From the NCBI RefSeq assembly GCF_004293625.1, contig NZ_CP033040.1:310001-374000 (forward strand): a stretch of DNA of 64,000 bases, in the 5' to 3' direction. A model generated the notes under the pieces. That model ran no database searches and had not been told where the DNA came from. It saw only the letters and a program-made list of their open reading frames with translations. Positions 1-64,000 of the stretch are shown here, one piece after another; position 1 is the stretch's first letter; every line of letters begins with the position of its first letter. Position numbers and translations under genes: made by a program. This stretch comes from Thiomicrorhabdus indica. Lineage in GTDB: Bacteria; Pseudomonadota; Gammaproteobacteria; Thiomicrospirales; Thiomicrospiraceae.

Positions 1-108
1 ATAGCGTTTTGTTACAGCCTTCAGTATGCGTTTGGGAGTTGGAAAACGGGTGAATTTCATCTGGAGTTGTCAAAGATGAGTTTGCAGGTTTATTTGGCAG
101 TGTCATGA
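1..108 (+). CDS. 3' end of a gene cut by the window edge, unrecognised
   Basis: Frame 1 is open from the first base to a TGA at 106-108, giving 35 residues ending in SLQVYLAVS. The peptide is mixed hydrophobic and aromatic (it contains FGSWKTGEF) and could be the tail of a membrane protein. It faintly recalls the last helix of TRAP small permeases, but this is too short to assign. No ribosome site or start is visible, so a real gene would begin left of the window. Confidence 0.3.
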   Translation: MAFCYSLQYAFGSWKTGEFHLELSKMSLQVYLAVS

Positions 109-323
109 TTTCCTCAAAAGAAAGATAGTCATCTAAAAGTCATTTGTTTTTGGCATGATAGAAATGAATCAGTGACAGGATTTGACACTCCTGTGAAATT
201 TATATAACAGTGAATTGAAGGTGCCGATATTGCAGGATAGTTTAATGCATTGCATGAGTCTTGCTTATAAAACTGGCACAAAAAGTGTTTTAAGTTTGGT
301 GGTTGCACCATAAAGGAGTGGGT

Positions 324-1181
324 TTGAAGCCTGATTGCATTTTTACCGACATGGATGGCACTGTTTTGGGGCATTCTGATTATGAATATGCGCCAGTCTT
401 GCCAGTGTTGGAACAGTTAGCTGAAGAGGGAATTCCTGTGGTGGTGAATTCGAGTAAAACCTATGCGGAAATCGCTACTTGGCTAGAAAAACTTAATTTA
501 GAACCTCCATTTATTTCCGAAAATGGCGGGGTGATTTATTTACCCAGTCGGGCACAAGGACCCATACAGGCACAAGTACCCATACGGGCACAAGTACCGG
601 CCGGTAACAAACAGATACTGGGAACACCTTACCCACAAATTCGTGCTTTTATGCAGCAGGTTAGAGAAGAATTTGATTGGCAGTTTGAAGGCTTTGGCGA
701 TATGTCGGTTGATCGAGTCGTAGAAACGACTGGGTTGGCGACAAAAGATGCAGAGCAAGCGATGCAACGAGAAGTGACTGAACCGATGTTGTGGCATGAC
801 TCTGAAGAGTCGCTTGAGGCTTTCATTCAATTGGCTGAGAGGACCGGGTTGCAAGTCGTCCGAGGGGGGCGTTTTTATCATGTCATGGGTCAGCATGATA
901 AAGCAAAAGCGATGAACTGGTTGTTGACTGAAAGTGGTTTGCTTGGGCAAAAGCAGCGTGAAAATGTATGTGTTGTCGCATTGGGTGATGGCAATAATGA
1001 TCGAGCAATGTTAGAAGCCGCTGACATTGCAGTGGTGTTACCGGCCGGTAACTTTTCAAGTTTGGAGATTGATGCCAAGCCTGATGGTTACCCTAAACAA
1101 GTGATTTATGCACAAAAAGCTGCCCCGGAAGGTTGGGCGGAAACAGTCAGACGAATCTTGAAAGATTTGAAGGGTAGATAG
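324..1181 (+). CDS. HAD-IIB phosphatase, mannosyl/glucosyl-3-phosphoglycerate phosphatase family
   Basis: Predicted cytosolic phosphatase that removes phosphate from a hexosyl-3-phosphoglycerate, most likely glucosyl-3-phosphoglycerate, to give glucosylglycerate. The 285-aa protein opens with HAD motif I (FTDMDGTVLG) and carries the acidic motif GDGNNDRAM near residue 230, as in MPGP/GpgP enzymes. I chose the TTG at 324 because AAGGAG lies five bases upstream; an upstream TTG at 303 is in frame but has no ribosome site. The next gene on the same strand is a GpgS-like transferase, which supports the substrate. Odd: an 18-bp tandem repeat (551-598) encodes an extra AQ-PI-rich stretch and runs straight into an ACCGGCCGGT palindrome. 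Known: Persephonella and Methanococcoides use GpgS plus GpgP. Inferred: glucosyl rather than mannosyl specificity. Confidence 0.8.
   Translation: MKPDCIFTDMDGTVLGHSDYEYAPVLPVLEQLAEEGIPVVVNSSKTYAEIATWLEKLNLEPPFISENGGVIYLPSRAQGPIQAQVPIRAQVPAGNKQILGTPYPQIRAFMQQVREEFDWQFEGFGDMSVDRVVETTGLATKDAEQAMQREVTEPMLWHDSEESLEAFIQLAERTGLQVVRGGRFYHVMGQHDKAKAMNWLLTESGLLGQKQRENVCVVALGDGNNDRAMLEAADIAVVLPAGNFSSLEIDAKPDGYPKQVIYAQKAAPEGWAETVRRILKDLKGR
551..598 (+). repeat. 18-bp in-frame tandem repeat inside the phosphatase gene
   Basis: Two units (551-568 and 569-586) and a 12-base partial third (587-598) of GGCACAAGtACCCATACg are visible. They add Ala-Gln-x-Pro-Ile-x hexapeptides. The array abuts the palindrome at 596-605. 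Since 18 is a multiple of 3, unit gain or loss would keep the reading frame. Confidence 0.85.
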
Positions 1182-1198
1182 GTCACCGATAAAAGCTT

Positions 1199-1220
1199 CG
1201 CATTGCATGGATGCAATGCG
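1199..1220. repeat. Perfect hairpin, 10-bp arms, after the phosphatase gene
   Basis: CGCATTGCAT, two bases, then ATGCAATGCG. It begins 17 bases after the phosphatase stop. No T-run follows, so it may protect an mRNA end rather than terminate. The rest of the 236-base gap to the next gene shows nothing else I recognise. Confidence 0.6.
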
Positions 1221-1417
1221 CAGAGTGGTTATGGATGACGAACAACGTCTTTTAGCAATGACCTATCTGCCGGTGAGAAATAGTCAATATTAGAGATCAA
1301 TTGATTAACCAAAATGAGGGTGTAACAATGTGTTTGCTTTATCAGCGTTTTAGCGCGTTTTTGAGTTTGCACCTGAGGTGTTAGTCAAAAAAATAGAAAT
1401 TATATAGAGGATTTGAG

Positions 1418-2632
1418 ATGAGTGATTTTTTTCAGAATGGGACTGTAACGACTTTTCATAATCTAACTGACCGGCCGGTTGAAAGTTTAGAAGAGGAGTT
1501 AATTAAGTTTTCCGAAACCCGAAACATGGGATTGATTCTTCCGTCACTGTTCAGTGAATTGGAAATGCCAGCCCTGAAAAACATTGTTGAAGAGTTAAAA
1601 AAAGTTCCTTATCTCTCCGAAATTGTTATTGGCTTAGATCGTGCAGATAAAGAGCAGTTTGAATTCGCAAAAAAATATTTTTCCGAGCTGCCTCAAGAGC
1701 ATCGCATTATCTGGAATGACGGCCCACGTGTGACAGCGATTATGGATCGTTTAAAAGAGGAAGGTCTTGCCCCAACCGAACCGGGTAAGGGTACCAATGT
1801 TTGGGGGTGTTATGGCTATGTGCTGGCATCGAAAAGGGCAAAAGTGGTTGCTTTACATGATTGTGACATTGTCACTTATTCACGTGATTTATTGGCACGA
1901 CTCATCTATCCGGTCGCTCATCCTAACTTCAACTTCACCTTTGCTAAAGGCTACTACGCCCGACACGCCGATGGAAAGTTAAATGGTCGTGTTGCGCGAT
2001 TAATGGTCACGCCGATTTTGCGAGCATTGGAAACGGTACTTGGGCCAGATGAATTATTGGCCTATTTGGATAGCTTTCGCTACCCATTGGCAGGCGAGTT
2101 TGCGATGAACGTCCATGCGCTGCAAGACATGCGGATTCCTGCAGATTGGGGGCTTGAGATTGGTATTTTGGCCGAGATGCGCCGTAACTATTCCAATCGC
2201 CGAATTTGTCAGGTGGACATTGCTGATGTTTATGACCATAAACATCAGGATTTATCGCAAGAAGACCACACCAAAGGTCTGTCGCGTATGAGTCAAGACA
2301 TTGCGAAGTCGTTGTTTAGAAAATTATCGACGCGTGGACATGTGTTTTCTCGGGGGACTTTGCGTTCGATTCGTTCGGTGTATTTACGAACGGCTTTAGA
2401 TCAGCTTGAGAGTTACTCGTTTGATGCGCAGATGAATGGTTTGACCGTTGATATCCATGCCGAAGAGCAAGCGATTGAGTTGTTTGCACAAAATATTTTT
2501 GAGGCAGGGGAAGTCTTTTTAGAAAACCCTAATGAGCGTCCATTCCTGCCGAATTGGAACCGTGTGACCAGCGCTTATCCGCACATTTTGGCGGAGTTAT
2601 TTGAGGCGGTGGAGTTGGATAATATGGAGTAA
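1418..2632 (+). CDS. Glucosyl-3-phosphoglycerate synthase-like glycosyltransferase (GT81 type)
   Basis: Likely transfers glucose from an NDP-glucose donor to 3-phosphoglycerate, the first step of glucosylglycerate synthesis, in the cytosol. The 404-aa length is typical of the archaeal and Persephonella GpgS type. Visible features are an N-terminal nucleotide-binding fold with IVIGLDRAD, a donor-binding stretch TEPGKGTNVWG, and the metal-binding DxD-type motif HDCDIV. A GAGG ribosome site precedes the ATG by seven bases. The phosphatase upstream and the GH13_18 phosphorylase and glycerate kinase downstream fit one pathway. The mannosyl equivalent (MpgS) is the alternative; the family call is secure and the sugar is inferred from context. 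Confidence 0.8.
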   Translation: MSDFFQNGTVTTFHNLTDRPVESLEEELIKFSETRNMGLILPSLFSELEMPALKNIVEELKKVPYLSEIVIGLDRADKEQFEFAKKYFSELPQEHRIIWNDGPRVTAIMDRLKEEGLAPTEPGKGTNVWGCYGYVLASKRAKVVALHDCDIVTYSRDLLARLIYPVAHPNFNFTFAKGYYARHADGKLNGRVARLMVTPILRALETVLGPDELLAYLDSFRYPLAGEFAMNVHALQDMRIPADWGLEIGILAEMRRNYSNRRICQVDIADVYDHKHQDLSQEDHTKGLSRMSQDIAKSLFRKLSTRGHVFSRGTLRSIRSVYLRTALDQLESYSFDAQMNGLTVDIHAEEQAIELFAQNIFEAGEVFLENPNERPFLPNWNRVTSAYPHILAELFEAVELDNME

Positions 2633-2682
2633 TACTTGTTGGCTAATGGTGTTTTTAGCCAAGCACATGATATGAAGTCTCA

Positions 2683-2755
2683 AAGTCGTTACTAAACCCA
2701 TTCTTGGGAACTTCGAGAGAGCAGCCTGCTCTTTCGAAGGATGTAGGCCGAATAT
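2683..2755. repeat. Possible fragment of the intergenic repeat also seen at 60.0 kb
   Basis: TAAACCCATTCTTGGGAACT resembles a block inside the repeats at 59994-60087 and 31111-31233. A small hairpin around AGAGCAGCCTGCTCT follows. The gap 2633-2903 otherwise holds one ACCGGCCGGT copy at 2784 and no gene. Confidence 0.35.
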
Positions 2756-2903
2756 TGTGTGATCCCATGACTTCTGTTTTCTTACCGGCCGGTCTCAATC
2801 GTATTTGTTGTCATAGTTCTCTCTGAGACAGAGATTTGATTCAATTTTGCATTCCAAACCGCTCTCTACTCTGTGGGGGGATTTTTCCATTGGAGGAAAT
2901 AAT

Positions 2904-4712
2904 ATGGTGGCTTTGACCGCATCTCAACAGCAGCAGCTTCAAAAGCGTTTATCGGTTTTATACGGCGATGACGATTTACAAATCGCCTATCAAGGCATTG
3001 AGCAGTTGCTTGTTAATTTTGACAAAATCTTACCGGCCGGTTGTGACCCTAAAAGTGATGCGCCTTGTCATCCACAGCGTTGGACGCAAAATGATGCTTT
3101 GTTGATTACCTATGGAGACACTTTTTTAGAAGAAGGTAAGCGCCCTTTACAAGCATTGCAGAAGTTTTTGGGGAAATATGTCAAAGAGGCTATTAATTGC
3201 GTGCATATTTTGCCGTTTTTCCCTTATAGCTCTGATGATGGTTTTTCGGTGATTGACTATTCGATGGTTGACCCTGACTTAGGTGATTGGGGTGATATTG
3301 ATGCACTTCGTCAAGATTACGATTTGATGTTTGATTTTGTGGTCAATCATATCTCGCGAGAGAGTTTGTGGTTTACCAATTACAAGGCGAATATCGAACC
3401 ATACACAGAATTTTTTATTGAAGTGGAAGGTGAGCCCGATTTATCCATGGTGACTCGTCCACGAAACACGCCGTTGCTTGTTCCAGCCTATACTCATCGC
3501 GGCCGTAAAAAGGTTTGGGCGACGTTTAGTGCCGATCAAATTGACTTGAACTTTGCCAATCCCAAAGTATTGGTGAAAATGATGGAAATCCTGTTGTTAT
3601 ATGTCGCAGAAGGTGCTCGGATTATTCGACTGGACGCGATTGGCTTTTTGTGGAAGAAGATTGGCACTAATTGCATACATTTGCCTGAAACACATGAAGC
3701 GGTCAAATTGTTTCGAGATGTGATGGAAATCGTCAATCCGCAAGCGATTGTTCTCACTGAAACCAATGTTCCGCACAAAGAAAATCTATCGTATTTTGGT
3801 CATCAGGACGAAGCGCATATGGTGTATCAATTTAGTTTAGCACCGTTGATTTTGCATGCTTTGCACAGAGGCGATGGTCAATATCTAACCCAGTGGGCAT
3901 TGGGTCTTGATGCGCCACCTGAAGGTTGTACGTTCTTGAACTTTACTGCTTCGCATGATGGGATTGGTTTGCGTCCAGTAGAGGGTATTTTGCCTGATCG
4001 TGAAGTCGGTGACTTGGTGAATAACATGCATCGTTTGGGTGGTTTTGTATCGATGAAAACTAACTCGGATGGTTCGGAAAGTCCTTATGAAATTAATATT
4101 ACTTATTTCAGTGCCATGCGTGAAACGCATAATAGCAATGGTCCAGATCAATGGCAGGTAGAAAGGTTCATCTGTTCGCAAAACATTATGATGACGTTAC
4201 AGGGGATTCCTGCGTTTTACATTCACAGTTTAATTGCCACGCCGAATGACCGTGAAGGGGTGGAAAAGACTGGCCGGACAAGATCTATTAACCGTAAAAA
4301 ATGGGAATATGAATACATTGAGGCGATGATTGAAAGTGGTCGAACCTCGAATGCAGAAGTGATTAAGCGGCTAACCAATTTGCTCATGCGTCGCAAAAAG
4401 CACAAGGCATTCCACCCTGATATTGGGCAGAAAGTTCTTGATTTGGGAAGTGATTTTTTTGCCCTGTGGCGTGATGAAAAAGGCTTACGTTTCCCGTTAT
4501 TAGCGATTCATAATTTGACGTCGGAGTTGAAAATTTTGGATATTTCGGCGATTGAAGGAATTGAGCGTCATTCTTACTGGATTAACCTGTTAGATAATCA
4601 TGGCGTTTCGGCACAAGAGCAGAAATTTGTCATGCAGCCTTACCAATCAATTTGGCTCATGCCTGAGCAGATTGATGGTGAAAGTGCGCTATGGGCGATG
4701 TATACGGATTAA
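2904..4712 (+). CDS. GH13 subfamily 18 sugar phosphorylase, probable glucosylglycerate phosphorylase
   Basis: A 602-aa GH13 enzyme expected to split an alpha-glucoside with phosphate to glucose 1-phosphate. Catalytic landmarks are visible: the nucleophile region RIIRLDAIGFLW, the acid/base region IVLTETNVPH, and FTASHDGIG holding the late catalytic Asp; FDFVVNHIS is conserved region I. I chose the ATG at 2904 because GGAGG sits seven bases upstream; a start at 2847 would add 19 residues without a ribosome site. At about 600 residues it is longer than classic sucrose phosphorylases (about 490-500) and nearer the YcjM/glucosylglycerate phosphorylase branch. Flanking synthase, phosphatase and glycerate kinase genes point to glucosylglycerate. 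Sucrose phosphorylase cannot be excluded, because the same window encodes sucrose synthesis. Confidence 0.8.
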   Translation: MVALTASQQQQLQKRLSVLYGDDDLQIAYQGIEQLLVNFDKILPAGCDPKSDAPCHPQRWTQNDALLITYGDTFLEEGKRPLQALQKFLGKYVKEAINCVHILPFFPYSSDDGFSVIDYSMVDPDLGDWGDIDALRQDYDLMFDFVVNHISRESLWFTNYKANIEPYTEFFIEVEGEPDLSMVTRPRNTPLLVPAYTHRGRKKVWATFSADQIDLNFANPKVLVKMMEILLLYVAEGARIIRLDAIGFLWKKIGTNCIHLPETHEAVKLFRDVMEIVNPQAIVLTETNVPHKENLSYFGHQDEAHMVYQFSLAPLILHALHRGDGQYLTQWALGLDAPPEGCTFLNFTASHDGIGLRPVEGILPDREVGDLVNNMHRLGGFVSMKTNSDGSESPYEINITYFSAMRETHNSNGPDQWQVERFICSQNIMMTLQGIPAFYIHSLIATPNDREGVEKTGRTRSINRKKWEYEYIEAMIESGRTSNAEVIKRLTNLLMRRKKHKAFHPDIGQKVLDLGSDFFALWRDEKGLRFPLLAIHNLTSELKILDISAIEGIERHSYWINLLDNHGVSAQEQKFVMQPYQSIWLMPEQIDGESALWAMYTD

Positions 4713-4751
4713 TGATTTTGTTCACTGAGTGAATTTCTTTATTAAAAGAGA

Positions 4752-4811
4752 AGATTGCCACGGCCTGAAGGCCTCGCAATGACCGTCATTGCGAACGCAG
4801 TGAAGCAATCT
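4752..4811. repeat. REP-like imperfect palindrome
   Basis: The outer arms AGATTGC and GCAATCT enclose an inner perfect pair CGCAATGAC / GTCATTGCG (4775-4783 and 4785-4793). The TCATTGCGA...AGCAATCT type is a widespread intergenic repeat in many bacteria. It lies between the phosphorylase and the glycerate kinase, so it probably forms a long hairpin in the operon mRNA. Confidence 0.7.
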
Positions 4812-4873
4812 TTATTCTTAAGTGAACAGAAGACGCTTGCCCCGTCGACTGGTTTTACAAAGGTAAAAGATGT

Positions 4874-5995
4874 ATGAAAATAGTGGTTGCTCCTGATAGC
4901 TTTAAAGGGTCTTTACCGGCCAGTGCGTTTTGCCAAATTGCCGAGCAGGTGATTTTGCAGCATTGCCCAGAAGCGGAAGTCATTAAGCTGCCCTTGTCTG
5001 ATGGTGGGGAAGGCTTTGTGGAAGCGTTTGTTTGTGCCGGCTTGGCGGAAGAAATCAAGCTTTGGGTGAGTGGACCTTTGGGTAAAAAAACGAAGGCTAG
5101 TTTTGCATGGCAAGCCGATACGAAAACAGCGATGATCGAAATGGCTCAGGCATCAGGTTTACCGAAGTTACGTCATGAAGAGCGAAACCCCTTACAAACT
5201 CATACTTATGGAACAGGACAACTCATTCAAGCGGCGATTGAGAAGGGGGCAAAAAATATCATTTTAGGCTTGGGCGGTTCGGCCACTAATGACGGTGGTG
5301 TGGGTGCCTTGCAAGCTTTAGGCGTTGAGTTTTTAGACTCTGAGAATCAACCCATTGGATTGGGTGGTCAAGCGCTAAAAACGATTGCATCTATTGGTAG
5401 GATTCCAGAAAAACTGTTGGAAATTGATTGGATACTCGCGTGTGATGTAACCAATCCTTTGTTAGGTGATGAGGGTGCAACGGCGATTTTTGGCCCACAA
5501 AAAGGTCTGCAACCTCAGCAGTTTGATTCACTAGAGAATGGTTTAGCGAATTTGGCGGAGAAAATTTATACAGCAACCGGCCGGCAGATTGTTGAGGTTG
5601 CTGGTGCCGGTGCCGCAGGCGGAATGGCTGGTGGTTTTATCGGTATTTTGAATGCACAGGTCGAACCGGGTTTTGAAGTATTGAATCGTTATTTGAAAAT
5701 TGAGCAAGCGATGCAATCAAAAAATAACCGGCCGGTTAGTTATGTGATTACCGGAGAAGGTCGTATGGATGAGCAAACTGCCTTTGGAAAATTGCCAATG
5801 CGAATTGCGCAATTAGCCGAGCAGTATGGCATCCCCGCGATTGGTATATGTGGTAGTTTGGGTGTGTCGCAACTTCCTCCTTTCCAGAGTCTGTTTAGTA
5901 TTGTTAACACGCCGATGCATGAGTTCGATGCAATGCGAGATGCGCCGCAGTTGTTAGAATCCTGTTTGCAAAATCTTGTTCCACTTTTAAAATAG
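4874..5995 (+). CDS. Glycerate kinase, GarK/GlxK type
   Basis: Phosphorylates D-glycerate with ATP, normally to 2-phosphoglycerate for this family. The 373-aa protein begins with the family signature KIVVAPDSFKGSLPA and has SDGGEGF, the glycine-rich LGLGGSATNDGGVGALQALG region and YVITGEGRMDEQTAFGK, all characteristic of type II glycerate kinases. AAAGGT lies nine bases before the ATG. Standing last in the glucosylglycerate cluster, it would return the glycerate freed by the GH13_18 phosphorylase to central metabolism. Odd only in two embedded palindrome-like sites (5577, imperfect; 5727, perfect). Confidence 0.9.
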   Translation: MKIVVAPDSFKGSLPASAFCQIAEQVILQHCPEAEVIKLPLSDGGEGFVEAFVCAGLAEEIKLWVSGPLGKKTKASFAWQADTKTAMIEMAQASGLPKLRHEERNPLQTHTYGTGQLIQAAIEKGAKNIILGLGGSATNDGGVGALQALGVEFLDSENQPIGLGGQALKTIASIGRIPEKLLEIDWILACDVTNPLLGDEGATAIFGPQKGLQPQQFDSLENGLANLAEKIYTATGRQIVEVAGAGAAGGMAGGFIGILNAQVEPGFEVLNRYLKIEQAMQSKNNRPVSYVITGEGRMDEQTAFGKLPMRIAQLAEQYGIPAIGICGSLGVSQLPPFQSLFSIVNTPMHEFDAMRDAPQLLESCLQNLVPLLK

Positions 5996-6020
5996 AGAAA
6001 AAATTCAAGAGGAATAAACA

Positions 6021-6353
6021 GTGAATTCAGTCGTGATTAAAGGCAATCGCCCTTTACGAATTTTTGCATCAATGATGTTAATCTTGTTGGTGATCTCTCA
6101 CTTTATGGGACAGGTAGATTTAACCGAAATTTCGTTTTTGTGGGTGATGATTGCCATGTCAATAAATGCCTTGCAAGCTAGTTTTACGGGTTTTTGTCCG
6201 ATGTTTAAAAACGGAAAAGGCGAGTGTGTTGCGTGTGGCGTGGCTTGTGATCATCCAGAAAGCGTAACCCAAACAGCGCAGCAAGCTGAATCGAGCTGCT
6301 GTTCTGGATCGGATTGTTGCTCAGAAAAAAAGAAAGAATCTACACGCTCTTGA
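6021..6353 (+). CDS. DUF2892 membrane protein with Cys-rich tail
   Basis: A 110-aa protein. Residues about 1-75 contain two hydrophobic segments (IFASMMLILLVISHFMG and FLWVMIAMSINALQ) in the pattern of the YgaP-like DUF2892 membrane domain. The C-terminal third is hydrophilic and rich in Cys: CVACGVACDH, SCCSG and CCSEKKK, which could bind metal or sulfur species; that is inferred. A GTG start is used, with GAGG upstream. Its last 14 bases overlap the convergent dehydrogenase gene. DUF2892 proteins often accompany rhodanese or sulfur metabolism, but no such partner is adjacent here. Confidence 0.65.
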   Translation: MNSVVIKGNRPLRIFASMMLILLVISHFMGQVDLTEISFLWVMIAMSINALQASFTGFCPMFKNGKGECVACGVACDHPESVTQTAQQAESSCCSGSDCCSEKKKESTRS

Positions 6354-7614
6354 ATAGCTTATGGTTCCCGCGTTGATCAATCGCGCCAGCAAGTCGTTCA
6401 ACGCCGTGAACATATGCGGCCGTGCGTAATGAGCATTTATGTTTTTTAGCATGGTCAAAAATACTTTGTGACTCTTTCACCATGATCTTTTTAAGCTGTT
6501 GTTCGACTTCAGCTTCTTCCCAATACATACCTGAACGATTTTGTACCCATTCAAAGTAACTCACAATGACACCGCCGGCATTTGCAAGTACATCGGGGAT
6601 GACATCAATTTCACGAGCTTCAAGGATTTGGTCTGCATCAGGTGAAACTGGACCATTGGCAATTTCTAAAACAGTTTTTGCTTGTATTTGATGCGCATTT
6701 TGTTCAGTAATTTGGTTTTCTAGAGCAGCCAGCACCAATACATCCACATTAAGCTCTAATAAGGCTTCGTTACTTAAAGTTTCATAGTCGAGTTCATTGC
6801 AAACTGAACCATCGCAATAGACCGATGCGAGTCGATTGTCTTCTTGTTTGAGTCGATGGACATCTAAAACATTTAACCCTTTGGGGTCGTAAATCGCACC
6901 CTGTGAATCTGAAATTGCGACGACTCGGTAGCCGCACTGCTGGGCGATTCTTGCAAAATGGAAGCCTGCATTACCAAAGCCTTGCACAGCAATCGTCATT
7001 TGTTCACTGCTTGGTTTGTAGTGTTCTAGGTATTCTTGTAGTGCAAACAGTGCTCCTTGACCAGTGGCAAATTCACGACCTTTAGAACCGTTTAAATGCA
7101 GAGGTTTTCCTGTGATAATTCCGGGTTCTTGGCGACGGGCAATCATGGCGTATTCATCGGCCATCCAGCCCATAATGGTGGCGTTGGTATAGACATCGGG
7201 TGCTGGAATATCTCGTTTTTCTCCTAAGACATCGGCAAACGCACGAATATAGCCGCGAGATAAGCGTTCAATTTCCATTAAGGAAAGTTCTTTTGGGTTG
7301 ACAGTTACACCGCCTTTGGCGCCGCCAAATGGCAAACCAGCGACGGCACATTTGACAGTCATCCAGAAGCTCAGGGACGTGACTTCTTGCATATCTACGT
7401 CTGGGTGAAAACGAATACCGCCTTTCGTCGGTCCACGCGTATCATCATATTGGATTCGATAGCCCGTGAACACGCGCAGAGTTCCATCATCCATTCTGAC
7501 AGGGATGTTGGCGACAATGGTGCGTTTAGGAACCGATAGTCGAATCATGACTTCCTCGTTGATGTCGAGTAAATTAAACACCGGTGCGAGTCGTTGTCTT
7601 GCCAATTCAAACAT
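6340..7614 (-). CDS. Glu/Leu/Phe/Val dehydrogenase, probable NAD(P)-glutamate dehydrogenase
   Basis: Reversible oxidative deamination of glutamate to 2-oxoglutarate and ammonia. The 424-aa protein matches hexameric bacterial GDH in length. It has YRIQYDDTRGPTKGGIRF in the substrate site, CAVAGLPFGGAKGGV with the catalytic lysine, PAPDVYTN, and a Rossmann fold starting VQGFGNAG. On the minus strand AGGAGG is followed by CCT ATG ATG. I take the second ATG (7614, six-base spacing); the first is at 7617. The upstream EAL gene ends in TAG that overlaps this ribosome site, so the two genes are probably co-transcribed and coupled. The coenzyme and main direction cannot be read from sequence. Confidence 0.85.
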   Translation of the reverse strand: MFELARQRLAPVFNLLDINEEVMIRLSVPKRTIVANIPVRMDDGTLRVFTGYRIQYDDTRGPTKGGIRFHPDVDMQEVTSLSFWMTVKCAVAGLPFGGAKGGVTVNPKELSLMEIERLSRGYIRAFADVLGEKRDIPAPDVYTNATIMGWMADEYAMIARRQEPGIITGKPLHLNGSKGREFATGQGALFALQEYLEHYKPSSEQMTIAVQGFGNAGFHFARIAQQCGYRVVAISDSQGAIYDPKGLNVLDVHRLKQEDNRLASVYCDGSVCNELDYETLSNEALLELNVDVLVLAALENQITEQNAHQIQAKTVLEIANGPVSPDADQILEAREIDVIPDVLANAGGVIVSYFEWVQNRSGMYWEEAEVEQQLKKIMVKESQSIFDHAKKHKCSLRTAAYVHGVERLAGAIDQRGNHKLFKSV

Positions 7615-7624
7615 CATAGGCCTC

Positions 7625-9268
7625 CTATGCAGAGCGAGTTTTAAGTTCGTGTGAAAAATTAGAGACGGAGTGTGAGGGGAGTGATTTTGAGTAAAGAAAT
7701 CCTTGTTGACGACGGACTTCAATACTTTCAAGTTTTAGCGCAGTTTCCTCATTTTCGACGCCTTCAACGATGACTTTAATGCCAAGCTGATGACAGAAAT
7801 TTGCTGTATTCTCAACCAGAACCTGATGTTTTTTTGAATATGCAAACGGAAAAATCAACATTTTATCTATTTTAAGATAGTGAATGGGAAGCTCAATCAA
7901 ACGTTCAAGATTACTATGTTCTTTTCCGAAATCGTCCAGTGCAATTAATACCCCCGCATCGATAAGCTGGTGAATATGAGCTTGTAAGATGGGGTCTTTT
8001 AAAAATTTGTCTTGTTGCTCAAGTATTTCGACTAACAGTTGGTGAGGTAATGTTTTATTGAGAACGATTAGATGTTCAATGATTGAGGTTTGCCTAAGAT
8101 GGTTAGGGGAGAAGTTCACAGACACATAATCCAATTCAACGCTGGAAAATTGTGATAACTGTTGACTGAACTTTTTTATTAACTTTTTTTGTAGTTCTTG
8201 ATTAGAAATCATGGCTTCAAAAGGCTCGATAAATGCCCCGACGGGAATTTCGCCAATTTTGGGTAATTTCAAACGAATAAGTGATTCTAGGCTGACAAGC
8301 TTAAGTTGTGATTTCTCTCGGTAAATAATCGGCTGAAATTCATATCTGAGCCAACCTTTTTCAATCCATTGAATGAGCCTTTTGACGTTCACGACTTCAA
8401 TGTGATTCTGGTGGCGAATTATCCAGTTTCGATTGTAGAAGCTATCGGCATAGGCGTGAAAGATAAAAATCAATGCACAGGAGAGGGTAAATAGTGTGAT
8501 CAGAGGTTCAAGTTGTAAATAAAGGTTTTCGCCATGAGTTAGTGGTGATTGACTGAGCAAATATGCACAAATAAAGTAGGTCAAACCTGCCGTTAGTGGG
8601 CCAGCAAGAGAAAGCGCACCGAGGGTAAAAAAGATGAGGAGAATGAGGCTGTCGTAACCATGAGTAAATGCCTGATAAAAAGTGCCTGTAAAGCCTAGAG
8701 CAACAGCGATTGTGACCCATTGCTTGAGTAAGTGCTTGCTAGGATACTTTGCAAAAAACCAAATGATTGCGTAGCCCAATGGAATGAAAACAGCTGCCCC
8801 ACGTAAACTTGCAGATGACCAGAATAGAAAACCTTCAGTCCATGAAATTTGTATATTTTGACTGAGAAACCAGCCACCAATACCGGAAACTCCTAGTAAT
8901 AGTGCAATTGAAAGCACTGCAAATTGCGTCAATCTGCTCGAATCAATTTTGAATTTTAAGTTTTGTTTTCTAGTGTGGGTAATGGCAATGCGAAGAATTT
9001 GTAAGCCGAGCCAGGGTTCCAGTGTTTGCAAAACCGAGAGAATGATGGCTTGCTCGGTAGAAATTGTCGCGAGATTGTAAAGCCAGATTGCAAAAGCTCC
9101 ACAAAGAAAAATTCGGTTTTGAATTTTGTGAGGAGAAATTAATGTCAGCGTTGCGAGTAAAACTCCAGATAGCCAGATACCACTTGGTTCGAGCATTTGC
9201 CAAGGATCAAAGTTCGAGCCATATTGTGCAATCAAAATAAGCGTAAAAATAGAAAAATAGGCAATCAT
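7625..9268 (-). CDS. Multi-pass membrane protein with C-terminal EAL domain (c-di-GMP phosphodiesterase)
   Basis: A 547-aa protein. The first 290 residues are a run of about eight hydrophobic helices in a MASE1-like arrangement; the rest is an EAL domain with no GGDEF domain. Visible EAL landmarks are FQPIIYREKSQLKLVSLESL, where the signature reads ESL rather than EAL, then VSVNFSPNHL, ALDDFGKEHSNLERL, LKIDKML, VIVEGVEN and QGFLYSKSLP. The metal-binding acids appear kept, so c-di-GMP hydrolysis is plausible. In the loop GKEHSNL the usual DDFGxGxS second Gly is His. The stop codon is fused to the ribosome site of the downstream dehydrogenase. What the membrane half senses is not visible. Confidence 0.8.
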   Translation of the reverse strand: MIAYFSIFTLILIAQYGSNFDPWQMLEPSGIWLSGVLLATLTLISPHKIQNRIFLCGAFAIWLYNLATISTEQAIILSVLQTLEPWLGLQILRIAITHTRKQNLKFKIDSSRLTQFAVLSIALLLGVSGIGGWFLSQNIQISWTEGFLFWSSASLRGAAVFIPLGYAIIWFFAKYPSKHLLKQWVTIAVALGFTGTFYQAFTHGYDSLILLIFFTLGALSLAGPLTAGLTYFICAYLLSQSPLTHGENLYLQLEPLITLFTLSCALIFIFHAYADSFYNRNWIIRHQNHIEVVNVKRLIQWIEKGWLRYEFQPIIYREKSQLKLVSLESLIRLKLPKIGEIPVGAFIEPFEAMISNQELQKKLIKKFSQQLSQFSSVELDYVSVNFSPNHLRQTSIIEHLIVLNKTLPHQLLVEILEQQDKFLKDPILQAHIHQLIDAGVLIALDDFGKEHSNLERLIELPIHYLKIDKMLIFPFAYSKKHQVLVENTANFCHQLGIKVIVEGVENEETALKLESIEVRRQQGFLYSKSLPSHSVSNFSHELKTRSA

Positions 9269-9406
9269 TTTATAGCCTTGGCTAGTTTTGCTTAAGGTTT
9301 ATTCTAGCGCTGTATCTCTATGATAGGGACAAAAAAGTATGAAGAGTGTCGGGCGACAGTACGAAAGAAAGCCGGTAAAACGTTACCGGCCGGTGACAAA
9401 TTGGAT

Positions 9407-9964
9407 TTAATTCTTCCACTTAATTGAACAGCCCATGGATGGAATCTGTTCGAGTGGTCCTTGGCCGGTTTGTGCCACTTGTTTCATGGCTTCGAATAAA
9501 TCTCTGCGAACGCCTTCAGGCGCGGTTTCTTTACGAGATTCATCTAAACGGCCGCGATATTGCAGCTTGAGTTCAGAGTTATAGCCGAAAAAGTCAGGGG
9601 TGCAGACTGCGCCGTAAGTCTTCGCCACTTCTTGGGTTTCATCGATGACGTAGGGAAAAGGAAAATCCCATTCGTCAGAGACTTTTTTCATATTTTCAAA
9701 ACTGTCTTCGGCATATTCATTTGGGTCGTTCGACATAATGGCAATAGCGTTAATACCAAATTCATCACGCAAAATGCGCATGTCTTCAACTAGGCGTTTA
9801 TGAATGGCTTTGACGTAGGGGCAGTGATTGCAAATGAACATCACTAACAAACCGTTTTCGCCTTTGGCTTTTTCAAGTGTCCAGTTTTGTCCGTCAACAC
9901 CGGGTAGGTTAAAGTCGATTGCATTGGCATCAAAGTCGCACACTGGCGTAGTTAAACTGACCAT
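9407..9964 (-). CDS. Thioredoxin-family (redoxin/AhpC-TSA-like) protein
   Basis: A 185-aa single-domain protein. The fold starts with DFNLPGVDGQNWTLEKAKG, followed by VMFICNHCPYVKAI holding a CxxC pair (CNHC) at the position of the thioredoxin active site, and cis-Pro context AVCTPDFFGY. This matches the family often annotated as thioredoxin-like or redoxin. There is no signal peptide, so it should be cytosolic. A disulfide or peroxide reductase role is inferred from family only. GGAA precedes the ATG on the minus strand. The gene stands alone; a palindrome copy lies 13 bases after its stop (9385-9394). Confidence 0.75.
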   Translation of the reverse strand: MVSLTTPVCDFDANAIDFNLPGVDGQNWTLEKAKGENGLLVMFICNHCPYVKAIHKRLVEDMRILRDEFGINAIAIMSNDPNEYAEDSFENMKKVSDEWDFPFPYVIDETQEVAKTYGAVCTPDFFGYNSELKLQYRGRLDESRKETAPEGVRRDLFEAMKQVAQTGQGPLEQIPSMGCSIKWKN

Positions 9965-10138
9965 TATTTTTTCCTTTTATATAAAAAATTATCAAGAATG
10001 ATTTTATTGGAAATAAGGCTCAGGCGGCACAGTTTTTCTGAAGTTTGAAGAAGTTGGTTTTGCTTGCTAGAAAACCTATGACCTTTAATCAAAAGAGTCT
10101 ATGATAATTTTGCAAGTTCAAACAAGAGGAGCGTTAGC

Positions 10139-11008
10139 ATGAAAAAGTTATGGTTAGGAGTATTTTTGTCGGCATTGAGTTTTCAAGTAACTGCTGATTT
10201 TACGATTGAAAACGTCGGTTTTTCGACTCCGGAAGCGATGGAATATTCTGCTGTGAATGACCGTTATTTGGTGGCGAATATCAATGGCAGTCCGTTTGGC
10301 AAAGACAATAACGGTTTTATTTCGATGGTGAGTCCGGAAGGTAAATTGGAAGCCTTAAAGTGGATTGAAGGCGGTAAAAATGGGGTTGAACTGAATGCGC
10401 CTAAAGGAATGGTTGCGATCAAGGATCGATTGTATGTGGCTGATATTGATCATCTGCGCGTGTTTAGTTTACCGGCCGGTAAACTTTTAAAATCGATTCA
10501 TGTTCCTGATGCTGGATTTTTGAATGGTGTATCGATTGCCAAGCAAGGCGGAGTTTGGGTGACCGACAGTGGTGTCAAAGAAGGTTTTAAACCCAATGGT
10601 AAAGATGCGATTTACCATATCTCTGAAGACGGTGAGATTACCACTTTAACCAAAGGCGAAGACCTTGGTCGTCCAAACGGGATTTTGCAACGCGGTGATG
10701 AATTGATGATGGTGACCATTTTTAGCGGCGAGGTGCATCACTTTGATTTGAACGGCAAGTTATTGAGAACCGAAAAGCAGCCATTTAATCGTATTGACGG
10801 CTTGGTTGAAGATACTAATGGCAACGTAATTTTCTCGAGCTGGAAAGACCAAGGGGCTTCTCAGTGGCAAGAAGGAAAGCCTTTGAAACAACTGTTTTCT
10901 GGCATGGAATCTCCGGCAGATTTAGGTGTGGACACCAAGCGCAACCGTTTGTTAATTCCTTCGTTTTTGGGGAATAAAATTTGGGTGAAGGATTTAAGTG
11001 ATTCTTAA
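10139..11008 (+). CDS. Exported SMP-30/gluconolactonase-like beta-propeller protein
   Basis: A 289-aa protein with a Sec signal peptide (KKLWLGVFLSALSFQVTA, probable cleavage near residue 19) and a body of repeated strand motifs such as FISMVSPEGKLEAL, IYHISEDGEITTL, GRPNGIL and DGLVEDTNGNVIFSSW. This is the pattern of SMP-30/LRE six-bladed propellers. Expected in the periplasm. A lactonase or sugar-binding function cannot be decided without the metal ligands being aligned. GAGGAG lies well placed before the ATG. No operon partner: the next gene is convergent after a 530-base gap holding a MITE-like element and a terminator. Confidence 0.65.
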   Translation: MKKLWLGVFLSALSFQVTADFTIENVGFSTPEAMEYSAVNDRYLVANINGSPFGKDNNGFISMVSPEGKLEALKWIEGGKNGVELNAPKGMVAIKDRLYVADIDHLRVFSLPAGKLLKSIHVPDAGFLNGVSIAKQGGVWVTDSGVKEGFKPNGKDAIYHISEDGEITTLTKGEDLGRPNGILQRGDELMMVTIFSGEVHHFDLNGKLLRTEKQPFNRIDGLVEDTNGNVIFSSWKDQGASQWQEGKPLKQLFSGMESPADLGVDTKRNRLLIPSFLGNKIWVKDLSDS

Positions 11009-11048
11009 AGCTGTTTAAGGAGACTTTGATTGAATCAGAAGTTTCTTA

Positions 11049-11313
11049 GGGTCTGTTGACAATTCATAATTAGGCTCTGCTCAAACCATTTTTCGTTCCA
11101 GCAAGGCTGAAAGAGCGCGGAATAGTTATTCTATTTGAGCGAATTTCTAACACTGCTGGGGCAAAAATGGCTTGAGCCCCCCGGGTTGCGCTTAAAAATG
11201 TCGCACTCTTTGTTGCCTATCGCTTATTTGGAATAACCAAAATACGCTCTGAGCGTCGCGATTGCTGCATTTTTAAGCAGCAACAGAGTCAAGTCTGAAT
11301 TGTCAACAGACCC
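11049..11313. mobile_element. MITE-like element, 265 bp, with perfect 18-bp terminal inverted repeats
   Basis: GGGTCTGTTGACAATTCA at 11049-11066 is repeated exactly inverted at 11296-11313. Inside are further nested inverted repeats: CTCAAACCATTTTTCGTTCC pairs with a segment ending GGCTTGAG near 11175, and GCGCTTAAAAATG pairs with CATTTTTAAGC near 11265. No transposase ORF is present, so it is non-autonomous or a large structured intergenic repeat. No clear target-site duplication: the flanking bases do not repeat convincingly. Confidence 0.75.
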
Positions 11314-11333
11314 AAACCCAAACCCAAGACATA

Positions 11334-11368
11334 AAAAAACCGAGATAGCAGATGCTTCTCGGTTTTTT
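11334..11368. terminator. Bidirectional Rho-independent terminator
   Basis: Arms AAAAAACCGAG and CTCGGTTTTTT flank a 13-base loop. With A-runs on one side and T-runs on the other it can serve both the plus-strand SMP-30-like gene and the minus-strand SOD gene. The remaining 11369-11537 contains no gene I can support. Confidence 0.85.
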
Positions 11369-11537
11369 ATTCTGCAGGTGGAACGTTTCCAGACTGCATG
11401 CAGTAAAGAAAACGAGCGAAGGCGCTAAGGTCGAGGCAAAAACTGGCGAAAGAACGGAGTTTACAAAAAATCGTAAATGAGTATCTTGAGCCAGTTTTTA
11501 ACAAAGAGATGAGCGTTTGCAGCCGTTTTCGACAGCC

Positions 11538-12146
11538 TTACTTAGCGGCTGAATATAGTTCGCTAACTTTATTCCAGTTAACCACATCCCACCAAGCTTG
11601 CATGTAAGCAGGGCGTAGGTTTTGGTAACGTAGGTAGTAAGCGTGTTCCCAAACGTCAAGACCTAAGATAGGCTGACCTTTAACCGCTGCAACATCCATT
11701 AGAGGGTTGTCTTGGTTAGGTGTTGAAGAGATTTGCAACTTGCCGTCTGCAGAGACAGATAGCCATGCCCAACCAGAACCGAATTGCGTTGCACCAGCTT
11801 TGTTGAACAGTTCTTTCATCGCATCTAGGCTACCGAAAGTCGCGTTAATGTCATCTGCTAGTGCGCCAGTTGGTACGCCCATGCTGTCGCCGGTCATCAC
11901 TTCCCAGAAGAAAGCGTGGTTCCAGTGGCCACCACCGTTGTTACGAACAGCAGGAGAAATAGATCCTGCGTTGGCAATTAATTCTGCAAGTGATTTGTCA
12001 GCGTGTTCAGTGCCGTCAATTGCCGCATTTAGGTTTGTAATGTAAGCATTGTGGTGTTTTGTGTGGTGAATTTCCATCGTGCGAGCATCGATTGAAACTT
12101 CTAGTGCATCATAATCATAAGGTAGATCAGGTAGCGTAAATGCCAT
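11538..12146 (-). CDS. Superoxide dismutase, Fe/Mn family with Mn-type residues
   Basis: Converts superoxide to oxygen and peroxide in the cytosol. The 202-aa protein carries all family blocks: metal ligand His in MEIHHTKHH (near residue 27), [21 protein letters not shown], and the ligands in [11 protein letters not shown]. Two positions lean to the manganese or cambialistic type: [10 protein letters not shown] instead of the iron-type AAQVWNHTFY pattern, and Gln in [10 protein letters not shown] therefore leave the symbol blank rather than call sodB. Strong start with GAGG upstream on the minus strand. Leucine codon use includes CTA, as in other highly expressed genes here. Confidence 0.9.
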
Positions 12147-12337
12147 AATGGTTTCCTCTTAATTTTTCAATGTAGAACGTTTTATACGTTACTTCATTCC
12201 CTATCTCAGAAGGTTTGATCGAGGTAGTCAAGTTAGGGAGTGAATTTGTTAATCATGTACCGGCCGGTGAATTATCCAGCCGATGTTTAAAAATCATGAA
12301 ATTCTATTGTAGTGAGTTTGCGGTCTCAGACAAGTGG

Positions 12338-12634
12338 TTAATAGATATTGTCGAGCTTTTCTGGTGAAGGTGCATAGTTACTTAATTTTTCGATCTCGGT
12401 TGGCGGCATCTGCATGTAAAATCCTTTAGCCTGAATGGCTTCATAGACTTCTTTGGCATCTTCGCGAGCCATTTTCCGATCAGGTGTCAATTCAAAATCT
12501 AAAACATGAGTGGGTTCACCAAACATCGTGAGCAGTTCTTTTGGTAATTTTTCAAGCCCACCATCTGTTGGGACAAACAGATACAGTTCTTCTTTTTTTG
12601 GGCTGCGAAAAGCGGATACTTGAATCGGTTCCAT
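12338..12634 (-). CDS. YcgL-domain protein
   Basis: A 98-aa cytosolic protein of the gammaproteobacterial YcgL family. The family pattern of a short N-terminal strand, then KKEELYLFVPTDGGLEKLPKELLTMFGEPTHV and later AKEVYEAIQAKGFYMQMP can be followed end to end. Family length is about 90-105, so it is full length. Molecular function is unknown; in other gammaproteobacteria it often lies near minCDE or rnd, which are not here. It is followed by SOD on the same strand across a 190-base gap holding a palindrome copy (12259). Confidence 0.85.
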   Translation of the reverse strand: MEPIQVSAFRSPKKEELYLFVPTDGGLEKLPKELLTMFGEPTHVLDFELTPDRKMAREDAKEVYEAIQAKGFYMQMPPTEIEKLSNYAPSPEKLDNIY

Positions 12635-12796
12635 TGGTAAATCCTTGAGTCATTCTGAACGAAAATTTGCGCGCTATTGTAGCAAAATCAAGGGGTCACT
12701 ACAGCAGATTCGGTTTTAGGATTGACAGTAAAGCCTGTGGAAAAACTTGACCAATTCTCTGCATTTTCTTATCCTTAGCCGGTTTTGAGTAAATAA

Positions 12797-13774
12797 ATGT
12801 GGAACTTTCCTATGTTAGGTAACAAAGTAACTGTATTTGGGGCGACTGGTTATATTGGCCGCGAAGTGGTCAATGAGCTTGCCAATACTGGCTATGAAGT
12901 GCGCGTAGTGGTTCGTCGCCCTGAGCGTTTTCGTGAATTTGCGTTATATCCAAATACCAAATTGTTTACTCTTGAGTCGTTTGACGACACGGAAGCTTTG
13001 AAGCAATCTATGCAAGATTCTGAGATTGTTTTTAACTTGATCGCCGATCGCTCAACTGGCACGGAAATGATTGATCTCGATGATATGGGGAATGTCGGTA
13101 AGCGACTTAAATCTGCGATGGAATCGGCGCATGTGAAGCGTGTACTTAGTTTATCGTTTATCGGTGCAAACAATGATTGTGATAGCCATGAATGGTTAGG
13201 TGTTCTTGCAGATTTTGATAACCAAATGCATGCGGTTTCTACCGCAAATGAAACCATTTTTCGTGCAGGGATGTTGATTGGTGAAAACGATCAATCGACC
13301 GCTTATTATGTCAAGCAACTTCTGCGATTCCCATTTTTAGCGGTTGCTAATGGTGGTTCTGAAGTTCAGCCTTTGTGGGTGAAAGATTTTGCCAAAGCAA
13401 TGGTAAGTTCAATTCGTAATGAACAGCTGTTTGGTCAAAAAATTGAAGTGGCTGGCACAGAATTAATGACAGTTAAAGAGCTGGGCGAAAAAGTCGCTGC
13501 TATTATGGAACAGGATGATGCGGTCGTTTTCCCAATGTGTAAGCTTAATGCACGATTTATGGCGGCTTTGGGCATTTTGGCTCCGGTTCAGTCAATTCAT
13601 AAAAGTCAATTGACGTTATTGGCGAATGATGCCACGACGGAGACGGAGTTTTCAGAAGTCTTTGAGATGACTCCGAGTTCGTTGGATTGGGTGATTGCTC
13701 AGTATGCGAAGCCAAAGCATCAACGTGAAAAATACAATGATTACCGTAAAAATGCAGGGCGAGATGAAAATTAG
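12797..13774 (+). CDS. NAD(P)-binding complex I NDUFA9-like / atypical SDR family protein
   Basis: A 325-aa protein with an N-terminal Rossmann motif VFGATGYIGREVVNELANTG, VVVRRPERF for the adenine ribose, and a downstream sequence typical of NDUFA9-like extended SDRs (VFNLIADRSTG, VKRVLSLSFIGAN). The canonical YxxxK active site is not evident, so it may bind nucleotide without classical dehydrogenase chemistry. The start is uncertain: ATG at 12797 or the in-frame ATG at 12812, neither with a strong ribosome site. The role could be quinone or lipid related as for other members; not provable from sequence. A terminator follows, separating it from cca. Confidence 0.7.
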   Translation: MWNFPMLGNKVTVFGATGYIGREVVNELANTGYEVRVVVRRPERFREFALYPNTKLFTLESFDDTEALKQSMQDSEIVFNLIADRSTGTEMIDLDDMGNVGKRLKSAMESAHVKRVLSLSFIGANNDCDSHEWLGVLADFDNQMHAVSTANETIFRAGMLIGENDQSTAYYVKQLLRFPFLAVANGGSEVQPLWVKDFAKAMVSSIRNEQLFGQKIEVAGTELMTVKELGEKVAAIMEQDDAVVFPMCKLNARFMAALGILAPVQSIHKSQLTLLANDATTETEFSEVFEMTPSSLDWVIAQYAKPKHQREKYNDYRKNAGRDEN

Positions 13775-13806
13775 ATCTTCGTTACTTTGCGAAACATGCT
13801 AGTTTT

Positions 13807-13831
13807 AAAGCCGTCGTATGACGGCTTTTTT
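13807..13831 (+). terminator. Rho-independent terminator before cca
   Basis: AAAGCCGTC, loop GTAT, GACGGCTTT, then a T-run. It lies 32 bases after the NDUFA9-like stop and 26 bases before the cca start. Confidence 0.85.
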
Positions 13832-13857
13832 GTTTGGACGTTTTTTAGGGAAGTGTT

Positions 13858-15147
13858 ATGGAAACCTATTTAGTTGGCGGAGCGGTTCGAGATGCATTGC
13901 TTGGAATCGAGGTCTATGACCGTGATTGGGTTGTGGTGGGTGCCACACCTAAGCAGATGCTTGAGAAAGGTTTTGAGCAGGTTGGTAAAGACTTTCCGGT
14001 GTTTTTGCACCCTAAGACTAAAGAAGAACATGCATTGGCGAGAACAGAGCGCAAACAGGGTCGTGGTTATCACGGGTTTGAAGTTTTCGCTGAACCAAGC
14101 GTGACCTTAGAAGAGGATTTGATACGTCGTGATTTGACAATCAATGCGATGGCACAAACACCGGCCGGTGAAATTATTGATCCTTACAATGGTCAGCAGG
14201 ATTTGGAAAACCGGGTGTTACGCCATGTGTCTGATGCGTTTTCTGAAGATCCGCTGCGAGTGCTAAGGGTGGCTCGTTTTGCTGCCAAGCTTGCCCCTTT
14301 CGGCTTTAAAGTAGCGCCCGAAACAGTAGCGCTTATGAGGCAAATGGTTGACAGTGGTGAGTTGGAGCAGCTGACGCCTGAGCGAGTATGGCAAGAAGTG
14401 GTTAAAGTCTTGAATTCTGTCAAACCCAGTGAGTTTTTTGAGGTTTTGGCGGCTGTTGGTGCCGATAAGGTTTTGTTTCAAGAATTACATGCCTTACATG
14501 GCGTGGAGCAACCTGAAAAACATCACCCCGAAGGCGATGTCTGGATTCATACTATGATGGTCTTGGAATCAGCCGGCCGGTTAAGTTCTGACATTGATGT
14601 GCGTTTTGCCGCACTCATGCATGATTTGGGTAAAGGCGTGACGCCTAGAGAGCTTTGGCCTAAACATCATGGCCATGAAGCCGCTGGTTTGCCTTTAGTG
14701 AAAGCTGTGTGTAAACGCTTTCGGGTGCCGAAAAAGGTTGAGCAGTTTGCACTCAAAGTCACTGAGTATCATGGTTTGATTCACAAGGCATTGAGTCGAG
14801 ATGCAAGTGGTGAAAAACGCTCAGAACTGAAACCTGAATTAAAGCCCAAGACCTATCACAAGGTTTTGCAAAATTGTGGTGCCTATAAAGATGCCGCGAC
14901 CTTTGAAAAAATTCTCACAGCTTGTATGGCGGATGCTCGTGGGCGTTTAGGGTTTGAGTCTGTGGGTTATCCGCAAAAAGATTTTTGGATGAGATTATTG
15001 CGAGCCGCAGATCAAGTGGATAATCAAGAAATTATTGCTCAGGGTTTCAAAGGCAAAGAAATTGCCGAGCAGATTGAAAGGGGCAAAATAAATAATATTC
15101 GTGCATTTATCCAAAGCTTGGATAGTGACTCTTTATTGTCTGATTAA
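13858..15147 (+). CDS. cca: CCA tRNA nucleotidyltransferase with HD domain
   Basis: Adds or repairs the 3' CCA end of tRNAs. The 429-aa protein has the class II nucleotidyltransferase core at the N-terminus: [13 protein letters not shown], then [12 protein letters not shown] with the catalytic Asp pair, [25 protein letters not shown] and the [11 protein letters not shown] ribose/ATP helix. A C-terminal HD domain is marked by [13 protein letters not shown], as in the multifunctional E. coli enzyme, where it gives phosphohydrolase activities. GGAAG lies just before the ATG. Two palindrome copies fall in or at the gene: 14160 in frame as TPAGE, and 15152 five bases after the stop. Confidence 0.93.
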
Positions 15148-15189
15148 TGTTACCGGCCGGTATCTTTTGGGTGGCAAAATTTTAGGAAT

Positions 15190-15221
15190 AAAAAAACCGC
15201 GAATGGAAAAACCATTCGCGG
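15190..15221 (-). terminator. Rho-independent terminator for the Spy-like gene
   Basis: On the minus strand, arms CCGCGAATGG (15212-15221) and CCATTCGCGG (15197-15206) are followed by a run of seven T (15190-15196). It lies 28 bases after the Spy-like stop. Confidence 0.85.
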
Positions 15222-15248
15222 CAATTTCTAGCATTAAGCTGAGTTTTG

Positions 15249-15707
15249 TTATTTTGCTAGCTTCACGAGCTGAGCGTATTGGTCAGCGGATAGCACTTTA
15301 CCCATCATTTGATGACAACGTAGTTTTTGGTTTAGTATCGTTTGGCGAAGTGCAATGCTTTTTTGGCCAAGCTTTTGTGCTTCATTTAAGTCCCCGGTCA
15401 ATGAAGCGGCTGCCGCTTGTTTTTCAAGTTTGACGACATTTTTCATATCCTCACGCTGGCTTGGCGAATTTTCAGCGTGATAATTCTTCAGTGTTTGAAT
15501 TTGTTCGTTGCTCAAATTCAATGCGCTTTGGTTTTTCATCGCAACTGCCATTAGGGTTGGCATAAAGTTGCTGTGCTTAACTGCGTATTTGAATTCAGCA
15601 TCTTGTCCCATACCCATACCTTGACCGTTACCGGCTTGAATAGGTGCTGTGAATGCTAAAGTCACTGATGTTAAACCAATGGCGGTTAACTGAGTTATTT
15701 TATTCAT
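15249..15707 (-). CDS. Exported Spy/CpxP-like small protein
   Basis: A 152-aa protein with a signal peptide (MNKITQLTAIGLTSVTLAFT, cleavage after APIQA) and an all-helical mature part containing NLSNEQIQTLKNYHAENSPS and later VLSADQYAQLVKLAK. These are the LTxxQ-like motif pair seen in periplasmic Spy/CpxP/heavy-metal-resistance proteins. A chaperone or metal-stress role is inferred from that fold only. I chose the ATG at 15707 because GGAG is nine bases upstream; a longer reading from 15722 adds five residues. It stands alone between cca and the SMR gene. Confidence 0.65.
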   Translation of the reverse strand: MNKITQLTAIGLTSVTLAFTAPIQAGNGQGMGMGQDAEFKYAVKHSNFMPTLMAVAMKNQSALNLSNEQIQTLKNYHAENSPSQREDMKNVVKLEKQAAAASLTGDLNEAQKLGQKSIALRQTILNQKLRCHQMMGKVLSADQYAQLVKLAK

Positions 15708-15866
15708 TCGATAAGTCTCCAAGGTTGCGCAAGAGTTTGTTAAGATTCTTAAGAAAGTTTAATGATTAATTCTATTAAGTCAATATTTATAAAACTTATA
15801 AGTTGTATATTTAATTTGGTTAATGTGGCTAAATAAATATGAATTCAGAGTGTGCAGGGGAATAAA

Positions 15867-16202
15867 GTGAAAGTCTGGTTGTTTTTATTGATTGCTGTGG
15901 TCGCTGAGGTCATTGCGACTTCGGCATTAAAAGCTACAGAGGGATTTACGCAATGGAAACCGAGTATCTTGGTGGTGATTGGTTATAGTGTCGCGTTTTT
16001 CTTTTTGGCATTAAGTTTGAAACAGATTCCGGTTGGTATTGCGTATGCAGTGTGGGCCGGCTTGGGAATCGTGTTGATTGCACTCATCGGCTGGTGGTTT
16101 TTCAATCAAGCATTGGATGCAGCCGCCTTAATTGGTATTGGGCTGATCTTGGCTGGTGTGTTGGTCATTAATTTGTTTTCAAACAGTACAGGTCACTCAT
16201 AA
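15867..16202 (+). CDS. Small multidrug resistance (SMR) family efflux protein
   Basis: A 111-aa inner-membrane protein with four hydrophobic helices. It carries the essential membrane Glu in the first helix (AVVAEVIATSALKATEGFT), the AYAVWAGLGIVLIALIGWWFF signature split over helices three and four, and the usual family length. It should act as a dimeric proton-coupled exporter of quaternary ammonium or guanidinium-type cations. The residues around the Glu (AEVIATSALK) are nearer EmrE than SugE/Gdx. I start at the GTG at 15867, with AGGGG upstream; an upstream GTG (15852) gives five more residues. Confidence 0.88.
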   Translation: MKVWLFLLIAVVAEVIATSALKATEGFTQWKPSILVVIGYSVAFFFLALSLKQIPVGIAYAVWAGLGIVLIALIGWWFFNQALDAAALIGIGLILAGVLVINLFSNSTGHS

Positions 16203-16248
16203 GATTTGTGAGAAGTGTCTCCTTAGGTTTACTGTCAAGTGAGTGGCG

Positions 16249-17583
16249 TTAGAAATTGGGCTGAAAGAAGTATCGCCAACGTAATTCGAGTTTGGCATCA
16301 TTCAGCTTTTCGCCGTATTCAGTCAGTTTAGAGCCATTTAGCAGACTTGCTCGGAGCCGCCATTCTTGATTTTTAACACCTGAATGGCTTAGTTCTGCTG
16401 TCCAAGCACTGCTACCATCGTCTGGATTAATCAGCCCCCAGAGTGCTGCATTTAGATACAAAATATCGAGCCAGTCTTTAGTGCTTGCTTTTATATAAAC
16501 ACTGTTTTGCGCAGTGTCGGTGCCGAGCAACCCTGCGGACTTTGCTTGTTTGGCGAGAGTCAAATTTTCAGGTTGAGTACTGTTAGCCAGTTGGTAGAGT
16601 TGTTTCATTGTTGATGGCGTGGGTTTATTTGGTTGATATCGCCATTCGAAAATCCAGGTAACTTCATTTTGAGTGAGGTATCGAAAGCCGAGTAAGGTTT
16701 GAATTTCCGATTTTTCACTGAGTTTTATGGAGTCTGTTAGCAGTTCTGGCGTGAGTTGATTGGGTCGATAGCTGATGTCGCCGTGCCATTCAAATTCAGG
16801 GCTTAAATTGCTGGCAAAGCTAAAACCAATATCGGTTTGAGTTTGTTGTGAATGCCGCCAATAAAAGTCTAGATCGGTCGTACCGATGAGTCCTGAAAAT
16901 TTGCCTGCTAATAGCCAGTTGTCGGAGGGCAGGAATTCCTTGTGATTAATCTCTGAAGTGATGGGGATTAAATGAATGCTTGCACTGGCCGATTGCAGTG
17001 AACTGTTTAAGCTTTTCGTCCATTGCGTACTGAGTTGAGTAAAACCTTCTCGGTTGAGTTCAGGGTCGTCGGGATTTTTTGGGCGTTCAATAAAACCCAC
17101 TGGATTCCATGCATAGCCTTTACCCCATTTTTCGGCAATTTTTCCTGCTTTAAACTGCCAATTTGAATTGAGTTGGGTTTGCCAGTAGAGTTCCTGAAAC
17201 TGATGCTGGCTTTGGAAGTTTACATTGGGTAAATCGTTTTTTGTCCCGAGTGACAAACTGCGAAAATAGGCGCTGCTTTGCTCCCAGCGGTAAAGCCCAT
17301 TGAGTTCGAGTTCACTTGCAAGGCTGTTCACAGAGTTTACCGGCCGGTCAAAAGTCATTTGACTGAATACGGAGTTTGAGTTGATTTGTTGGTGGCTTGA
17401 GAGTAAATCAAAGTGTCCGTAGAGCTCATAAGGTGCTTTTTGATAAGCGCTTACATCGAAGCTAAACTCTTCTGCCAAACTTGTGTTGGTTGTGCAAACT
17501 CCAAACCCTAGCGTAAGCCATAAAAAAGACCGGCCGGTGGATAAGTTGATGAGATTGCAAAGGTTACGCACAAAGTTATCCAC
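16249..17583 (-). CDS. Predicted outer-membrane beta-barrel protein of the ABC/LolA-like operon
   Basis: A 444-aa protein with an N-terminal signal-like stretch (SFLWLTLGFGVCTTNTSLA) then a body of alternating amphipathic strands rich in Trp, Tyr and Gln, ending LELRWRYFFQPNF. The terminal aromatic Phe is a typical outer-membrane insertion signal. A distinctive block KAGKIAEKWGKGYAWNPVG lies near residue 155. I do not recognise a named family beyond a porin-like barrel. It starts at a GTG three bases after the stop of the LolA-like gene, so it belongs to that four-gene operon. Likely role: outer-membrane end of the same export or envelope system. Two palindrome copies occur in the gene (17339, 17529). 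Confidence 0.6.
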   Translation of the reverse strand: MDNFVRNLCNLINLSTGRSFLWLTLGFGVCTTNTSLAEEFSFDVSAYQKAPYELYGHFDLLSSHQQINSNSVFSQMTFDRPVNSVNSLASELELNGLYRWEQSSAYFRSLSLGTKNDLPNVNFQSQHQFQELYWQTQLNSNWQFKAGKIAEKWGKGYAWNPVGFIERPKNPDDPELNREGFTQLSTQWTKSLNSSLQSASASIHLIPITSEINHKEFLPSDNWLLAGKFSGLIGTTDLDFYWRHSQQTQTDIGFSFASNLSPEFEWHGDISYRPNQLTPELLTDSIKLSEKSEIQTLLGFRYLTQNEVTWIFEWRYQPNKPTPSTMKQLYQLANSTQPENLTLAKQAKSAGLLGTDTAQNSVYIKASTKDWLDILYLNAALWGLINPDDGSSAWTAELSHSGVKNQEWRLRASLLNGSKLTEYGEKLNDAKLELRWRYFFQPNF

Positions 17584-17586
17584 AGT

Positions 17587-18354
17587 TTATTGTCGTAATT
17601 CACCGATTCGTGACATAAATTCTAAGCTAAAGACTTCCGGTGCAAAATTGCGCGACTTTAAGCCGTCAAACAGCATCACGGATTTAAAACCTTTGTAAAG
17701 AGGGCTGTCAGTTTCCAGTTGTGCAGGGCGTAAGTAGCCATTTCCAAAATCTTTGAGCTTGCTGTAATGCAAGGTTTTTATCAGCATTCCGCTAGCAGAA
17801 TAAGCTTCAATCTTCATAGGGACTTTATGGGTTTTATCGACCTGCATAATGAGTTGATCGTAGGCAACGGAACGGTTTTTTGCTTTCAAAGTTAAAACCA
17901 AATGGTCACCGGTTTCTTGTAGGTCAACCGCGTTATATTCCACGCTGTAATCCAGTTGCAAGATGTCAGAATTATTAAAGACACCTCCGACAACGGATTG
18001 TAGACTGGTTATGCGTAAAGGCTTGCCAACATTGGGAATGTACAACCACATATTTTCACCGACACGTAATGTTGTGCGTCCTCGTTCGCTTGCTGGATCT
18101 AGGAACAGCGCGGCAACTTTATCTTTGTCATGTTTGACGGTGTACAACACAAACTCTTTACGTTTTCCATTTGGTTCAATGTTGATGAGTTTGCGGTACA
18201 TTTCATAACTTTCCGGCTGTAAGCGTTCATCAATGGTCTGTAACAGTTGTTGCGCTTGTGCAAGAGAGTCACCGGCCGGTAAGGTTTGCGAAAAAACCGG
18301 TAGAGAGAAGGTTGTCAATAGCATCAATAGTAGGGGTTTCATTAAGGTTCTCAT
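17587..18354 (-). CDS. Outer-membrane lipoprotein-sorting (LolA/LppX-like) protein
   Basis: A 255-aa exported protein: the signal peptide is KPLLLMLLTTFSLPVFS, followed by a LolA-like half-barrel sequence with EFVLYTVKHDKDKVAALFLD, GRTTLRVGENMWLYIPNVGK and VPMKIEAYSASGMLIKTLHY. This is the annotation class outer membrane lipoprotein-sorting protein, which carries lipids or lipoproteins through the periplasm. It sits between an FtsX-type permease and a predicted outer-membrane barrel, a layout that fits a dedicated trans-envelope lipid or lipoprotein route. It is not the housekeeping LolA, which is usually about 200 residues and not in such an operon. Cargo unknown. Confidence 0.75.
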   Translation of the reverse strand: MRTLMKPLLLMLLTTFSLPVFSQTLPAGDSLAQAQQLLQTIDERLQPESYEMYRKLINIEPNGKRKEFVLYTVKHDKDKVAALFLDPASERGRTTLRVGENMWLYIPNVGKPLRITSLQSVVGGVFNNSDILQLDYSVEYNAVDLQETGDHLVLTLKAKNRSVAYDQLIMQVDKTHKVPMKIEAYSASGMLIKTLHYSKLKDFGNGYLRPAQLETDSPLYKGFKSVMLFDGLKSRNFAPEVFSLEFMSRIGELRQ

Positions 18355-18364
18355 TGGTTGAACG

Positions 18365-19615
18365 TTAGACTTGTCGTAATGCGTCGACTGGGTTTAAACG
18401 AGAGGCTTTCCAGGCAGGTTGTAAACTCGCCAGAACTGCGGCACTCAGTACAATCACTGAGGCAAAAATTACGTCTTTCCAAAGCAAAACAGGCTCCAGA
18501 ATTAAACCGGTTTGGCGACCAAAGGAAAAGCTTATTTGCGCTTGGTTCAAAAGATAAATGCTGATAGCACTCAGCATTAGCCCAAAAGCCACCCCGACCA
18601 AACCTAAAAGAACACCTTCGGTTAAAAATAGTTGCAGAATTCGATTAGGTGGTGTTCCCATCGCGGCCAAAGTGCCAATTTCTCGAATACGTTCGTAGAC
18701 CGCCATAATCATGACATTCATTACGCTGATTAACACGATAGCTGCGAGCATGATTTTGATAAACAGCGTCATTAAATCGATCATATTGGCAATATTTGAA
18801 AATGGTGAGAGTTTTTCCCAGTCATGGATCTCAAAGGCAGGTTTTCCTTGTTGATTGGTCAAGCTGCCCAGTGTGGATTTAAGTGCTTTCATGACGGGTT
18901 TTTCATTTTGTGGTGCGGCTAAGCGGATGGCAATTTCACTGATTTCATTGGATTCTAGTCTAAGCAGTGCTTGAGCGTCTTCAAGATGAATGTAGCCATC
19001 GCGGCCGCCTGGACCAGAGAGACCTTCTAAAATGCCATGCACTGTAAAATTCATACCATTAACTGAGCCGTCACGATTGGTGGCCACCAAAACGATTGCG
19101 TCTCCGACCTTGACTTTCATGCCTTTGGCAATCAGTTCAGGTAATAAAATGCTGCCAGGCTCGACTAAGTTTTCTGGCTTGTCACCAATAATGCGGCTGG
19201 GCAGCTCTGGACAGGTTTGGAGTTCTTTTTCCGGCAAAATTCCATTTAAACGTAGGTTGGTGGTTTCATTAAAGTTGCTGAACATGGCGCCAAACTTTAA
19301 ACGGGGTGACCAAGCTACGATTTTGCCTTGTTCGTTTAGAGTGTTTAATTCAGCTTCCGCTTTTTCGACCATTTTGGGCTTCATATTCATGGTTAAAGGC
19401 AAGCTATCGATAGACGATACATAGCCTTTTTTATGAATTTGTATGTGGCCGATCATGGAGTCAGTAATCTGCCCAATCATCATTTGTTTAAAAGACCCCG
19501 CGGTACTGGTGAATAGCAACATGGCCATGACACCAAGAGTAATCAGCGCCGTGGTCAGTAGCGTACGTCTTTGGTAGCGCCAAAGGTTGCGCATTGCAAT
19601 CATTAAGAGTTTCAC
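18365..19615 (-). CDS. ABC transporter permease, FtsX/MacB/LolCE type
   Basis: A 416-aa inner-membrane protein with one N-terminal helix (LLTTALITLGVMAMLLF), a large periplasmic MacB-like domain (about residues 40-270) and three C-terminal helices (LMTLFIKIMLAAIVLISVMN, the LFLTEGVLLGLVGVAFGLM region, and VIFASVIVLSAAVLASLQPA). This is the mechanotransmission topology of LolC/E and MacB. It ends in LNPVDALRQV, the usual FtsX-family tail. The GTG start overlaps the TGA of the ATPase gene (GTGA), so translation is coupled. It works with that ATPase and the LolA-like protein. Confidence 0.87.
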   Translation of the reverse strand: MKLLMIAMRNLWRYQRRTLLTTALITLGVMAMLLFTSTAGSFKQMMIGQITDSMIGHIQIHKKGYVSSIDSLPLTMNMKPKMVEKAEAELNTLNEQGKIVAWSPRLKFGAMFSNFNETTNLRLNGILPEKELQTCPELPSRIIGDKPENLVEPGSILLPELIAKGMKVKVGDAIVLVATNRDGSVNGMNFTVHGILEGLSGPGGRDGYIHLEDAQALLRLESNEISEIAIRLAAPQNEKPVMKALKSTLGSLTNQQGKPAFEIHDWEKLSPFSNIANMIDLMTLFIKIMLAAIVLISVMNVMIMAVYERIREIGTLAAMGTPPNRILQLFLTEGVLLGLVGVAFGLMLSAISIYLLNQAQISFSFGRQTGLILEPVLLWKDVIFASVIVLSAAVLASLQPAWKASRLNPVDALRQV

Positions 19616-20352
19616 AATGATTTCTCCTCTTGTTGCAGTGCGTTCGAATCGATTTTACCGGCCGGTGAGGTTTGGTGTTCTTGGCGAAGTTTTCCGTCTT
19701 CCAGAATGAACAGGGTTTCGGCGGCATTCATGATTTTTGAGTCATGCGTTGAAAAAATAAAAGTGGTGCCGAATTCATCACGCATTTGCTTCATCAGCTC
19801 AATGATTCGATAAGCTGTTGCATGATCGAGGTTGGCGGTCGGTTCGTCTGCTAGGACTAATTTGGGTTTGGAGGCTAAAGCTCGTGCAATAGCGACGCGT
19901 TGCTTTTGTCCACCGGAAAGTTGTGAAGGATATTTGTTGGCCTGTTCATGAATGCCCACAGCTTTCATTAAGGCCTGTACGCGTTCCTGTCGCTCCGGTT
20001 TTGGCCAGTTTTGAACCATTAGCAATGGATATTCGATATTTTCATAGACGCTTAGCACAGGAATCAGGTTGAAATCTTGAAAGATAAATCCAATTGTTTC
20101 GCCACGAAACTGAGCCGCTTGTTCCCGATTTAACCGGCCGGTATCGGTTTGCGCCACAATGAGTTCACCAGAGGTGGGCTGGTCAAGACAGCCAATCATA
20201 TTGAGTAGCGTGCTTTTGCCGCTTCCAGATGGACCGACAAACGAGACAAAAGCCCCTTCGGGAATGTCGAAGTCGACAGACTGAATGGCTGTGAGCATTT
20301 GATCACCGGCGGGGTAGTTTTTGCAGAGCGCGGTAGCACGAACAATCGACAT
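19612..20352 (-). CDS. ABC transporter ATP-binding protein, LolD/MacB type
   Basis: A 246-aa ATPase with every nucleotide-binding motif: Walker [14 protein letters not shown]-loop [10 protein letters not shown], signature [15 protein letters not shown], Walker [13 protein letters not shown] and H-loop FSTHD. The length and the sequence between motifs fit LolD/MacB partners of FtsX-type permeases. First gene of a four-gene minus-strand operon; promoter signals should lie in the 330 bases between it and the divergent PAS-GGDEF gene, but no clear -35/-10 pair stands out. Two palindrome copies fall inside (19657 as PAG, 20133 as TGR). Confidence 0.92.
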
Positions 20353-20682
20353 GGGAATGGCCTATTTGAATTAGTAAAAATAGTTATGTCATTAAATCAT
20401 TGGATCTTTTGCAGACAAAGCATTTTTTGTTTCGGTGTTAAAATTTTTGAAAGATTTGCAATATTTTTGAGCCAAGTTTTTAGCGTTTTTTCCTAAATTT
20501 ACCTTATTTAAGTTAAGGGTTTGATATAGTGATTCACACCTTATTGTTTGATTTTTATTGACAATCAAGATAAGTACTGCGAAATTAAAATCCAAAATTG
20601 GAGGCTTAGCTAATCATTTTTTTATGATGGTCTAGTTGTATTGCTAAATGAGAGTTGTAATTATTACTTATGTGTCATTGAT

Positions 20683-21966
20683 ATGAATTCTGTCCAATTC
20701 AGCTCTGAAAGAGAGTTGCCTAGTCATTTAAATCTATTTCAGCAGATGGCCGATGCGGTGTATTTGCTCGACCCTAAAACATCTAATGTACTTTGGTGTA
20801 ATCGTATTGCTTATGAAGAATTAGGTTATTCAGAAGATGAGGTTCTGAATCACTCTGTTTTGAGTTTGCAAAAAGACGTTAAGGGTGCTCCACAATGGTC
20901 AGAGATTGCCACGGTTATCCGTTCAAAAAATGTTTTTACATTTGTGGGGCGTCATCTTCATAAGGATGGTTATGAGATTCCTGTTGAGGTAAATACCACG
21001 CATTTTTGGGTGGATGGGCATGAGTATTTTTTATCGGTTGCACGCAACATTAGTAATAGAGTCGCCTTTGAAAAAGATTTTCAAGAGCGTGATGGGCGTA
21101 TTCGATATGCATTGCATGAAGTCTCCGATGGGCTTTGGGAGTGGGAGTTGGAAAGTGATTATGTGTTTTTCAGTCCACAATTGAAAAAGATGCTTGGTTA
21201 TGGTCCAGATGAAATGACTCCGCATGTTGATACTTGGAAAAGCAAGGTTCATCCCGATGATGTCGAGAAAGTGATTACTATTTTGTCAGATCATATAAAA
21301 GGAAAACGCCCAGCTTACCAAGCGGAATATAGGCTTCGTAATCGTAATGGCCACTATATTTGGGTGCACGATGCCGGCAAAGTTTGCGAAAGAAATGATG
21401 AAAATCAACCTACGCATGTGATTGGTATGGTGCGTAATATCAGTGATCACAAAAAGGTTCAAACGCAATTGGAAAGCCTCGCTCATGAAGATGTTTTAAC
21501 AGGGCTTCCGAATCGACGACATGGTGAGCGTTCAGCCCAAAAGGCGCTAAAAAAAGCTTGTGATAAAAAGGTACCTCTGACATTAGCCGTGATTGATTTG
21601 GATTTCTTTAAACGTATTAATGATTTGTATGGGCATGCCAAGGGCGATGAGATTTTAGTGTTTATTGCGCAGTTATTGAATTCGGCCAGACCTAAAAAAT
21701 CGTTTTTGTATCGCTGGGGTGGTGAAGAGTTTGTATTGATTTTGCCAAGTTATAACCTTGAGGCTGTACAGGAAGTTTTGGAGGGGGTACATCAAGTCAT
21801 CGCCCAGGCGGATTGGACTGGCCTTGGAGTTGAGCCGGTGACTCTTAGTATTGGCGCCGTTGAATGCAGTCAAGCGAATGTTGAATTCAATGAATGTTTT
21901 AAACTGGCGGATCTTGCGGTCTACCAAGCCAAGGCAAATGGTAGAAATCAAACTGTACTCGCTTAA
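20683..21966 (+). CDS. PAS-PAS-GGDEF diguanylate cyclase
   Basis: A 427-aa cytosolic signalling protein. Residues about 12-130 are a PAS domain (LFQQMADAVYLLDPKTSNVL), 140-265 a second PAS of the PAS_3 type with PAC (GYGPDEMTPHVDTWKSKVHP; AEYRLRNRNGHYIWVHD), and 270-427 a GGDEF domain (DVLTGLPNRRHGERSA; GGEEF at residues 346-350). The active-site sequence is intact, so c-di-GMP synthesis is expected. The inhibitory RxxD I-site is missing: the matching positions read PKKS. The start is uncertain; ATG 20683 is preferred over TTG 20641, and neither has a good ribosome site. Ligand of the PAS domains unknown. Confidence 0.87.
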   Translation: MNSVQFSSERELPSHLNLFQQMADAVYLLDPKTSNVLWCNRIAYEELGYSEDEVLNHSVLSLQKDVKGAPQWSEIATVIRSKNVFTFVGRHLHKDGYEIPVEVNTTHFWVDGHEYFLSVARNISNRVAFEKDFQERDGRIRYALHEVSDGLWEWELESDYVFFSPQLKKMLGYGPDEMTPHVDTWKSKVHPDDVEKVITILSDHIKGKRPAYQAEYRLRNRNGHYIWVHDAGKVCERNDENQPTHVIGMVRNISDHKKVQTQLESLAHEDVLTGLPNRRHGERSAQKALKKACDKKVPLTLAVIDLDFFKRINDLYGHAKGDEILVFIAQLLNSARPKKSFLYRWGGEEFVLILPSYNLEAVQEVLEGVHQVIAQADWTGLGVEPVTLSIGAVECSQANVEFNECFKLADLAVYQAKANGRNQTVLA

Positions 21967-22017
21967 TTCCTACCAAGTTTTAATGTGGGACTATTTTAGG
22001 CGTTAGATTTTCCGGAT

Positions 22018-22590
22018 TTAGTTTGCCGGCTTCTGAAAGCTGAACGCTCCACGAATCTGTCCTTCTTGATAGCCTGTCGCTTTATCCTTCGGATAAAGTT
22101 CAGCGAGTTTTGCTTTAACACCTTGCGGAATTTTTTGCTCGCTCCCATGACAAGTTAAACACAGCCCTGCGGTTGGCACTGCTTTCATATAGCGAGTTAC
22201 TGCTTGGTTGCCGGTCTTAACGATTTCAAATTTTTCCAGTTTTTTAGGGTCTGCACCTGAGGCCAGTTGCTCGTCGAACCATTTTAAAGTGGCGGTTTCC
22301 CATGTGTCCGGTGTTGCGCTTGCCCCACGAGGTTTTAGGCTCACTCGGTTCACTTGCCAAGGAGCGTGTGTGGCGCTCAAATCTTGTGCGATGGCAGGTG
22401 CTTTGGTATTGCAAACATCAATTGCTGCTACTGGACCGCCTGATTTCATTGCTCCTTTTAAAGCGGGCACTAACTGTCCGCCAAACTCTTTGACGATGCT
22501 TCGGGCTTCTTGATGGTCGGCACTGATGTTCTGTGCTTGTACGCTCATTGCCATTGAACTTATTAATGTTGCCAAGATAACTTTTTTCAT
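22018..22590 (-). CDS. Exported haem-binding protein, DUF3365 / Tll0287-like
   Basis: A 190-aa protein with a clear signal peptide (KKVILATLISSMAMSVQAQ) and one c-type haem site, CLTCHG, near residue 143. The arrangement (IDVCNTKAPAIAQDLSATHA, then RVSLKPRG and a C-terminal CxxCH region) is that of DUF3365, in which a haem is held in a PAS-like fold. It should be periplasmic. An electron-transfer or sensing role is possible; no redox partner is adjacent. GATCC rather than a strong ribosome site precedes the ATG. The 296 bases up to the RND gene hold divergent promoters at most; I see no gene there. Confidence 0.75.
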   Translation of the reverse strand: MKKVILATLISSMAMSVQAQNISADHQEARSIVKEFGGQLVPALKGAMKSGGPVAAIDVCNTKAPAIAQDLSATHAPWQVNRVSLKPRGASATPDTWETATLKWFDEQLASGADPKKLEKFEIVKTGNQAVTRYMKAVPTAGLCLTCHGSEQKIPQGVKAKLAELYPKDKATGYQEGQIRGAFSFQKPAN

Positions 22591-22886
22591 GGATCTGCCT
22601 TTTTGGTTAGTTTAATTTATATATTAATAAATTTAATGAGCTAATGATAACAATGGCTTATAAGCGGTGCAAATGGTAATTTTCTTGTTCTCTATACGAG
22701 TAGAGAGGTTATTGTCAAACTGTCTTCAAGTTTTCAGTTTTGGAATGCGCAAAATATGCAACCAGTTTGAAGAATGCAAAATAAGCCCAGAGTTGTGTTT
22801 GCTTAAATTTCGGTTTTCGCTTATAAACTAGCAATTCACTAATTGATGGCAATGGCCTTTGCCGATACCTGAATGGACACAGATTT

Positions 22887-24122
22887 ATGATGAAATTGTT
22901 TAAACGATTTTTGCCGCTTGCGATTCTTGGTTTGGCGATTGTGGTTTTTCTCTACATGAAAAATACCAAGCCAGAGCAACCACCGGTTGAAGTGAAAGAA
23001 AAGGTCTGGATGGTGAATTCGCAGCCAATCACTCTAGAGACTTTACCGGCCGTTCAAACTTTGTATGGTGTGATTGAGTCGAATGCGATGGTGGATGCTG
23101 CCGCACCAGTTTCATCTGTGGTTTCTAAAGTAAAAGTCTTGCCAGGAGATGAGATTCAAAAAGGCCAGGTCTTGCTGGAGTTGTCAGAAGAAGATTTGGC
23201 TCTGCCTGTCGCTCAGGCGAATGCTGACTATGCGGATGCAAAGTCGCAAATTGCCCTGCAAAAGATGACGATGAAAGCTAATGAAGCGCGTTTAATACAT
23301 GAGAAAAAGGTTTTGACATTAAAGCAAGAGGCTTTACAGCGTGCCAAAAGTTTAATGGCCAAAAATCTGGCTTCACAGTCAGTTGTTGATGTGGCAAAAG
23401 AAGCCTTGGTGAAGCAGGAGTATGCAGTGGTCGGGGTTGAGTTGTCAGTTGAACAGGGGGCAAATCAATTGGCTCAATTGCAAGCGCGTTTGCAAAAGAC
23501 CAAAGCGAGCTTAACCCAAGCAAAGCTTAATCAAACCCGTGGCGTGGTCATTGCACCATTTGATGGGCGTGTTGCGAAGGTTGCGGTGGCTGAGGGTGAT
23601 CGTGTGAATGCTGGTACTGTCATGGTTAGTTTTTATGCGCTTGAAAGCATGGAGTTAAAAACGAAGCTCGATTCGCAAAGCTTTGAAGCGGCGCAAAAAG
23701 CGATTTCTGAACATGTCTCTTTGCAGGCGGATTACTATTTTTCTGGAGGTGAGGCGAAATTAACCTTGCAACGTTTGGCTGGAGAGGCACAAACCAGTGG
23801 TGTCGATGCTTATTTTAGTTTGCCGGAAACTTTGTATTTCAAGCGTCCAGGAGAGTTGTTGGAAGTGTATTTTAAAGGTCAGGCCGCTGAAAATGTTGCG
23901 GTTGTTCCTTACAGTGCAGTTTATGGAAATGACCGGGTGTATCTCGTTGAAGATGGGCGTTTGAAATCTCAAGCGGTTGAGCTTAAAGGGGATGTCATGC
24001 GTGACGGTAAGCTTATGGCATTGATTTCTCACCCTCAAGGTCTACCGGCCGGTAAGAATGTTTTGGTTACGCATCTGCCAAATGCCATTGATGGCTTGCG
24101 AGTGACTGAGGTGACAGAATGA
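22887..24122 (+). CDS. RND efflux periplasmic adaptor (membrane fusion protein)
   Basis: A 411-aa adaptor with an N-terminal anchor helix (FLPLAILGLAIVVFLYM), a lipoyl half-motif AAPVSSVVSKVKVLPGDEI, a long helical hairpin (about residues 110-220, rich in Lys/Gln/Ala), the second lipoyl half GVVIAPFDGRVAKVAVAEGD, and a beta-barrel with VVPYSAVYGNDRVYLVEDG. It would link the RND pump to an outer-membrane channel. The stop overlaps the ATG of the permease (ATGA at 24119), so the two are coupled. No TolC-like gene follows, so the outer channel must be encoded elsewhere. One palindrome copy at 24044 (LPAGK). Confidence 0.9.
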   Translation: MMKLFKRFLPLAILGLAIVVFLYMKNTKPEQPPVEVKEKVWMVNSQPITLETLPAVQTLYGVIESNAMVDAAAPVSSVVSKVKVLPGDEIQKGQVLLELSEEDLALPVAQANADYADAKSQIALQKMTMKANEARLIHEKKVLTLKQEALQRAKSLMAKNLASQSVVDVAKEALVKQEYAVVGVELSVEQGANQLAQLQARLQKTKASLTQAKLNQTRGVVIAPFDGRVAKVAVAEGDRVNAGTVMVSFYALESMELKTKLDSQSFEAAQKAISEHVSLQADYYFSGGEAKLTLQRLAGEAQTSGVDAYFSLPETLYFKRPGELLEVYFKGQAAENVAVVPYSAVYGNDRVYLVEDGRLKSQAVELKGDVMRDGKLMALISHPQGLPAGKNVLVTHLPNAIDGLRVTEVTE

Positions 24123-27100
24123 GCTCTACGACGTCAAAATCAGATTCTGTCGCAAACACGGATGATAATTTAGACCAAGATTTTCAAATTAAAGAAAAGC
24201 AGTTTAAATCGCATGGAGTGATTGGTCTGTTCGCTCGACATAAAGTCGCACCGAACTTGTTGATGATTATTATGATTTTGGCAGGGATTGTGGCACTGCT
24301 GAAAATGAATGTGCAGTTCTTTCCCAATTTTGAGCTCGATTATGCTTCGGTAAGAGTGGTTTGGCCGGGCGCAAATGCCGAGGATGTTGAAAGTAGTGTT
24401 ACAGAGCCCATAGAGCGAGTGCTGCGTAATCTGGATAATCTGGATGAGATGACATCGACTTCGGGAATGGGTGTGGCGACAATTTCATTGAAGTTCAATG
24501 AAGGCACCAACATGATTGAAGCTTTGGATCAAATCAATCAACGGGTGAGTGAATTACGGAATTTGCCGCAAGATGCGCAAAAACCGATTATTGAAAGAAT
24601 TGTCCGTTATGAATCTGTGGCTCGGATGTTGGTCATCAGTGAGAATGGTGATTTACAAGAACTTCGACCACTTGTTCGGCAGTTTGAGCGTGAGTTACTG
24701 GATCGAGGAATTGATAAGGTTGGATTTGTTGGTTTACCGACCGAAGAGATGGCGGTTGAAATTTCACAGGATACACTCGAAAAATACCAGCTTTCGTTTG
24801 AATCGGTAGGGAATCAATTAGCCGGTATGAGTCGTGATTTACCGGCCGGTACCGTTGGCGATAACGATTCGGTACGTGAATTGCGTGCTTTGGAACAAAA
24901 GCGTGATGAGATTGCTTTTGAACAGACATCAGTTATTACCAATGATTATCAAACGCTCACTTTGGGAGATTTAGGAGAAGTTGAACGTCGTGCGGTCAAG
25001 GATGCCGCTTATCTGCAAGTGGAAGGTTTTCCAGCCGTTGAGATGCAGCTGCAGCGTGCAGAAAATGGCGACACCTTAAAGTCATCCGAAGTGTTACAGC
25101 AATGGATGCTAGAAACCGAGCCACAACTACCGGCCGGTGTTCGTTTGCAGGTTTATGATGAAACTTGGTCGTTGGTTCAACAGCGCATTATGTTGTTGGT
25201 CAATAACGGTGTTGGCGGTCTGATTTTAGTCGTGCTGATTCTGTATGTTTTTATGAATGGGCGAGTTGCTTTTTGGATTGCGGTCGGGATTCCAGTTTCC
25301 TTTATGGCAACCCTGATGATTGTCTATTTAGCGGGTGGATCCATCAATATGATTTCCCTGTTTGGGTTGATTATGGCGTTGGGGATTATCGTCGATGATG
25401 CCATAGTGGTCGGAGAGGATGCGTTAGCACATCATGAAAGAGGTGAGCCTGCATTGCAAGCAGCCGAAGGTGGTGCGCACAGAATGCTAGGGCCGGTGAC
25501 CGCGTCCTCTTTGACAACGGTGGCCGCATTTTTACCATTGATGATTGTCGGTGGAGAAGTGGGGAATATTCTGTTTGCCATTCCATTGGTGATTATTGCG
25601 GTGATTTTTGCGTCGCTTATTGAAAGTTTTACAGTTTTACCGGGGCACCTGCGTCATGCCTTGCACAAAGTTGAACCGGCAAAAGAAGGGTCAATTCGCT
25701 ATAAACTCGATTCTAAAATCGATCACTTCAGGCATCATCAATTCCGTCTGGTGATCCGTTGGGTGCTTGCCCATCGAACCATCACGATTTCCAGTGCAAT
25801 TGCCATGATGATTTTTGTGGTGGCATTGTTTGCTGGCGGGCGATTAGGGTTTGTGTTTTTCCCGAGTCCCGAATCTAATAAGTTAGCAGCGGATGCACGT
25901 TTTGTTGCAGGGACCTCTGCTGAGGAGTCGGCACGCTATGTTGAGCGTTTGTATCAAGCTCTGCGAGAAGCCGAGGCAGAGTTAGAGCCGGGCATTGTGA
26001 AAGTCGCTGTTGTGAATTTTAATAAAACGTCGCGTCAATCCGGTGCGAACTTCGGCGGGGTGAACATTGAGCTCATTGATTCGGGTGATCGTGAAACGCG
26101 TAATGAAGAGTTGATTCGTGTCTGGAAAGAAAAAGCAGGCACCGTCCCGGGCTTAGATTTGTTAACGATTGAAGCGCCGAGAATGGGGCCGCCTGGAAGT
26201 GATATTGATATTCGTTTAAGTGGTGCGGCAACGGATAACCTCAAACAGGCTTCCCTTGAATTACAAGAAGTGGTGTCGCAAATCCCAGGCGTTTTGTCGA
26301 TTCGCGATGATTTACCTTATGGTCGTGATCAGTTGATCTACCAACTCACTCCGCAAGGGGAAGCGCTTGGGTTTACTTATTCCTCGGTTGGTCGTCAGTT
26401 GAGTGATGCTTTTTCTGGAAGATTGGTGCAGATTTTCACGGATCGAGAGGATGAAGTGGAAGTGCGTCTACAGTTTCCGCGACATGAGCAGATGAGCTTG
26501 GCAACTCTAAATCGTATGCAAGTTGTTGCGCCGAATGGACAAAGAGTGCCATTGCGAACAGTGGTCACTTGGCAAACTCAGCGTGGATTTGATGTTATTC
26601 GTCATGTTGATGGACAGTTAACGGTAAATGTGATCGGTGAAGTCGATAAAACTGTGAATAATGCCAATCGTATTTTAGCTCAGTTGGAACAATCAACCTT
26701 GCGAGAGCTAGAGTCAAAATATGGTTTGACCTACAGTATTGAAGGTCAAAAGGCTCGTCAGGCAGAAACGATGGGTGATATGAAGATTGGATTGCTAATT
26801 GGTCTGGCGATTATCTACATTGTTTTGGCTTGGGTGTTCGGTTCATATGGTTGGCCATTGGTTGTTATGATGGCGATACCTTTTGGCTTGGTTGGAGCCA
26901 TTATGGGGCACTGGTGGATGGGAATTGATATGACCATTTTGTCGTTGTTTGGATTTTTTGGGCTTTCAGGGATTGTAGTGAACGACTCGATTATTTTGGT
27001 AAGCTTCTATAAACAGTTGCGAACGGCTGGTTTAAGTGTGAATCAGGCATTGGAAGAAGCAGCGGTGCAACGTGTCCGCGCCGTATTGCTCACATCCTTG

Positions 27101-27301
27101 ACGACCATTGCTGGCTTAACGCCTTTATTGTTTGAAACGTCTTTGCAAGCGCAATTCTTAATTCCAATGGCCACAGCGATTGCGTTTGGATTGATGTTCT
27201 CGACCTTGTTAATTTTGCTGGTCATTCCTGCAATGTTGTCAATTTACGAACAGTTCTATTTGAAAGTGCATCGGAGAGACGAGGTTTATAACGCAGTTTA
27301 A
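24119..27301 (+). CDS. RND family efflux permease (AcrB/MexB superfamily)
   Basis: A 1060-aa inner-membrane proton-driven exporter. It has twelve expected helices and two large periplasmic loops; the proton-relay Asp pair is visible in helix four (ALGIIVDDAIVVGEDALAH). Other family marks are PGANAEDVESSVTEPIER near the N-terminus, RMLGPVTASSLTTVAAFLPL, and FFGLSGIVVNDSIILVSFY in the second half. The protein is nearer the broad multidrug/hydrophobe-amphiphile branch than the heavy-metal CusA branch, because no Met-rich metal site stands out. Substrate unknown. Two palindrome copies (24841, 25129) both read LPAG. A hairpin built on a third copy ends the operon. Confidence 0.92.
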   Translation: MSSTTSKSDSVANTDDNLDQDFQIKEKQFKSHGVIGLFARHKVAPNLLMIIMILAGIVALLKMNVQFFPNFELDYASVRVVWPGANAEDVESSVTEPIERVLRNLDNLDEMTSTSGMGVATISLKFNEGTNMIEALDQINQRVSELRNLPQDAQKPIIERIVRYESVARMLVISENGDLQELRPLVRQFERELLDRGIDKVGFVGLPTEEMAVEISQDTLEKYQLSFESVGNQLAGMSRDLPAGTVGDNDSVRELRALEQKRDEIAFEQTSVITNDYQTLTLGDLGEVERRAVKDAAYLQVEGFPAVEMQLQRAENGDTLKSSEVLQQWMLETEPQLPAGVRLQVYDETWSLVQQRIMLLVNNGVGGLILVVLILYVFMNGRVAFWIAVGIPVSFMATLMIVYLAGGSINMISLFGLIMALGIIVDDAIVVGEDALAHHERGEPALQAAEGGAHRMLGPVTASSLTTVAAFLPLMIVGGEVGNILFAIPLVIIAVIFASLIESFTVLPGHLRHALHKVEPAKEGSIRYKLDSKIDHFRHHQFRLVIRWVLAHRTITISSAIAMMIFVVALFAGGRLGFVFFPSPESNKLAADARFVAGTSAEESARYVERLYQALREAEAELEPGIVKVAVVNFNKTSRQSGANFGGVNIELIDSGDRETRNEELIRVWKEKAGTVPGLDLLTIEAPRMGPPGSDIDIRLSGAATDNLKQASLELQEVVSQIPGVLSIRDDLPYGRDQLIYQLTPQGEALGFTYSSVGRQLSDAFSGRLVQIFTDREDEVEVRLQFPRHEQMSLATLNRMQVVAPNGQRVPLRTVVTWQTQRGFDVIRHVDGQLTVNVIGEVDKTVNNANRILAQLEQSTLRELESKYGLTYSIEGQKARQAETMGDMKIGLLIGLAIIYIVLAWVFGSYGWPLVVMMAIPFGLVGAIMGHWWMGIDMTILSLFGFFGLSGIVVNDSIILVSFYKQLRTAGLSVNQALEEAAVQRVRAVLLTSLTTIAGLTPLLFETSLQAQFLIPMATAIAFGLMFSTLLILLVIPAMLSIYEQFYLKVHRRDEVYNAV

Positions 27302-27334
27302 AACGTTACTTGTTGTTTGTATTCATTCATTTTT

Positions 27335-27365
27335 AAAAGCTACCGGCCGGTGGCTTTTATTTTTT
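27335..27365 (+). terminator. Terminator built around an ACCGGCCGGT palindrome
   Basis: AAAAGC, T, ACCGGCCGGT, G, GCTTTT and then a T-rich tail; the T/G pair would wobble in RNA. It lies 34 bases after the RND stop. The other 310 bases before tkt contain no gene; TTGATG, 17 bases, GAGAAT (about 27539-27567) is a weak promoter candidate for tkt. Confidence 0.7.
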
Positions 27366-27678
27366 GTAAAGAAAGTGTCACTCAAGTCAGAAAACGACTA
27401 TTGCAGAATGGTTTTTCTCTGAAATCACCACGCAATCTATTGTGTCAAAAAGTGATCTTGGTCGCTAGATAGCTGATTTTTAATGAGATTTGCTGTTGGT
27501 GTGCGAATCGTTTTCCATGATGCGATGATAAGAAAACTTGATGCAAATGCCGTTTTGAGAGAGAATACAGCACCAAATTTATACCGTGGCGAAATCTAAG
27601 TTGCGAATTTCACTGGTAAAGTCGCCTTTTTATTCGTCACGGTTCACCGAATTTTTATTTAAAAATTGAGGAAAATCT

Positions 27679-29667
27679 ATGGCAACTCGTAGAGATCTAG
27701 CTAACGCTATCCGCGCTTTAAGTATGGACGCGGTTCAAAAAGCCAACTCTGGTCACCCAGGTGCACCAATGGGTATGGCAGACATCGCTGAAGTATTGTG
27801 GAATAGCCACATGAAATATAACCCGACCAATGCAAATTGGGCGGATCGCGACCGTTTCGTTCTTTCTAACGGTCACGGCTCAATGCTTATTTACTCTCTA
27901 CTACACTTGACTGGTTTCGACCTAAGCATGGAAGACATTAAGCAGTTCCGTCAATTACACGCTAAAACTGCAGGTCACCCTGAGTATGGCTATGCGGAAG
28001 GTATTGAAACGACGACTGGTCCTCTAGGTCAAGGTATTACTAACGCTGTAGGTATGGCGATTGCTGAGCGTACGCTTGCTGCACAATTCAACAAGCCTGG
28101 TCATGAAATCGTAGATCACCACACTTATGTGTTCATGGGTGATGGTTGTTTGATGGAAGGTCTTTCACACGAATCGTGTGCAATGGCCGGGACTCTTGGT
28201 CTTGGTAAATTGATCGCTTTCTGGGATGACAACGATATCTCTATCGACGGTAACATTGGTGATTGGATGGAGAAAGGTGTTCCAGGTCGCTTCAATGCGT
28301 ATGACTGGCACGTAATTCCAAATGTTGATGGTCATGATCCAGAGGCAATTGATAAGGCAATCGCAGAAGCGAAGTCTGTTACAGATAAGCCATCTTTAAT
28401 CTGTACTAAGACCGTGATTGGCTACGGTTCTCCAAACAAGTGTGGTACATACTCTTGTCACGGTGCGCCACTAGGTGATGATGAAATCGCGCTGGTTCGT
28501 AAAGAGCTAGGCTGGACTGCGGGTCCTTTCGAAATTCCAGAAGATGTTTACGCTGGATGGGATCACAAAGAACAAGGCCAAAAAGACGAAGCAGCTTGGA
28601 ATGAAAAATTCGCAGCTTATAAAGCAGAATTCCCAGCTGAAGCAGCTGAATTTGAACGTCGTATGGCAGGTGAGCTTCCTGCGAACTTCGAAGTTGAAAT
28701 GGATAAGTTTATTGCGGATACTCAAGCTGAGTCTCCAAAAATTGCTTCTCGTCAAGCGTCTCAAAAAGCAATCGAGAAGTTGGGTGAAATCCTTCCAGAA
28801 ATGTTCGGTGGTTCAGCTGACTTGACAGGTTCCAACCTAACAAACTGGTCGAAGATGGTGAAAGTTAACCGTGAAAACGCTAACGGTAACTACCTATCTT
28901 GGGGTGTTCGTGAATTCGGTATGGCGCACATGATGAACGGTATGGTTCTTCATGGTGGTTTCAAAGTATTTGGTGGAACATTCTTCATGTTTATGGAGTT
29001 CATGCGTAACGCTCTACGTATGTCTGCATTGATGAAAATCGGTACGATCTATGTTTACACGCATGATTCTATTGGTCTAGGGGAAGATGGTCCGACTCAC
29101 CAACCAGTTGAGCAGATGGCGACGATGCGCGTTATCCCTAACTTCCAAACTTGGCGTGGTTGTGATGCGGTTGAATCTGCGGTTTCTTGGAAAATCGCTA
29201 TGATGCGTAACGATGCTCCAACTGCACTTGTCTTCTCTCGCCAAGCACTTGAGCCAATGCCTCGTACGGCAGAGCAAGTTGCGAATATCGAGAAAGGTGG
29301 TTACGTACTGAAAGATTGTGAAGGCACGCCTGATCTGATCATTATTGCGACAGGTTCTGAAGTCGGTCTAGCAGTTGAGTCTGCAGAAGCGATGGAGGCA
29401 AATGTTCGTGTGGTTTCTATGCCTTGTACAAACGCATTTGATGAGCAAGATCAAGCTTATAAAGATTCGGTTCTTATTCCTGGTGTTAAGCGTGTTGCTG
29501 TTGAAGCTGGCGTGAAAGATTCTTGGTATAAGTATGTTGGTCTAGACGGTGATGTTGTTGGTATGACTACTTTTGGTGAGTCTGCACCAGCTGGCGAACT
29601 ATTCAAAGAGTTTGGTTTCACGGTTGAGAATGTTGTTGCGACTTGTAACAAAGTTCTAGGTAAGTAA
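27679..29667 (+). CDS. tkt: Transketolase
   Basis: Moves two-carbon units between sugar phosphates; in the Calvin cycle it helps rebuild ribulose 5-phosphate. The 662-aa protein is full length, with ThDP-binding signatures: [46 protein letters not shown], the Mg/ThDP motif GDGCLMEG with a downstream Asn in DDNDISIDG, and the pyrimidine-domain [11 protein letters not shown] and [19 protein letters not shown] lies eight bases before the ATG. It starts the tkt-gap-pgk-pyk-fba train, all one strand. Codon use is strongly biased (Leu mainly CTA/CTT) and no palindrome copy is present. Confidence 0.96.
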
Positions 29668-29815
29668 TTCATCTGCTAGAACGGCGACTTTGGTGTTGGG
29701 CTTGGTAGTCGTGTATTTCAATACACTCCTGCAGCCCGCCTGGAATTAACCCGTCCTAGCAGCAAATGAACATAATCGCCTTGCTCAGTCGCGAGCTAAA
29801 CGATTATTGAAATTC

Positions 29816-30927
<1,112 letters not shown>

Positions 30928-30970
30928 TTTGGGGTTCATTCCATTAGTGAGTAATTTCGTTGTTGCTTCT

Positions 30971-31001
30971 GGCTCTCGTGTACGAATAGTACACGTCGAG
31001 C
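30971..31001. repeat. Hairpin in the gap-pgk spacer
   Basis: CGTGTAC (30977-30983), five bases, GTACACG (30989-30995), extended with an asymmetric GCTC/GAGC outer pair. AATTTC near 30952 and GAAATT near 31013 could close a larger outer stem. Nothing coding is seen in the 410-base spacer 30917-31326. Confidence 0.55.
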
Positions 31002-31110
31002 GAAGCGCCTAGAAATTCCTTCGCTACTGGACGAACACAGTGATTTGAGGATTTGTTTTCTAACTTTTCCTCAAATTAAATTTCCTTTTGTGAATTTTCT
31101 AAACCAACTC

Positions 31111-31233
31111 AAAACTTATTTTAAAAAGCGTTGAAGGCCATCGGTGGCCTGAGTCGTACCCAAAGGGCATAAAAGCCCGCAGGATGAGTTTATACCGCAA
31201 GGGTACAAGTAGCGTCTTTTTAAAATGAGGTTT
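31111..31233 (-). repeat. Structured intergenic repeat, longer copy
   Basis: Read on the minus strand it shares, in order, AAAAGACGC, ATAAACTCATCCT, GGG, CTCAGGCCA, GGCCTTCAACG and TTTT with the element at 59994-60087. Its outer arms (ACTTATTTTAAAAAG and CTTTTTAAAATGAGG) pair with each other but differ in sequence from the arms of the other copy. It sits in the leader region of pgk. Confidence 0.6.
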
Positions 31234-31326
31234 AGTGTTGGTTCTCAGTTGAGAGTTTGTAAAAGCAAGTTTAATTAATCTTCGTATCGTTTATTCGATA
31301 CTAAATTTATAAAAAGAGGACTCAAC

Positions 31327-32508
31327 ATGTCTGTATTAAAGATGTCTGATCTTGATTTAGCTGGTAAGCGCGTTCTAATTCGTGAAGACCTAAACGTTCC
31401 AGTTAAAGATGGTAAAGTTACTTCTGATGCGCGTATCCGTGCTTCATTACCAACCATGAAAATGGCTGCTGAAGCCGGTGCGAAAGTAATGCTTATGTCT
31501 CATCTTGGTCGACCAACCGAAGGTGAATATGCTGAAGAGTTCTCTCTTGCTCCAGTTGCAGCAGATCTTTCTGAAAAACTAGGTAAAGAAGTTCGTCTTG
31601 TTAAAGATTACCTTGATGGTAACGTTGAAGTGGCGGATGGTGAAATCGTTCTACTAGAAAACGTTCGTTTCAATGTAGGTGAAAAGAAAAACGCTGAAGA
31701 TCTATCTAAGAAATATGCATCACTTTGTGATGTATATGTAATGGATGCTTTTGGTACAGCTCACCGTGCGCAGGCTTCTACTCACGGTGCGGGCGCATTT
31801 GCAGAAACAGCGTGTGCAGGCCCACTTCTAGCAGCAGAGCTAGATGCACTAGGTAAAGCTCTTAACAATCCAGCGCGCCCAATGGTTGCTATTGTTGGTG
31901 GTTCAAAAGTTTCTACTAAGCTAACGGTTCTAGAATCTCTATCTGAAAAAGTTGATCAGTTAGTTGTTGGTGGTGGTATCGCGAATACTTTCATCGAAGC
32001 AGCGGGTTATAACGTTGGTAAGTCTCTGTCTGAAACAGACTTAGTTCCTACTTGTAAAAAACTGAACGAAATCATGGAATCTCGCGGTGCGGCAATTCCT
32101 TTGGCATCAGACGTAGTTTGCGGTAAAGAATTTTCTGAATCTGCGGCTGCAGAAACTAAAAATGTTTCTGAAACGGCTGATGACGATATGATTTTCGATA
32201 TCGGTCCAGATTCGGCAGCTGAATTGGCTGAAATCATCAAAAACGCTGGTACGGTTGTGTGGAATGGTCCAGTGGGCGTATTCGAATTTGACCAGTTTGG
32301 TGAAGGAACGAAAGCAATCTCTATGGCGATTGCGGAATCTTCAGCGTTCTCTATCGCCGGTGGTGGTGATACTCTAGCTGCAATTGATAAATATGACATT
32401 GCCGATAAAGTTTCTTACATCTCTACAGGTGGTGGTGCTTTCCTAGAGTTCTTGGAAGGTAAAAAACTACCAGCGGTTGAAATGCTAGAACAGGCAGCTG
32501 CGAAGTAA
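31327..32508 (+). CDS. pgk: Phosphoglycerate kinase
   Basis: Phosphorylates 3-phosphoglycerate with ATP in the Calvin cycle. The 393-aa length is standard. Visible marks are [20 protein letters not shown], the substrate site [51 protein letters not shown], and the nucleotide region [14 protein letters not shown] and [14 protein letters not shown] lies upstream of the ATG. The usual DAFGTAHR is intact. Strong codon bias with CTA for Leu. A perfect terminator follows 12 bases after the stop. Confidence 0.95.
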
Positions 32509-32519
32509 ATTACTTCATG

Positions 32520-32542
32520 AGCCAGGCAATCGCCTGGCTTTT
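32520..32542 (+). terminator. Rho-independent terminator after pgk
   Basis: AGCCAGGC, loop AATC, GCCTGGCT, TTT. A second weaker hairpin (CAGCC, AGGC, GGCTG) lies near 32605-32620 in the leader of pyk. Confidence 0.85.
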
Positions 32543-32697
32543 CACACTTTTTATACTTAATTTGGCAGAAGCGAATAGGGTGACTCGTCAAGTATGTTTA
32601 TCGCAAACCACAGCCAGGCGGCTGCGGTGATGATGCGGTAAGTCTATTTCGCGAGACATCTTCTGTGGATGCCGTTTTTAAAAGGAAATAAAAACAC

Positions 32698-34143
32698 ATG
32701 TCTAACCTTGGTTTAAAACGTACCAAAATTGTTGCAACGCTTGGACCAGCAACTGACCGCGAAGGCGAGTTGGAAAAAATGATTCAATCTGGATTGGATG
32801 TTGTTCGTATCAACATGTCGCACGGAAACCCAGAAGAGCATAAAGCGCGTGCGCAACGTGTTCGCGAATTAGCAGAAAAGTTTGATCACGAAGTCGGTGT
32901 ATTGGTTGATCTTCAAGGGCCAAAAATTCGTATTGCGCGATTTGCAGAAGATAAGATTTTCTTGAATACAGGTGACAAGTTTGCCTTAGATAATAATGTT
33001 GATAAAAACTCTGGTAATCAACATGAAGTGGGTTTGACCTACAAAAACCTGCCTTATGATGTGAAACCTGGTGATAAGTTATTACTGGATGACGGTCGTT
33101 TGGTTTTTCAAGTTGATAACGTTGAAGGCGAGCGTGTAAATACAACGGTAATCGTTGGTGGCGCATTATCGAACAACAAAGGTATCAACTTGTCTGGTGG
33201 TGGTCTTTCAGCTGCTGCACTGACGGATAAAGATAAAGAGGATATTATTACGGCGGCAGAGATTGGCGCAGACTATCTTGCATTATCCTTCCCTCGTTCA
33301 GCTGAAGATGTTGAATATTGCCGTTCACTGGCACAAAAAGCCGGTTTGAATTGCGCCATTGTCTCTAAAGTTGAGCGTGCTGAAGCGGTTGCTGATGATG
33401 CGACGCTTGATGGGATTATTCTAGCTTCTGACGTTATTATGATCGCTCGTGGTGATTTGGGTGTTGAAGTCGGCGATGCACAACTACCAGCACTTCAAAA
33501 GAAAATGATTAAACGGTCACGCCAATTGAATCGTGTCACCATTACAGCAACGCAAATGATGGAAACCATGATTGAAAATGCGATTCCTACACGTGCAGAA
33601 GTTTTCGATGTTGCGAACGCTGTAATGGATGGTACGGATGCGGTTATGTTGTCAGGTGAGACGGCAACAGGTCGATCTCCAAGCTTGGTCATCGAAACCA
33701 TGGGGCGCATTTGTCGTGAGGCTGAAAAGCAACGATCAGCTCGTGAATCGACGCACCGTATTGATGAATCGTTTACTGCGGTTGATGAAACGGTTGCTAT
33801 GGCGGCCATGTATGCAGCAAACCATTTTGATATCAAAGCAATTGTTGCCTTGACTGAATCTGGTAATACAGCATTGCTGATGTCGCGTATTTCTTCAGGT
33901 AAGCCGATTATTGCGTTAACACCTCACAAAGAAACTCGCCGTAAAGTAACTCTTTATCGCGGCGTTTATCCTTCATCTGTGGATTTTGATGGTGTCACAG
34001 AAGATGAGACGCGTGATGAAGTGGTTAAACTTATTAAAAAATATGGTATCGCTAAAGAAGGTGAAATGATTCTCTTAACTCGTGGTGAAAGTCGCGGCTT
34101 GATGGGCGGTACGAATATGTTGGAAATTATTAAGATTTCTTAA
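32698..34143 (+). CDS. pyk: Pyruvate kinase, type II
   Basis: Converts phosphoenolpyruvate and ADP to pyruvate and ATP. The 481-aa protein has TKIVATLGPATD, VVRINMSHGNPEEHK, DLQGPKIRIARF, the K/Mg site SKVERAEAVAD, MIARGDLGVEVG, and TATQMMETMIENAIPTRAEV with VMDGTDAVMLSGETA. AAAGGA precedes the ATG. Its place inside a Calvin/gluconeogenic set fits an autotroph that must draw fixed carbon out to pyruvate. The C-terminal domain (about 350-481) is of the length that binds effectors, but the effector is not readable from sequence. Codon bias is milder than in gap or pgk. A palindrome copy follows 34 bases after the stop. Confidence 0.95.
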   Translation: MSNLGLKRTKIVATLGPATDREGELEKMIQSGLDVVRINMSHGNPEEHKARAQRVRELAEKFDHEVGVLVDLQGPKIRIARFAEDKIFLNTGDKFALDNNVDKNSGNQHEVGLTYKNLPYDVKPGDKLLLDDGRLVFQVDNVEGERVNTTVIVGGALSNNKGINLSGGGLSAAALTDKDKEDIITAAEIGADYLALSFPRSAEDVEYCRSLAQKAGLNCAIVSKVERAEAVADDATLDGIILASDVIMIARGDLGVEVGDAQLPALQKKMIKRSRQLNRVTITATQMMETMIENAIPTRAEVFDVANAVMDGTDAVMLSGETATGRSPSLVIETMGRICREAEKQRSARESTHRIDESFTAVDETVAMAAMYAANHFDIKAIVALTESGNTALLMSRISSGKPIIALTPHKETRRKVTLYRGVYPSSVDFDGVTEDETRDEVVKLIKKYGIAKEGEMILLTRGESRGLMGGTNMLEIIKIS

Positions 34144-34279
34144 TTTAAATTAAATTTGCCTCAGAGCGGCATAAATACCGGCCGGTAGATTCTTATTCAA
34201 GATTTTCAGGTTTGGTGTGAATAGAAAAGCTTGGTAGAATAGCCAAAATTTTTTGAAACTAAAGATAGGAGTCACGCAC

Positions 34280-35344
34280 ATGGCGATGATTACACTTCGT
34301 GAATTAATGGATTACGCAGCAGAAAATAACTTTGGTATGCCTGCGTTCAACGTAAACAACATGGAACAAGTACGCGCAATCATGCGTGCTGCGGACAAAT
34401 GTAACTCTCCAGTTATCCTTCAAGGTTCTGCTGGTGCACGTAAATACGCGGGTGAGCCAATGTTACGTCACCTAATCGAGGGTGCTGTAGAGATGTTCCC
34501 ACACATTCCTGTTGTTATGCACCAAGATCACGGTTCTGATGAAGGTGTATGTCTACGCGCTATCCAATCTGGCTTCACGTCAGTCATGATGGATGGTTCT
34601 CTAGAGTCTGACATGAAAACTCCTGCTTCTTATGAGTACAATCGTGATATCACTGCAGCTGTAGTAAAAATGGCTCACGCTGGCGGTGTTACTGTTGAAG
34701 GTGAGCTAGGTTGTCTAGGTTCTCTTGAAACCGGTATGATGGGTGAAGAAGACGGTCACGGTTCTGATGAGAAGCTTGACGCTGATGCACTTCTAACAGA
34801 TCCAGAAGAAGCAGCGCAATTCGTTAAAGAAACAAACGTTGACTGTCTAGCGGTTGCGGTTGGTACTTCTCACGGTGCTTATAAATTTACTTCTAAGCCT
34901 TCTGATGACGTTCTACGTATTGACCGTATCAAAGAAATCCACGAGCGTATCCCTGATACTCACATCGTAATGCATGGTTCTTCTTCTGTTCCAGAAGAGT
35001 GGTTGGAAACAATCAATAACTACGGTGGTGATATGGGTCAAACTTATGGTGTACCTGTTGATGCAATCGTTGAAGGGATCAAGTACGGTGTTCGTAAAGT
35101 AAACATTGATACTGATCTACGTATGGCTTCTACTGGTGCGGTTCGTAAACACCTAGAAGAAAACAAATCAAACTTCGATCCACGTAAATTCTTAAAAGCG
35201 GCTGAAGATGCGATGATGGAAATCTGTGCAGCACGTTTTGAAGCGTTTGGTTGCGCGGGTCACGCTGATAAGATCAAGTCTCTTGGTCTAGAAACTATGC
35301 AAGCTCGTTATGCTGCAGGTGAATTAGACCAGCGCGTAAAATAA
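34280..35344 (+). CDS. fba: Class II fructose-bisphosphate aldolase, CbbA type
   Basis: Condenses triose phosphates to fructose 1,6-bisphosphate and likely also makes sedoheptulose 1,7-bisphosphate in the Calvin cycle. The 354-aa protein has metal ligands in [34 protein letters not shown] and [13 protein letters not shown], and the glycine-rich [15 protein letters not shown]. This is the CbbA/autotroph branch. The ATG at 34280 has AGGAG eight bases upstream; the in-frame ATG at 34253 does not. Heavily biased codons (CTA Leu, CGT Arg). It ends the glycolytic train, with a double-palindrome terminator just after it. Confidence 0.95.
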
Positions 35345-35375
35345 TTAATTTTTAAAAATTAATTACGTTACAAAG

Positions 35376-35414
35376 AAACCGGCCGGTAAAGTTTTTACCG
35401 GCCGGTTTTTTTTC
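35376..35414 (+). terminator. Terminator made from two palindrome copies
   Basis: Two perfect ACCGGCCGGT copies (35378-35387 and 35397-35406) with A-rich flank on the left and T-rich on the right pair as AAACCGGCCGGTAAA against TTTACCGGCCGGTTT, followed by a T-run. It lies 32 bases after the fba stop. Confidence 0.85.
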
Positions 35415-35578
35415 GTCTGGAGAAAATAGGCCTATAAGTGAAGAATCGTATACCAATCGTAGGTGGATGCATTAAAATCAAAAAAAGTTGATAAAGAATT
35501 AGTTTTAAATTTATAAGAGCCTCTATATCAAGCGTTTAGCGTTAATATAAAGCTTTGGTCTGCAGAAGGAGTGGAATT

Positions 35579-38218
35579 ATGTTGAAAACCCTTAAAGCAA
35601 AGTTGATTGCAAGTTTTGTTGTAATCAACGTACTGATTATTGGGAGTTCAAGTTTCAATTATTTGAAGGTTTCGGAAAGTGCTGGGGCATTTAAAGAATA
35701 TCGACAAATGGCAAGAGTATCTGTAAATAGTGGTGTGATTGCTACAAATCTATTGCAAATGCGAATGGCTGTTAAAGATTATTTAGCGGCAGACTCAATG
35801 GAATCCGTTATGCGCTTTAATACGGGTTATGAAAAAACCATGATTTCTATTGATGAAGCGAAAAATATTACCTCTGATTCTGAGCAGGAAGTGTTGTTGG
35901 ATAAGCTTAAAAAAGAGCTTGCTGAATATAAGAAGCATTTTGAAGACGTCCAAGTCTTTACAGAGAAAGCAAATGATATTGTTCATAACACACTTAATGT
36001 TCAAGGTGTTGAGATGGAGGAAACTCTAACAACAATTATGCGATCCGCCTATAAAAATATGGTTTTTGAAGCTCAGAATAGTTCTGCAGAGGCATTGAGA
36101 ACACTTTTATTGGCGCGGTTATACACGGTAAAGTTTATTGAGTCCAATAATCAAGATGATATGGAGCGTGTTCAGGCTGAATTTGCTAAGTTGACAAACC
36201 AACTTGACCTATTGATGTCCGACATTTCATCCCCAAATGGTTTAAGTGCGCTGGGAAAATTGAAAGATGTTATTTCAGTTTATACTCAAGCAGTAGACAA
36301 CCTATATGCAACAGTTAATCAAAGCAATGCAATAGAGAATAATTTACATATTTTGGGTCCTGAAATGGCCAGCGAATCGGCTGAAATTCAATCCCTTTCC
36401 AAAGCGAAGCAGGATCAGTTAGGTCCACAGATTCAATCGAACAATGAAAATATTTTGATGATGGTGCTGGTTGTTTCGGCAATCATTATTTTATTTGGTT
36501 TAATTGTGGCGATTATTATCCCTCGTTTGATTTCATCAGGAATTCAATCTATCCAAAATACTTTGCGAGAAATTGAGGAAACAGGGCGATTTGATATTAA
36601 AGCTGATGAGTCGCGTGATGATGAAATTGGCGAGATGGCACGGGTGTTAAATGAGACTCTGACAACGATTGGTCACGCATTAAATGAGGCTAATGGAGTG
36701 GTGTCAGCTTTAGCAGCCGGTGATTTCAGTAAACGAATTTCAATCAATGTGCATGGTGATTTGGATACCTTGAAACAAGGGATTAATAATTCTGTGCATT
36801 CCATTGAAGAAACGATGAAAGAAATCGAAATCGTGATGGATGCTATGAGTAATGGCTACTTTGATGTCGATACCAATGCCAATGTAAAAGGGCAATTCAA
36901 ACGTATCATGGAAAATACAGCCTTTACCATGAACGGTCTTAATCTAATTATTAACGACATTACAGATTCAATGCATAAAATGCAAAATGGTGATTTTACA
37001 GCACGTGTGAACGCAGATGCTAAGGGTCAGTTGGAAGAGTTAAAAACGAATGTAAATCTATCAATGGAGGCATTGGAGCTTGCGATTGAAGATATTACCG
37101 AAATGGTTGTAGCGCAATCTAAGGGTGATTTAACAAACCAAATTACCAATGATTATCGAGGCCAGTTGGATACCCTTAAAAACGCAATTAACAGCTCTGT
37201 AAGTCGTTTGGCAAATGTGGTCTCTCAAGCGTTGAATGCAACGCAGGTGGTTGCAGGTGCGGCGGATGAGGTTTCTAAAGGTTCACTTGACTTAAGTGAT
37301 CGAGTACAGCAACAAGCTTCAGCATTGGAGCAAACCTCGGCAACAATGGATGAAATGAATTCCGCTGTTCAGGGGAATAGCAAGAATGCCCAGCAAGCGA
37401 GTCAAGTAGCTCTTGAGGTGCAAAATCGTGCGAATGATGGTGCTAAGGTCATGCAAGAAACTATTGGAGCAATGAGCGCAATTCAGGAGTCAAGTCATAA
37501 GATTGCCGACATTGTTAATTTGATTGATGGTATTGCCTTCCAGACCAATTTATTAGCCTTAAATGCTGCGGTAGAGGCTGCTCGAGCTGGTGAACATGGA
37601 CGAGGTTTTGCAGTGGTTGCGGGTGAAGTTCGTTCTTTAGCTCAAAAGTCTGCTGAAGCTGCAAAAGATATTAAGTCATTAATTGAGGAGAGTGTGAGTC
37701 GAATTGATCAAGGCAGTCAGCTTGCCACTCAATCAGGAGATATGCTCACTGAAATTAATCATGAGATTGAATCATTCACGAAAATGATTGGTGATATTGC
37801 ACAAGCATCAGAAGAGCAAGCAGAAGGGGTGAACCAGGTTCATGCTGCTATCGGTCAAATTGATTCGGTAACTCAACAGAATGCTGCGTTAGTTGAAGAA
37901 ACTTCGGCTGCGGCAGCAAGCATGACTGAGCAGTCTGAAATTCTCAAGGAAGATATGAGCTTCTTTAAGATTGATGCCAGTAGAACACAGCGTGTTGCAG
38001 AGGGACAGCGTTTAGTTGATTCTTCGTCAAAATCGAAAGGGTCTGTTCCACAAATAGAAAAACCTGCTCCAACTAAGGTGGCAGCGGTTAAGCATGAGGT
38101 TAGAAAAGTTGCATCCAAACCTGAAGTGAAGCAGTCCAAAAATGAAGGGTTGAAGACTTTTAATAAGGCCACGGAAAGTAATTCTGCTAACCAAGATGAG
38201 CAGTGGGATGAGTTTTAA
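35579..38218 (+). CDS. Methyl-accepting chemotaxis protein with repeated HAMP-like segments
   Basis: An 879-aa inner-membrane chemoreceptor. TM1 is near residues 8-26, a helical periplasmic sensor spans about 27-300, and TM2 is MMVLVVSAIIILFGLIVAII. After the first HAMP come two or three more HAMP-like units (FSKRISINVHGDLDTLKQGI, FDVDTNANVKGQFKRIME, FTARVNADAKGQLEELKTN, LTNQITNDYRGQLDTLK), then the signalling hairpin with FQTNLLALNAAVEAARAGEH. The C-terminus is DEQWDEF, which fits the xWxxF tether that binds CheR/CheB. ATG 35579 has AGGAG eight bases upstream. It lies alone between fba and cbbL. The ligand is unknown; inorganic carbon, oxygen or sulfur species are guesses from position. Confidence 0.9.
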   Translation: MLKTLKAKLIASFVVINVLIIGSSSFNYLKVSESAGAFKEYRQMARVSVNSGVIATNLLQMRMAVKDYLAADSMESVMRFNTGYEKTMISIDEAKNITSDSEQEVLLDKLKKELAEYKKHFEDVQVFTEKANDIVHNTLNVQGVEMEETLTTIMRSAYKNMVFEAQNSSAEALRTLLLARLYTVKFIESNNQDDMERVQAEFAKLTNQLDLLMSDISSPNGLSALGKLKDVISVYTQAVDNLYATVNQSNAIENNLHILGPEMASESAEIQSLSKAKQDQLGPQIQSNNENILMMVLVVSAIIILFGLIVAIIIPRLISSGIQSIQNTLREIEETGRFDIKADESRDDEIGEMARVLNETLTTIGHALNEANGVVSALAAGDFSKRISINVHGDLDTLKQGINNSVHSIEETMKEIEIVMDAMSNGYFDVDTNANVKGQFKRIMENTAFTMNGLNLIINDITDSMHKMQNGDFTARVNADAKGQLEELKTNVNLSMEALELAIEDITEMVVAQSKGDLTNQITNDYRGQLDTLKNAINSSVSRLANVVSQALNATQVVAGAADEVSKGSLDLSDRVQQQASALEQTSATMDEMNSAVQGNSKNAQQASQVALEVQNRANDGAKVMQETIGAMSAIQESSHKIADIVNLIDGIAFQTNLLALNAAVEAARAGEHGRGFAVVAGEVRSLAQKSAEAAKDIKSLIEESVSRIDQGSQLATQSGDMLTEINHEIESFTKMIGDIAQASEEQAEGVNQVHAAIGQIDSVTQQNAALVEETSAAAASMTEQSEILKEDMSFFKIDASRTQRVAEGQRLVDSSSKSKGSVPQIEKPAPTKVAAVKHEVRKVASKPEVKQSKNEGLKTFNKATESNSANQDEQWDEF

Positions 38219-38263
38219 ATAGGATGATTCAGGAATAAGGTCGAATGACCGGCCGTATTTTTC

Positions 38264-38296
38264 AAAAAAACCAAGGTTGAAAACCTTGGTTTTTTT
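38264..38296 (+). terminator. Rho-independent terminator after the chemoreceptor
   Basis: AAACCAAGGTT, loop GAA, AACCTTGGTTTTTTT. It isolates the chemoreceptor from the cbbL promoter region. Confidence 0.9.
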
Positions 38297-38750
38297 GTTT
38301 TTAACTATGAAAAGTATAGCTTTAATTAATAATAAGAATTAAGAATGAGCATTCATAAGAAAAGAATGCTTGGAAAATATGGGTAAATTGTTACAATCCA
38401 AAACCCGAGTTCGTTGATTAATAAATTTAAGAACTCCCAAATACCTAATATTTCGAACATTTTTGAGGGTCGGTTAAGTTTTTGAAACTCAAAATGAAAA
38501 ACTTTTTCGTTCGTAATAAAAAGTTACAGGTGTTTATGAAATCGCTTATTTGTGATTACCACTTATAAAAAGGCTATTTAAACACAAGATAGTGTTGTTA
38601 TAAGTAGATACTAATAAATGCATTCATAGAGACCTATAGAGAATATTCAATCTTGAGCATTGTTTCTTTCAATTAGTCATATATGAGAAGCATCTCTATA
38701 ATCCTGATTGAATTTTTATTCAACTCCAACCATAAAGGGAGCATTTAACT
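38297..38750 (+). promoter_or_regulatory. cbbL upstream regulatory region
   Basis: A 450-base AT-rich region without a gene. A perfect -10 TATAAT is at 38697-38702, 49 bases before the cbbL ATG; no good -35 is seen, as expected for an activator-dependent promoter. Inverted repeat AGCATTC, nine bases, GAATGCT lies at 38348-38370, GCATTCATA recurs near 38619, and AAGTTTTT...AAAAACTT near 38477-38512. These are LysR-type (CbbR) operator candidates. A cbbR gene lies at 50.0 kb. Confidence 0.55.
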
Positions 38751-40160
38751 ATGGCACAAACATTTGATGCTGGTGTACAAGATTACCAGTTGACTTATTG
38801 GACTCCAGATTATGTACCTTTAGACACAGACCTTTTGGCTTGTTTCAAAATCGTCGGTCAAGAAGGTGTTCCTCGTGAAGAGGTTGCAGCTGCTGTTGCT
38901 GCTGAGTCATCAACTGGTACTTGGACAACTGTATGGACTGATCTTCTTACAGATATGGACTTCTACAAAGGTCGTGCATACCGTATTGAAGACGTACCTG
39001 GTGATAAAAACGCATTCTACGCGTTCATCGCTTACCCGCTAGACCTTTTCGAAGAAGGTTCAGTAGTAAACGTTCTAACTTCACTTGTTGGTAACGTATT
39101 CGGTTTCAAAGCTCTACGTTCTCTACGTCTAGAAGATATCCGTTTCCCAATCGCATACATCAAAACTTGTATGGGACCACCAAATGGTATCCAAGTTGAG
39201 CGTGATCGCATGAATAAATACGGTCGTCCTCTACTAGGTTGTACTATCAAGCCTAAGCTTGGTTTGTCTGGTAAAAACTACGGTCGTGCAGTTTATGAGT
39301 GTCTACGTGGCGGTCTAGACTTCACAAAAGATGATGAAAACATCAACTCTCAACCGTTCATGCGTTGGCAGAACCGTTTCGAATTCGTTGCTGAAGCTGT
39401 AACTAAAGCTCAAGAAGTAACGGGTGAGAAAAAAGGTCACTACCTAAACGTAACAGCTGCTACTCCTGAAGCTATGTACGAGCGTGCTGAATTTGCTAAA
39501 GACCTAGGTCAGCCAATCATCATGCACGATTTCATCACTGGTGGTTTCACAGCTAACACTGGTCTTGCGGCTTGGTGTCGTAAAAACGGTATCCTATTAC
39601 ACATTCACCGTGCAATGCACGCGGTAATTGACCGTAACCCACTACACGGTATTCACTTCCGTGTTCTAGCGAAATGTCTACGTCTATCTGGTGGTGACCA
39701 ACTTCACACTGGTACTGTTGTAGGTAAGCTTGAAGGTGACCGTGCGTCAACTCTAGGTTTTGTTGATCAACTACGTGAAGCATTCGTTCCAGAAGATCGT
39801 TCACGCGGTGTATTCTTCGACCAAGATTGGGGTTCAATGCCTGGTGTATTCGCAGTTGCTTCTGGTGGTATCCACGTATGGCACATGCCAGCTCTTGTAA
39901 CTATCTTCGGTGATGACTCAGTTCTTCAGTTCGGTGGTGGTACTCAAGGTCACCCAGGTGGTAACGCTGCTGGTGCGGCTGCTAACCGTGTTGCACTTGA
40001 AGCTTGTGTTAAAGCTCGTAACGAAGGTCGTGATGTTGAGCGTGAAGGTGCTGACATCCTACGTGACGCTGCACGTCACTCTCCTGAGCTTGCAGTTGCT
40101 CTTGAGACTTGGAAAGAAATCAAGTTCGAATTCGACACAGTTGATAAGCTAGACGCTTAA
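38751..40160 (+). CDS. cbbL: RubisCO large subunit, form IA (carboxysomal)
   Basis: Carboxylates ribulose 1,5-bisphosphate inside the carboxysome. The 469-aa protein has the active-site block [16 protein letters not shown] (K167 = spinach K175), [12 protein letters not shown] with the carbamylated Lys193 and metal ligands Asp195 and Glu196, [12 protein letters not shown], and [19 protein letters not shown]. The N-terminal sequence [20 protein letters not shown] and the carboxysome setting identify form IA. GGGAG lies 9 bases before the ATG. Extreme codon bias (CTA Leu, CGT Arg, GGT Gly), with no palindrome copies. Followed by cbbS after 51 bases and then the shell genes, all one direction. 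Confidence 0.97.
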
Positions 40161-40211
40161 TCGTCGCTTTTCATAGAATTTGAATAGATCCGTTAATAAG
40201 GAGTTTAAAAG

Positions 40212-40553
40212 ATGTCTTTTAACACAACTGATTACCGCACTAAGTTCACTATGGAAACTTTTGGTTTTCTTCCAGAGCTTACTGCTGATGAAATTTACGA
40301 CCAAATCGTATACCTAATCAACCAAGGTTGGGCACCATCTATCGAGCATGATACTGTTGCTAACATCCAGTCTACTTACTGGGATATGTGGAAACTACCA
40401 TTCTTCGGGATGCGTGATCCACAAGCTGTTTTGGCGGAAATCGAAGAATGTCGTCGTGAGTATCCTGATCACTTGATCCGTGTTGTTGGTTATGACAACT
40501 ACACTCAGTGTAAAGGTCATGAGTTTGTAGTTTACAAGCCACGTGGCGTGTAA
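40212..40553 (+). CDS. cbbS: RubisCO small subunit, form IA
   Basis: A 113-aa subunit that caps the large-subunit octamer in L8S8 RubisCO. It shows the form I pattern [46 protein letters not shown], and [20 protein letters not shown]-like C-terminal strands. Length is right for proteobacterial form IA, without the beta-hairpin insertion of plant forms. AAGGAG precedes the ATG. Codon use as in cbbL. With cbbL it binds the N-terminal repeats of CsoS2. Confidence 0.97.
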
Positions 40554-40597
40554 TTGAATCAAACTAAACTAACGAACGAATCAAGGGAGGCCAGACA

Positions 40598-42730
40598 ATG
40601 AGTCAATCTCAAAGTGGTCGCGCAGCAGCGCAAGCCCGCCGTCAAGCACAGCTTGGCGGTGCAGCTAACTCCCCGACAGCGTCTAAAAGCCCGAGCCAAC
40701 GCAAGGCGGCTCAAGCTTCTGCTCCTGCACCAATTCCAACGCGTGCACAGCAGAAAGCTACGGCTTCAGCACCTGCTCCGGTAGCACCAGCACCAGTATC
40801 GGCTCCTCGTGACCGTGCTCCAGTTGGTCGTCCGGTAGTAATTGCTGAGGGACGTGAAGCAGCGCTTAAGCGTCGCCAAGCTCAATTACGTGGTAATCGT
40901 GGTGCTCAGCACAAAACAAGCGAAAACCCGCATCCTAAAGCAAAGGCTATGCAGAAACGTGCTGAAGCTGCTCAAGCAGCTCCAGTTCAGCAAGAACAGC
41001 CAGCTCAGGTTGCAGTAGCTGCAGCGAAGCCGTTGACTACAAATCGTGGAAATGACCGTCGTAATGCTGTGAAAACAGAGGTTTCGAAGGCTAAAAATCC
41101 AGGACGCGATATGTCTCGTGCTTATCGTAAAGCTCGTACTATGGGTAAAACTGGCGAGACTGCCTACAAAACACGTGGCAGTCAATCTGGTGCAGTTGCT
41201 CGTATGAGTGATCCAGAAGCTTCAAGTCGTGATATTGCGCGTAAAGTAAGAAGCGAACGTTGTTCACGAGGTAAAACTTGTGGTACGGGTAGCTCTGCAT
41301 CACGTACTCGTAAGAGTCGTGAGCGTAATGCTCCTGAAAAGGTGGGACATTCCACAACCCTTAATGGTCAAGGTATTTCAGGAACGCAAGTCGGACAAGG
41401 TAGTATGACAGGTGCTGAATTTGGTGCATGTCAAACAGTTAGCGGTACAGAGTATTTTAGTTCTGAAGAATTTAACACCCATTGTGAAAGTGCACCAACT
41501 GCGGGAAAGCCTAAGGTGACCCGTACGCAAACGACTAAAGGTGAAACCATTAGTGGTACAGCTGTAGGTAATGCACAAGCAGTTACGGGTGACCGTGCAG
41601 GTCAATGTTCAGTAATTACTGGAACAGATTATCTGCCGGCCGATCAGAGTGAACTATTTTGTGGCACCAATGCTCCAGCTCAACCTAAAAAGGTAACGGG
41701 CTTTAGTGTTGATAACAGCCAATTAAACAACAACGGTGCTTCCAATGTAACAGGTGGTGATGGCTACAAGTCTCAGTCGGTTACTATCCGTCCTTCAGCG
41801 CCAGCAGAAATTCCTGAAAAGGTTGTTTCTTCTGTGACGCCAGCGGGTAATGCTACGACTGGTACTCAAGTAGGTCGCATTGAAGATGTTACAGGTGATG
41901 AAAAGGGTTACTGTCATTCAGTAACGGGTACGAACTACCAAGGTTTAGAAGAGACAGAAACTTTCTGTGATTCTACTCCTCCTGCATTACCAGCTAAGAT
42001 TACTGTTTCTAACACGACACGTGGTCAATCGATCACGGGTGATCGTGCAGGTCAAACGACAGGCATGACGGGTGCAGAAGCAGGAACTTGCAAGGCCGTA
42101 ACAGGAACTCCATATATGTCATTTGAACATGTTTCAAGCTGTGGAATGGAAGCGAAAGCGGAAATTCAAAATCGTATGATGGGATCTGTTATGCCGGGAA
42201 AGCACCCACTGACCGGCGTTCAACCGGGGCCTAATGGTCTAACAGGTGCTCAAAAAGGCGCTTGTGAATTAGTATCAGGTACACCGTATCAAGGTGCAGA
42301 TCAAACTGCAGCTTTCTGTGGTGGTCAATCATCAGCGTCAAATCCTGGTGAGTCAGACTTTCCACAGTTAATGAATGCGAATGTAGCTGCTGCGCCGGTC
42401 AGTACACCAAATATGATGATGCAAGCTCCAGCAGTAGGAATGCCACAAGCAATGCCTGCAGCTGCTGAAGTAGAAGTGCCTAAACAAGGTGCTGCACGTA
42501 TCACTGGTGATGGTTGGGATCGTGGAACGAAAGTAACTGGTACCGAAGGGGACTGGGCAACAAGTCGTAACACATCATTGAAAAATAGTCAGGAACCTGC
42601 ACACGTTATGGGTGCACATGGTTACCGACCTAATTCAATGCCAGAAGTTCCAATCAGCAAAATTACAGGTTCTTCAGGGAATGCAGATACTGGTGCGAAA
42701 GTGACTTTATCTGGTGGCGCTCGCGCTTAA
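40598..42730 (+). CDS. csoS2: Carboxysome scaffold protein CsoS2
   Basis: A 710-aa disordered scaffold linking RubisCO to the shell. Residues about 1-225 hold four basic RubisCO-binding N-repeats (SGRAAAQARRQAQLGG, GREAALKRRQAQLRG, GRDMSRAYRKARTMGKTG, SRDIARKVRSERCSRG). About 245-585 hold M-repeats of the type ITGTxVG...VTGDxxGxC...VTGTxY with paired Cys (for example VSGTEYFSSEEFNTHC, ITGTDYLPADQSELFC, VTGTNYQGLEETETFC). About 610-710 form the shell-binding C-domain (RITGDGWDRGTKVTGTEG). At 710 residues it is shorter than the Halothiobacillus form of about 870. GGGAGG precedes the ATG. I see no clear slippery site for the frameshift that gives the short form elsewhere. Confidence 0.95.
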   Translation: MSQSQSGRAAAQARRQAQLGGAANSPTASKSPSQRKAAQASAPAPIPTRAQQKATASAPAPVAPAPVSAPRDRAPVGRPVVIAEGREAALKRRQAQLRGNRGAQHKTSENPHPKAKAMQKRAEAAQAAPVQQEQPAQVAVAAAKPLTTNRGNDRRNAVKTEVSKAKNPGRDMSRAYRKARTMGKTGETAYKTRGSQSGAVARMSDPEASSRDIARKVRSERCSRGKTCGTGSSASRTRKSRERNAPEKVGHSTTLNGQGISGTQVGQGSMTGAEFGACQTVSGTEYFSSEEFNTHCESAPTAGKPKVTRTQTTKGETISGTAVGNAQAVTGDRAGQCSVITGTDYLPADQSELFCGTNAPAQPKKVTGFSVDNSQLNNNGASNVTGGDGYKSQSVTIRPSAPAEIPEKVVSSVTPAGNATTGTQVGRIEDVTGDEKGYCHSVTGTNYQGLEETETFCDSTPPALPAKITVSNTTRGQSITGDRAGQTTGMTGAEAGTCKAVTGTPYMSFEHVSSCGMEAKAEIQNRMMGSVMPGKHPLTGVQPGPNGLTGAQKGACELVSGTPYQGADQTAAFCGGQSSASNPGESDFPQLMNANVAAAPVSTPNMMMQAPAVGMPQAMPAAAEVEVPKQGAARITGDGWDRGTKVTGTEGDWATSRNTSLKNSQEPAHVMGAHGYRPNSMPEVPISKITGSSGNADTGAKVTLSGGARA

Positions 42731-42759
42731 CTGAAAAGTTTGTAAAGAAGTAAAGAGTT

Positions 42760-44241
42760 ATGAATGCTAGAGGTGGTACTCGCAGACAACGTAAATCGGA
42801 ATTATTGAAGCCAATTCCTTATTCAAGAGATTTGGCTACAAAACGTCCTTCTACAATTGTAACCGCTGAGAAACATCCACTAGTAGATTCAGTGTCAAAT
42901 AAACGTCTTCGCGATTACGAGGATGTTTCAAAAACACGTTTTGATCAAATTTGGTCAGTGTTATTGGAGCTTGAAAGTAATTACGGATGTCGAGATTTTG
43001 TTCATTGGGCAAATCGTACTCTAGAAGCAAAACTCGGATTTAAATTGCCAGTTGAATTCCTAGAACAGGCTTCGATTGGTAGCTTAAATTTGAGTGCGCT
43101 TTACTCTGAATGCGTTTTTCAACAATTCCTAGAATTTTCTAAGGAGTTTTTTGAAAAAGACCCGCTTAAAGGTCAACAAAAAACTAATTTACAAAAGATG
43201 TTTCTGGAAATGGGATATCACGCGATAGGCATTGCACCTTGTGCAGATGGTCGATTAGCACATTTTGTAAGTTATATTTTGCGACTACCTTATAGTATGG
43301 TTCGTCGAAAATCCCATGCTGGCGCCTTATTTGATGTCAGTGAAAGTGTAAGGAACTGGGTCTTTACAGAGCACTTAAGATTTAGAGAATCTAAGCCAAA
43401 TCCGGCAGATGATGATACACGTTACCTTAAAATAGCGTCCTATCATTTCTCAAAATCTGATCCTCATCATCAAGGATGTGCTGCGCACGGAAGCGATGAT
43501 GCTAAAGCGGCTCAAGCAGCTTTGGACAAACTTAACGAATTTAAACAAGCGATTGAAAATCGTTTTGATTGTGGGGCAACAGTAGATGTCATTCTGTTAG
43601 GTGTGAATACAGATGACGACAGTCTAAGAGTTCATGTACCGGATGAATTTGGTCGCGTGGATTTACAAAGTTATGTGGATACTCACAAGCTTTATCATCA
43701 CACAATGAATTTAACAGCTGAGCAAGCACGAACTGAAATTTTAAATGCTCTGACGGTTAGCCGAAAACGCTGCCGATTAGATCAGGCCTTGAGATTAAGA
43801 AAAGTACTTGCTTGGTTGATTGAGCAGAATCTTTCACAAATTGATTATGTTCATCAGTATGAGTCAGGGTGCTATAGCGACCTTGGTCACGCTGAGAGAT
43901 TTATAGGGATTGGAAGTGGGTTCGAAGAAGTTCAGCTTCGTAACCTGACTTATTACAGTTTTCTTGAGACTCTGGAAGAAGGTTTATCTGACGTAAAAGT
44001 TGGGATAAAAATATTCAAGAAGTTAAATGTCTGTAAAATGCGACCAATTCCAATCATTATTGGTTTTGAATATGATGCGAGAGTTCCAGGTTCAAAATTG
44101 AGAGTGATAAAAAAATCAAAACGAATTGAACAATTGGTTCATGAGAAGTTTTCAGAACTTTCTCAATCTGGGATGTTGCACACTATGTGTACTCTCAGAG
44201 ATTACACAGGATTTCATCCGGCTTACCGGTTAGATGATTGA
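42760..44241 (+). CDS. csoS3: Carboxysomal carbonic anhydrase CsoSCA (CsoS3)
   Basis: Turns bicarbonate to CO2 inside the carboxysome. The 493-aa protein carries the zinc site residues Cys161, His229 and Cys240, seen in IGIAPCADGRL and YHFSKSDPHHQGCAAHG, with Asp163 and Arg165 as the catalytic dyad. The middle and C-terminal domains (DVILLGVNTDDDSLRVHVP; GHAERFIGIGSGFEEVQLRN) match the pseudo-symmetric CsoSCA fold. The N-terminus is basic and disordered (RRQRKSELLKPIPYSRDLA), as in the Halothiobacillus protein, where this part binds RubisCO. It starts 29 bases after csoS2. Codon bias is weaker than in cbbL, consistent with lower abundance. Confidence 0.95.
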   Translation: MNARGGTRRQRKSELLKPIPYSRDLATKRPSTIVTAEKHPLVDSVSNKRLRDYEDVSKTRFDQIWSVLLELESNYGCRDFVHWANRTLEAKLGFKLPVEFLEQASIGSLNLSALYSECVFQQFLEFSKEFFEKDPLKGQQKTNLQKMFLEMGYHAIGIAPCADGRLAHFVSYILRLPYSMVRRKSHAGALFDVSESVRNWVFTEHLRFRESKPNPADDDTRYLKIASYHFSKSDPHHQGCAAHGSDDAKAAQAALDKLNEFKQAIENRFDCGATVDVILLGVNTDDDSLRVHVPDEFGRVDLQSYVDTHKLYHHTMNLTAEQARTEILNALTVSRKRCRLDQALRLRKVLAWLIEQNLSQIDYVHQYESGCYSDLGHAERFIGIGSGFEEVQLRNLTYYSFLETLEEGLSDVKVGIKIFKKLNVCKMRPIPIIIGFEYDARVPGSKLRVIKKSKRIEQLVHEKFSELSQSGMLHTMCTLRDYTGFHPAYRLDD

Positions 44242-44253
44242 AAAGGGTCTTAA

Positions 44254-44508
44254 ATGAAAATTTGGAAAGTAACTGGTACTGTTGTTTCAACCAATCGCAT
44301 AGCGATGATGGATCACATGCCTCTAAAGCTGCTTGAAGACAAGAAGAATGGTAGCCCAACGGTTGCTGTTGACCCGATAGGTTGTAAGGAAGGTGATTAC
44401 GTTCTTTGTTGTGGTAGCTCGGCAGCTCGTGATGCTACAGGAACCAAGGGTTATCCAAGTGATTTGACCATTGTCGGGATTCTTGATAAATGGGATGGTT
44501 GGGAGTAA
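44254..44508 (+). CDS. csoS4A: Carboxysome vertex protein CsoS4A
   Basis: An 84-aa pentamer-forming shell protein of the CcmL/EutN fold that closes the vertices. It shows KIWKVTGTVVSTNRIAMMDH, a central LKLLEDKKNGSPTVAVDPIG, then VLCCGSSAARDATGTKGYP, all typical of the family. Twelve bases after csoSCA and six before csoS4B, so one transcript. AAAGGGT lies upstream of the ATG. Confidence 0.95.
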   Translation: MKIWKVTGTVVSTNRIAMMDHMPLKLLEDKKNGSPTVAVDPIGCKEGDYVLCCGSSAARDATGTKGYPSDLTIVGILDKWDGWE

Positions 44509-44514
44509 TTCAAA

Positions 44515-44784
44515 ATGCAAGTCCATATAGTCGGCAAGCAGATTGTTTTAACCAGTCGTTTAAATGATTTGGGGCACTTACCCTTAAAAGTTTTACACAC
44601 GCTGGGCGGGGGTGTTCTAGTTGGAATGGACCCGATTGGCACAAAAGAAGGCGATTTGGTTTTTACCATCGCAAACTCTGCTGCACGTGATGCAGCAGGT
44701 ATGAAACGCTATCTTACTGATTTAACGATATCCGGCATTATTGATAATCGAACGGATATCATCAAACCAGATGACAATGATTAA
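44515..44784 (+). CDS. csoS4B: Carboxysome vertex protein CsoS4B
   Basis: An 89-aa CcmL/EutN-fold paralogue of CsoS4A. LKVLHTLGGGVLVGMDPIGTKEGDLVFTIANSA and the later SAARDAAGMKRYLTDLT regions align with CsoS4A, but the N-terminus (MQVHIVGKQIVLTSRLNDLG) is distinct. The pair order 4A-4B is the normal one. GGGAG lies inside the end of csoS4A as its ribosome site, so the genes are likely coupled. Confidence 0.94.
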   Translation: MQVHIVGKQIVLTSRLNDLGHLPLKVLHTLGGGVLVGMDPIGTKEGDLVFTIANSAARDAAGMKRYLTDLTISGIIDNRTDIIKPDDND

Positions 44785-44802
44785 ACTCGAAAGGAGAAAC
44801 CG

Positions 44803-45093
44803 ATGAGTGAATATGGTATTGCTTTAGGCATGATCGAAACACGTGGTCTAGTTCCAGCTATTGAAGCTGCAGATGCGATGACTAAAGCAGCTGAAGTACG
44901 TCTAGTAAGCCGTGAATTTGTTGGTGGCGGTTACGTTACTGTTTTAGTTCGTGGTGAAACTGGTGCGGTTAACGCTGCAGTTCGTGCAGGTGCTGACGCT
45001 TGTGAACGTGTTGGTGACGGCCTTGTTGCTGCACACATCATCGCACGTCCACACAAAGAAGTTGAGCCAGTTCTATCTGCTGATAAAGCTTAA
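44803..45093 (+). CDS. csoS1C: Carboxysome shell hexamer protein CsoS1 (copy 1)
   Basis: A 96-aa BMC-domain protein that tiles the shell facets as hexamers. It has IALGMIETRGLVPAIEAADA, VGGGYVTVLVRGETGAVNAA with the pore-lining Gly-rich turn, and VAAHIIARPHKEVEPVL. Copies 1, 2 and 3 are nearly identical over the BMC core; this copy alone has VLVRG where the others have VMVRG. AAAGGAG precedes the ATG. Which of the three is CsoS1A or 1C by ancestry cannot be fixed by sequence alone; the letter is by position. Confidence 0.9.
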   Translation: MSEYGIALGMIETRGLVPAIEAADAMTKAAEVRLVSREFVGGGYVTVLVRGETGAVNAAVRAGADACERVGDGLVAAHIIARPHKEVEPVLSADKA

Positions 45094-45137
45094 TTTAACA
45101 GTTTATTAATAAAACACTTGTATTCAAGGAGAAAATC

Positions 45138-45425
45138 ATGAGTGATTACGGTATTGCATTAGGTATGATTGAAACTCGCGGTCTTGTACCAGCGATTGAA
45201 GCTGCAGATGCTATGACAAAAGCTGCTGAAGTTCGTCTAGTTTCACGTGAATTTGTTGGTGGCGGTTACGTTACTGTTATGGTTCGTGGTGAAACTGGTG
45301 CAGTTAACGCTGCAGTTCGTGCAGGTGCGGATGCTTGTGAACGCGTTGGTGACGGTCTTGTTGCTGCTCACATCATTGCTCGCCCTCACAAAGAAGTTGA
45401 GCCAGTTCTAGCTAAAGCTGAGTAA
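45138..45425 (+). CDS. csoS1A: Carboxysome shell hexamer protein CsoS1 (copy 2)
   Basis: A 95-aa BMC protein, the shortest of the three, starting MSDYGIALG instead of MSEYGIALG and ending LAKAE. The DNA differs from copy 1 at many third codon positions although the proteins hardly differ, so the duplication is old and kept by selection rather than recent. AAGGAG lies before the ATG. Confidence 0.9.
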   Translation: MSDYGIALGMIETRGLVPAIEAADAMTKAAEVRLVSREFVGGGYVTVMVRGETGAVNAAVRAGADACERVGDGLVAAHIIARPHKEVEPVLAKAE

Positions 45426-45460
45426 TCAGTTAGTTTAAGACTTATTTTAGGAGTCAATCC

Positions 45461-45769
45461 ATGAGTGAATATGGTATTGCACTAGGCATGATCGAGACAC
45501 GTGGTCTTGTTCCAGCAATTGAAGCTGCGGATGCGATGACAAAATCTGCGGAAGTACGCCTAGTAAGCCGCGAATTCGTTGGCGGTGGTTACGTTACGGT
45601 TATGGTACGTGGTGAGACTGGTGCGGTTAATGCAGCAGTTCGCGCTGGTGCTGATGCTTGTGAACGTGTTGGTGACGGCCTTGTTGCTGCTCACATCATT
45701 GCACGTCCTCACAAAGAAGTTGAGCCGGCTCTAGAAACAGGTAATACTGGTTCTGCGAAACGTCTATAA
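45461..45769 (+). CDS. csoS1B: Carboxysome shell hexamer protein CsoS1 with C-terminal tail (copy 3)
   Basis: A 102-aa BMC protein with the same core and a tail ALETGNTGSAKRL beyond the usual end, like the CsoS1B type that carries a short extension. It has TKSAEVRLV where the others have TKAAEVRLV. TAGGAG precedes the ATG. A GC hairpin with a TTCG loop follows directly, so transcript levels may drop after it. Confidence 0.9.
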   Translation: MSEYGIALGMIETRGLVPAIEAADAMTKSAEVRLVSREFVGGGYVTVMVRGETGAVNAAVRAGADACERVGDGLVAAHIIARPHKEVEPALETGNTGSAKRL

Positions 45770-45773
45770 GTTT

Positions 45774-45791
45774 AAGGGCTTCGGCCCTTTT
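45774..45791 (+). terminator. GGGC-TTCG-GCCC hairpin between shell genes and ferritin-like gene
   Basis: AAGGGC, TTCG, GCCCTT, TT. The stable tetraloop with only four T makes a partial terminator or an mRNA 3' stabiliser likely. The ribosome site of the next gene follows it closely. Confidence 0.7.
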
Positions 45792-45810
45792 CTGAGCCAA
45801 GGAGATAATG

Positions 45811-46356
45811 ATGCGTTATCAACCTAATATGCAAGGCAATGTTATGCCAGGTGCAGCAGCTTATCCTCAATTTGAACAACCTCAGACAGCTCCAAATACT
45901 CAAATTTTGGGCTATCTTGGTCGTGCATTGAGTTTAGAGTTCTCTGCTGGACAACATTATCTGGCTCAGGCTTCTTTATCTAAGTTCCGTAATGAAATGC
46001 AATTTGCTGAAAGTTTTGTGACTTTAGCAAATGAAGAATTTCAACATGCGAACCTCATTACAGACCGTATGGTGTCACAAGGCGCTTTACCGGCCGGTAG
46101 CATTCTTAGTCCTGCTACACCAGCAAACAATGTCATTGAAGCCTTACGAACTTGTGAAGCTCGTGAACTTGCGCTTATCCAACTTTATGGTGAAGCTAGC
46201 AATTACACAATGAATGTTGGTGCAACAGAAGACCATGCTCTGTTTTCTCGTCTTCTTGAAGAAGAACAGTCTCAATTAGTACGAGTACAAGGCTGGTTAG
46301 AAGAGTACTACCAAAACCTTGCGAATAATCCGGTACCTCAGCGGAGTTTCGTATGA
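45811..46356 (+). CDS. Ferritin/bacterioferritin-like protein of the carboxysome locus
   Basis: A 181-aa four-helix protein. It resembles the bacterioferritin-like gene found at the same place in other alpha-carboxysome loci (for example Halothiobacillus). The ferroxidase half-site is intact in helix two (ANEEFQHANLI) with a Glu in EARELALIQLY, but the second ExxH motif reads EEEQSQL, so the expected His is lost. Iron oxidation may be weak or absent. AAGGAG is six bases from the ATG at 45811; another ATG at 45808 is too close. A palindrome copy (46089, LPAG) is the first after a 10.7-kb gap. The stop overlaps the next ATG (ATGA). The role in the carboxysome is unknown. Confidence 0.8.
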   Translation: MRYQPNMQGNVMPGAAAYPQFEQPQTAPNTQILGYLGRALSLEFSAGQHYLAQASLSKFRNEMQFAESFVTLANEEFQHANLITDRMVSQGALPAGSILSPATPANNVIEALRTCEARELALIQLYGEASNYTMNVGATEDHALFSRLLEEEQSQLVRVQGWLEEYYQNLANNPVPQRSFV

Positions 46357-46619
46357 GCCCTGCTTGGAAGCAAAAGGATAAACAAGGAACTCTAGAGGCC
46401 AAATTTTTATTTGACTCTTATGATGTTCTACGTGATTTTTTGGATGATGTTGCAGATGTCGCTGAAGAGGTCGGACATCACCCAAACCTTAGCTTTGGAC
46501 GTGAACACGTCTCTGTAATTATTTATGCACAAGGTGAATCGCTTGGCGATACTGATTTTGCATTAGCAAATGGTATTGATGAAGCATTCGAAAAAGTGAA
46601 TGAGGGGACTTCCGCATGA
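46353..46619 (+). CDS. Alpha-carboxysome RubisCO assembly factor, pterin dehydratase-like (acRAF)
   Basis: An 88-aa protein of the pterin-4a-carbinolamine dehydratase fold. The family core VAEEVGHHPNLSFGREHVSV and DTDFALANGIDEAF is plain, but the later active-site His of true dehydratases (usually in a VTLTTH-like strand) is replaced in VIIYAQ. That loss fits acRAF, which acts as a RubisCO chaperone instead of an enzyme. It is coupled on both sides by ATGA overlaps (46353 and 46616), so the ferritin-like, acRAF and small basic genes form one unit. Confidence 0.87.
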   Translation: MSPAWKQKDKQGTLEAKFLFDSYDVLRDFLDDVADVAEEVGHHPNLSFGREHVSVIIYAQGESLGDTDFALANGIDEAFEKVNEGTSA

Positions 46620-46828
46620 GTGAAAATTCATCGGCAAACGGTCAAATTCCAGATGCTTTAAAAGCAGACTCTGCTTCGGCAAAGCCTGCTGTTAAAAAAA
46701 CACCTGCTCGTAAGCCGGCGGCGAAAAAGCCTCAGGTTTCGACAGTTGCTAAAAAAGCAGCTGAGAAAGAGACACACATTGCGGACAAGATTAAGGCGTT
46801 ACCAAGACGTCGAGTCTGGCCAGATTAA
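46616..46828 (+). CDS. Small Lys/Ala/Pro-rich protein, possible orphan McdB-like protein
   Basis: A 70-aa protein, strongly basic and probably disordered. Residues about 15-60 repeat AKPAVKKTPARKPAAKKP-type sequence like histone-H1 tails, and the end is ALPRRRVWPD with one Trp three residues from the terminus. Alpha-carboxysome McdB proteins are small, disordered, lie next to acRAF and end in a conserved Trp needed for carboxysome contact, which fits this gene. No McdA ATPase gene is in the window. It is coupled to acRAF by ATGA and followed by a terminator, so it closes the main carboxysome operon. Identity as McdB is inferred from position and tail only. Confidence 0.55.
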   Translation: MSENSSANGQIPDALKADSASAKPAVKKTPARKPAAKKPQVSTVAKKAAEKETHIADKIKALPRRRVWPD

Positions 46829-46854
46829 TTCAGGCTTAGTAACTGAATTTTTAT

Positions 46855-46889
46855 AAAGGGGGATATGTTTTACATATTCCCTTTTTTTT
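46855..46889 (+). terminator. Rho-independent terminator ending the carboxysome operon
   Basis: AAAGGGGGATATGT pairs with ACATATTCCCTTT around three T, followed by eight T. The next 330 bases (46890-47219) are AT-rich with no gene; a promoter for the SulP gene is expected there but no strong pair is evident. Confidence 0.9.
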
Positions 46890-47219
46890 AATCGACAGAT
46901 TAACTTTATGGGTATATTTTTGTATTTATAAAATTAATCTGTGTATCAAATCAATGGCCATCTATAAATAAATAGAAACTGTCTATGGGTTTGAGTTGTT
47001 TTATCAATTTCACATTTGGTAACAAAGTGAATAGGATAGCGCGCTATTAATTTAAATCTAAAGTGACTGTCTTAAGAGCAGAGCAGCCACTTTGTTGATG
47101 TGTTTAGCCACAAGCTGGATAACAGAAACGTAATTTGCTCTCAGGTTAAGCCTATTCCTGAGTCAACATGACTAAGAAGCAATTCAAATGAATTGCCATT
47201 ACGAAGGTGTAATAAAACT

Positions 47220-48536
47220 ATGGCACAAGAAAATACAAATACATCAAACTCAGAAATGACTGATTCAGGTTCTGCTGCATTCCGCTCAGAATATGCAGTC
47301 AGAGATGTTCAGGCTGGTGTAATTACTGCAACTATGGCAATTCCTCTTTCTATTGGTATTGCTATGATGTCTGATTATCCAATTCAGGTAGGTCTTGCAA
47401 CGGTTGCATTCGCCTCTTTTATTGGTTTCTTATTTGCATGGTTCCGTCCAGGAAACTTTATTGGTGCACCGGGTATAGCAGCAGGTCTTGCTCCTATTCT
47501 AGCAATGGGTGTTGCCACATTTGGTATCGAAAATATGGCGTTCATAATTTTTATGACCGCAACGTTTCAAGCCTTAATATGGAAATTTAATTGGCAAAGA
47601 TATTTGCTCATGGCTGTACCTGGATACCTAGTTGAAGGTCTTTTGGCTGGTATTGGTTTAAAAATTGCACTTAAGTTCCTACCGTTTTTGTGGATGCTTC
47701 CAGTTGGTGTTGCTGCAGGGGAAGAGTTTTGGTCAGACGGACGTGTTCACGTTGTGATCTTATCGGTGATTGGTGCGGCAATGTTTTTAATACTGTTTAA
47801 AAAATTTAAAGACACAAAACCTGCACTACCGTACTTTGCATTGATTGTTTTTGGAATCATTGCTGCAATGTTTATTGATGTCAAAATGCTGAAAGTTGAT
47901 GATGTGGATTTTAATATTGGTTTACCAATTCCAAGCTTTGATTCAGCATGGCTATGGATTTATGCCATCTTCTTCTCATTGATGTTAGCGGTGGTTGATG
48001 TCATTGAGCAGGTGATGTCGAATGCAGCAATTGAAAAAATTGATCCATTGAAGCGTCCGTGTAATTCGAATAATTCACTTCTTTCGATTTGGGTTTCAAA
48101 CATGGGGTCATCTTTCTTTGGGGGTATGACAAACCTTGATGGACTTGCCAAGTCGTCAACGAACCGTTTGGCGGGTGCTTACACTAAGTTATCTGTGTTG
48201 GTAATCGGTCTACTGATCACATTCTTTGTGTTCAATGTTCAGTATCTGGATCATCTGCCATACTTTGCGTTGGCGATTATTATGACATTTGTTGGTATTA
48301 AGATGGTGCTTGGTGTATTACACACCGCAAAACACGGTCCTTATGCAATGTTACTGGCAACTCTTTGTGGATTGTTAGTATTTAAAGTCGGTATTTTTGA
48401 AGGGTTGATTATTACTTTAGTTATTCATGCAGTAATTTATTACGTAATCTTTAAGAATGTCGAGAGTATGCAAACAGGAACCATTGTTCGTCAATATTTC
48501 CAAAAGTTCAAAGAAGACGAAAAAGAAATCAACTGA
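47220..48536 (+). CDS. SulP-family anion transporter lacking a STAS domain, putative bicarbonate uptake
   Basis: A 438-aa inner-membrane protein with 10 or more hydrophobic helices and the SulP start RDVQAGVITATMAIPLSIGIAM, then FIGAPGIAAGLAPILAMGV and SNMGSSFFGGMTNLDGLAKSS. Typical SulP proteins are about 550 residues with a cytosolic STAS domain; this ends at EDEKEIN without it. I start at ATG 47220 (AAGGTG upstream) rather than 47193. Position after the carboxysome operon suggests dissolved inorganic carbon uptake, which is known for SulP proteins in this bacterial group; substrate not proven. A double-palindrome terminator follows. Confidence 0.85.
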   Translation: MAQENTNTSNSEMTDSGSAAFRSEYAVRDVQAGVITATMAIPLSIGIAMMSDYPIQVGLATVAFASFIGFLFAWFRPGNFIGAPGIAAGLAPILAMGVATFGIENMAFIIFMTATFQALIWKFNWQRYLLMAVPGYLVEGLLAGIGLKIALKFLPFLWMLPVGVAAGEEFWSDGRVHVVILSVIGAAMFLILFKKFKDTKPALPYFALIVFGIIAAMFIDVKMLKVDDVDFNIGLPIPSFDSAWLWIYAIFFSLMLAVVDVIEQVMSNAAIEKIDPLKRPCNSNNSLLSIWVSNMGSSFFGGMTNLDGLAKSSTNRLAGAYTKLSVLVIGLLITFFVFNVQYLDHLPYFALAIIMTFVGIKMVLGVLHTAKHGPYAMLLATLCGLLVFKVGIFEGLIITLVIHAVIYYVIFKNVESMQTGTIVRQYFQKFKEDEKEIN

Positions 48537-48555
48537 GTGTCGTTTTCTTTTAGAA

Positions 48556-48601
48556 TAACCGGCCGGTAAATGTGTGCATGAAACAATTTACCGGCCGGTA
48601 A
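48556..48601. terminator. Inverted pair of palindromes between the SulP gene and rdgB
   Basis: Copies at 48558-48567 and 48590-48599 with flanks pair as AACCGGCCGGTAAAT against ATTTACCGGCCGGTAA around a 16-base loop. It starts 20 bases after the SulP stop. The T-run is short, so termination is probable rather than sure. Confidence 0.7.
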
Positions 48602-48635
48602 ACTCTGTATTTTTTAAATAGGTTTTAAATATTTC

Positions 48636-49256
48636 ATGGATTCAATTGTTGTTGCAACAGGAAACCCGCATAAGATAAAAGAGCTTATGCCTTTGCTTTC
48701 GCCTCTGGCAAAGCAGTTTCATTTGCAAACCGATTTTTTCTGCGACGAAGCTGTTGAAGACGGTGAAACCTATTTGGAAAATGCATTAAAAAAAGCTCGA
48801 TTTGCGAGTGCTAAAACAGGATTGCCTGCGATTGCGGATGACTCTGGTTTATCGATTGATTATTTAATGGGTGAACCTGGTATTTATTCTGCGCGTTTTG
48901 CAGATAAAGCTGGTAACGCGAAACCAAGTGAAGCGGAAAACCGTCAAAAAGTGTTACAAGCTTTACAGGGAGTTCCTTACTCGCATCGAAAAGCACACTA
49001 TTACTGTGCAATCGTATTAGTTCGTCACCCTAAAGATCCTGCGCCGATTGTCGGTTATGGTCGATGGGATGGCGAAATCTTAATGGAAGAACGCACGACT
49101 TACGGAATTGGTTATGATTCCCTGTTTTGGGATAGAGATCGGTTCCGAGTCGCTGCGGACATTCCACTTGAAGTCAAAAATAAAATTAGTGCTCGCGCAC
49201 AAGCTGCCAACGCTGTTGTTGAGCAGTGGTTAGCGGAAAAGGCAAGAAAGGCATGA
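48636..49256 (+). CDS. rdgB: XTP/dITP diphosphatase (RdgB/HAM1)
   Basis: Hydrolyses non-canonical purine triphosphates (ITP, XTP, dITP) to monophosphates. The 206-aa protein begins [13 protein letters not shown] and has [29 protein letters not shown] with the catalytic Asp, and the C-terminal GYDSLFW. All family landmarks are there and the length is normal. Its last bases hold the ATG of csoS1D (ATGA), so the two are translated together. A HAM1-type gene beside csoS1D is also known from marine cyanobacteria. No strong ribosome site is visible before the ATG. Confidence 0.93.
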
Positions 49257-49891
49257 TTGAATTACGTACCTGGGTATTTATTGATTCCCTACAACCGCAG
49301 TTAGCATCCTATATGGGGACTGCGTCTTTAGGGTTTCTTCCTGTACCTGGTGATTCCTGTTTATGGGTCGAAGTTGCCCCAGGTATGGCTGTACATCGTC
49401 TATCGGATATTGCCCTTAAAGCATCGAATGTTCACTTGGGCCAGCAGATTGTAGAGCGTTCATATGGTTCTATTTTTGTTCATCATCGTGTTCAAAGTGA
49501 TGTGCTTGAATCAGGTGATCATATGCTACGTTATATGAATACAGAACATTCAACGCGTCAGCCATGTAAATTGATGTGGCATGAAATCATTCGTTCTATT
49601 ACTCCTGATCATGCAACTTTGATTAACCGTGATAACCGTCGAGGCTCAATGATGCTTCCTGGCCAATCCATGTTGATTATGGAAACTGAACCGGCCGGTT
49701 ATATTATTTTGGCGGCAAACGAAGCGGAAAAAGCTGCCAACATTACTTTGATTGAAGCGCGTGCGGTAGGTGCTTATGGTCGTTTGATTATGGCAGGTAA
49801 GGAAGCGGATGTTGAAGAAGCCGCTCGTGCAGCGACTGCAGCGCTTACACGGTTGAATGGTAATGGCGGTGGTTGCCAAGACATAATGTAA
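49253..49891 (+). CDS. csoS1D: Carboxysome shell protein CsoS1D, tandem BMC
   Basis: A 212-aa shell protein with two fused BMC domains that forms trimers with a gated central pore. Highly recognisable blocks are [61 protein letters not shown], then in the second half [40 protein letters not shown] and [19 protein letters not shown]. The conserved Glu and Arg of the pore lie in these repeats. The true start is the ATG at 49253 overlapping rdgB, not the earlier 49226. It lies away from the main shell operon, with the SulP gene between. An imperfect palindrome copy (49907) follows. Confidence 0.92.
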
Positions 49892-50039
49892 ATTTAGCTA
49901 AGTTTTGCCGGCCGGTAGAATCTGAGCTTAGTTTTTAATGAGTTAATTGGTTTCTCTATTTGAACTATTTCAATTAGAGATTAAAATCTATAATTCATAT
50001 TGATTACAACTAAGTGATTACTTAGACAAGGAGCGACCT

Positions 50040-50993
50040 ATGAGTCGACTACCGGATGGAAATTCTAATAGCCATTTTCTTCTGCGCCATGCCTCTTTAA
50101 GACAGATTCAAATTTTTGAAGCAGTTTCACGGCATCTGAGTTTTACCAGAGCTGCACAAGAATTGTTTCTGACACAGCCAACGGTTTCAGCTCAGGTCAA
50201 AAGTTTTGCCGAAGCGATAGATTTACCCCTATATGAGCAAGTTGGGCGTAATATTTATTTGACTGAGGTCGGTGAGAAGGTCGCTGCTAGCTGTCGTGAA
50301 ATTATCGACCGTCTATCCAACCTTGAAATTATGTTGGATGATTACAAAGGTCTTAAACGGGGCCGCTTGAGAGTTGCGGTTGTGACGACTGCGAAATATT
50401 TCACGCCAAAAGCCTTAGGTGAGTTTTCGAAGCGACACGAAGATATAGACTTAAACTTGAAGATTACAAATCGTGAAAACCTGTTTAAGCGAATCGAGCA
50501 AAACTTGGATGACCTTTATATTATTGGTCAGGTTCCGCGAAATAGTTCGGATTTGGAAGTTGTCCCGTTTCTTCCTAATCCATTGGTGATTATTGCCAAT
50601 CATACCCATGAGCTAGCGGGTCAAAAAGTGAGCCTTCAGCGTTTGGCAAAAGAACCTTTTATCATGCGTGAAGAAGGTTCGGGGATTCGTTCCGCGGTTG
50701 AATCGGTATTTTCTGAGCAGGGCTTAAGTATCAATGAGCGTTTGACAATGGAAACCAATGAAGCGATTAAACATTGTGTGATTGGTGATTTGGGCGTTGC
50801 ATGTGTCTCGCAGTTGGCGCTGTCAAAGGAAGAACGACTAAACGGTCCGATTATAGAATTAGATGTAGAAGGTTTTCCGGTGCAAAAGCAATGGAATATC
50901 GTCTATCCAAAAGGTAAAGAGTTATCAGTCTTAGCCAATGAATTTTTAGAGTTCTTGAAAGGCTGTGGTGAAAGCTATGTTCATGGTTATTAA
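50040..50993 (+). CDS. cbbR: LysR-type regulator, CbbR/CmpR family
   Basis: A 317-aa transcription factor. Residues about 18-77 are the winged helix (LRQIQIFEAVSRHLSFTRAAQELFLTQPTVSAQVKSF), followed by the linker helix and an effector domain (LRVAVVTTAKYFTPKALGEF; IIGQVPRNSSDLEVVPFLPNPLVIIA) that matches CbbR and CmpR. CbbR proteins sense Calvin-cycle metabolites and switch on cbb and cso operons. It stands 11 kb downstream of cbbL, so it is not the usual divergent neighbour. AAGGAG precedes the ATG. Likely binds upstream of cbbL and perhaps upstream of the SulP gene and its own gene. Confidence 0.9.
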   Translation: MSRLPDGNSNSHFLLRHASLRQIQIFEAVSRHLSFTRAAQELFLTQPTVSAQVKSFAEAIDLPLYEQVGRNIYLTEVGEKVAASCREIIDRLSNLEIMLDDYKGLKRGRLRVAVVTTAKYFTPKALGEFSKRHEDIDLNLKITNRENLFKRIEQNLDDLYIIGQVPRNSSDLEVVPFLPNPLVIIANHTHELAGQKVSLQRLAKEPFIMREEGSGIRSAVESVFSEQGLSINERLTMETNEAIKHCVIGDLGVACVSQLALSKEERLNGPIIELDVEGFPVQKQWNIVYPKGKELSVLANEFLEFLKGCGESYVHGY

Positions 50994-51053
50994 GATTAGT
51001 TGAGTATTCAGCTGTAGTGAACACAAAATTTAAAATTGAGAAAGAGAAGTACA

Positions 51054-51608
51054 ATGAAAAACGGTCGTACAATCAGTGGAACAGTTGGAATTGAATGGGA
51101 TGTTAACCCACGAGTAAGTGTTGGCAGCAGTCTAGGAAATCGTGGTTTAAAGGAAACACCGGTTACGGTTCGTAACCATGGAGCGCCAATCGACACTCCT
51201 ACTGCAAACGAATCTTGTGCCTGTGCACCTTCTTCTGAGCGTTTAGCGCAAGAACTTTTTGAACGTTGGAACATGGCGTTGCAAACGGGTGACCAAAATG
51301 CCGTTGCCCAATTGTATTGGGAAGATGCTGTGCTGTTACCAACGGTTTCAAACGTTCCTCGTGTTAACCACGAAGAAATCGCTGATTACTTTCACCATTT
51401 CCTACAATCAAAACCTTATGGAAAGGTGGTTTCTCGTAACTTGAAACAAGGCTGCAACAAATTGACTGATGCCGGTGTTTATGAATTTAAGGTTGTAAAA
51501 GATGGCAAGCCTCAAGTGGTTCCAGCTCGTTACACCTTTGTATATGAATTCCGTAATGGCGAATGGAAAATCTCTCATCACCACTCGTCAATGATGCCTG
51601 AAAAATAA
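51054..51608 (+). CDS. Iota-class (COG4337/SgcJ-type) carbonic anhydrase with N-terminal extension
   Basis: A 184-aa protein. Residues about 62-184 form a SnoaL/CaMKII-association fold: AQELFERWNMALQTGDQNAV, AVLLPTVSNVPR, then ARYTFVYEFRNGEWKISHHH and the terminal HHSSMMPEK. The HHSSxMPE end and the xxTFVY strand are the hallmarks of iota-class carbonic anhydrases, some of which work without metal. Unlike many bacterial members there is no signal peptide. Residues 1-45 are instead a polar extension beginning with RTISGTVGIEW; TISGT-VG closely resembles the CsoS2 repeat start TISGTAVG. This suggests, but does not prove, shell targeting. GAGAAG precedes the ATG at 51054; it follows cbbR by 60 bases and probably shares its transcript. 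Terminator follows. Confidence 0.78.
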   Translation: MKNGRTISGTVGIEWDVNPRVSVGSSLGNRGLKETPVTVRNHGAPIDTPTANESCACAPSSERLAQELFERWNMALQTGDQNAVAQLYWEDAVLLPTVSNVPRVNHEEIADYFHHFLQSKPYGKVVSRNLKQGCNKLTDAGVYEFKVVKDGKPQVVPARYTFVYEFRNGEWKISHHHSSMMPEK

Positions 51609-51629
51609 TTCAAAATTATCATCATAATG

Positions 51630-51667
51630 AAAACGGCTTCTAAGTTTGTCTTAAGAAGCCGTTTTTG
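51630..51667. terminator. Bidirectional terminator between the iota-type gene and the GT4 gene
   Basis: AAAACGGCTTCT and AGAAGCCGTTTT flank a 12-base loop, with A-run and T-run at the ends, serving both convergent genes. Confidence 0.9.
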
Positions 51668-51690
51668 TATTCAGGATGTATTGGATAAGA

Positions 51691-52755
51691 TTACGAGCTT
51701 TCAATCGCTCGAGAGTTTGTTCTGAGCATGTTGGATTCCGTTGCAGCATTAATCAGTGCTAGGTTATGCAAAAACTGTTCACAAGCTGAATCCCATGTGA
51801 ATTGTGGAATTGTTCGTTCCAAATGAGTGCCCTTCAATAGTAAGGCTCGATGAATAGCCTTTTCTAAATCGTTATCCAGTGCACCATTTAACCCTTCGGT
51901 TATGATATCTTTCGGCCCTGTGACAGGGTAGGCGGCTACCGGTGTTCCACAGGCAATCGCTTCAATGTTTACCACGCCAAATGTGTCCGTCAGAGAAGGA
52001 AAAACCATCACGTCCGCAGATGCATAAAAACTTGCTAATTCTTTACCGGTTTTTGCTCCAACAAACTCTACTTCAGGGTAGCTCTTTTTTAGCGCTTCCA
52101 GCTCAGGGCCTTTGCCCACAATGACTTTTGAACCTTTGAGTGGTATGTCTAGAAAAGCACGTATGTTTTTTTCTGCAGCGATGCGACCAACATATAAATA
52201 TATTGGTTTAGCAAATCTCATAGGCTGTGCTTGGTTTGGGTTAAAAGTTTCTCGGTTGACCCCGCGGGACATCACTGTTAATTCTTGAAAACCTTTATCC
52301 TCGAGTTCTTGTTTAATGGAAGGTGCGGGTACAAATGTTTTTGTTGCCGGCCGGTGAAATCTTTTTAGGAGGTTATAACCCCAGGATTCTGGAATCCATT
52401 TGGCTCTTTTATGGACATACTCTGGAAACTTTGTGTGATAACCAGTGGTGAACGGCCAATTAAACTTTTGAGCAAGTTGTCTGACACGCCAACCTAGAGG
52501 GCCTTCTGTTGCGATATGAATCGCATCTGGTTGGAAATTTAAGAGACGCTCTTCTAGGTGTGGCGCACGCCAGACTAACGATATTTCTTTATAAAAAGGC
52601 ATGGGAATTGTCGAATAATTTTGGGGTTGAATAACATCCACTTCAATGCCTTGATGGCGTGCTAAGTCCACCAAGTGAGTAAGTGTCGTCACAACCCCGT
52701 TGACTTGCGGGTGCCAAGCATCCGTTACCAGTACTAGTCGAGAAATCTTTGCCAT
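51691..52755 (-). CDS. GT4-family glycosyltransferase (MgtA/SQD2-like)
   Basis: A 354-aa GT-B enzyme. The N-terminal acceptor domain begins RLVLVTDAWHPQVNGVVTTL, as in mannosyl- and sulfoquinovosyl-transferases of lipid glycosylation, and the donor domain has YVGRIAAEKNIRAFLD and the E-x7-E nucleotide site in TDTFGVVNIEAIACGTPVAAY. The likely acceptor is a lipid. It lies divergent from a LpxH-like phosphoesterase, a pairing often seen and suggestive of a shared glycolipid pathway. Sugar and acceptor unknown. Confidence 0.83.
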   Translation of the reverse strand: MAKISRLVLVTDAWHPQVNGVVTTLTHLVDLARHQGIEVDVIQPQNYSTIPMPFYKEISLVWRAPHLEERLLNFQPDAIHIATEGPLGWRVRQLAQKFNWPFTTGYHTKFPEYVHKRAKWIPESWGYNLLKRFHRPATKTFVPAPSIKQELEDKGFQELTVMSRGVNRETFNPNQAQPMRFAKPIYLYVGRIAAEKNIRAFLDIPLKGSKVIVGKGPELEALKKSYPEVEFVGAKTGKELASFYASADVMVFPSLTDTFGVVNIEAIACGTPVAAYPVTGPKDIITEGLNGALDNDLEKAIHRALLLKGTHLERTIPQFTWDSACEQFLHNLALINAATESNMLRTNSRAIESS

Positions 52756-52928
52756 ATCTTATACCGATAATAAGTAAAAGAACTTATTTTATTCTGTCTT
52801 TATGAAGGAGAGTTGAAAGCTATATGACTTTTCAGGGGTTAAAAGGACTTGGAAGTGTCAACAAAGTGTCATAAATCGCTCGTATTCACTTTTTAAACTT
52901 GGTAAAAAATTTATAAGTGATTACAACT

Positions 52929-53792
52929 ATGTCGAAGACTTCTAATGTGAATGCATTACCCTCTGATTCCTCATTCTTTCCTGACTGGATGAATAATCTG
53001 ACTGAAGATGAGTTTATTCTTGCTGAGAATAATCAAACGATTAATCAATATCGGACGATCTTTATTTCGGATACTCATCTTGGATCGAAAGGAGCGAAAG
53101 CAGATCATTTATCGCATTTTTTAAAGTTTAATGATTGTGAAAAGTTATATTTAGTAGGCGATATTATTGATGGTTGGCGTTTGAAAAAGCGAATGTTTTG
53201 GCCACAAGCACACACCAATGTGATTCGTCGTATTTTGACAAAATCGAAACGCGGCACGGATGTGGTTTACGTGACAGGAAATCACGATGATTTTCTTCGC
53301 CGCTATTCAGGCATTGAGTTTGGCAATATTGATTTATGTGATGAGGCTGAATTTGTTGGGCTTAATGGCCAGAAGTTGTTAGTGGTTCATGGTGATAAAT
53401 ATGACAGTGTGATTCAAACACAAAAATGGCTTGCGGTGTTAGGTGACTGGAGTTACGAAACCTTGGTGATTTTGAATCGTTACTATAATTGGGTGCGTAA
53501 AAAGTTGGGGATGAACTATTGGTCGTTGTCTTCTTTTCTCAAGCAGAAGGTGAAATCCGCGGTTTCCTTTATCACCGCTTATGAAGAAGCTGTGGTCAAA
53601 GACTGCCGAAAACAAGGTTATCAAGGGGTCATTTGTGGCCATATCCATCATCCTGAAATTCGTGAAATCGAAGGTGTTGATTACTTCAATTGTGGTGACT
53701 GGGTGGAGTCTTGTACCGCCATTGTTGAAACTTTGGAGGGGGAAATTAAGCTTCTGAAATGGGTAGAGATAGATCACGAAAATAATAGATAA
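52929..53792 (+). CDS. Metallophosphoesterase, UDP-2,3-diacylglucosamine diphosphatase-like
   Basis: A 287-aa calcineurin-like phosphoesterase. All metal motifs are visible: IFISDTHLGS, LYLVGDIIDGW, VTGNHDDFLR, LLVVHGDKYD and VICGHIHHPE. The family includes LpxH-like enzymes of lipid A synthesis; this longer branch of about 280-290 residues is distinct from classic LpxH (about 240) and is commonly neighbour to a GT4 gene, as here. The start is not well marked: ATG 52929, or a GTG at 52917 adding four residues, both without a good ribosome site. Confidence 0.8.
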   Translation: MSKTSNVNALPSDSSFFPDWMNNLTEDEFILAENNQTINQYRTIFISDTHLGSKGAKADHLSHFLKFNDCEKLYLVGDIIDGWRLKKRMFWPQAHTNVIRRILTKSKRGTDVVYVTGNHDDFLRRYSGIEFGNIDLCDEAEFVGLNGQKLLVVHGDKYDSVIQTQKWLAVLGDWSYETLVILNRYYNWVRKKLGMNYWSLSSFLKQKVKSAVSFITAYEEAVVKDCRKQGYQGVICGHIHHPEIREIEGVDYFNCGDWVESCTAIVETLEGEIKLLKWVEIDHENNR

Positions 53793-53819
53793 TGCTCCTG
53801 AACTGATAGGAGATGAGTT

Positions 53820-54056
53820 ATGTGTATTTTTATTGCCGCTTTAATGTTGATTGTTTTGTATGCGTTTATGGGGCAGGTGGATAGTTTGCAATTGGTTGAA
53901 GTTGCCGGAAATGATTCTTTGGTGATTGCCCAAGGCTGGGAGATGGTTTCCCCATTATGGGCATTGCTGGCATTTGTATTTTTGGCAGGCGCTTTAACGG
54001 TTTTATTGGTAATGAAACTAATACCGGCCGGTCAAGAATCGAATTCACAGGAGTAA
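53820..54056 (+). CDS. Small two-helix membrane protein, unrecognised
   Basis: A 78-aa protein with hydrophobic segments at about residues 2-17 (CIFIAALMLIVLYAFMG) and 45-66 (PLWALLAFVFLAGALTVLLV). AGGAG is eight bases before the ATG, and it follows the phosphoesterase by 27 bases, so it is probably the last gene of that unit. Its end overlaps the convergent bioD by 25 bases, over a palindrome copy (54023). No family recognised. Confidence 0.6.
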   Translation: MCIFIAALMLIVLYAFMGQVDSLQLVEVAGNDSLVIAQGWEMVSPLWALLAFVFLAGALTVLLVMKLIPAGQESNSQE

Positions 54057-54676
54057 ATGGGGGTCTCAGTCCATTTCTCTAAGTCTTTAGCAAAACCAAA
54101 GCTGTCTTGGTTGACTTGATTGACTACAATCGCGTGTAATTTTAATCCTGCACTTTCAATTGCTTCGATACTAAGTAAAGCATGATTCAAGCAGCCGAGC
54201 TTGTCAGCAACGATTAAAATCACCGGCAGGTTTAAAGCTGTTGCCAAATCTCGATTTTGACCGTCTGTACAAAGCGGTGATAAGAATCCACCGGCCCCTT
54301 CAACCAAAGCAAAGTTTTGATTAGGTGTTTGGCAGGCAGCAAACAAGTCTTTTATCGTAACCACCACATTCGCCATTTCCAAAGCACTTTGTGGTGAGAG
54401 TGCCGGTTCAAATTGGTAGGGGCAAATAACTTCTAAGCTCTCTTGTGATTGTGCACCTTTTTGCAATTGCAAAGCGTCCTCACTTAATAAGCTTCCATCG
54501 GTTTGCACGATGCAACCAGAGGCAATTGGTTTACGAGGAGAAATTTTTAAGCCATGTGCAGTGAATTGTTGTGCAATTTTGGCTGCGACAAAGGTTTTTC
54601 CCACATCCGTATCGGTTCCGGTTACAAAAAAACCGGTATGAGGACCGGCTTTTAATTCGCTAATTGGATGGTGCAT
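54032..54676 (-). CDS. bioD: Dethiobiotin synthase
   Basis: ATP-dependent ring closure of 7,8-diaminopelargonate to dethiobiotin, the step before biotin. The 214-aa protein has the P-loop FFVTGTDTDVGKTFVAAKIA, a Lys in KISPRKPIASGC and the catalytic VEGAGGFLSPL. Length is normal. The start overlaps the purC stop (TAATG), a coupling with no evident pathway logic. Other bio genes are not in the window. Confidence 0.92.
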   Translation of the reverse strand: MHHPISELKAGPHTGFFVTGTDTDVGKTFVAAKIAQQFTAHGLKISPRKPIASGCIVQTDGSLLSEDALQLQKGAQSQESLEVICPYQFEPALSPQSALEMANVVVTIKDLFAACQTPNQNFALVEGAGGFLSPLCTDGQNRDLATALNLPVILIVADKLGCLNHALLSIEAIESAGLKLHAIVVNQVNQDSFGFAKDLEKWTETPIYSCEFDS

Positions 54677-55566
54677 TAGAGATTTTCCGTCAAGCGCGCT
54701 TGCGCTTCTTGGTATTTCTGCAGTGTATTGCTTACCACTTCTTCAGGCAGTTCAGGTGCATTGTTAGGGTTGCGATCCCAGTCTAAGCTGTCCAGATAAT
54801 CACGAATATATTGTTTATCAAAACTTGGTGGATTCGCTCCAACTTCATACTGCGATGCTGGCCAAAAACGAGAGCTGTCTGGCGTTAATGCTTCGTCAAT
54901 CAGATAAATTGTTCCGTTTTCATCTTCACCGAATTCAAACTTCGTGTCGGCAATAATAATGCCGCGTTTCGCTGCGAACTCAGCCGCGAACTGATAAAGT
55001 TTTAAGGCTAAATCACGAACTTTTTCAGACTTTTCTTGCCCCATAATATCAACTAACTTTTCAAAGCTGATGTTTTCGTCATGGTCGCCTTGTTCTGCTT
55101 TGGTTGACGGGGTAAATAACGGTTCAGGTAGTTTTGCGGCTTGTTCTAGACCGGCCGGTAAAGAAATTCCGCAGACGCTTTGAGATGATTGATACTCTTT
55201 CCAACCCGAACCGACTAAGTAACCGCGAACAATCGCTTCCACTGGAAGGGGGTTAAGTTTTCGAACAATCATGCCGCGACCATCAAGTTGCATTAACTCT
55301 TCAGGGGTTAAGTAATCAGCGAGTGTTTGGTCGGTCACCAATTGATTCGGCAAAATGTTTTGGGTTTTATTCATCCAGAACTGAGCAGTTTCCGTCAAAA
55401 TACGACCTTTGCCAGGAATGGGGGTTGGCAATATAGCGTCATAAGCAGAGATTCGGTCTGTGGTGACAATTAACATATGTTTGTCATCAATGTCGTAGAT
55501 ATCTCTGACTTTTCCTTTGCCAATTAACGGCAGGCTGGTTAGGGTTGACTCATATAGTGCTTGCAT
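54676..55566 (-). CDS. purC: SAICAR synthase (phosphoribosylaminoimidazole-succinocarboxamide synthase)
   Basis: Joins aspartate to CAIR in purine synthesis. At 296 residues it is of the longer, yeast-like type rather than the 237-residue E. coli type. It shows LIGKGKVRDIYDIDDKHMLI, ATP-site TTDRISAYDAILPTPIPGKG, VRGYLVGSGWKEYQSS, and TKFEFGEDENGTIYLIDEAL with TPDSSRFW. A palindrome copy lies inside (55150, LPAGL). bioD follows with one base overlap. Confidence 0.94.
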   Translation of the reverse strand: MQALYESTLTSLPLIGKGKVRDIYDIDDKHMLIVTTDRISAYDAILPTPIPGKGRILTETAQFWMNKTQNILPNQLVTDQTLADYLTPEELMQLDGRGMIVRKLNPLPVEAIVRGYLVGSGWKEYQSSQSVCGISLPAGLEQAAKLPEPLFTPSTKAEQGDHDENISFEKLVDIMGQEKSEKVRDLALKLYQFAAEFAAKRGIIIADTKFEFGEDENGTIYLIDEALTPDSSRFWPASQYEVGANPPSFDKQYIRDYLDSLDWDRNPNNAPELPEEVVSNTLQKYQEAQARLTENL

Positions 55567-55593
55567 ACTCAGTCCTAAATCATTTGAAAGTAA

Positions 55594-56079
55594 TTAGTCA
55601 TCTTTACGACGGTTCATAATATATGGGAAGCGCATGTGTCCAAAGCGCAAAATTAACACCGCAAAAGATAGTAAGGTAATGGTGCCTGCAATCGCAATCA
55701 TTTCCCACTCGGTTAGAGCTTTTAAGTCCAAAATGAGCAATCGAGCAAGCGCTACAATTGCAATATAAATTGGAAAACGGATGGGAAGTTTACCCGATTT
55801 CAAGTAAATCGCCACCATCGCGAGCACTTCGAGGTACAGGAACAGCAATAACAGGTCGCCGAGCGTGACAACGCCAGCCCCGATCATATGTAATACTTCG
55901 CGACCACCGGCAAAAACGGTTGCCACAGCAATCACGAATAGACCGATGTATTCAAAAATGTGAATCGCTTGGGCTAATAGACGGTCGTGCAGTGGACGTT
56001 GGTGTGAAGTGCGTTGGCCTTTAAAGTCAGTTGTATAGTTTTTCTCAGTTTCAGTGTTCTGAGAATCTATTTCGGGCAT
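55594..56079 (-). CDS. PsiE-family (phosphate-starvation-inducible) membrane protein
   Basis: A 161-aa protein with four hydrophobic helices (IFEYIGLFVIAVATVFAG; LGDLLLLFLYLEVLAMVAIY; PIYIAIVALARLLILDL; MIAIAGTITLLSFAVLIL), matching the PsiE family. Start set at ATG 56079, with AGGAG seven bases upstream on the minus strand; 56103 gives eight more residues. Function unknown beyond phosphate-stress links in enteric bacteria; no Pho box is seen. It reads towards purC 27 bases on. Confidence 0.8.
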   Translation of the reverse strand: MPEIDSQNTETEKNYTTDFKGQRTSHQRPLHDRLLAQAIHIFEYIGLFVIAVATVFAGGREVLHMIGAGVVTLGDLLLLFLYLEVLAMVAIYLKSGKLPIRFPIYIAIVALARLLILDLKALTEWEMIAIAGTITLLSFAVLILRFGHMRFPYIMNRRKDD

Positions 56080-56134
56080 CGGTGAGCTCCTTGAATCGTG
56101 CACTAGGGTGCGGTTCTTTCTATTGAAAGATTTT

Positions 56135-56162
56135 TTGCCATTTTAATGGATACTGTTAAAAT
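56135..56162 (+). promoter_or_regulatory. Candidate sigma-70 promoter of rpe
   Basis: TTGCCA (56135-56140), 16 bases, TAAAAT (56157-56162), about 43 bases before the rpe ATG. Good match to consensus but unproven. Confidence 0.45.
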
Positions 56163-56204
56163 GCACGAATTATTTTTTTGACAATTTTATCGAGGATTTA
56201 ACTG

Positions 56205-56909
56205 ATGGCTAAAAAAGAAAACTGGATTGCTCCGTCGATTCTTTCTGCGGATTTCGCGACACTAGGAAACGATGTTAAGGATGTGATTGCTGCCGGTGCA
56301 GATGTGGTTCACTTTGATGTAATGGATAACCACTATGTTCCTAACCTAACTATCGGGCCATTAGTTTGTGAATCTTTGAAAAACTTTATGGATCGTGAAG
56401 GCGTTAAAGCGCCGATTGATGTTCACCTAATGGTGAAACCTGTTGACCGCATTATTCCTGATTTCATTAATGCTGGTGCGGACTATGTGACTTTTCACCC
56501 GGAAGCGTCTGAACACATTGACCGTTCATTGGCGATGATTAAAGAGATGGGTGCTAAAGCAGGATTGGTATTCAACCCTCATACACCACTTCACTACCTA
56601 GAACACGTTATGGATAAAATCGACATGATTTTGATTATGTCAGTTAACCCAGGTTTTGGTGGTCAGTCTTTTATTCCTCAGGCGCTTGAGAAGTTGAAAG
56701 CGGCTCGTAAAATGATTGATGAATCAGGTCGTGATATCCGTTTGGAAATCGATGGTGGCGTTAAGGTTGAAAACATCGCTGAAGTAGCGGCCGCTGGGTG
56801 TGATACATTCGTTTCTGGTTCGGGCATTTTCGGTAAAGCGAATGCGTCAGATGCAAACCGTTACGACACAGTTATTCAGCAAATGCGTGATGAATTAGCA
56901 AAAGCTTAA
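56205..56909 (+). CDS. rpe: Ribulose-phosphate 3-epimerase
   Basis: Interconverts xylulose 5-phosphate and ribulose 5-phosphate in the Calvin cycle. The 234-aa TIM-barrel protein has [60 protein letters not shown] and [12 protein letters not shown]. Compared with common members, DNHYVPN replaces DGHFVPN, and it is slightly longer at the N-terminus. GAGG lies upstream of the ATG. Heavily biased codons suggest strong expression. First gene of the rpe-gph-trpEGD set. Confidence 0.95.
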
Positions 56910-56935
56910 TTCGTTACACAGAGCTTTTGTTGTCG

Positions 56936-56968
56936 CGCCAGCGTTTTCACTAGTAGTGAGCGCTGGCG
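56936..56968 (+). terminator. Hairpin between rpe and gph
   Basis: Outer stem CGCCAGCG (56936-56943) and CGCTGGCG (56961-56968) with an inner CACTA/TAGTG pair; only a weak T-rich tail follows. It could lower read-through from rpe into gph and trp genes. Confidence 0.55.
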
Positions 56969-56993
56969 TTGTTATTTCAAGATGAGAGAAAAA

Positions 56994-57674
56994 ATGGAAA
57001 AGTTACAACCAAGTTTCGTATTGATTGATTTGGATGGCACCTTAGTCGACTCGGTTCCCGATTTAACCTATTGTGTTGATGAAATGATGAAGCAACTGGA
57101 TATGCCGGTTCGTGGTGAAGCATCAGTTCGTCAATGGGTAGGAAATGGTGTTGAGCGTCTCGTTGAGCGTGCATTGATTAATTCTGTGGACGGTGAACCA
57201 GAACCAGAACTGTTTGCCAAAGCGATTCCTATTTTTAAAGAACTTTATGCGGTGAATAACTCCCAGCGTAGCTGTGTTTATGATGGCGTGGTCGAAGGCA
57301 TTGAATGGATGCAAGCGCAAGGCTATCGTGTAGCTTGTGTGACGAATAAAGCGGAGGCGTTTACGATTCCTCTGTTAAAAGACAAAGGTCTATTTGATTA
57401 CTTTGAAGTGATTGTATCGGGCGATACTTGCGAAAAGAAAAAGCCAGATCCCATGCCTTTACATCATGCCGCAAAACTTTTGGGTGAGTCGGCAGAAAAT
57501 GCATTGATGATTGGTGACTCTAAATCGGATGTGAAAGCCGCGCGAGCAGCAGGATTTCATATTTTTGCGATGACCTACGGTTACAATCATGGAGAAGATA
57601 TCCGCGATTATAATCCTGATGTTATTATGGACTCTTTTACAGAATTACCGAATTATTTGGTAGCAAAAGCTTAA
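56994..57674 (+). CDS. gph: Phosphoglycolate phosphatase
   Basis: Removes phosphate from 2-phosphoglycolate, the product of the RubisCO oxygenase reaction. The 226-aa HAD protein has motif I FVLIDLDGTLVDSVPDL, the cap-domain VGNGVERLVERAL, motif II VTNKAEAF, the Lys in KKKPDPMPL and motif IV MIGDSKSDVKAARAAG, all as in Gph. Start ATG 56994 has GAGAG upstream; the ATG at 56982 adds four residues. Next to rpe as in many proteobacteria; in an autotroph it supports photorespiration-like salvage. Confidence 0.93.
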   Translation: MEKLQPSFVLIDLDGTLVDSVPDLTYCVDEMMKQLDMPVRGEASVRQWVGNGVERLVERALINSVDGEPEPELFAKAIPIFKELYAVNNSQRSCVYDGVVEGIEWMQAQGYRVACVTNKAEAFTIPLLKDKGLFDYFEVIVSGDTCEKKKPDPMPLHHAAKLLGESAENALMIGDSKSDVKAARAAGFHIFAMTYGYNHGEDIRDYNPDVIMDSFTELPNYLVAKA

Positions 57675-57696
57675 CAGGCAGTTGATGGAGATTTCT

Positions 57697-57867
57697 ATGC
57701 CGAAAATTTTGTTATTTGTATGGCGATTATTGCAACAATTGACTAAGCCCTTCTGGTGTTCAGTGCTTGGTATTTGGCGTTGGTGGCAATTCCAACGTTG
57801 GCAATCGCAAGAAACTAAACTTGCCCATACAAACAGACAAATAACCGTAAAGGCAGAAGAGAAATGA
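57697..57867 (+). CDS. Small Trp-rich hydrophobic peptide coupled to trpE
   Basis: A 56-aa reading frame with GGAG seven bases before its ATG and a stop overlapping the trpE start (ATGA at 57864). Sequence begins [20 protein letters not shown] and continues [14 protein letters not shown]: five Trp among the first 40 residues. Possible readings are a small membrane protein, or a Trp-codon-rich leader-type peptide that sets trpE translation by tryptophan supply; it is much longer than classic TrpL leaders. No attenuator hairpins are visible in it. Confidence 0.5.
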
Positions 57868-59369
57868 CCACAAAAAATACTGCAGAAAATATTGAAACGT
57901 TGATAAAGCAAGGCTATAAGCGAGTGCCAGTCATGCGCACAGTTCTTGCTGATTTTGACACACCACTTAGTGTTTACCATAAGCTTGCGAATGGCAATTA
58001 TTCCTACCTTTTTGAATCGGTTCAAGGGGGCGAAAAATGGGGGCGTTACTCCATTATTGGCTTGCCTTGTGAACGACGAATTGAAGTTCATGGGCGACAG
58101 GTTCGAGAGTATCAGGGAGATGAGGTTTTACAGCATCAGGTTGCTGATGACCCTCTCGCTTGGATTGAAGCCTATCAAAATAGCTTTAAGGTTTTTGAAG
58201 ATGAAAACCTGCCGGCTTTCAGTGGTGGCCTAGTCGGTTATTTCGGTTATGACACGGTTCGTTACATTGAACCGCGTTTAGTTGAATCGGTTCCAGAAAA
58301 AGATGACATCGGTGCGCCGGATATTCAACTGTTGGTTTCGGAAGAGTTAGTCGTATTTGATAACTTATCCGGTCAAGTTCATGTGATTGTACATGCGGAT
58401 TTGAGCTTAGAGAATGCCTATGAACGAGCGGAGCAGCGTTTACAGGAACTGACTCAAAAATTATCAAAGGCTGTGAATTTACCGGCCGATATACAAAGCG
58501 TACGTCAAATTGATGAGCCGGATTTCGTTTCTAGCTTCGGTGAAGAGCCTTTCAAAGCTGCGGTCGCCAAAATTCAAGAGTATGTGTTGGCCGGTGATGC
58601 GATGCAAGTTGTGATTTCACAACAGATGTCTGTCGACTTTGAAGAAGACCCGATGGACTTGTATCGTGCATTACGTCATTTAAATCCATCGCCCTACATG
58701 TTTTATTTGAATTTGGGAGGTACCTACATTGTTGGTTCTTCCCCAGAAATCTTAGTGCGCTTAGAAGATGATACAGTCACCGTTCGTCCAATTGCTGGAA
58801 CTCGCCGTCGTGGTGTCGACGAAACCGCAGATTTGGCATTAGAACAAGATTTGTTAAATGATCCGAAAGAAATTGCGGAACATCTTATGTTGATTGATCT
58901 TGGGCGTAATGATGTTGGACGTATTGCAAAAATTGGTGAAGTTGAACTGACCGAAAAAATGCTTGTCGAACGCTATTCACATGTAATGCATATTGTTTCG
59001 AATGTGGAAGGCAAAATTAAAGATGACATGAGTGCAATGGATGTCCTTCGAGCAACTTTCCCGGCCGGTACCTTATCTGGAGCGCCGAAAATTCGAGCCA
59101 TGGAAATTATTGATGAGCTTGAACCGGTTAAGCGTGGCATTTACGGTGGTGCTGTCGGGTATTTAGGTTGGAATGGCAATATGGATACCGCGATTGCTAT
59201 TCGTACAGCAGTAATTCAGGATAATAAGCTTTTTGTCCAAGCAGGAGCGGGTGTGGTTGCTGATTCTAATCCTCAAGCAGAGTGGGATGAGACGATGAAT
59301 AAAGGGCGTGCGATTTTCCGAGCAGCGCAATTTGTGACCCAAGGCCTGCAAACTGAACCATCGAAATAA
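57864..59369 (+). CDS. trpE: Anthranilate synthase component I
   Basis: Forms anthranilate from chorismate with ammonia supplied by TrpG. The 501-aa protein has [20 protein letters not shown] with a Ser-rich tryptophan feedback pocket (LFESV), and the catalytic C-terminal region with [40 protein letters not shown] and [20 protein letters not shown]. The later [20 protein letters not shown] is also typical. Linked by overlap to the small Trp-rich frame upstream and followed by trpG after 24 bases. Imperfect palindromes at 58480 and 59061. Confidence 0.95.
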
Positions 59370-59393
59370 GACAGTAAGTTAGAGAAAAAAACT

Positions 59394-59981
59394 ATGTTAT
59401 TAATGATTGATAATTACGATTCATTTACCTACAACTTGGTGCAGTATTTCGGTGAATTAGGCCAAGAGGTTGTGGTACACCGCAATGACCAAATTGATTT
59501 AGAAACTATCCAAAGCTTAGAACCTGAATACTTAGTGATTTCACCGGGACCATGTACACCCACCGAAGCGGGTATTTCGGTTGAAGCGATTAAGCATTTC
59601 GCTGGAAAAATTCCCATTATGGGTGTGTGTCTTGGACACCAAGCGATTGGACAGGCATTTGGTGGGAAGATTGTTCGAGCGAAACAAGTGATGCATGGAA
59701 AAACTTCCCCTGTTTTCCATAAAGATTCTGGCATGTTTGCTCATTTACCGAACCCTGTAGAGGTTACTCGTTATCACTCACTGGTGATTGAACAGGATTC
59801 TTTGCCAGACTGTTTAGAGGTGACTGCTTGGACTCAGGATGAGAAGGACGGTTTAGATGAGATTATGGGTGTACGTCATAAAGAATTGCCTATTGAAGGT
59901 GTTCAGTTTCACCCAGAGTCTATATTGACCGAACAAGGTCATCAAATGTTGCGTAATTTTTTGGAACAACACACCCGCTAG
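59394..59981 (+). CDS. trpG: Anthranilate/aminodeoxychorismate synthase glutaminase component
   Basis: A 195-aa class I glutaminase that feeds ammonia to TrpE and may also serve PabB. It has [31 protein letters not shown], the catalytic Cys in [15 protein letters not shown], and the His/Glu pair in [11 protein letters not shown]. Follows trpE closely. As no separate pabA is in the window it could be bifunctional. Confidence 0.93.
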
Positions 59982-59993
59982 TCTTAAATCTTC

Positions 59994-60087
59994 ACCGTTT
60001 CTCTGTATGAAAAGACGCCATAAACCCATCCTTGGGAGCTCGGCTCAGGCCATCCAGGCCTTCAACGTTTTTCTTACAGAGAACCGT
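59994..60087 (+). repeat. Structured intergenic repeat, shorter copy
   Basis: Outer arms ACCGTTTCTCTGTATGAAAA and TTTTTCTTACAGAGAACCGT pair imperfectly. Inside are AAAAGACGC, ATAAACCCATCC, CTCAGGCCATCC and GGCCTTCAACG, shared with 31111-31233 on the opposite strand. It lies between trpG and trpD, with a palindrome copy (60121) just after it. Confidence 0.65.
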
Positions 60088-60169
60088 TGAGATTGCTAGC
60101 ATCACCTTAATGTGATATCTACCGGCCGGTAAATGTTTAAAAGCCCTCATGCTTTCAAGGACACAAATA

Positions 60170-61189
60170 ATGGAACTAAAAATCGCTTTAGAAAAACTTT
60201 TGAATCGTCAAGATTTGACCTCCGACGAGATGGAATCAGTGATGCGTCAATTGATGACAGGTGAGGCATCTGATGCACAGATTGGTGCGGTTTTGGCAGC
60301 GTTGCGCATGAAAAGTGAAACCGTTGATGAAATCGCAGCGGCGGTCAGGGTAATGCGTTCATTAGCGACGGCAGTACATGTTAATGACAAAACCCATTTA
60401 GTTGATACTTGTGGTACTGGTGGTGATGGCGCTAAAACGTTTAATATTTCTACCGCATCAGCGTTTGTTGTTTCAGCCGCAGGCGCGACGGTCGCCAAAC
60501 ATGGCAATCGTTCGTTTTCTAGTAACTCGGGGAGTGCGGATGTTTTAGAGGCCGCCGGTGTAAATTTGAATCTGACGGCCAATCAAGTCGCGCATTGTGT
60601 CAATGAGCTGAACCTTGGTTTTATGTTTGCTCCGGCACATCATTCCGCAATGAAGCATGTCATTAACGCACGTAAAACTATGGGGGTTCGCACCATATTT
60701 AACATTCTTGGGCCGCTTACTAACCCTGCGGCTGCGCCTGCTCAGGTAATTGGTGTGTTTAATAAGGATTTGGGACCGGTATTTGCTGAAGTGCTCAAAC
60801 GTTTAGGTTCAAAGCATGTCATGGTAGTTGCCGCCGAAGATGGTTTAGATGAAATTTCTGTAGCCAGTAAGTCTTTTGTCACAGAGCTCAAAAATGGTGA
60901 GATTACTCAATGGGAAATCGATCCAAGTGATTATGATATGGATCATGTAGATTTAAGTTCATTATCGGTGGATTCGGCTCAGGAAAGTTTGAATATCATT
61001 CAGTCTGTTTTCTCAAATACCGATGGTGCTGCACACGATATTGTTTGCCTAAATGCCGGTGCTTCTATCTATGTTTCTGGTGTTGCAGAAAGCTTTGCCG
61101 AAGGTGTTCAACTCGCTCGTAAAGTGATTGCAGAAGGCTCAGCTCGTAAAAAACTGAATGATTTTATTGAAATGAGTCAGTCGTTTTAA
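60170..61189 (+). CDS. trpD: Anthranilate phosphoribosyltransferase
   Basis: Adds phosphoribose from PRPP to anthranilate. The 339-aa protein has the PRPP-binding VDTCGTGGDGAKTFNISTAS, KHGNRSFSSNSGSADVLEAAG, FMFAPAHHSAMKHV, RTIFNILGPLTNPA and DGLDEIS. AAGGA lies before ATG 60170; the longer ORF start at 60149 overlaps the repeat region. The usual trpC partner does not follow. Confidence 0.95.
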   Translation: MELKIALEKLLNRQDLTSDEMESVMRQLMTGEASDAQIGAVLAALRMKSETVDEIAAAVRVMRSLATAVHVNDKTHLVDTCGTGGDGAKTFNISTASAFVVSAAGATVAKHGNRSFSSNSGSADVLEAAGVNLNLTANQVAHCVNELNLGFMFAPAHHSAMKHVINARKTMGVRTIFNILGPLTNPAAAPAQVIGVFNKDLGPVFAEVLKRLGSKHVMVVAAEDGLDEISVASKSFVTELKNGEITQWEIDPSDYDMDHVDLSSLSVDSAQESLNIIQSVFSNTDGAAHDIVCLNAGASIYVSGVAESFAEGVQLARKVIAEGSARKKLNDFIEMSQSF

Positions 61190-61691
61190 TTGTCTTAATC
61201 AACTAGGTTTTTCTACCCGTTTGGGCACAAATACCGGCCGGTAGAGAATATTTCTAAAATATTCCAACGAAATTTCAGTGATTCATATCAGAATGATTTT
61301 CGGTTTGAGGCACTGGAATAACCTTCTCCTATAAGCACGCTGGCTATATATTTTCTTTCCTCTTCTTAATCTCAACCACACAAGATTTATCTCGTGGCTA
61401 GACCATTCCGATTTGCATTTATCCTTATAAGAGCTAGTGCTGGCCTGAATTTTGTTGGTACAACGCAGATTTAGATGATTTGTCGATACGCCTGCACCGA
61501 ATTGGAACATTTACGTTTTAGCTTCAGCTCAATAAGGGTGAAAGGTAAAGTTCGCACTCTCTACACTTGTATTCATGTTTTTACGTAAGTAAAGTGGTAA
61601 AAGGCTTTTAGGAAACTCTGATTCAATCATAGTTTCCTTAGCAGCAATCGTTTTGAATGGTTTGGTTTTTATTGTCTTTAAGTGGAGTTCT
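61190..61691. other. Intergenic stretch before the sucrose genes, no supported gene
   Basis: Contains a palindrome copy at 61233 that is 44 bases after the trpD stop, followed by a small GAATATT / AATATTC hairpin near 61246-61264. A 75-codon minus-strand frame at 61283-61510 has no family and no ribosome site, so I do not call it. No convincing promoter pair was found, though one must serve the sucrose-phosphate synthase gene. Confidence 0.6.
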
Positions 61692-63866
61692 ATGAATAAA
61701 CAGCGGTGTGATATTTCTATTGCCTTAATCAGTGTCCACGGCCTTATTCGTGGGAAAGATTTGGAGTTGGGGCGAGATGCGGATACCGGTGGTCAAACAC
61801 TTTACGTGGTTGAATTGGCTCAGGCTTTGGCGGAAAACCCAGAAGTTAGCCGAGTTGAGCTTTTTACTCGTTTGGTCAGAGACGATTGCGTGGATGATGA
61901 TTACCGTCAGCCAATTGAAAAGATTAGCGATAAGTTATCGATTGTGCGCATTGAAGCTGGGCCAGATGAATATATTTTTAAAGAACAGCTTTGGGATCAC
62001 CTTGATACTTTTTCCGATAATATGAAAGATTATTTTCGGCAACAGAACCACTTTCCGGATATTCTTCATAGCCATTATGCTGATGCAGGCTACGTTGGCA
62101 GTTTGCTGGCTAATCAAATGTCGATTCCTTTGATTCATACCGGCCACTCTCTAGGTCGAGTCAAGCGTGCACGTTTAATTGCTAGGGGCTTATCCTCTGA
62201 AGAAATTGAGTCGAAATATAATATGATTCGGCGGATTAATGCTGAAGAGTATGTACTGGCGACCGCTGAAAGGGTGATTACCAGTACTCATCAGGAGATT
62301 GAGGAGCAGTATGAGATTTACGACTTTTATCAACCTGAACAGATGCGAGTATTGCCGCCTGGAACCGATTTAAAACACTTTAAACCACCAATTGGTGGTG
62401 AGTTGGAAACACCTCTTCAACAACGATTGGTGTATTCTCTAAAAAATCCTGATAAGCCTATTATTCTCGCTCTTTCCCGTCCAGATCCTCGCAAAAATAT
62501 TGCCGCTTTAATTGAAGCTTATGGATTGTCTGAAAGATTACAGGAAACCGCCAATTTGGTGATTGTGGCAGGTAATCGTGATGATGTAGAAGATTTGGAA
62601 TCAGGAGCTCAGCAAGTATTTCAAGATATTTGGTCAATGATTGACCGCTACGATTTATATGGCAAGGTGGCTTTGCCGAAACACCATAGTCGGGATGAAG
62701 TTGAATTGATTTATCGGATTGCAGCTGCATCTGGAGGCGTATTTGTCAATCCGGCATTAACCGAGCCTTTTGGGTTAACGCTGATTGAAGCGGCTGCTTC
62801 TGGATTACCGCTGGTTGCAACTGAAGATGGTGGTCCTAGAGATATTATGGGCAACTGCCAAAATGGTCTTTTGATTGATCCATTGGAGCCACAAACCATT
62901 ACAGATGCATTATTACAAATGTTTGATAATCCTTCGCAAACCCGTCGAATGGTCAAAAATGGCTTGAAAGGTGTAGAAGCGCACTATGCGTGGCCGGCAC
63001 ATGCTCAGCGTTACCTGCAATTAATTTGTCCGCTGATCGAAAAAGCAGAGCAGCTTGAGCATCGCCCAACAACACGACGTTCTGCTGTTTACAAAGATAG
63101 AGCTCTGGTAACTTGCCTCGATCAGAATTTGATGGGGAAACCTGACTCCTTAAAATCGCTTCTCTCTCTACTAAAACAGAATCGAAAATCGACATTGTTT
63201 ATTGTCGCCACTGGTCGTCGATTGGATTCGGCCTTGCGTCTCCTTAAGCAATATCGGATTTCCGAACCGGATATTTTGATTACCAGTGGAGGTACTGAGA
63301 TTAATTATGCACCGAAACTGACAACCGACAAGGCATGGATGAATCATATTGATTACCATTGGCCGCGACATAAAATTAAAAGTTTATTGGACACGCACCC
63401 CGGTTTGACCTGTCAGCCTAAATCTGAGCAGACGCCTTTTAAAATCAGCTATTACATGAATAATGAAGTCACTGATGTCGAACATATTAAAGGGTTATTA
63501 CATCAGGAAGATTACTCGGTAAATGTACAGTTTTCTTTTGGCAAGTATCTGGATGTTTTGCCAATGCGTGCTTCTAAAGGTATGGCGTTACGTTATGTCG
63601 CTGACCGTTGGCAGATTCCGTTGAATCGTATCTTGGTAGCCGGAGGTTCGGGTGCTGACGAAGATATGATGCGAGGCAATACATTGGCTGCAGTGGTCGC
63701 AAACCGGCATGATGAAGAATTATCGCAATTGCACGAAATTGAACGAATTTATTATGCGAGAAACTCTTATGAAGAGGGGATTATAGAGGCAATCGAGCAT
63801 TATGACTTCTTTGGTAAATGTCGACCGCCTGAAAGAGGTGATGTCACAGGAGAGGTTGAAGAATGA
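61692..63866 (+). CDS. Sucrose-phosphate synthase with degenerate C-terminal phosphatase-like domain
   Basis: Makes sucrose 6-phosphate from UDP- or ADP-glucose and fructose 6-phosphate. Residues about 1-460 are a GT4 GT-B domain (LISVHGLIRGKDLELGRDADTGGQ; HSHYADAGYVGSLLANQM; LALSRPDPRKNIAALIEAYG; E-x7-E in TEPFGLTLIEAA). About 480-700 is a HAD domain resembling sucrose-phosphatase, but motif I reads TCLDQNLMG with the nucleophile Asp replaced by Cys, and motif IV reads GGSGADEDMM. So that domain is probably not catalytic. ATG 61692 has GGAG six bases upstream; 61653 is in frame but unsupported. A separate phosphatase gene overlaps the end (ATGA). Confidence 0.88.
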   Translation: MNKQRCDISIALISVHGLIRGKDLELGRDADTGGQTLYVVELAQALAENPEVSRVELFTRLVRDDCVDDDYRQPIEKISDKLSIVRIEAGPDEYIFKEQLWDHLDTFSDNMKDYFRQQNHFPDILHSHYADAGYVGSLLANQMSIPLIHTGHSLGRVKRARLIARGLSSEEIESKYNMIRRINAEEYVLATAERVITSTHQEIEEQYEIYDFYQPEQMRVLPPGTDLKHFKPPIGGELETPLQQRLVYSLKNPDKPIILALSRPDPRKNIAALIEAYGLSERLQETANLVIVAGNRDDVEDLESGAQQVFQDIWSMIDRYDLYGKVALPKHHSRDEVELIYRIAAASGGVFVNPALTEPFGLTLIEAAASGLPLVATEDGGPRDIMGNCQNGLLIDPLEPQTITDALLQMFDNPSQTRRMVKNGLKGVEAHYAWPAHAQRYLQLICPLIEKAEQLEHRPTTRRSAVYKDRALVTCLDQNLMGKPDSLKSLLSLLKQNRKSTLFIVATGRRLDSALRLLKQYRISEPDILITSGGTEINYAPKLTTDKAWMNHIDYHWPRHKIKSLLDTHPGLTCQPKSEQTPFKISYYMNNEVTDVEHIKGLLHQEDYSVNVQFSFGKYLDVLPMRASKGMALRYVADRWQIPLNRILVAGGSGADEDMMRGNTLAAVVANRHDEELSQLHEIERIYYARNSYEEGIIEAIEHYDFFGKCRPPERGDVTGEVEE

Positions 63867-64000
63867 AGCTTTTGCTTTGTACAGATATGGATCGCACTGT
63901 GATTCCTAATGGACATCAACTAGAAGCCCCTGAAGCACGGCAAAATTTCAGACAGTTTTGTGCCGACCCTTCTGTAACTTTGGTGTATGTAACGGGGCGC
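63863..64000 (+). CDS. Sucrose-phosphate phosphatase-like HAD gene, cut by the window edge
   Basis: Only the first 46 codons are present. They begin KLLLCTDMDRTVIPNG with an intact DxDxT HAD motif and reach VTLVYVTGR (motif II region). The ATG overlaps the TGA of the synthase, so it is coupled. It should remove phosphate from sucrose 6-phosphate, supplying the activity missing in the fused domain upstream. Full length and specificity cannot be judged. Confidence 0.7.
   Translation, partial: MKLLLCTDMDRTVIPNGHQLEAPEARQNFRQFCADPSVTLVYVTGR

Follow-up and report, generated by a model that had tools for sequence, protein, structure and literature searches.

We found that the alpha-carboxysome locus of the sulfur oxidizer Thiomicrorhabdus indica ends in a gene for a predicted iota-class carbonic anhydrase (iota-CA) that carries, ahead of its NTF2-like domain, a conserved N-terminal extension with a (V/I)(T/S)G triplet of the kind known from the scaffold protein CsoS2. 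The family and architecture of this protein are conserved among its relatives, it co-occurs with carboxysome genes, and it is present in sampled genomes whose loci lack CsoSCA. The co-occurrence with CsoS2 and other carboxysome genes makes it very likely that the iota-CA is a carboxysome cargo, which in T. indica would place it in the same compartment as the usual enzyme.

Genomic context

In the window (the whole stretch of 64,000 nucleotides analyzed here), the gene occupies positions 51054..51608 of the forward strand and codes for 184 aa, as identified by translation, Pfam/NCBIfam, a PDB sequence search, and fold comparison. The ORF starts with an ATG at 51054, with a Shine-Dalgarno-like GAGAAAGAGAAG ahead of it, and ends at 51608; its protein gave a single match in the genome. 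The gene is the last of a co-directional run made up of cbbL, cbbS, csoS2, csoSCA, csoS4A, csoS4B, three csoS1 copies, a ferritin-like gene, acRAF (pterin-4a-like), a short ORF, sulP, rdgB/Ham1, csoS1D, and cbbR (cbbL, cbbS, csoS4, and csoS1 were named by eye from the sequence). The csoS2 scaffold gene (40598..42730, +; NF050161, E 1.2e-301) encodes a product with 17 [IVM][ST]G triplets, and csoSCA, coding for the usual beta-type carboxysomal carbonic anhydrase, is intact (42760..44241, +; TIGR02701 E 1.5e-179, PF20686 5.1e-96). The three csoS1 hexamer genes (44803..45769, +) each keep the motif AAHII, the histidine of which likely corresponds to His79 of H. neapolitanus CsoS1A. Further downstream are a SulP-family transporter (47193..48536, +; Pfam), an rdgB/Ham1-like gene (48636..49256, +; NCBIfam), a csoS1D-like shell protein with a BMC domain (49253..49891 from an in-frame ATG, +; Pfam), for which the top NCBIfam model was CcmP, under that model's cut-off, and a cbbR-like LysR regulator (50040..50993, +; Pfam/NCBIfam). 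The position directly after cbbR and near csoS1D that had been noted in a sequence-only reading of this DNA is thus correct, with a gap of 60 bp between cbbR and the iota-CA gene.

After the gene there is a terminator-like hairpin, its arms 12 bp long and followed by a run of T (51630..51665, +; -22.5 kcal/mol in a fold of 51606-51680). A generic promoter/terminator scan did not list this hairpin, and the sites that it found were no more numerous than in shuffled sequences. Between acRAF and sulP lies a lysine/alanine-rich ORF of 70 aa (46616-46828), for which Pfam and NCBIfam gave no informative family match.

Domain, fold, and active site

The NTF2-like iota-CA domain corresponds to residues 59-184 (51228..51605, +), as delimited by pLDDT and structure comparison, and contains T97, Y112, H177, and S179. 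In the AlphaFold model, built from an alignment of 12 sequences, pLDDT block means were 85-96 across residues 61-180. The domain matched CaMKII_AD in Pfam (1.3e-14) and TIGR02246 (SgcJ/EcaC) in NCBIfam (7.8e-14), and the top match of the PDB sequence search was 3h51 (E 4.9e-31), with ARYTFVYE and HHSSxMPE aligned. Structure comparison with 3h51 gave a Z of 21.0 over 126 residues at 48% identity, against 16.1, 15.9, and 15.9 at 18-25% identity for the iota-CA structures 7c5v, 7c5x, and 7c5y, so that the COG4337 subtype suggested in the sequence-only reading has to be given up. Fold alone is not decisive, since a ketosteroid-isomerase-like protein (Z 17.4) and NTF2 (Z 16.6) outranked 7c5v in this VIA comparison. 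Foldseek had no iota-CA structures among the 50 matches listed, although the VIA comparison did list them. At the sequence level, a profile of 23 orthologues reached 7c5x with a whole-chain E of 0.00048 (no single stretch passed alone), in an alignment spanning YTFxY and HHSSV.

HHHSS is found at residues 175-179 of the window protein, and T97, Y112, H177, and S179 are invariant across the 23 orthologues. 3H51 is reported to belong to the COG4875 subgroup and to have almost the same cavity as all2909, a tested iota-CA in which T106, Y124, H197, and S199 are required (PMC8132391); the equivalence of the pocket residues of the window protein to those of all2909 was drawn via 3h51 only. An SgcJ/EcaC protein with the (H)HHSS signature is also reported as a demonstrated carbonic anhydrase (PMC8425729). 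Given the likeness to 3h51 and the invariance of the four residues, we assign the window protein to the iota-class carbonic anhydrases of the COG4875 kind and predict that it is catalytically active. The class had been proposed from sequence hallmarks, and the Pfam/NCBIfam matches, 3h51, the HHSS signature, and the structure comparison bear it out, with the active-site Thr, Tyr, and Ser (T97, Y112, and S179) all in place. The all2909/Bn86287 subgroup has been reported as metal-free and the COG4875 type as metal-dependent (PMC8132391).

Two cysteines, C57 (51222-51224) and C134 (51453-51455), are likewise invariant in the 23 orthologues. By eye, both seem to be present in the FKBP-fused relatives described below and in L115-L117 and L119, and both are absent from Verrucomicrobia and from 3h51. 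A disulfide between them is possible.

The N-terminal extension

The extension covers residues 1-58 (51054..51227, +), rather than the first 45 residues as initially read. It is predicted to be disordered, with a pLDDT below 50 at residues 1-41 and 43-54 of the window protein (alignment of 12 sequences), and its outline comes from this and from alignments of 31 distinct homologues. RTISGTVG occupies residues 5-12, and apart from the ISG within it (residues 7-9; 51072..51080, +) the window copy has no canonical (V/I)(T/S)G triplet. The similar TISGTAVG to which it had been likened is found in CsoS2 at residues 317-324 (window 41546-41569), 9.5 kb upstream instead of the 10 kb given. The lack of a signal peptide also agrees with that reading: the extension is polar, whereas extension-less relatives in the CsoS2-less genomes G348, G242, and G089 (L116, L117, and L119) start with a hydrophobic leader, as judged by eye.

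We read 25 extension-bearing orthologues from 23 of the 60 genomes of the family sample, which became 24 after merging identical ones; a further seven from class genomes under other family labels brought the number to 31 distinct extensions (this set does not include the second iota-CA copy of either G042 or G054). [IV][ST]G is present in all 31 and occurs twice in 26 of them, compared with a mean of 0.14 per sequence after shuffling, and none was found in the domains of the 25 sequences from the family. Over the columns of residues 7-10, I is found 30 times and V once, S 20 times and T 11 times, G in all 31, and T 29 times and S twice. The common layout, [IV][ST]G[TS] ... S ... [VI]T ... ID[TV] ... 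C.P, holds for the 25 family orthologues and the seven from the class, with L044 as the single exception, at the [VI]T place; S22, D47, C57, and P59 are conserved in 31/31. Where there are two triplets, they are separated by 16 residues (5 extensions) or 27-29 residues (21 extensions). Copies with a single triplet are the window protein, its three nearest relatives (L016, L017, and L043), and L044.

The extension is retained down to 54% overall identity. In the domain tree, extension-bearing sequences clustered together (2 changes, against a shuffled mean of 16.4); a single change was obtained in 55% of bootstrap trees, and the tree is compatible with either one or two origins of the extension.

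Resemblance to CsoS2

The four-residue form of the motif, [IV][ST]G[TSD], occurs 17 times in the 18,121 residues of the 50 window ORFs kept, 13 of them in CsoS2. The remaining four are spread over the other 49 ORFs (17,411 residues), and one is in the iota-CA gene. Only two of the 50 ORFs have it within the first 40 residues, the iota-CA and an ORF at 54035-54676 (-), in which it is presumably part of a nucleotide-binding loop. At this frequency, one match in a given 60-residue tail would be roughly a 1 to 2% event; the retention of the motif in 31/31 distinct extensions is a stronger fact than its rarity in the window.

In CsoS2, mutations are reported to show that the (V/I)(T/S)G triplets of the middle region, which lie some 8 residues apart and bind multivalently, matter for shell binding (PMC11365436), and an [IV]TG is described as contacting His79 of CsoS1A (PMC10484944). 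The C-terminal domain has been used as an encapsulation peptide (PMC11365436, PMC10938918). Aligned with hhalign, the extension scored 16.76 against the CsoS2 C-terminal region, compared with 10.36 +/- 2.2 for column shuffles, 5 of 600 being as high; when the ISGT block was kept in the shuffles, 40 of 400 were as high. Scores against the Rubisco-binding N-terminal region of CsoS2 (9.88) and the reversed C-terminal region (9.86) were obtained without shuffles. Smaller series gave, with 24 sequences and 60 shuffles, 6, 6, and 2 shuffles as high for whole CsoS2, the C-terminal region, and the C-terminal peptide, and, with 31 sequences and 100 shuffles, 2, 1, and 7 as high for the M-repeats, the C-terminal region, and the C-terminal peptide. 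L078 was excluded from the CsoS2 set, as the longest reading frame there did not encode CsoS2.

When the extension HMM was searched against the 618 window ORFs, CsoS2 was the top non-self match, with an E of only 0.81; with a shorter extension profile it was not among the best 8 matches listed, and the HMM of the CsoS2 C-terminal peptide did not have the iota-CA among its best 10 matches in the window. The stretch of CsoS2 that best matched the extension profile is the C-terminal repeat ITGDGWDRGTKVTGTEGDWATSRNTSLKN (42500..42586, +), and the idea that the tail is a copy of the C-terminal peptide was rejected.

The docking like that of CsoS2 that had been proposed for the extension is thus supported only in part: the triplet class is present in all 31 extensions, but likeness beyond the triplet is not significant and the spacing differs. 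In the comparison with the M-repeats that had been suggested as a check, 2 of 100 shuffles were as high. CsoS2-like repetition of the triplet every ~8 residues, with further repeat consensus, was not found in the extension. On these alignments, we regard the resemblance as a shared short linear motif, for which common ancestry is not established.

Co-occurrence with carboxysome genes

The family sample consisted of 60 genomes (G000-G059), 46 with CsoS2 and 14 without. Extension-bearing iota-CAs were found in 23, all of which have CsoS2 (Fisher p 3.5e-4), and there was no iota-CA match of any kind in the 14 CsoS2-less family genomes. The other 23 of the 46 do without an extension-bearing iota-CA, from which the protein would be dispensable where CsoSCA exists. 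The gene was near the cso locus in 14 of the 23 extension-bearing genomes; the other nine have it outside that locus or on a separate contig whose fetched part gave no cso gene, and the persistence of the extension in these nine argues that it is not a by-product of linkage.

Across the class, 36 of 369 genomes gave an iota-CA match, and ten of these, under six family labels, were extension-bearing. Nine of the ten have CsoS2, against 63 of the remaining 359 (Fisher p 2.3e-6, a value to be read with related genomes not being independent), and in the tenth, G125, a carboxysome locus that includes bfr, acRAF, sulP, rdgB, csoS1D, and cbbR is cut off by the end of the contig. In the other 26 the match began at model position 41 or beyond, and these genomes were counted as extension-less, ten after reading and 16 by match range alone; one of them, G188, has CsoS2 and an iota-CA match of E 6.9e-4. 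A further 14 loci were kept out of the co-occurrence counts.

Cyanobacterial homologues were considered as carboxysome-linked and rejected: their genomes do have CsoSCA (7/7; L006-L011 and L015), but the N-terminal part is different, and the fetched DNA around the iota-CA gave no match to any cso protein of the window.

Several arrangements of the gene were seen along the way. It directly adjoins sulP in L093, L094, L095, L096, and L104; the DNA fetched for L093, L096, and L104 gave no cso gene. In one genome (L002 and L003, the same contigs as in G013), the row csoS1D-cbbR-iota-CA is found on each of two contigs, and there are two CsoS2 genes; G024 also has two CsoS2 genes and one iota-CA. 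In the locus of L087 (G035, 5346-7803) and in that of L088 (G042, 4962-7415), rdgB and csoS1D have an iota-CA gene on either side, and G054 likewise has two copies; these copies are 51-57% identical to the window protein.

Loss of CsoSCA

Among 52 relatives with CsoS2, 10 lack CsoSCA and 42 have it. An iota-CA was found in all ten of the former vs 15 of the latter (p 2e-4), eight of the ten being extension-bearing and two fused to an FKBP domain. Eight of these ten genomes belong to a single genus (g5), so the number of independent events is small. A ninth member of g5, G058 (83% complete), gave no iota-CA match and does have CsoSCA, along with a short match to CsoS2.

In the class sample, the genomes with CsoS2 and no CsoSCA are G035, G184, and G111, the first two with an extension-bearing gene; in G111, the CsoS2 match breaks off at the edge of the contig, on the flank expected to carry csoSCA. 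G184, from another family (L126/L137), has csoS4A 130 bp after csoS2, no CsoSCA match in the genome by tblastn, and the extension-bearing gene ~80 kb from the locus. The domain of its iota-CA groups with rows of the window's family at modest support in the domain tree, which suggests transfer of the gene. A BMC match near csoS1D in G184 holds one TAA.

The two FKBP-fused proteins, in G019 (L085, 6223-6924, -; FKBP_C E 4.7e-8) and G032 (L086, 13471-14154, +; FKBP_C E 2.1e-5), are encoded inside the carboxysome locus in genomes with no CsoSCA match, have an FKBP_C-like N-terminal domain, and lack the extension; they are apparently a separate answer to the loss of CsoSCA. Homologues next to carboxysome genes without the extension had been named beforehand as evidence against targeting by it, and these two are in part such a case. 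Only they are called FKBP-fused because Pfam found FKBP_C there and not in L010, the single cyanobacterial protein scanned by Pfam; the fkbp label on cyanobacterial tree rows is too generous. In L085 the csoS1-acRAF blocks are present twice.

Proposed function and alternatives

We consider it reasonably probable that the iota-CA is held as cargo beside CsoSCA by triplet docking. The NTF2-like domain would interconvert HCO3- and CO2 through its Thr/Tyr/His/Ser pocket, and the disordered extension would act as a natural encapsulation peptide by docking one or more (V/I)(T/S)G triplets, as CsoS2 does, at the histidine groove on the inner face of the CsoS1 hexamer, so that the enzyme is kept at the shell while assembly proceeds. 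The iota-CA would then supply Rubisco with CO2 in parallel with CsoSCA and take over where CsoSCA has been lost. Such a tail is unnecessary in principle, since minishells are reported to take up CsoSCA even when CsoS2 is absent, by contacts described as nonspecific (PMC12646314).

An unlikely, though serious, alternative is a carboxysomal iota-CA whose extension has a partner other than the shell (Rubisco, CsoSCA, or CsoS2) or a part in oligomerization, with the ISG a mere coincidence. S22, D47, C57, and P59 are as conserved as the triplet (31/31), and the likeness to CsoS2 is at the motif level only with an unlike triplet spacing; however, the triplet retains the I/V-S/T-G alternation known from CsoS2, and the profile score is 16.76 for the CsoS2 C-terminal region against the values below 10 for its Rubisco-binding N-terminal region and the reversed control.

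Much less probable is an unencapsulated housekeeping enzyme for CO2/HCO3- in the cytoplasm, encoded near genes for CO2 concentration and sometimes beside sulP. The nine of 23 family genomes with the gene away from the cso locus and its adjacency to sulP in G014, G031, and G059 would fit such an enzyme, but in the family sample iota-CAs are confined to carboxysome-bearing genomes, all ten relatives with CsoS2 and no CsoSCA have one, and the Thiomicrospira enzyme is reported as carboxysomal. Moreover, a human carbonic anhydrase in the cytoplasm is reported to have abolished growth of a cyanobacterium at low CO2 (PMC10880623). Least probable, we think, is that the protein is some other SgcJ/EcaC-type member and not a carbonic anhydrase: NTF2-like folds have many functions, and ketosteroid-isomerase-like and NTF2 structures rank above 7c5v, but the HHSS signature and the pocket residues, the 48% identity to 3h51 with its reported cavity (PMC8132391), and the reported activity of an (H)HHSS protein of this type (PMC8425729) all speak for the enzyme. 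Our preferred reading is the docked iota-CA.

Earlier reports and implications

The iota-CA of Thiomicrospira has reportedly been found in carboxysome enrichments, and a mutant is said to require CO2. A second class of carbonic anhydrase in alpha-carboxysomes, in place of CsoSCA, is known already from this sister genus: papers citing Wieschollek et al. (2024, Appl Environ Microbiol 90:e0107524) describe the Thiomicrospira iota-CA as carboxysomal and replacing CsoSCA, and one of them states its presence in purified carboxysomes. PMC12646314 words it more cautiously ("might be"), and the work is cited also in PMC13159521 and PMC12918739. Loci without csoSCA are described in Thiomicrospira and two Thiomicrorhabdus species (PMC9164163). 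The second, unrelated carbonic anhydrase that the sequence-only reading had proposed for the carboxysome is backed by the association (23/23 and 10/10), although the idea is already in print for Thiomicrospira. Among titles and the beginnings of abstracts, where the Greek letter iota is not searchable, we found no CsoS2-type triplet tail on an iota-CA. As far as these searches reach, the new elements are the conserved CsoS2-style tail on an iota-CA and its coexistence with CsoSCA, and the link of the tail to carboxysomes looks new.

The route by which a second enzyme enters the alpha-carboxysome is unsettled, the recruitment of CsoSCA being described as nonspecific shell contact (PMC12646314). 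A short and portable natural cargo tail would amount to a targeting rule open to direct test and would provide a native tag with which to load enzymes into engineered carboxysomes, and a tagged iota-CA would explain how lineages could drop CsoSCA. It also leads to the prediction of an iota-CA in the carboxysomes of Thiomicrorhabdus and of several gammaproteobacterial groups beyond Thiomicrospira. More tentatively, the triplet may be a general address code, taken up from CsoS2 or evolved anew as a stand-alone tag on an unrelated enzyme, in a compartment served by two evolutionarily independent carbonic anhydrases. If so, the tagged iota-CA would have allowed the loss of csoSCA at least twice (in genus g5 and in G184), and the FKBP-fused iota-CAs of G019 and G032 would be a third solution.

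Comparison with known systems

The window protein shares its fold with the COG4337-type enzymes all2909/Bn86287 (7c5v, 7c5x, and 7c5y), as well as the YTFxY and HHSS motifs in the case of 7c5x, and differs from them in its low identity (18-25%). It is closer to X. campestris 3H51, at 48% identity, and to the COG4875-type iota-CA of B. territorii, with which it has the domain and the HHSS signature in common; bacterial iota-CAs of this type are reported to carry a pre-sequence or signal peptide (PMC8425729, PMC8132391), whereas here there is a polar disordered tail. With CsoSCA the likeness is one of proposed role and place, since that enzyme is beta-type, has another fold, and shows no (V/I)(T/S)G triplet at the N terminus of the window copy (by eye).

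What the extension has in common with the C-terminal region and M-repeats of CsoS2 is the presence of (V/I)(T/S)G triplets in a disordered stretch. In CsoS2 there are 17 in all, ~8 residues apart, whereas the extensions nearly always have one or two, 16 or 27-29 residues apart, and attached to an enzyme; homology between the two is not demonstrable. The closest known system is the carboxysomal iota-CA of Thiomicrospira, which is of the same enzyme class. Eight genomes of genus g5, which we infer to be Thiomicrospira because CsoSCA is missing there, have orthologues with the same extension close to csoS2 and no CsoSCA, the fetched ones adjoining cbbR, rdgB, and csoS1D. In contrast, the genome of T. 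indica keeps an intact CsoSCA, so that two carbonic anhydrases would coexist in its carboxysomes.
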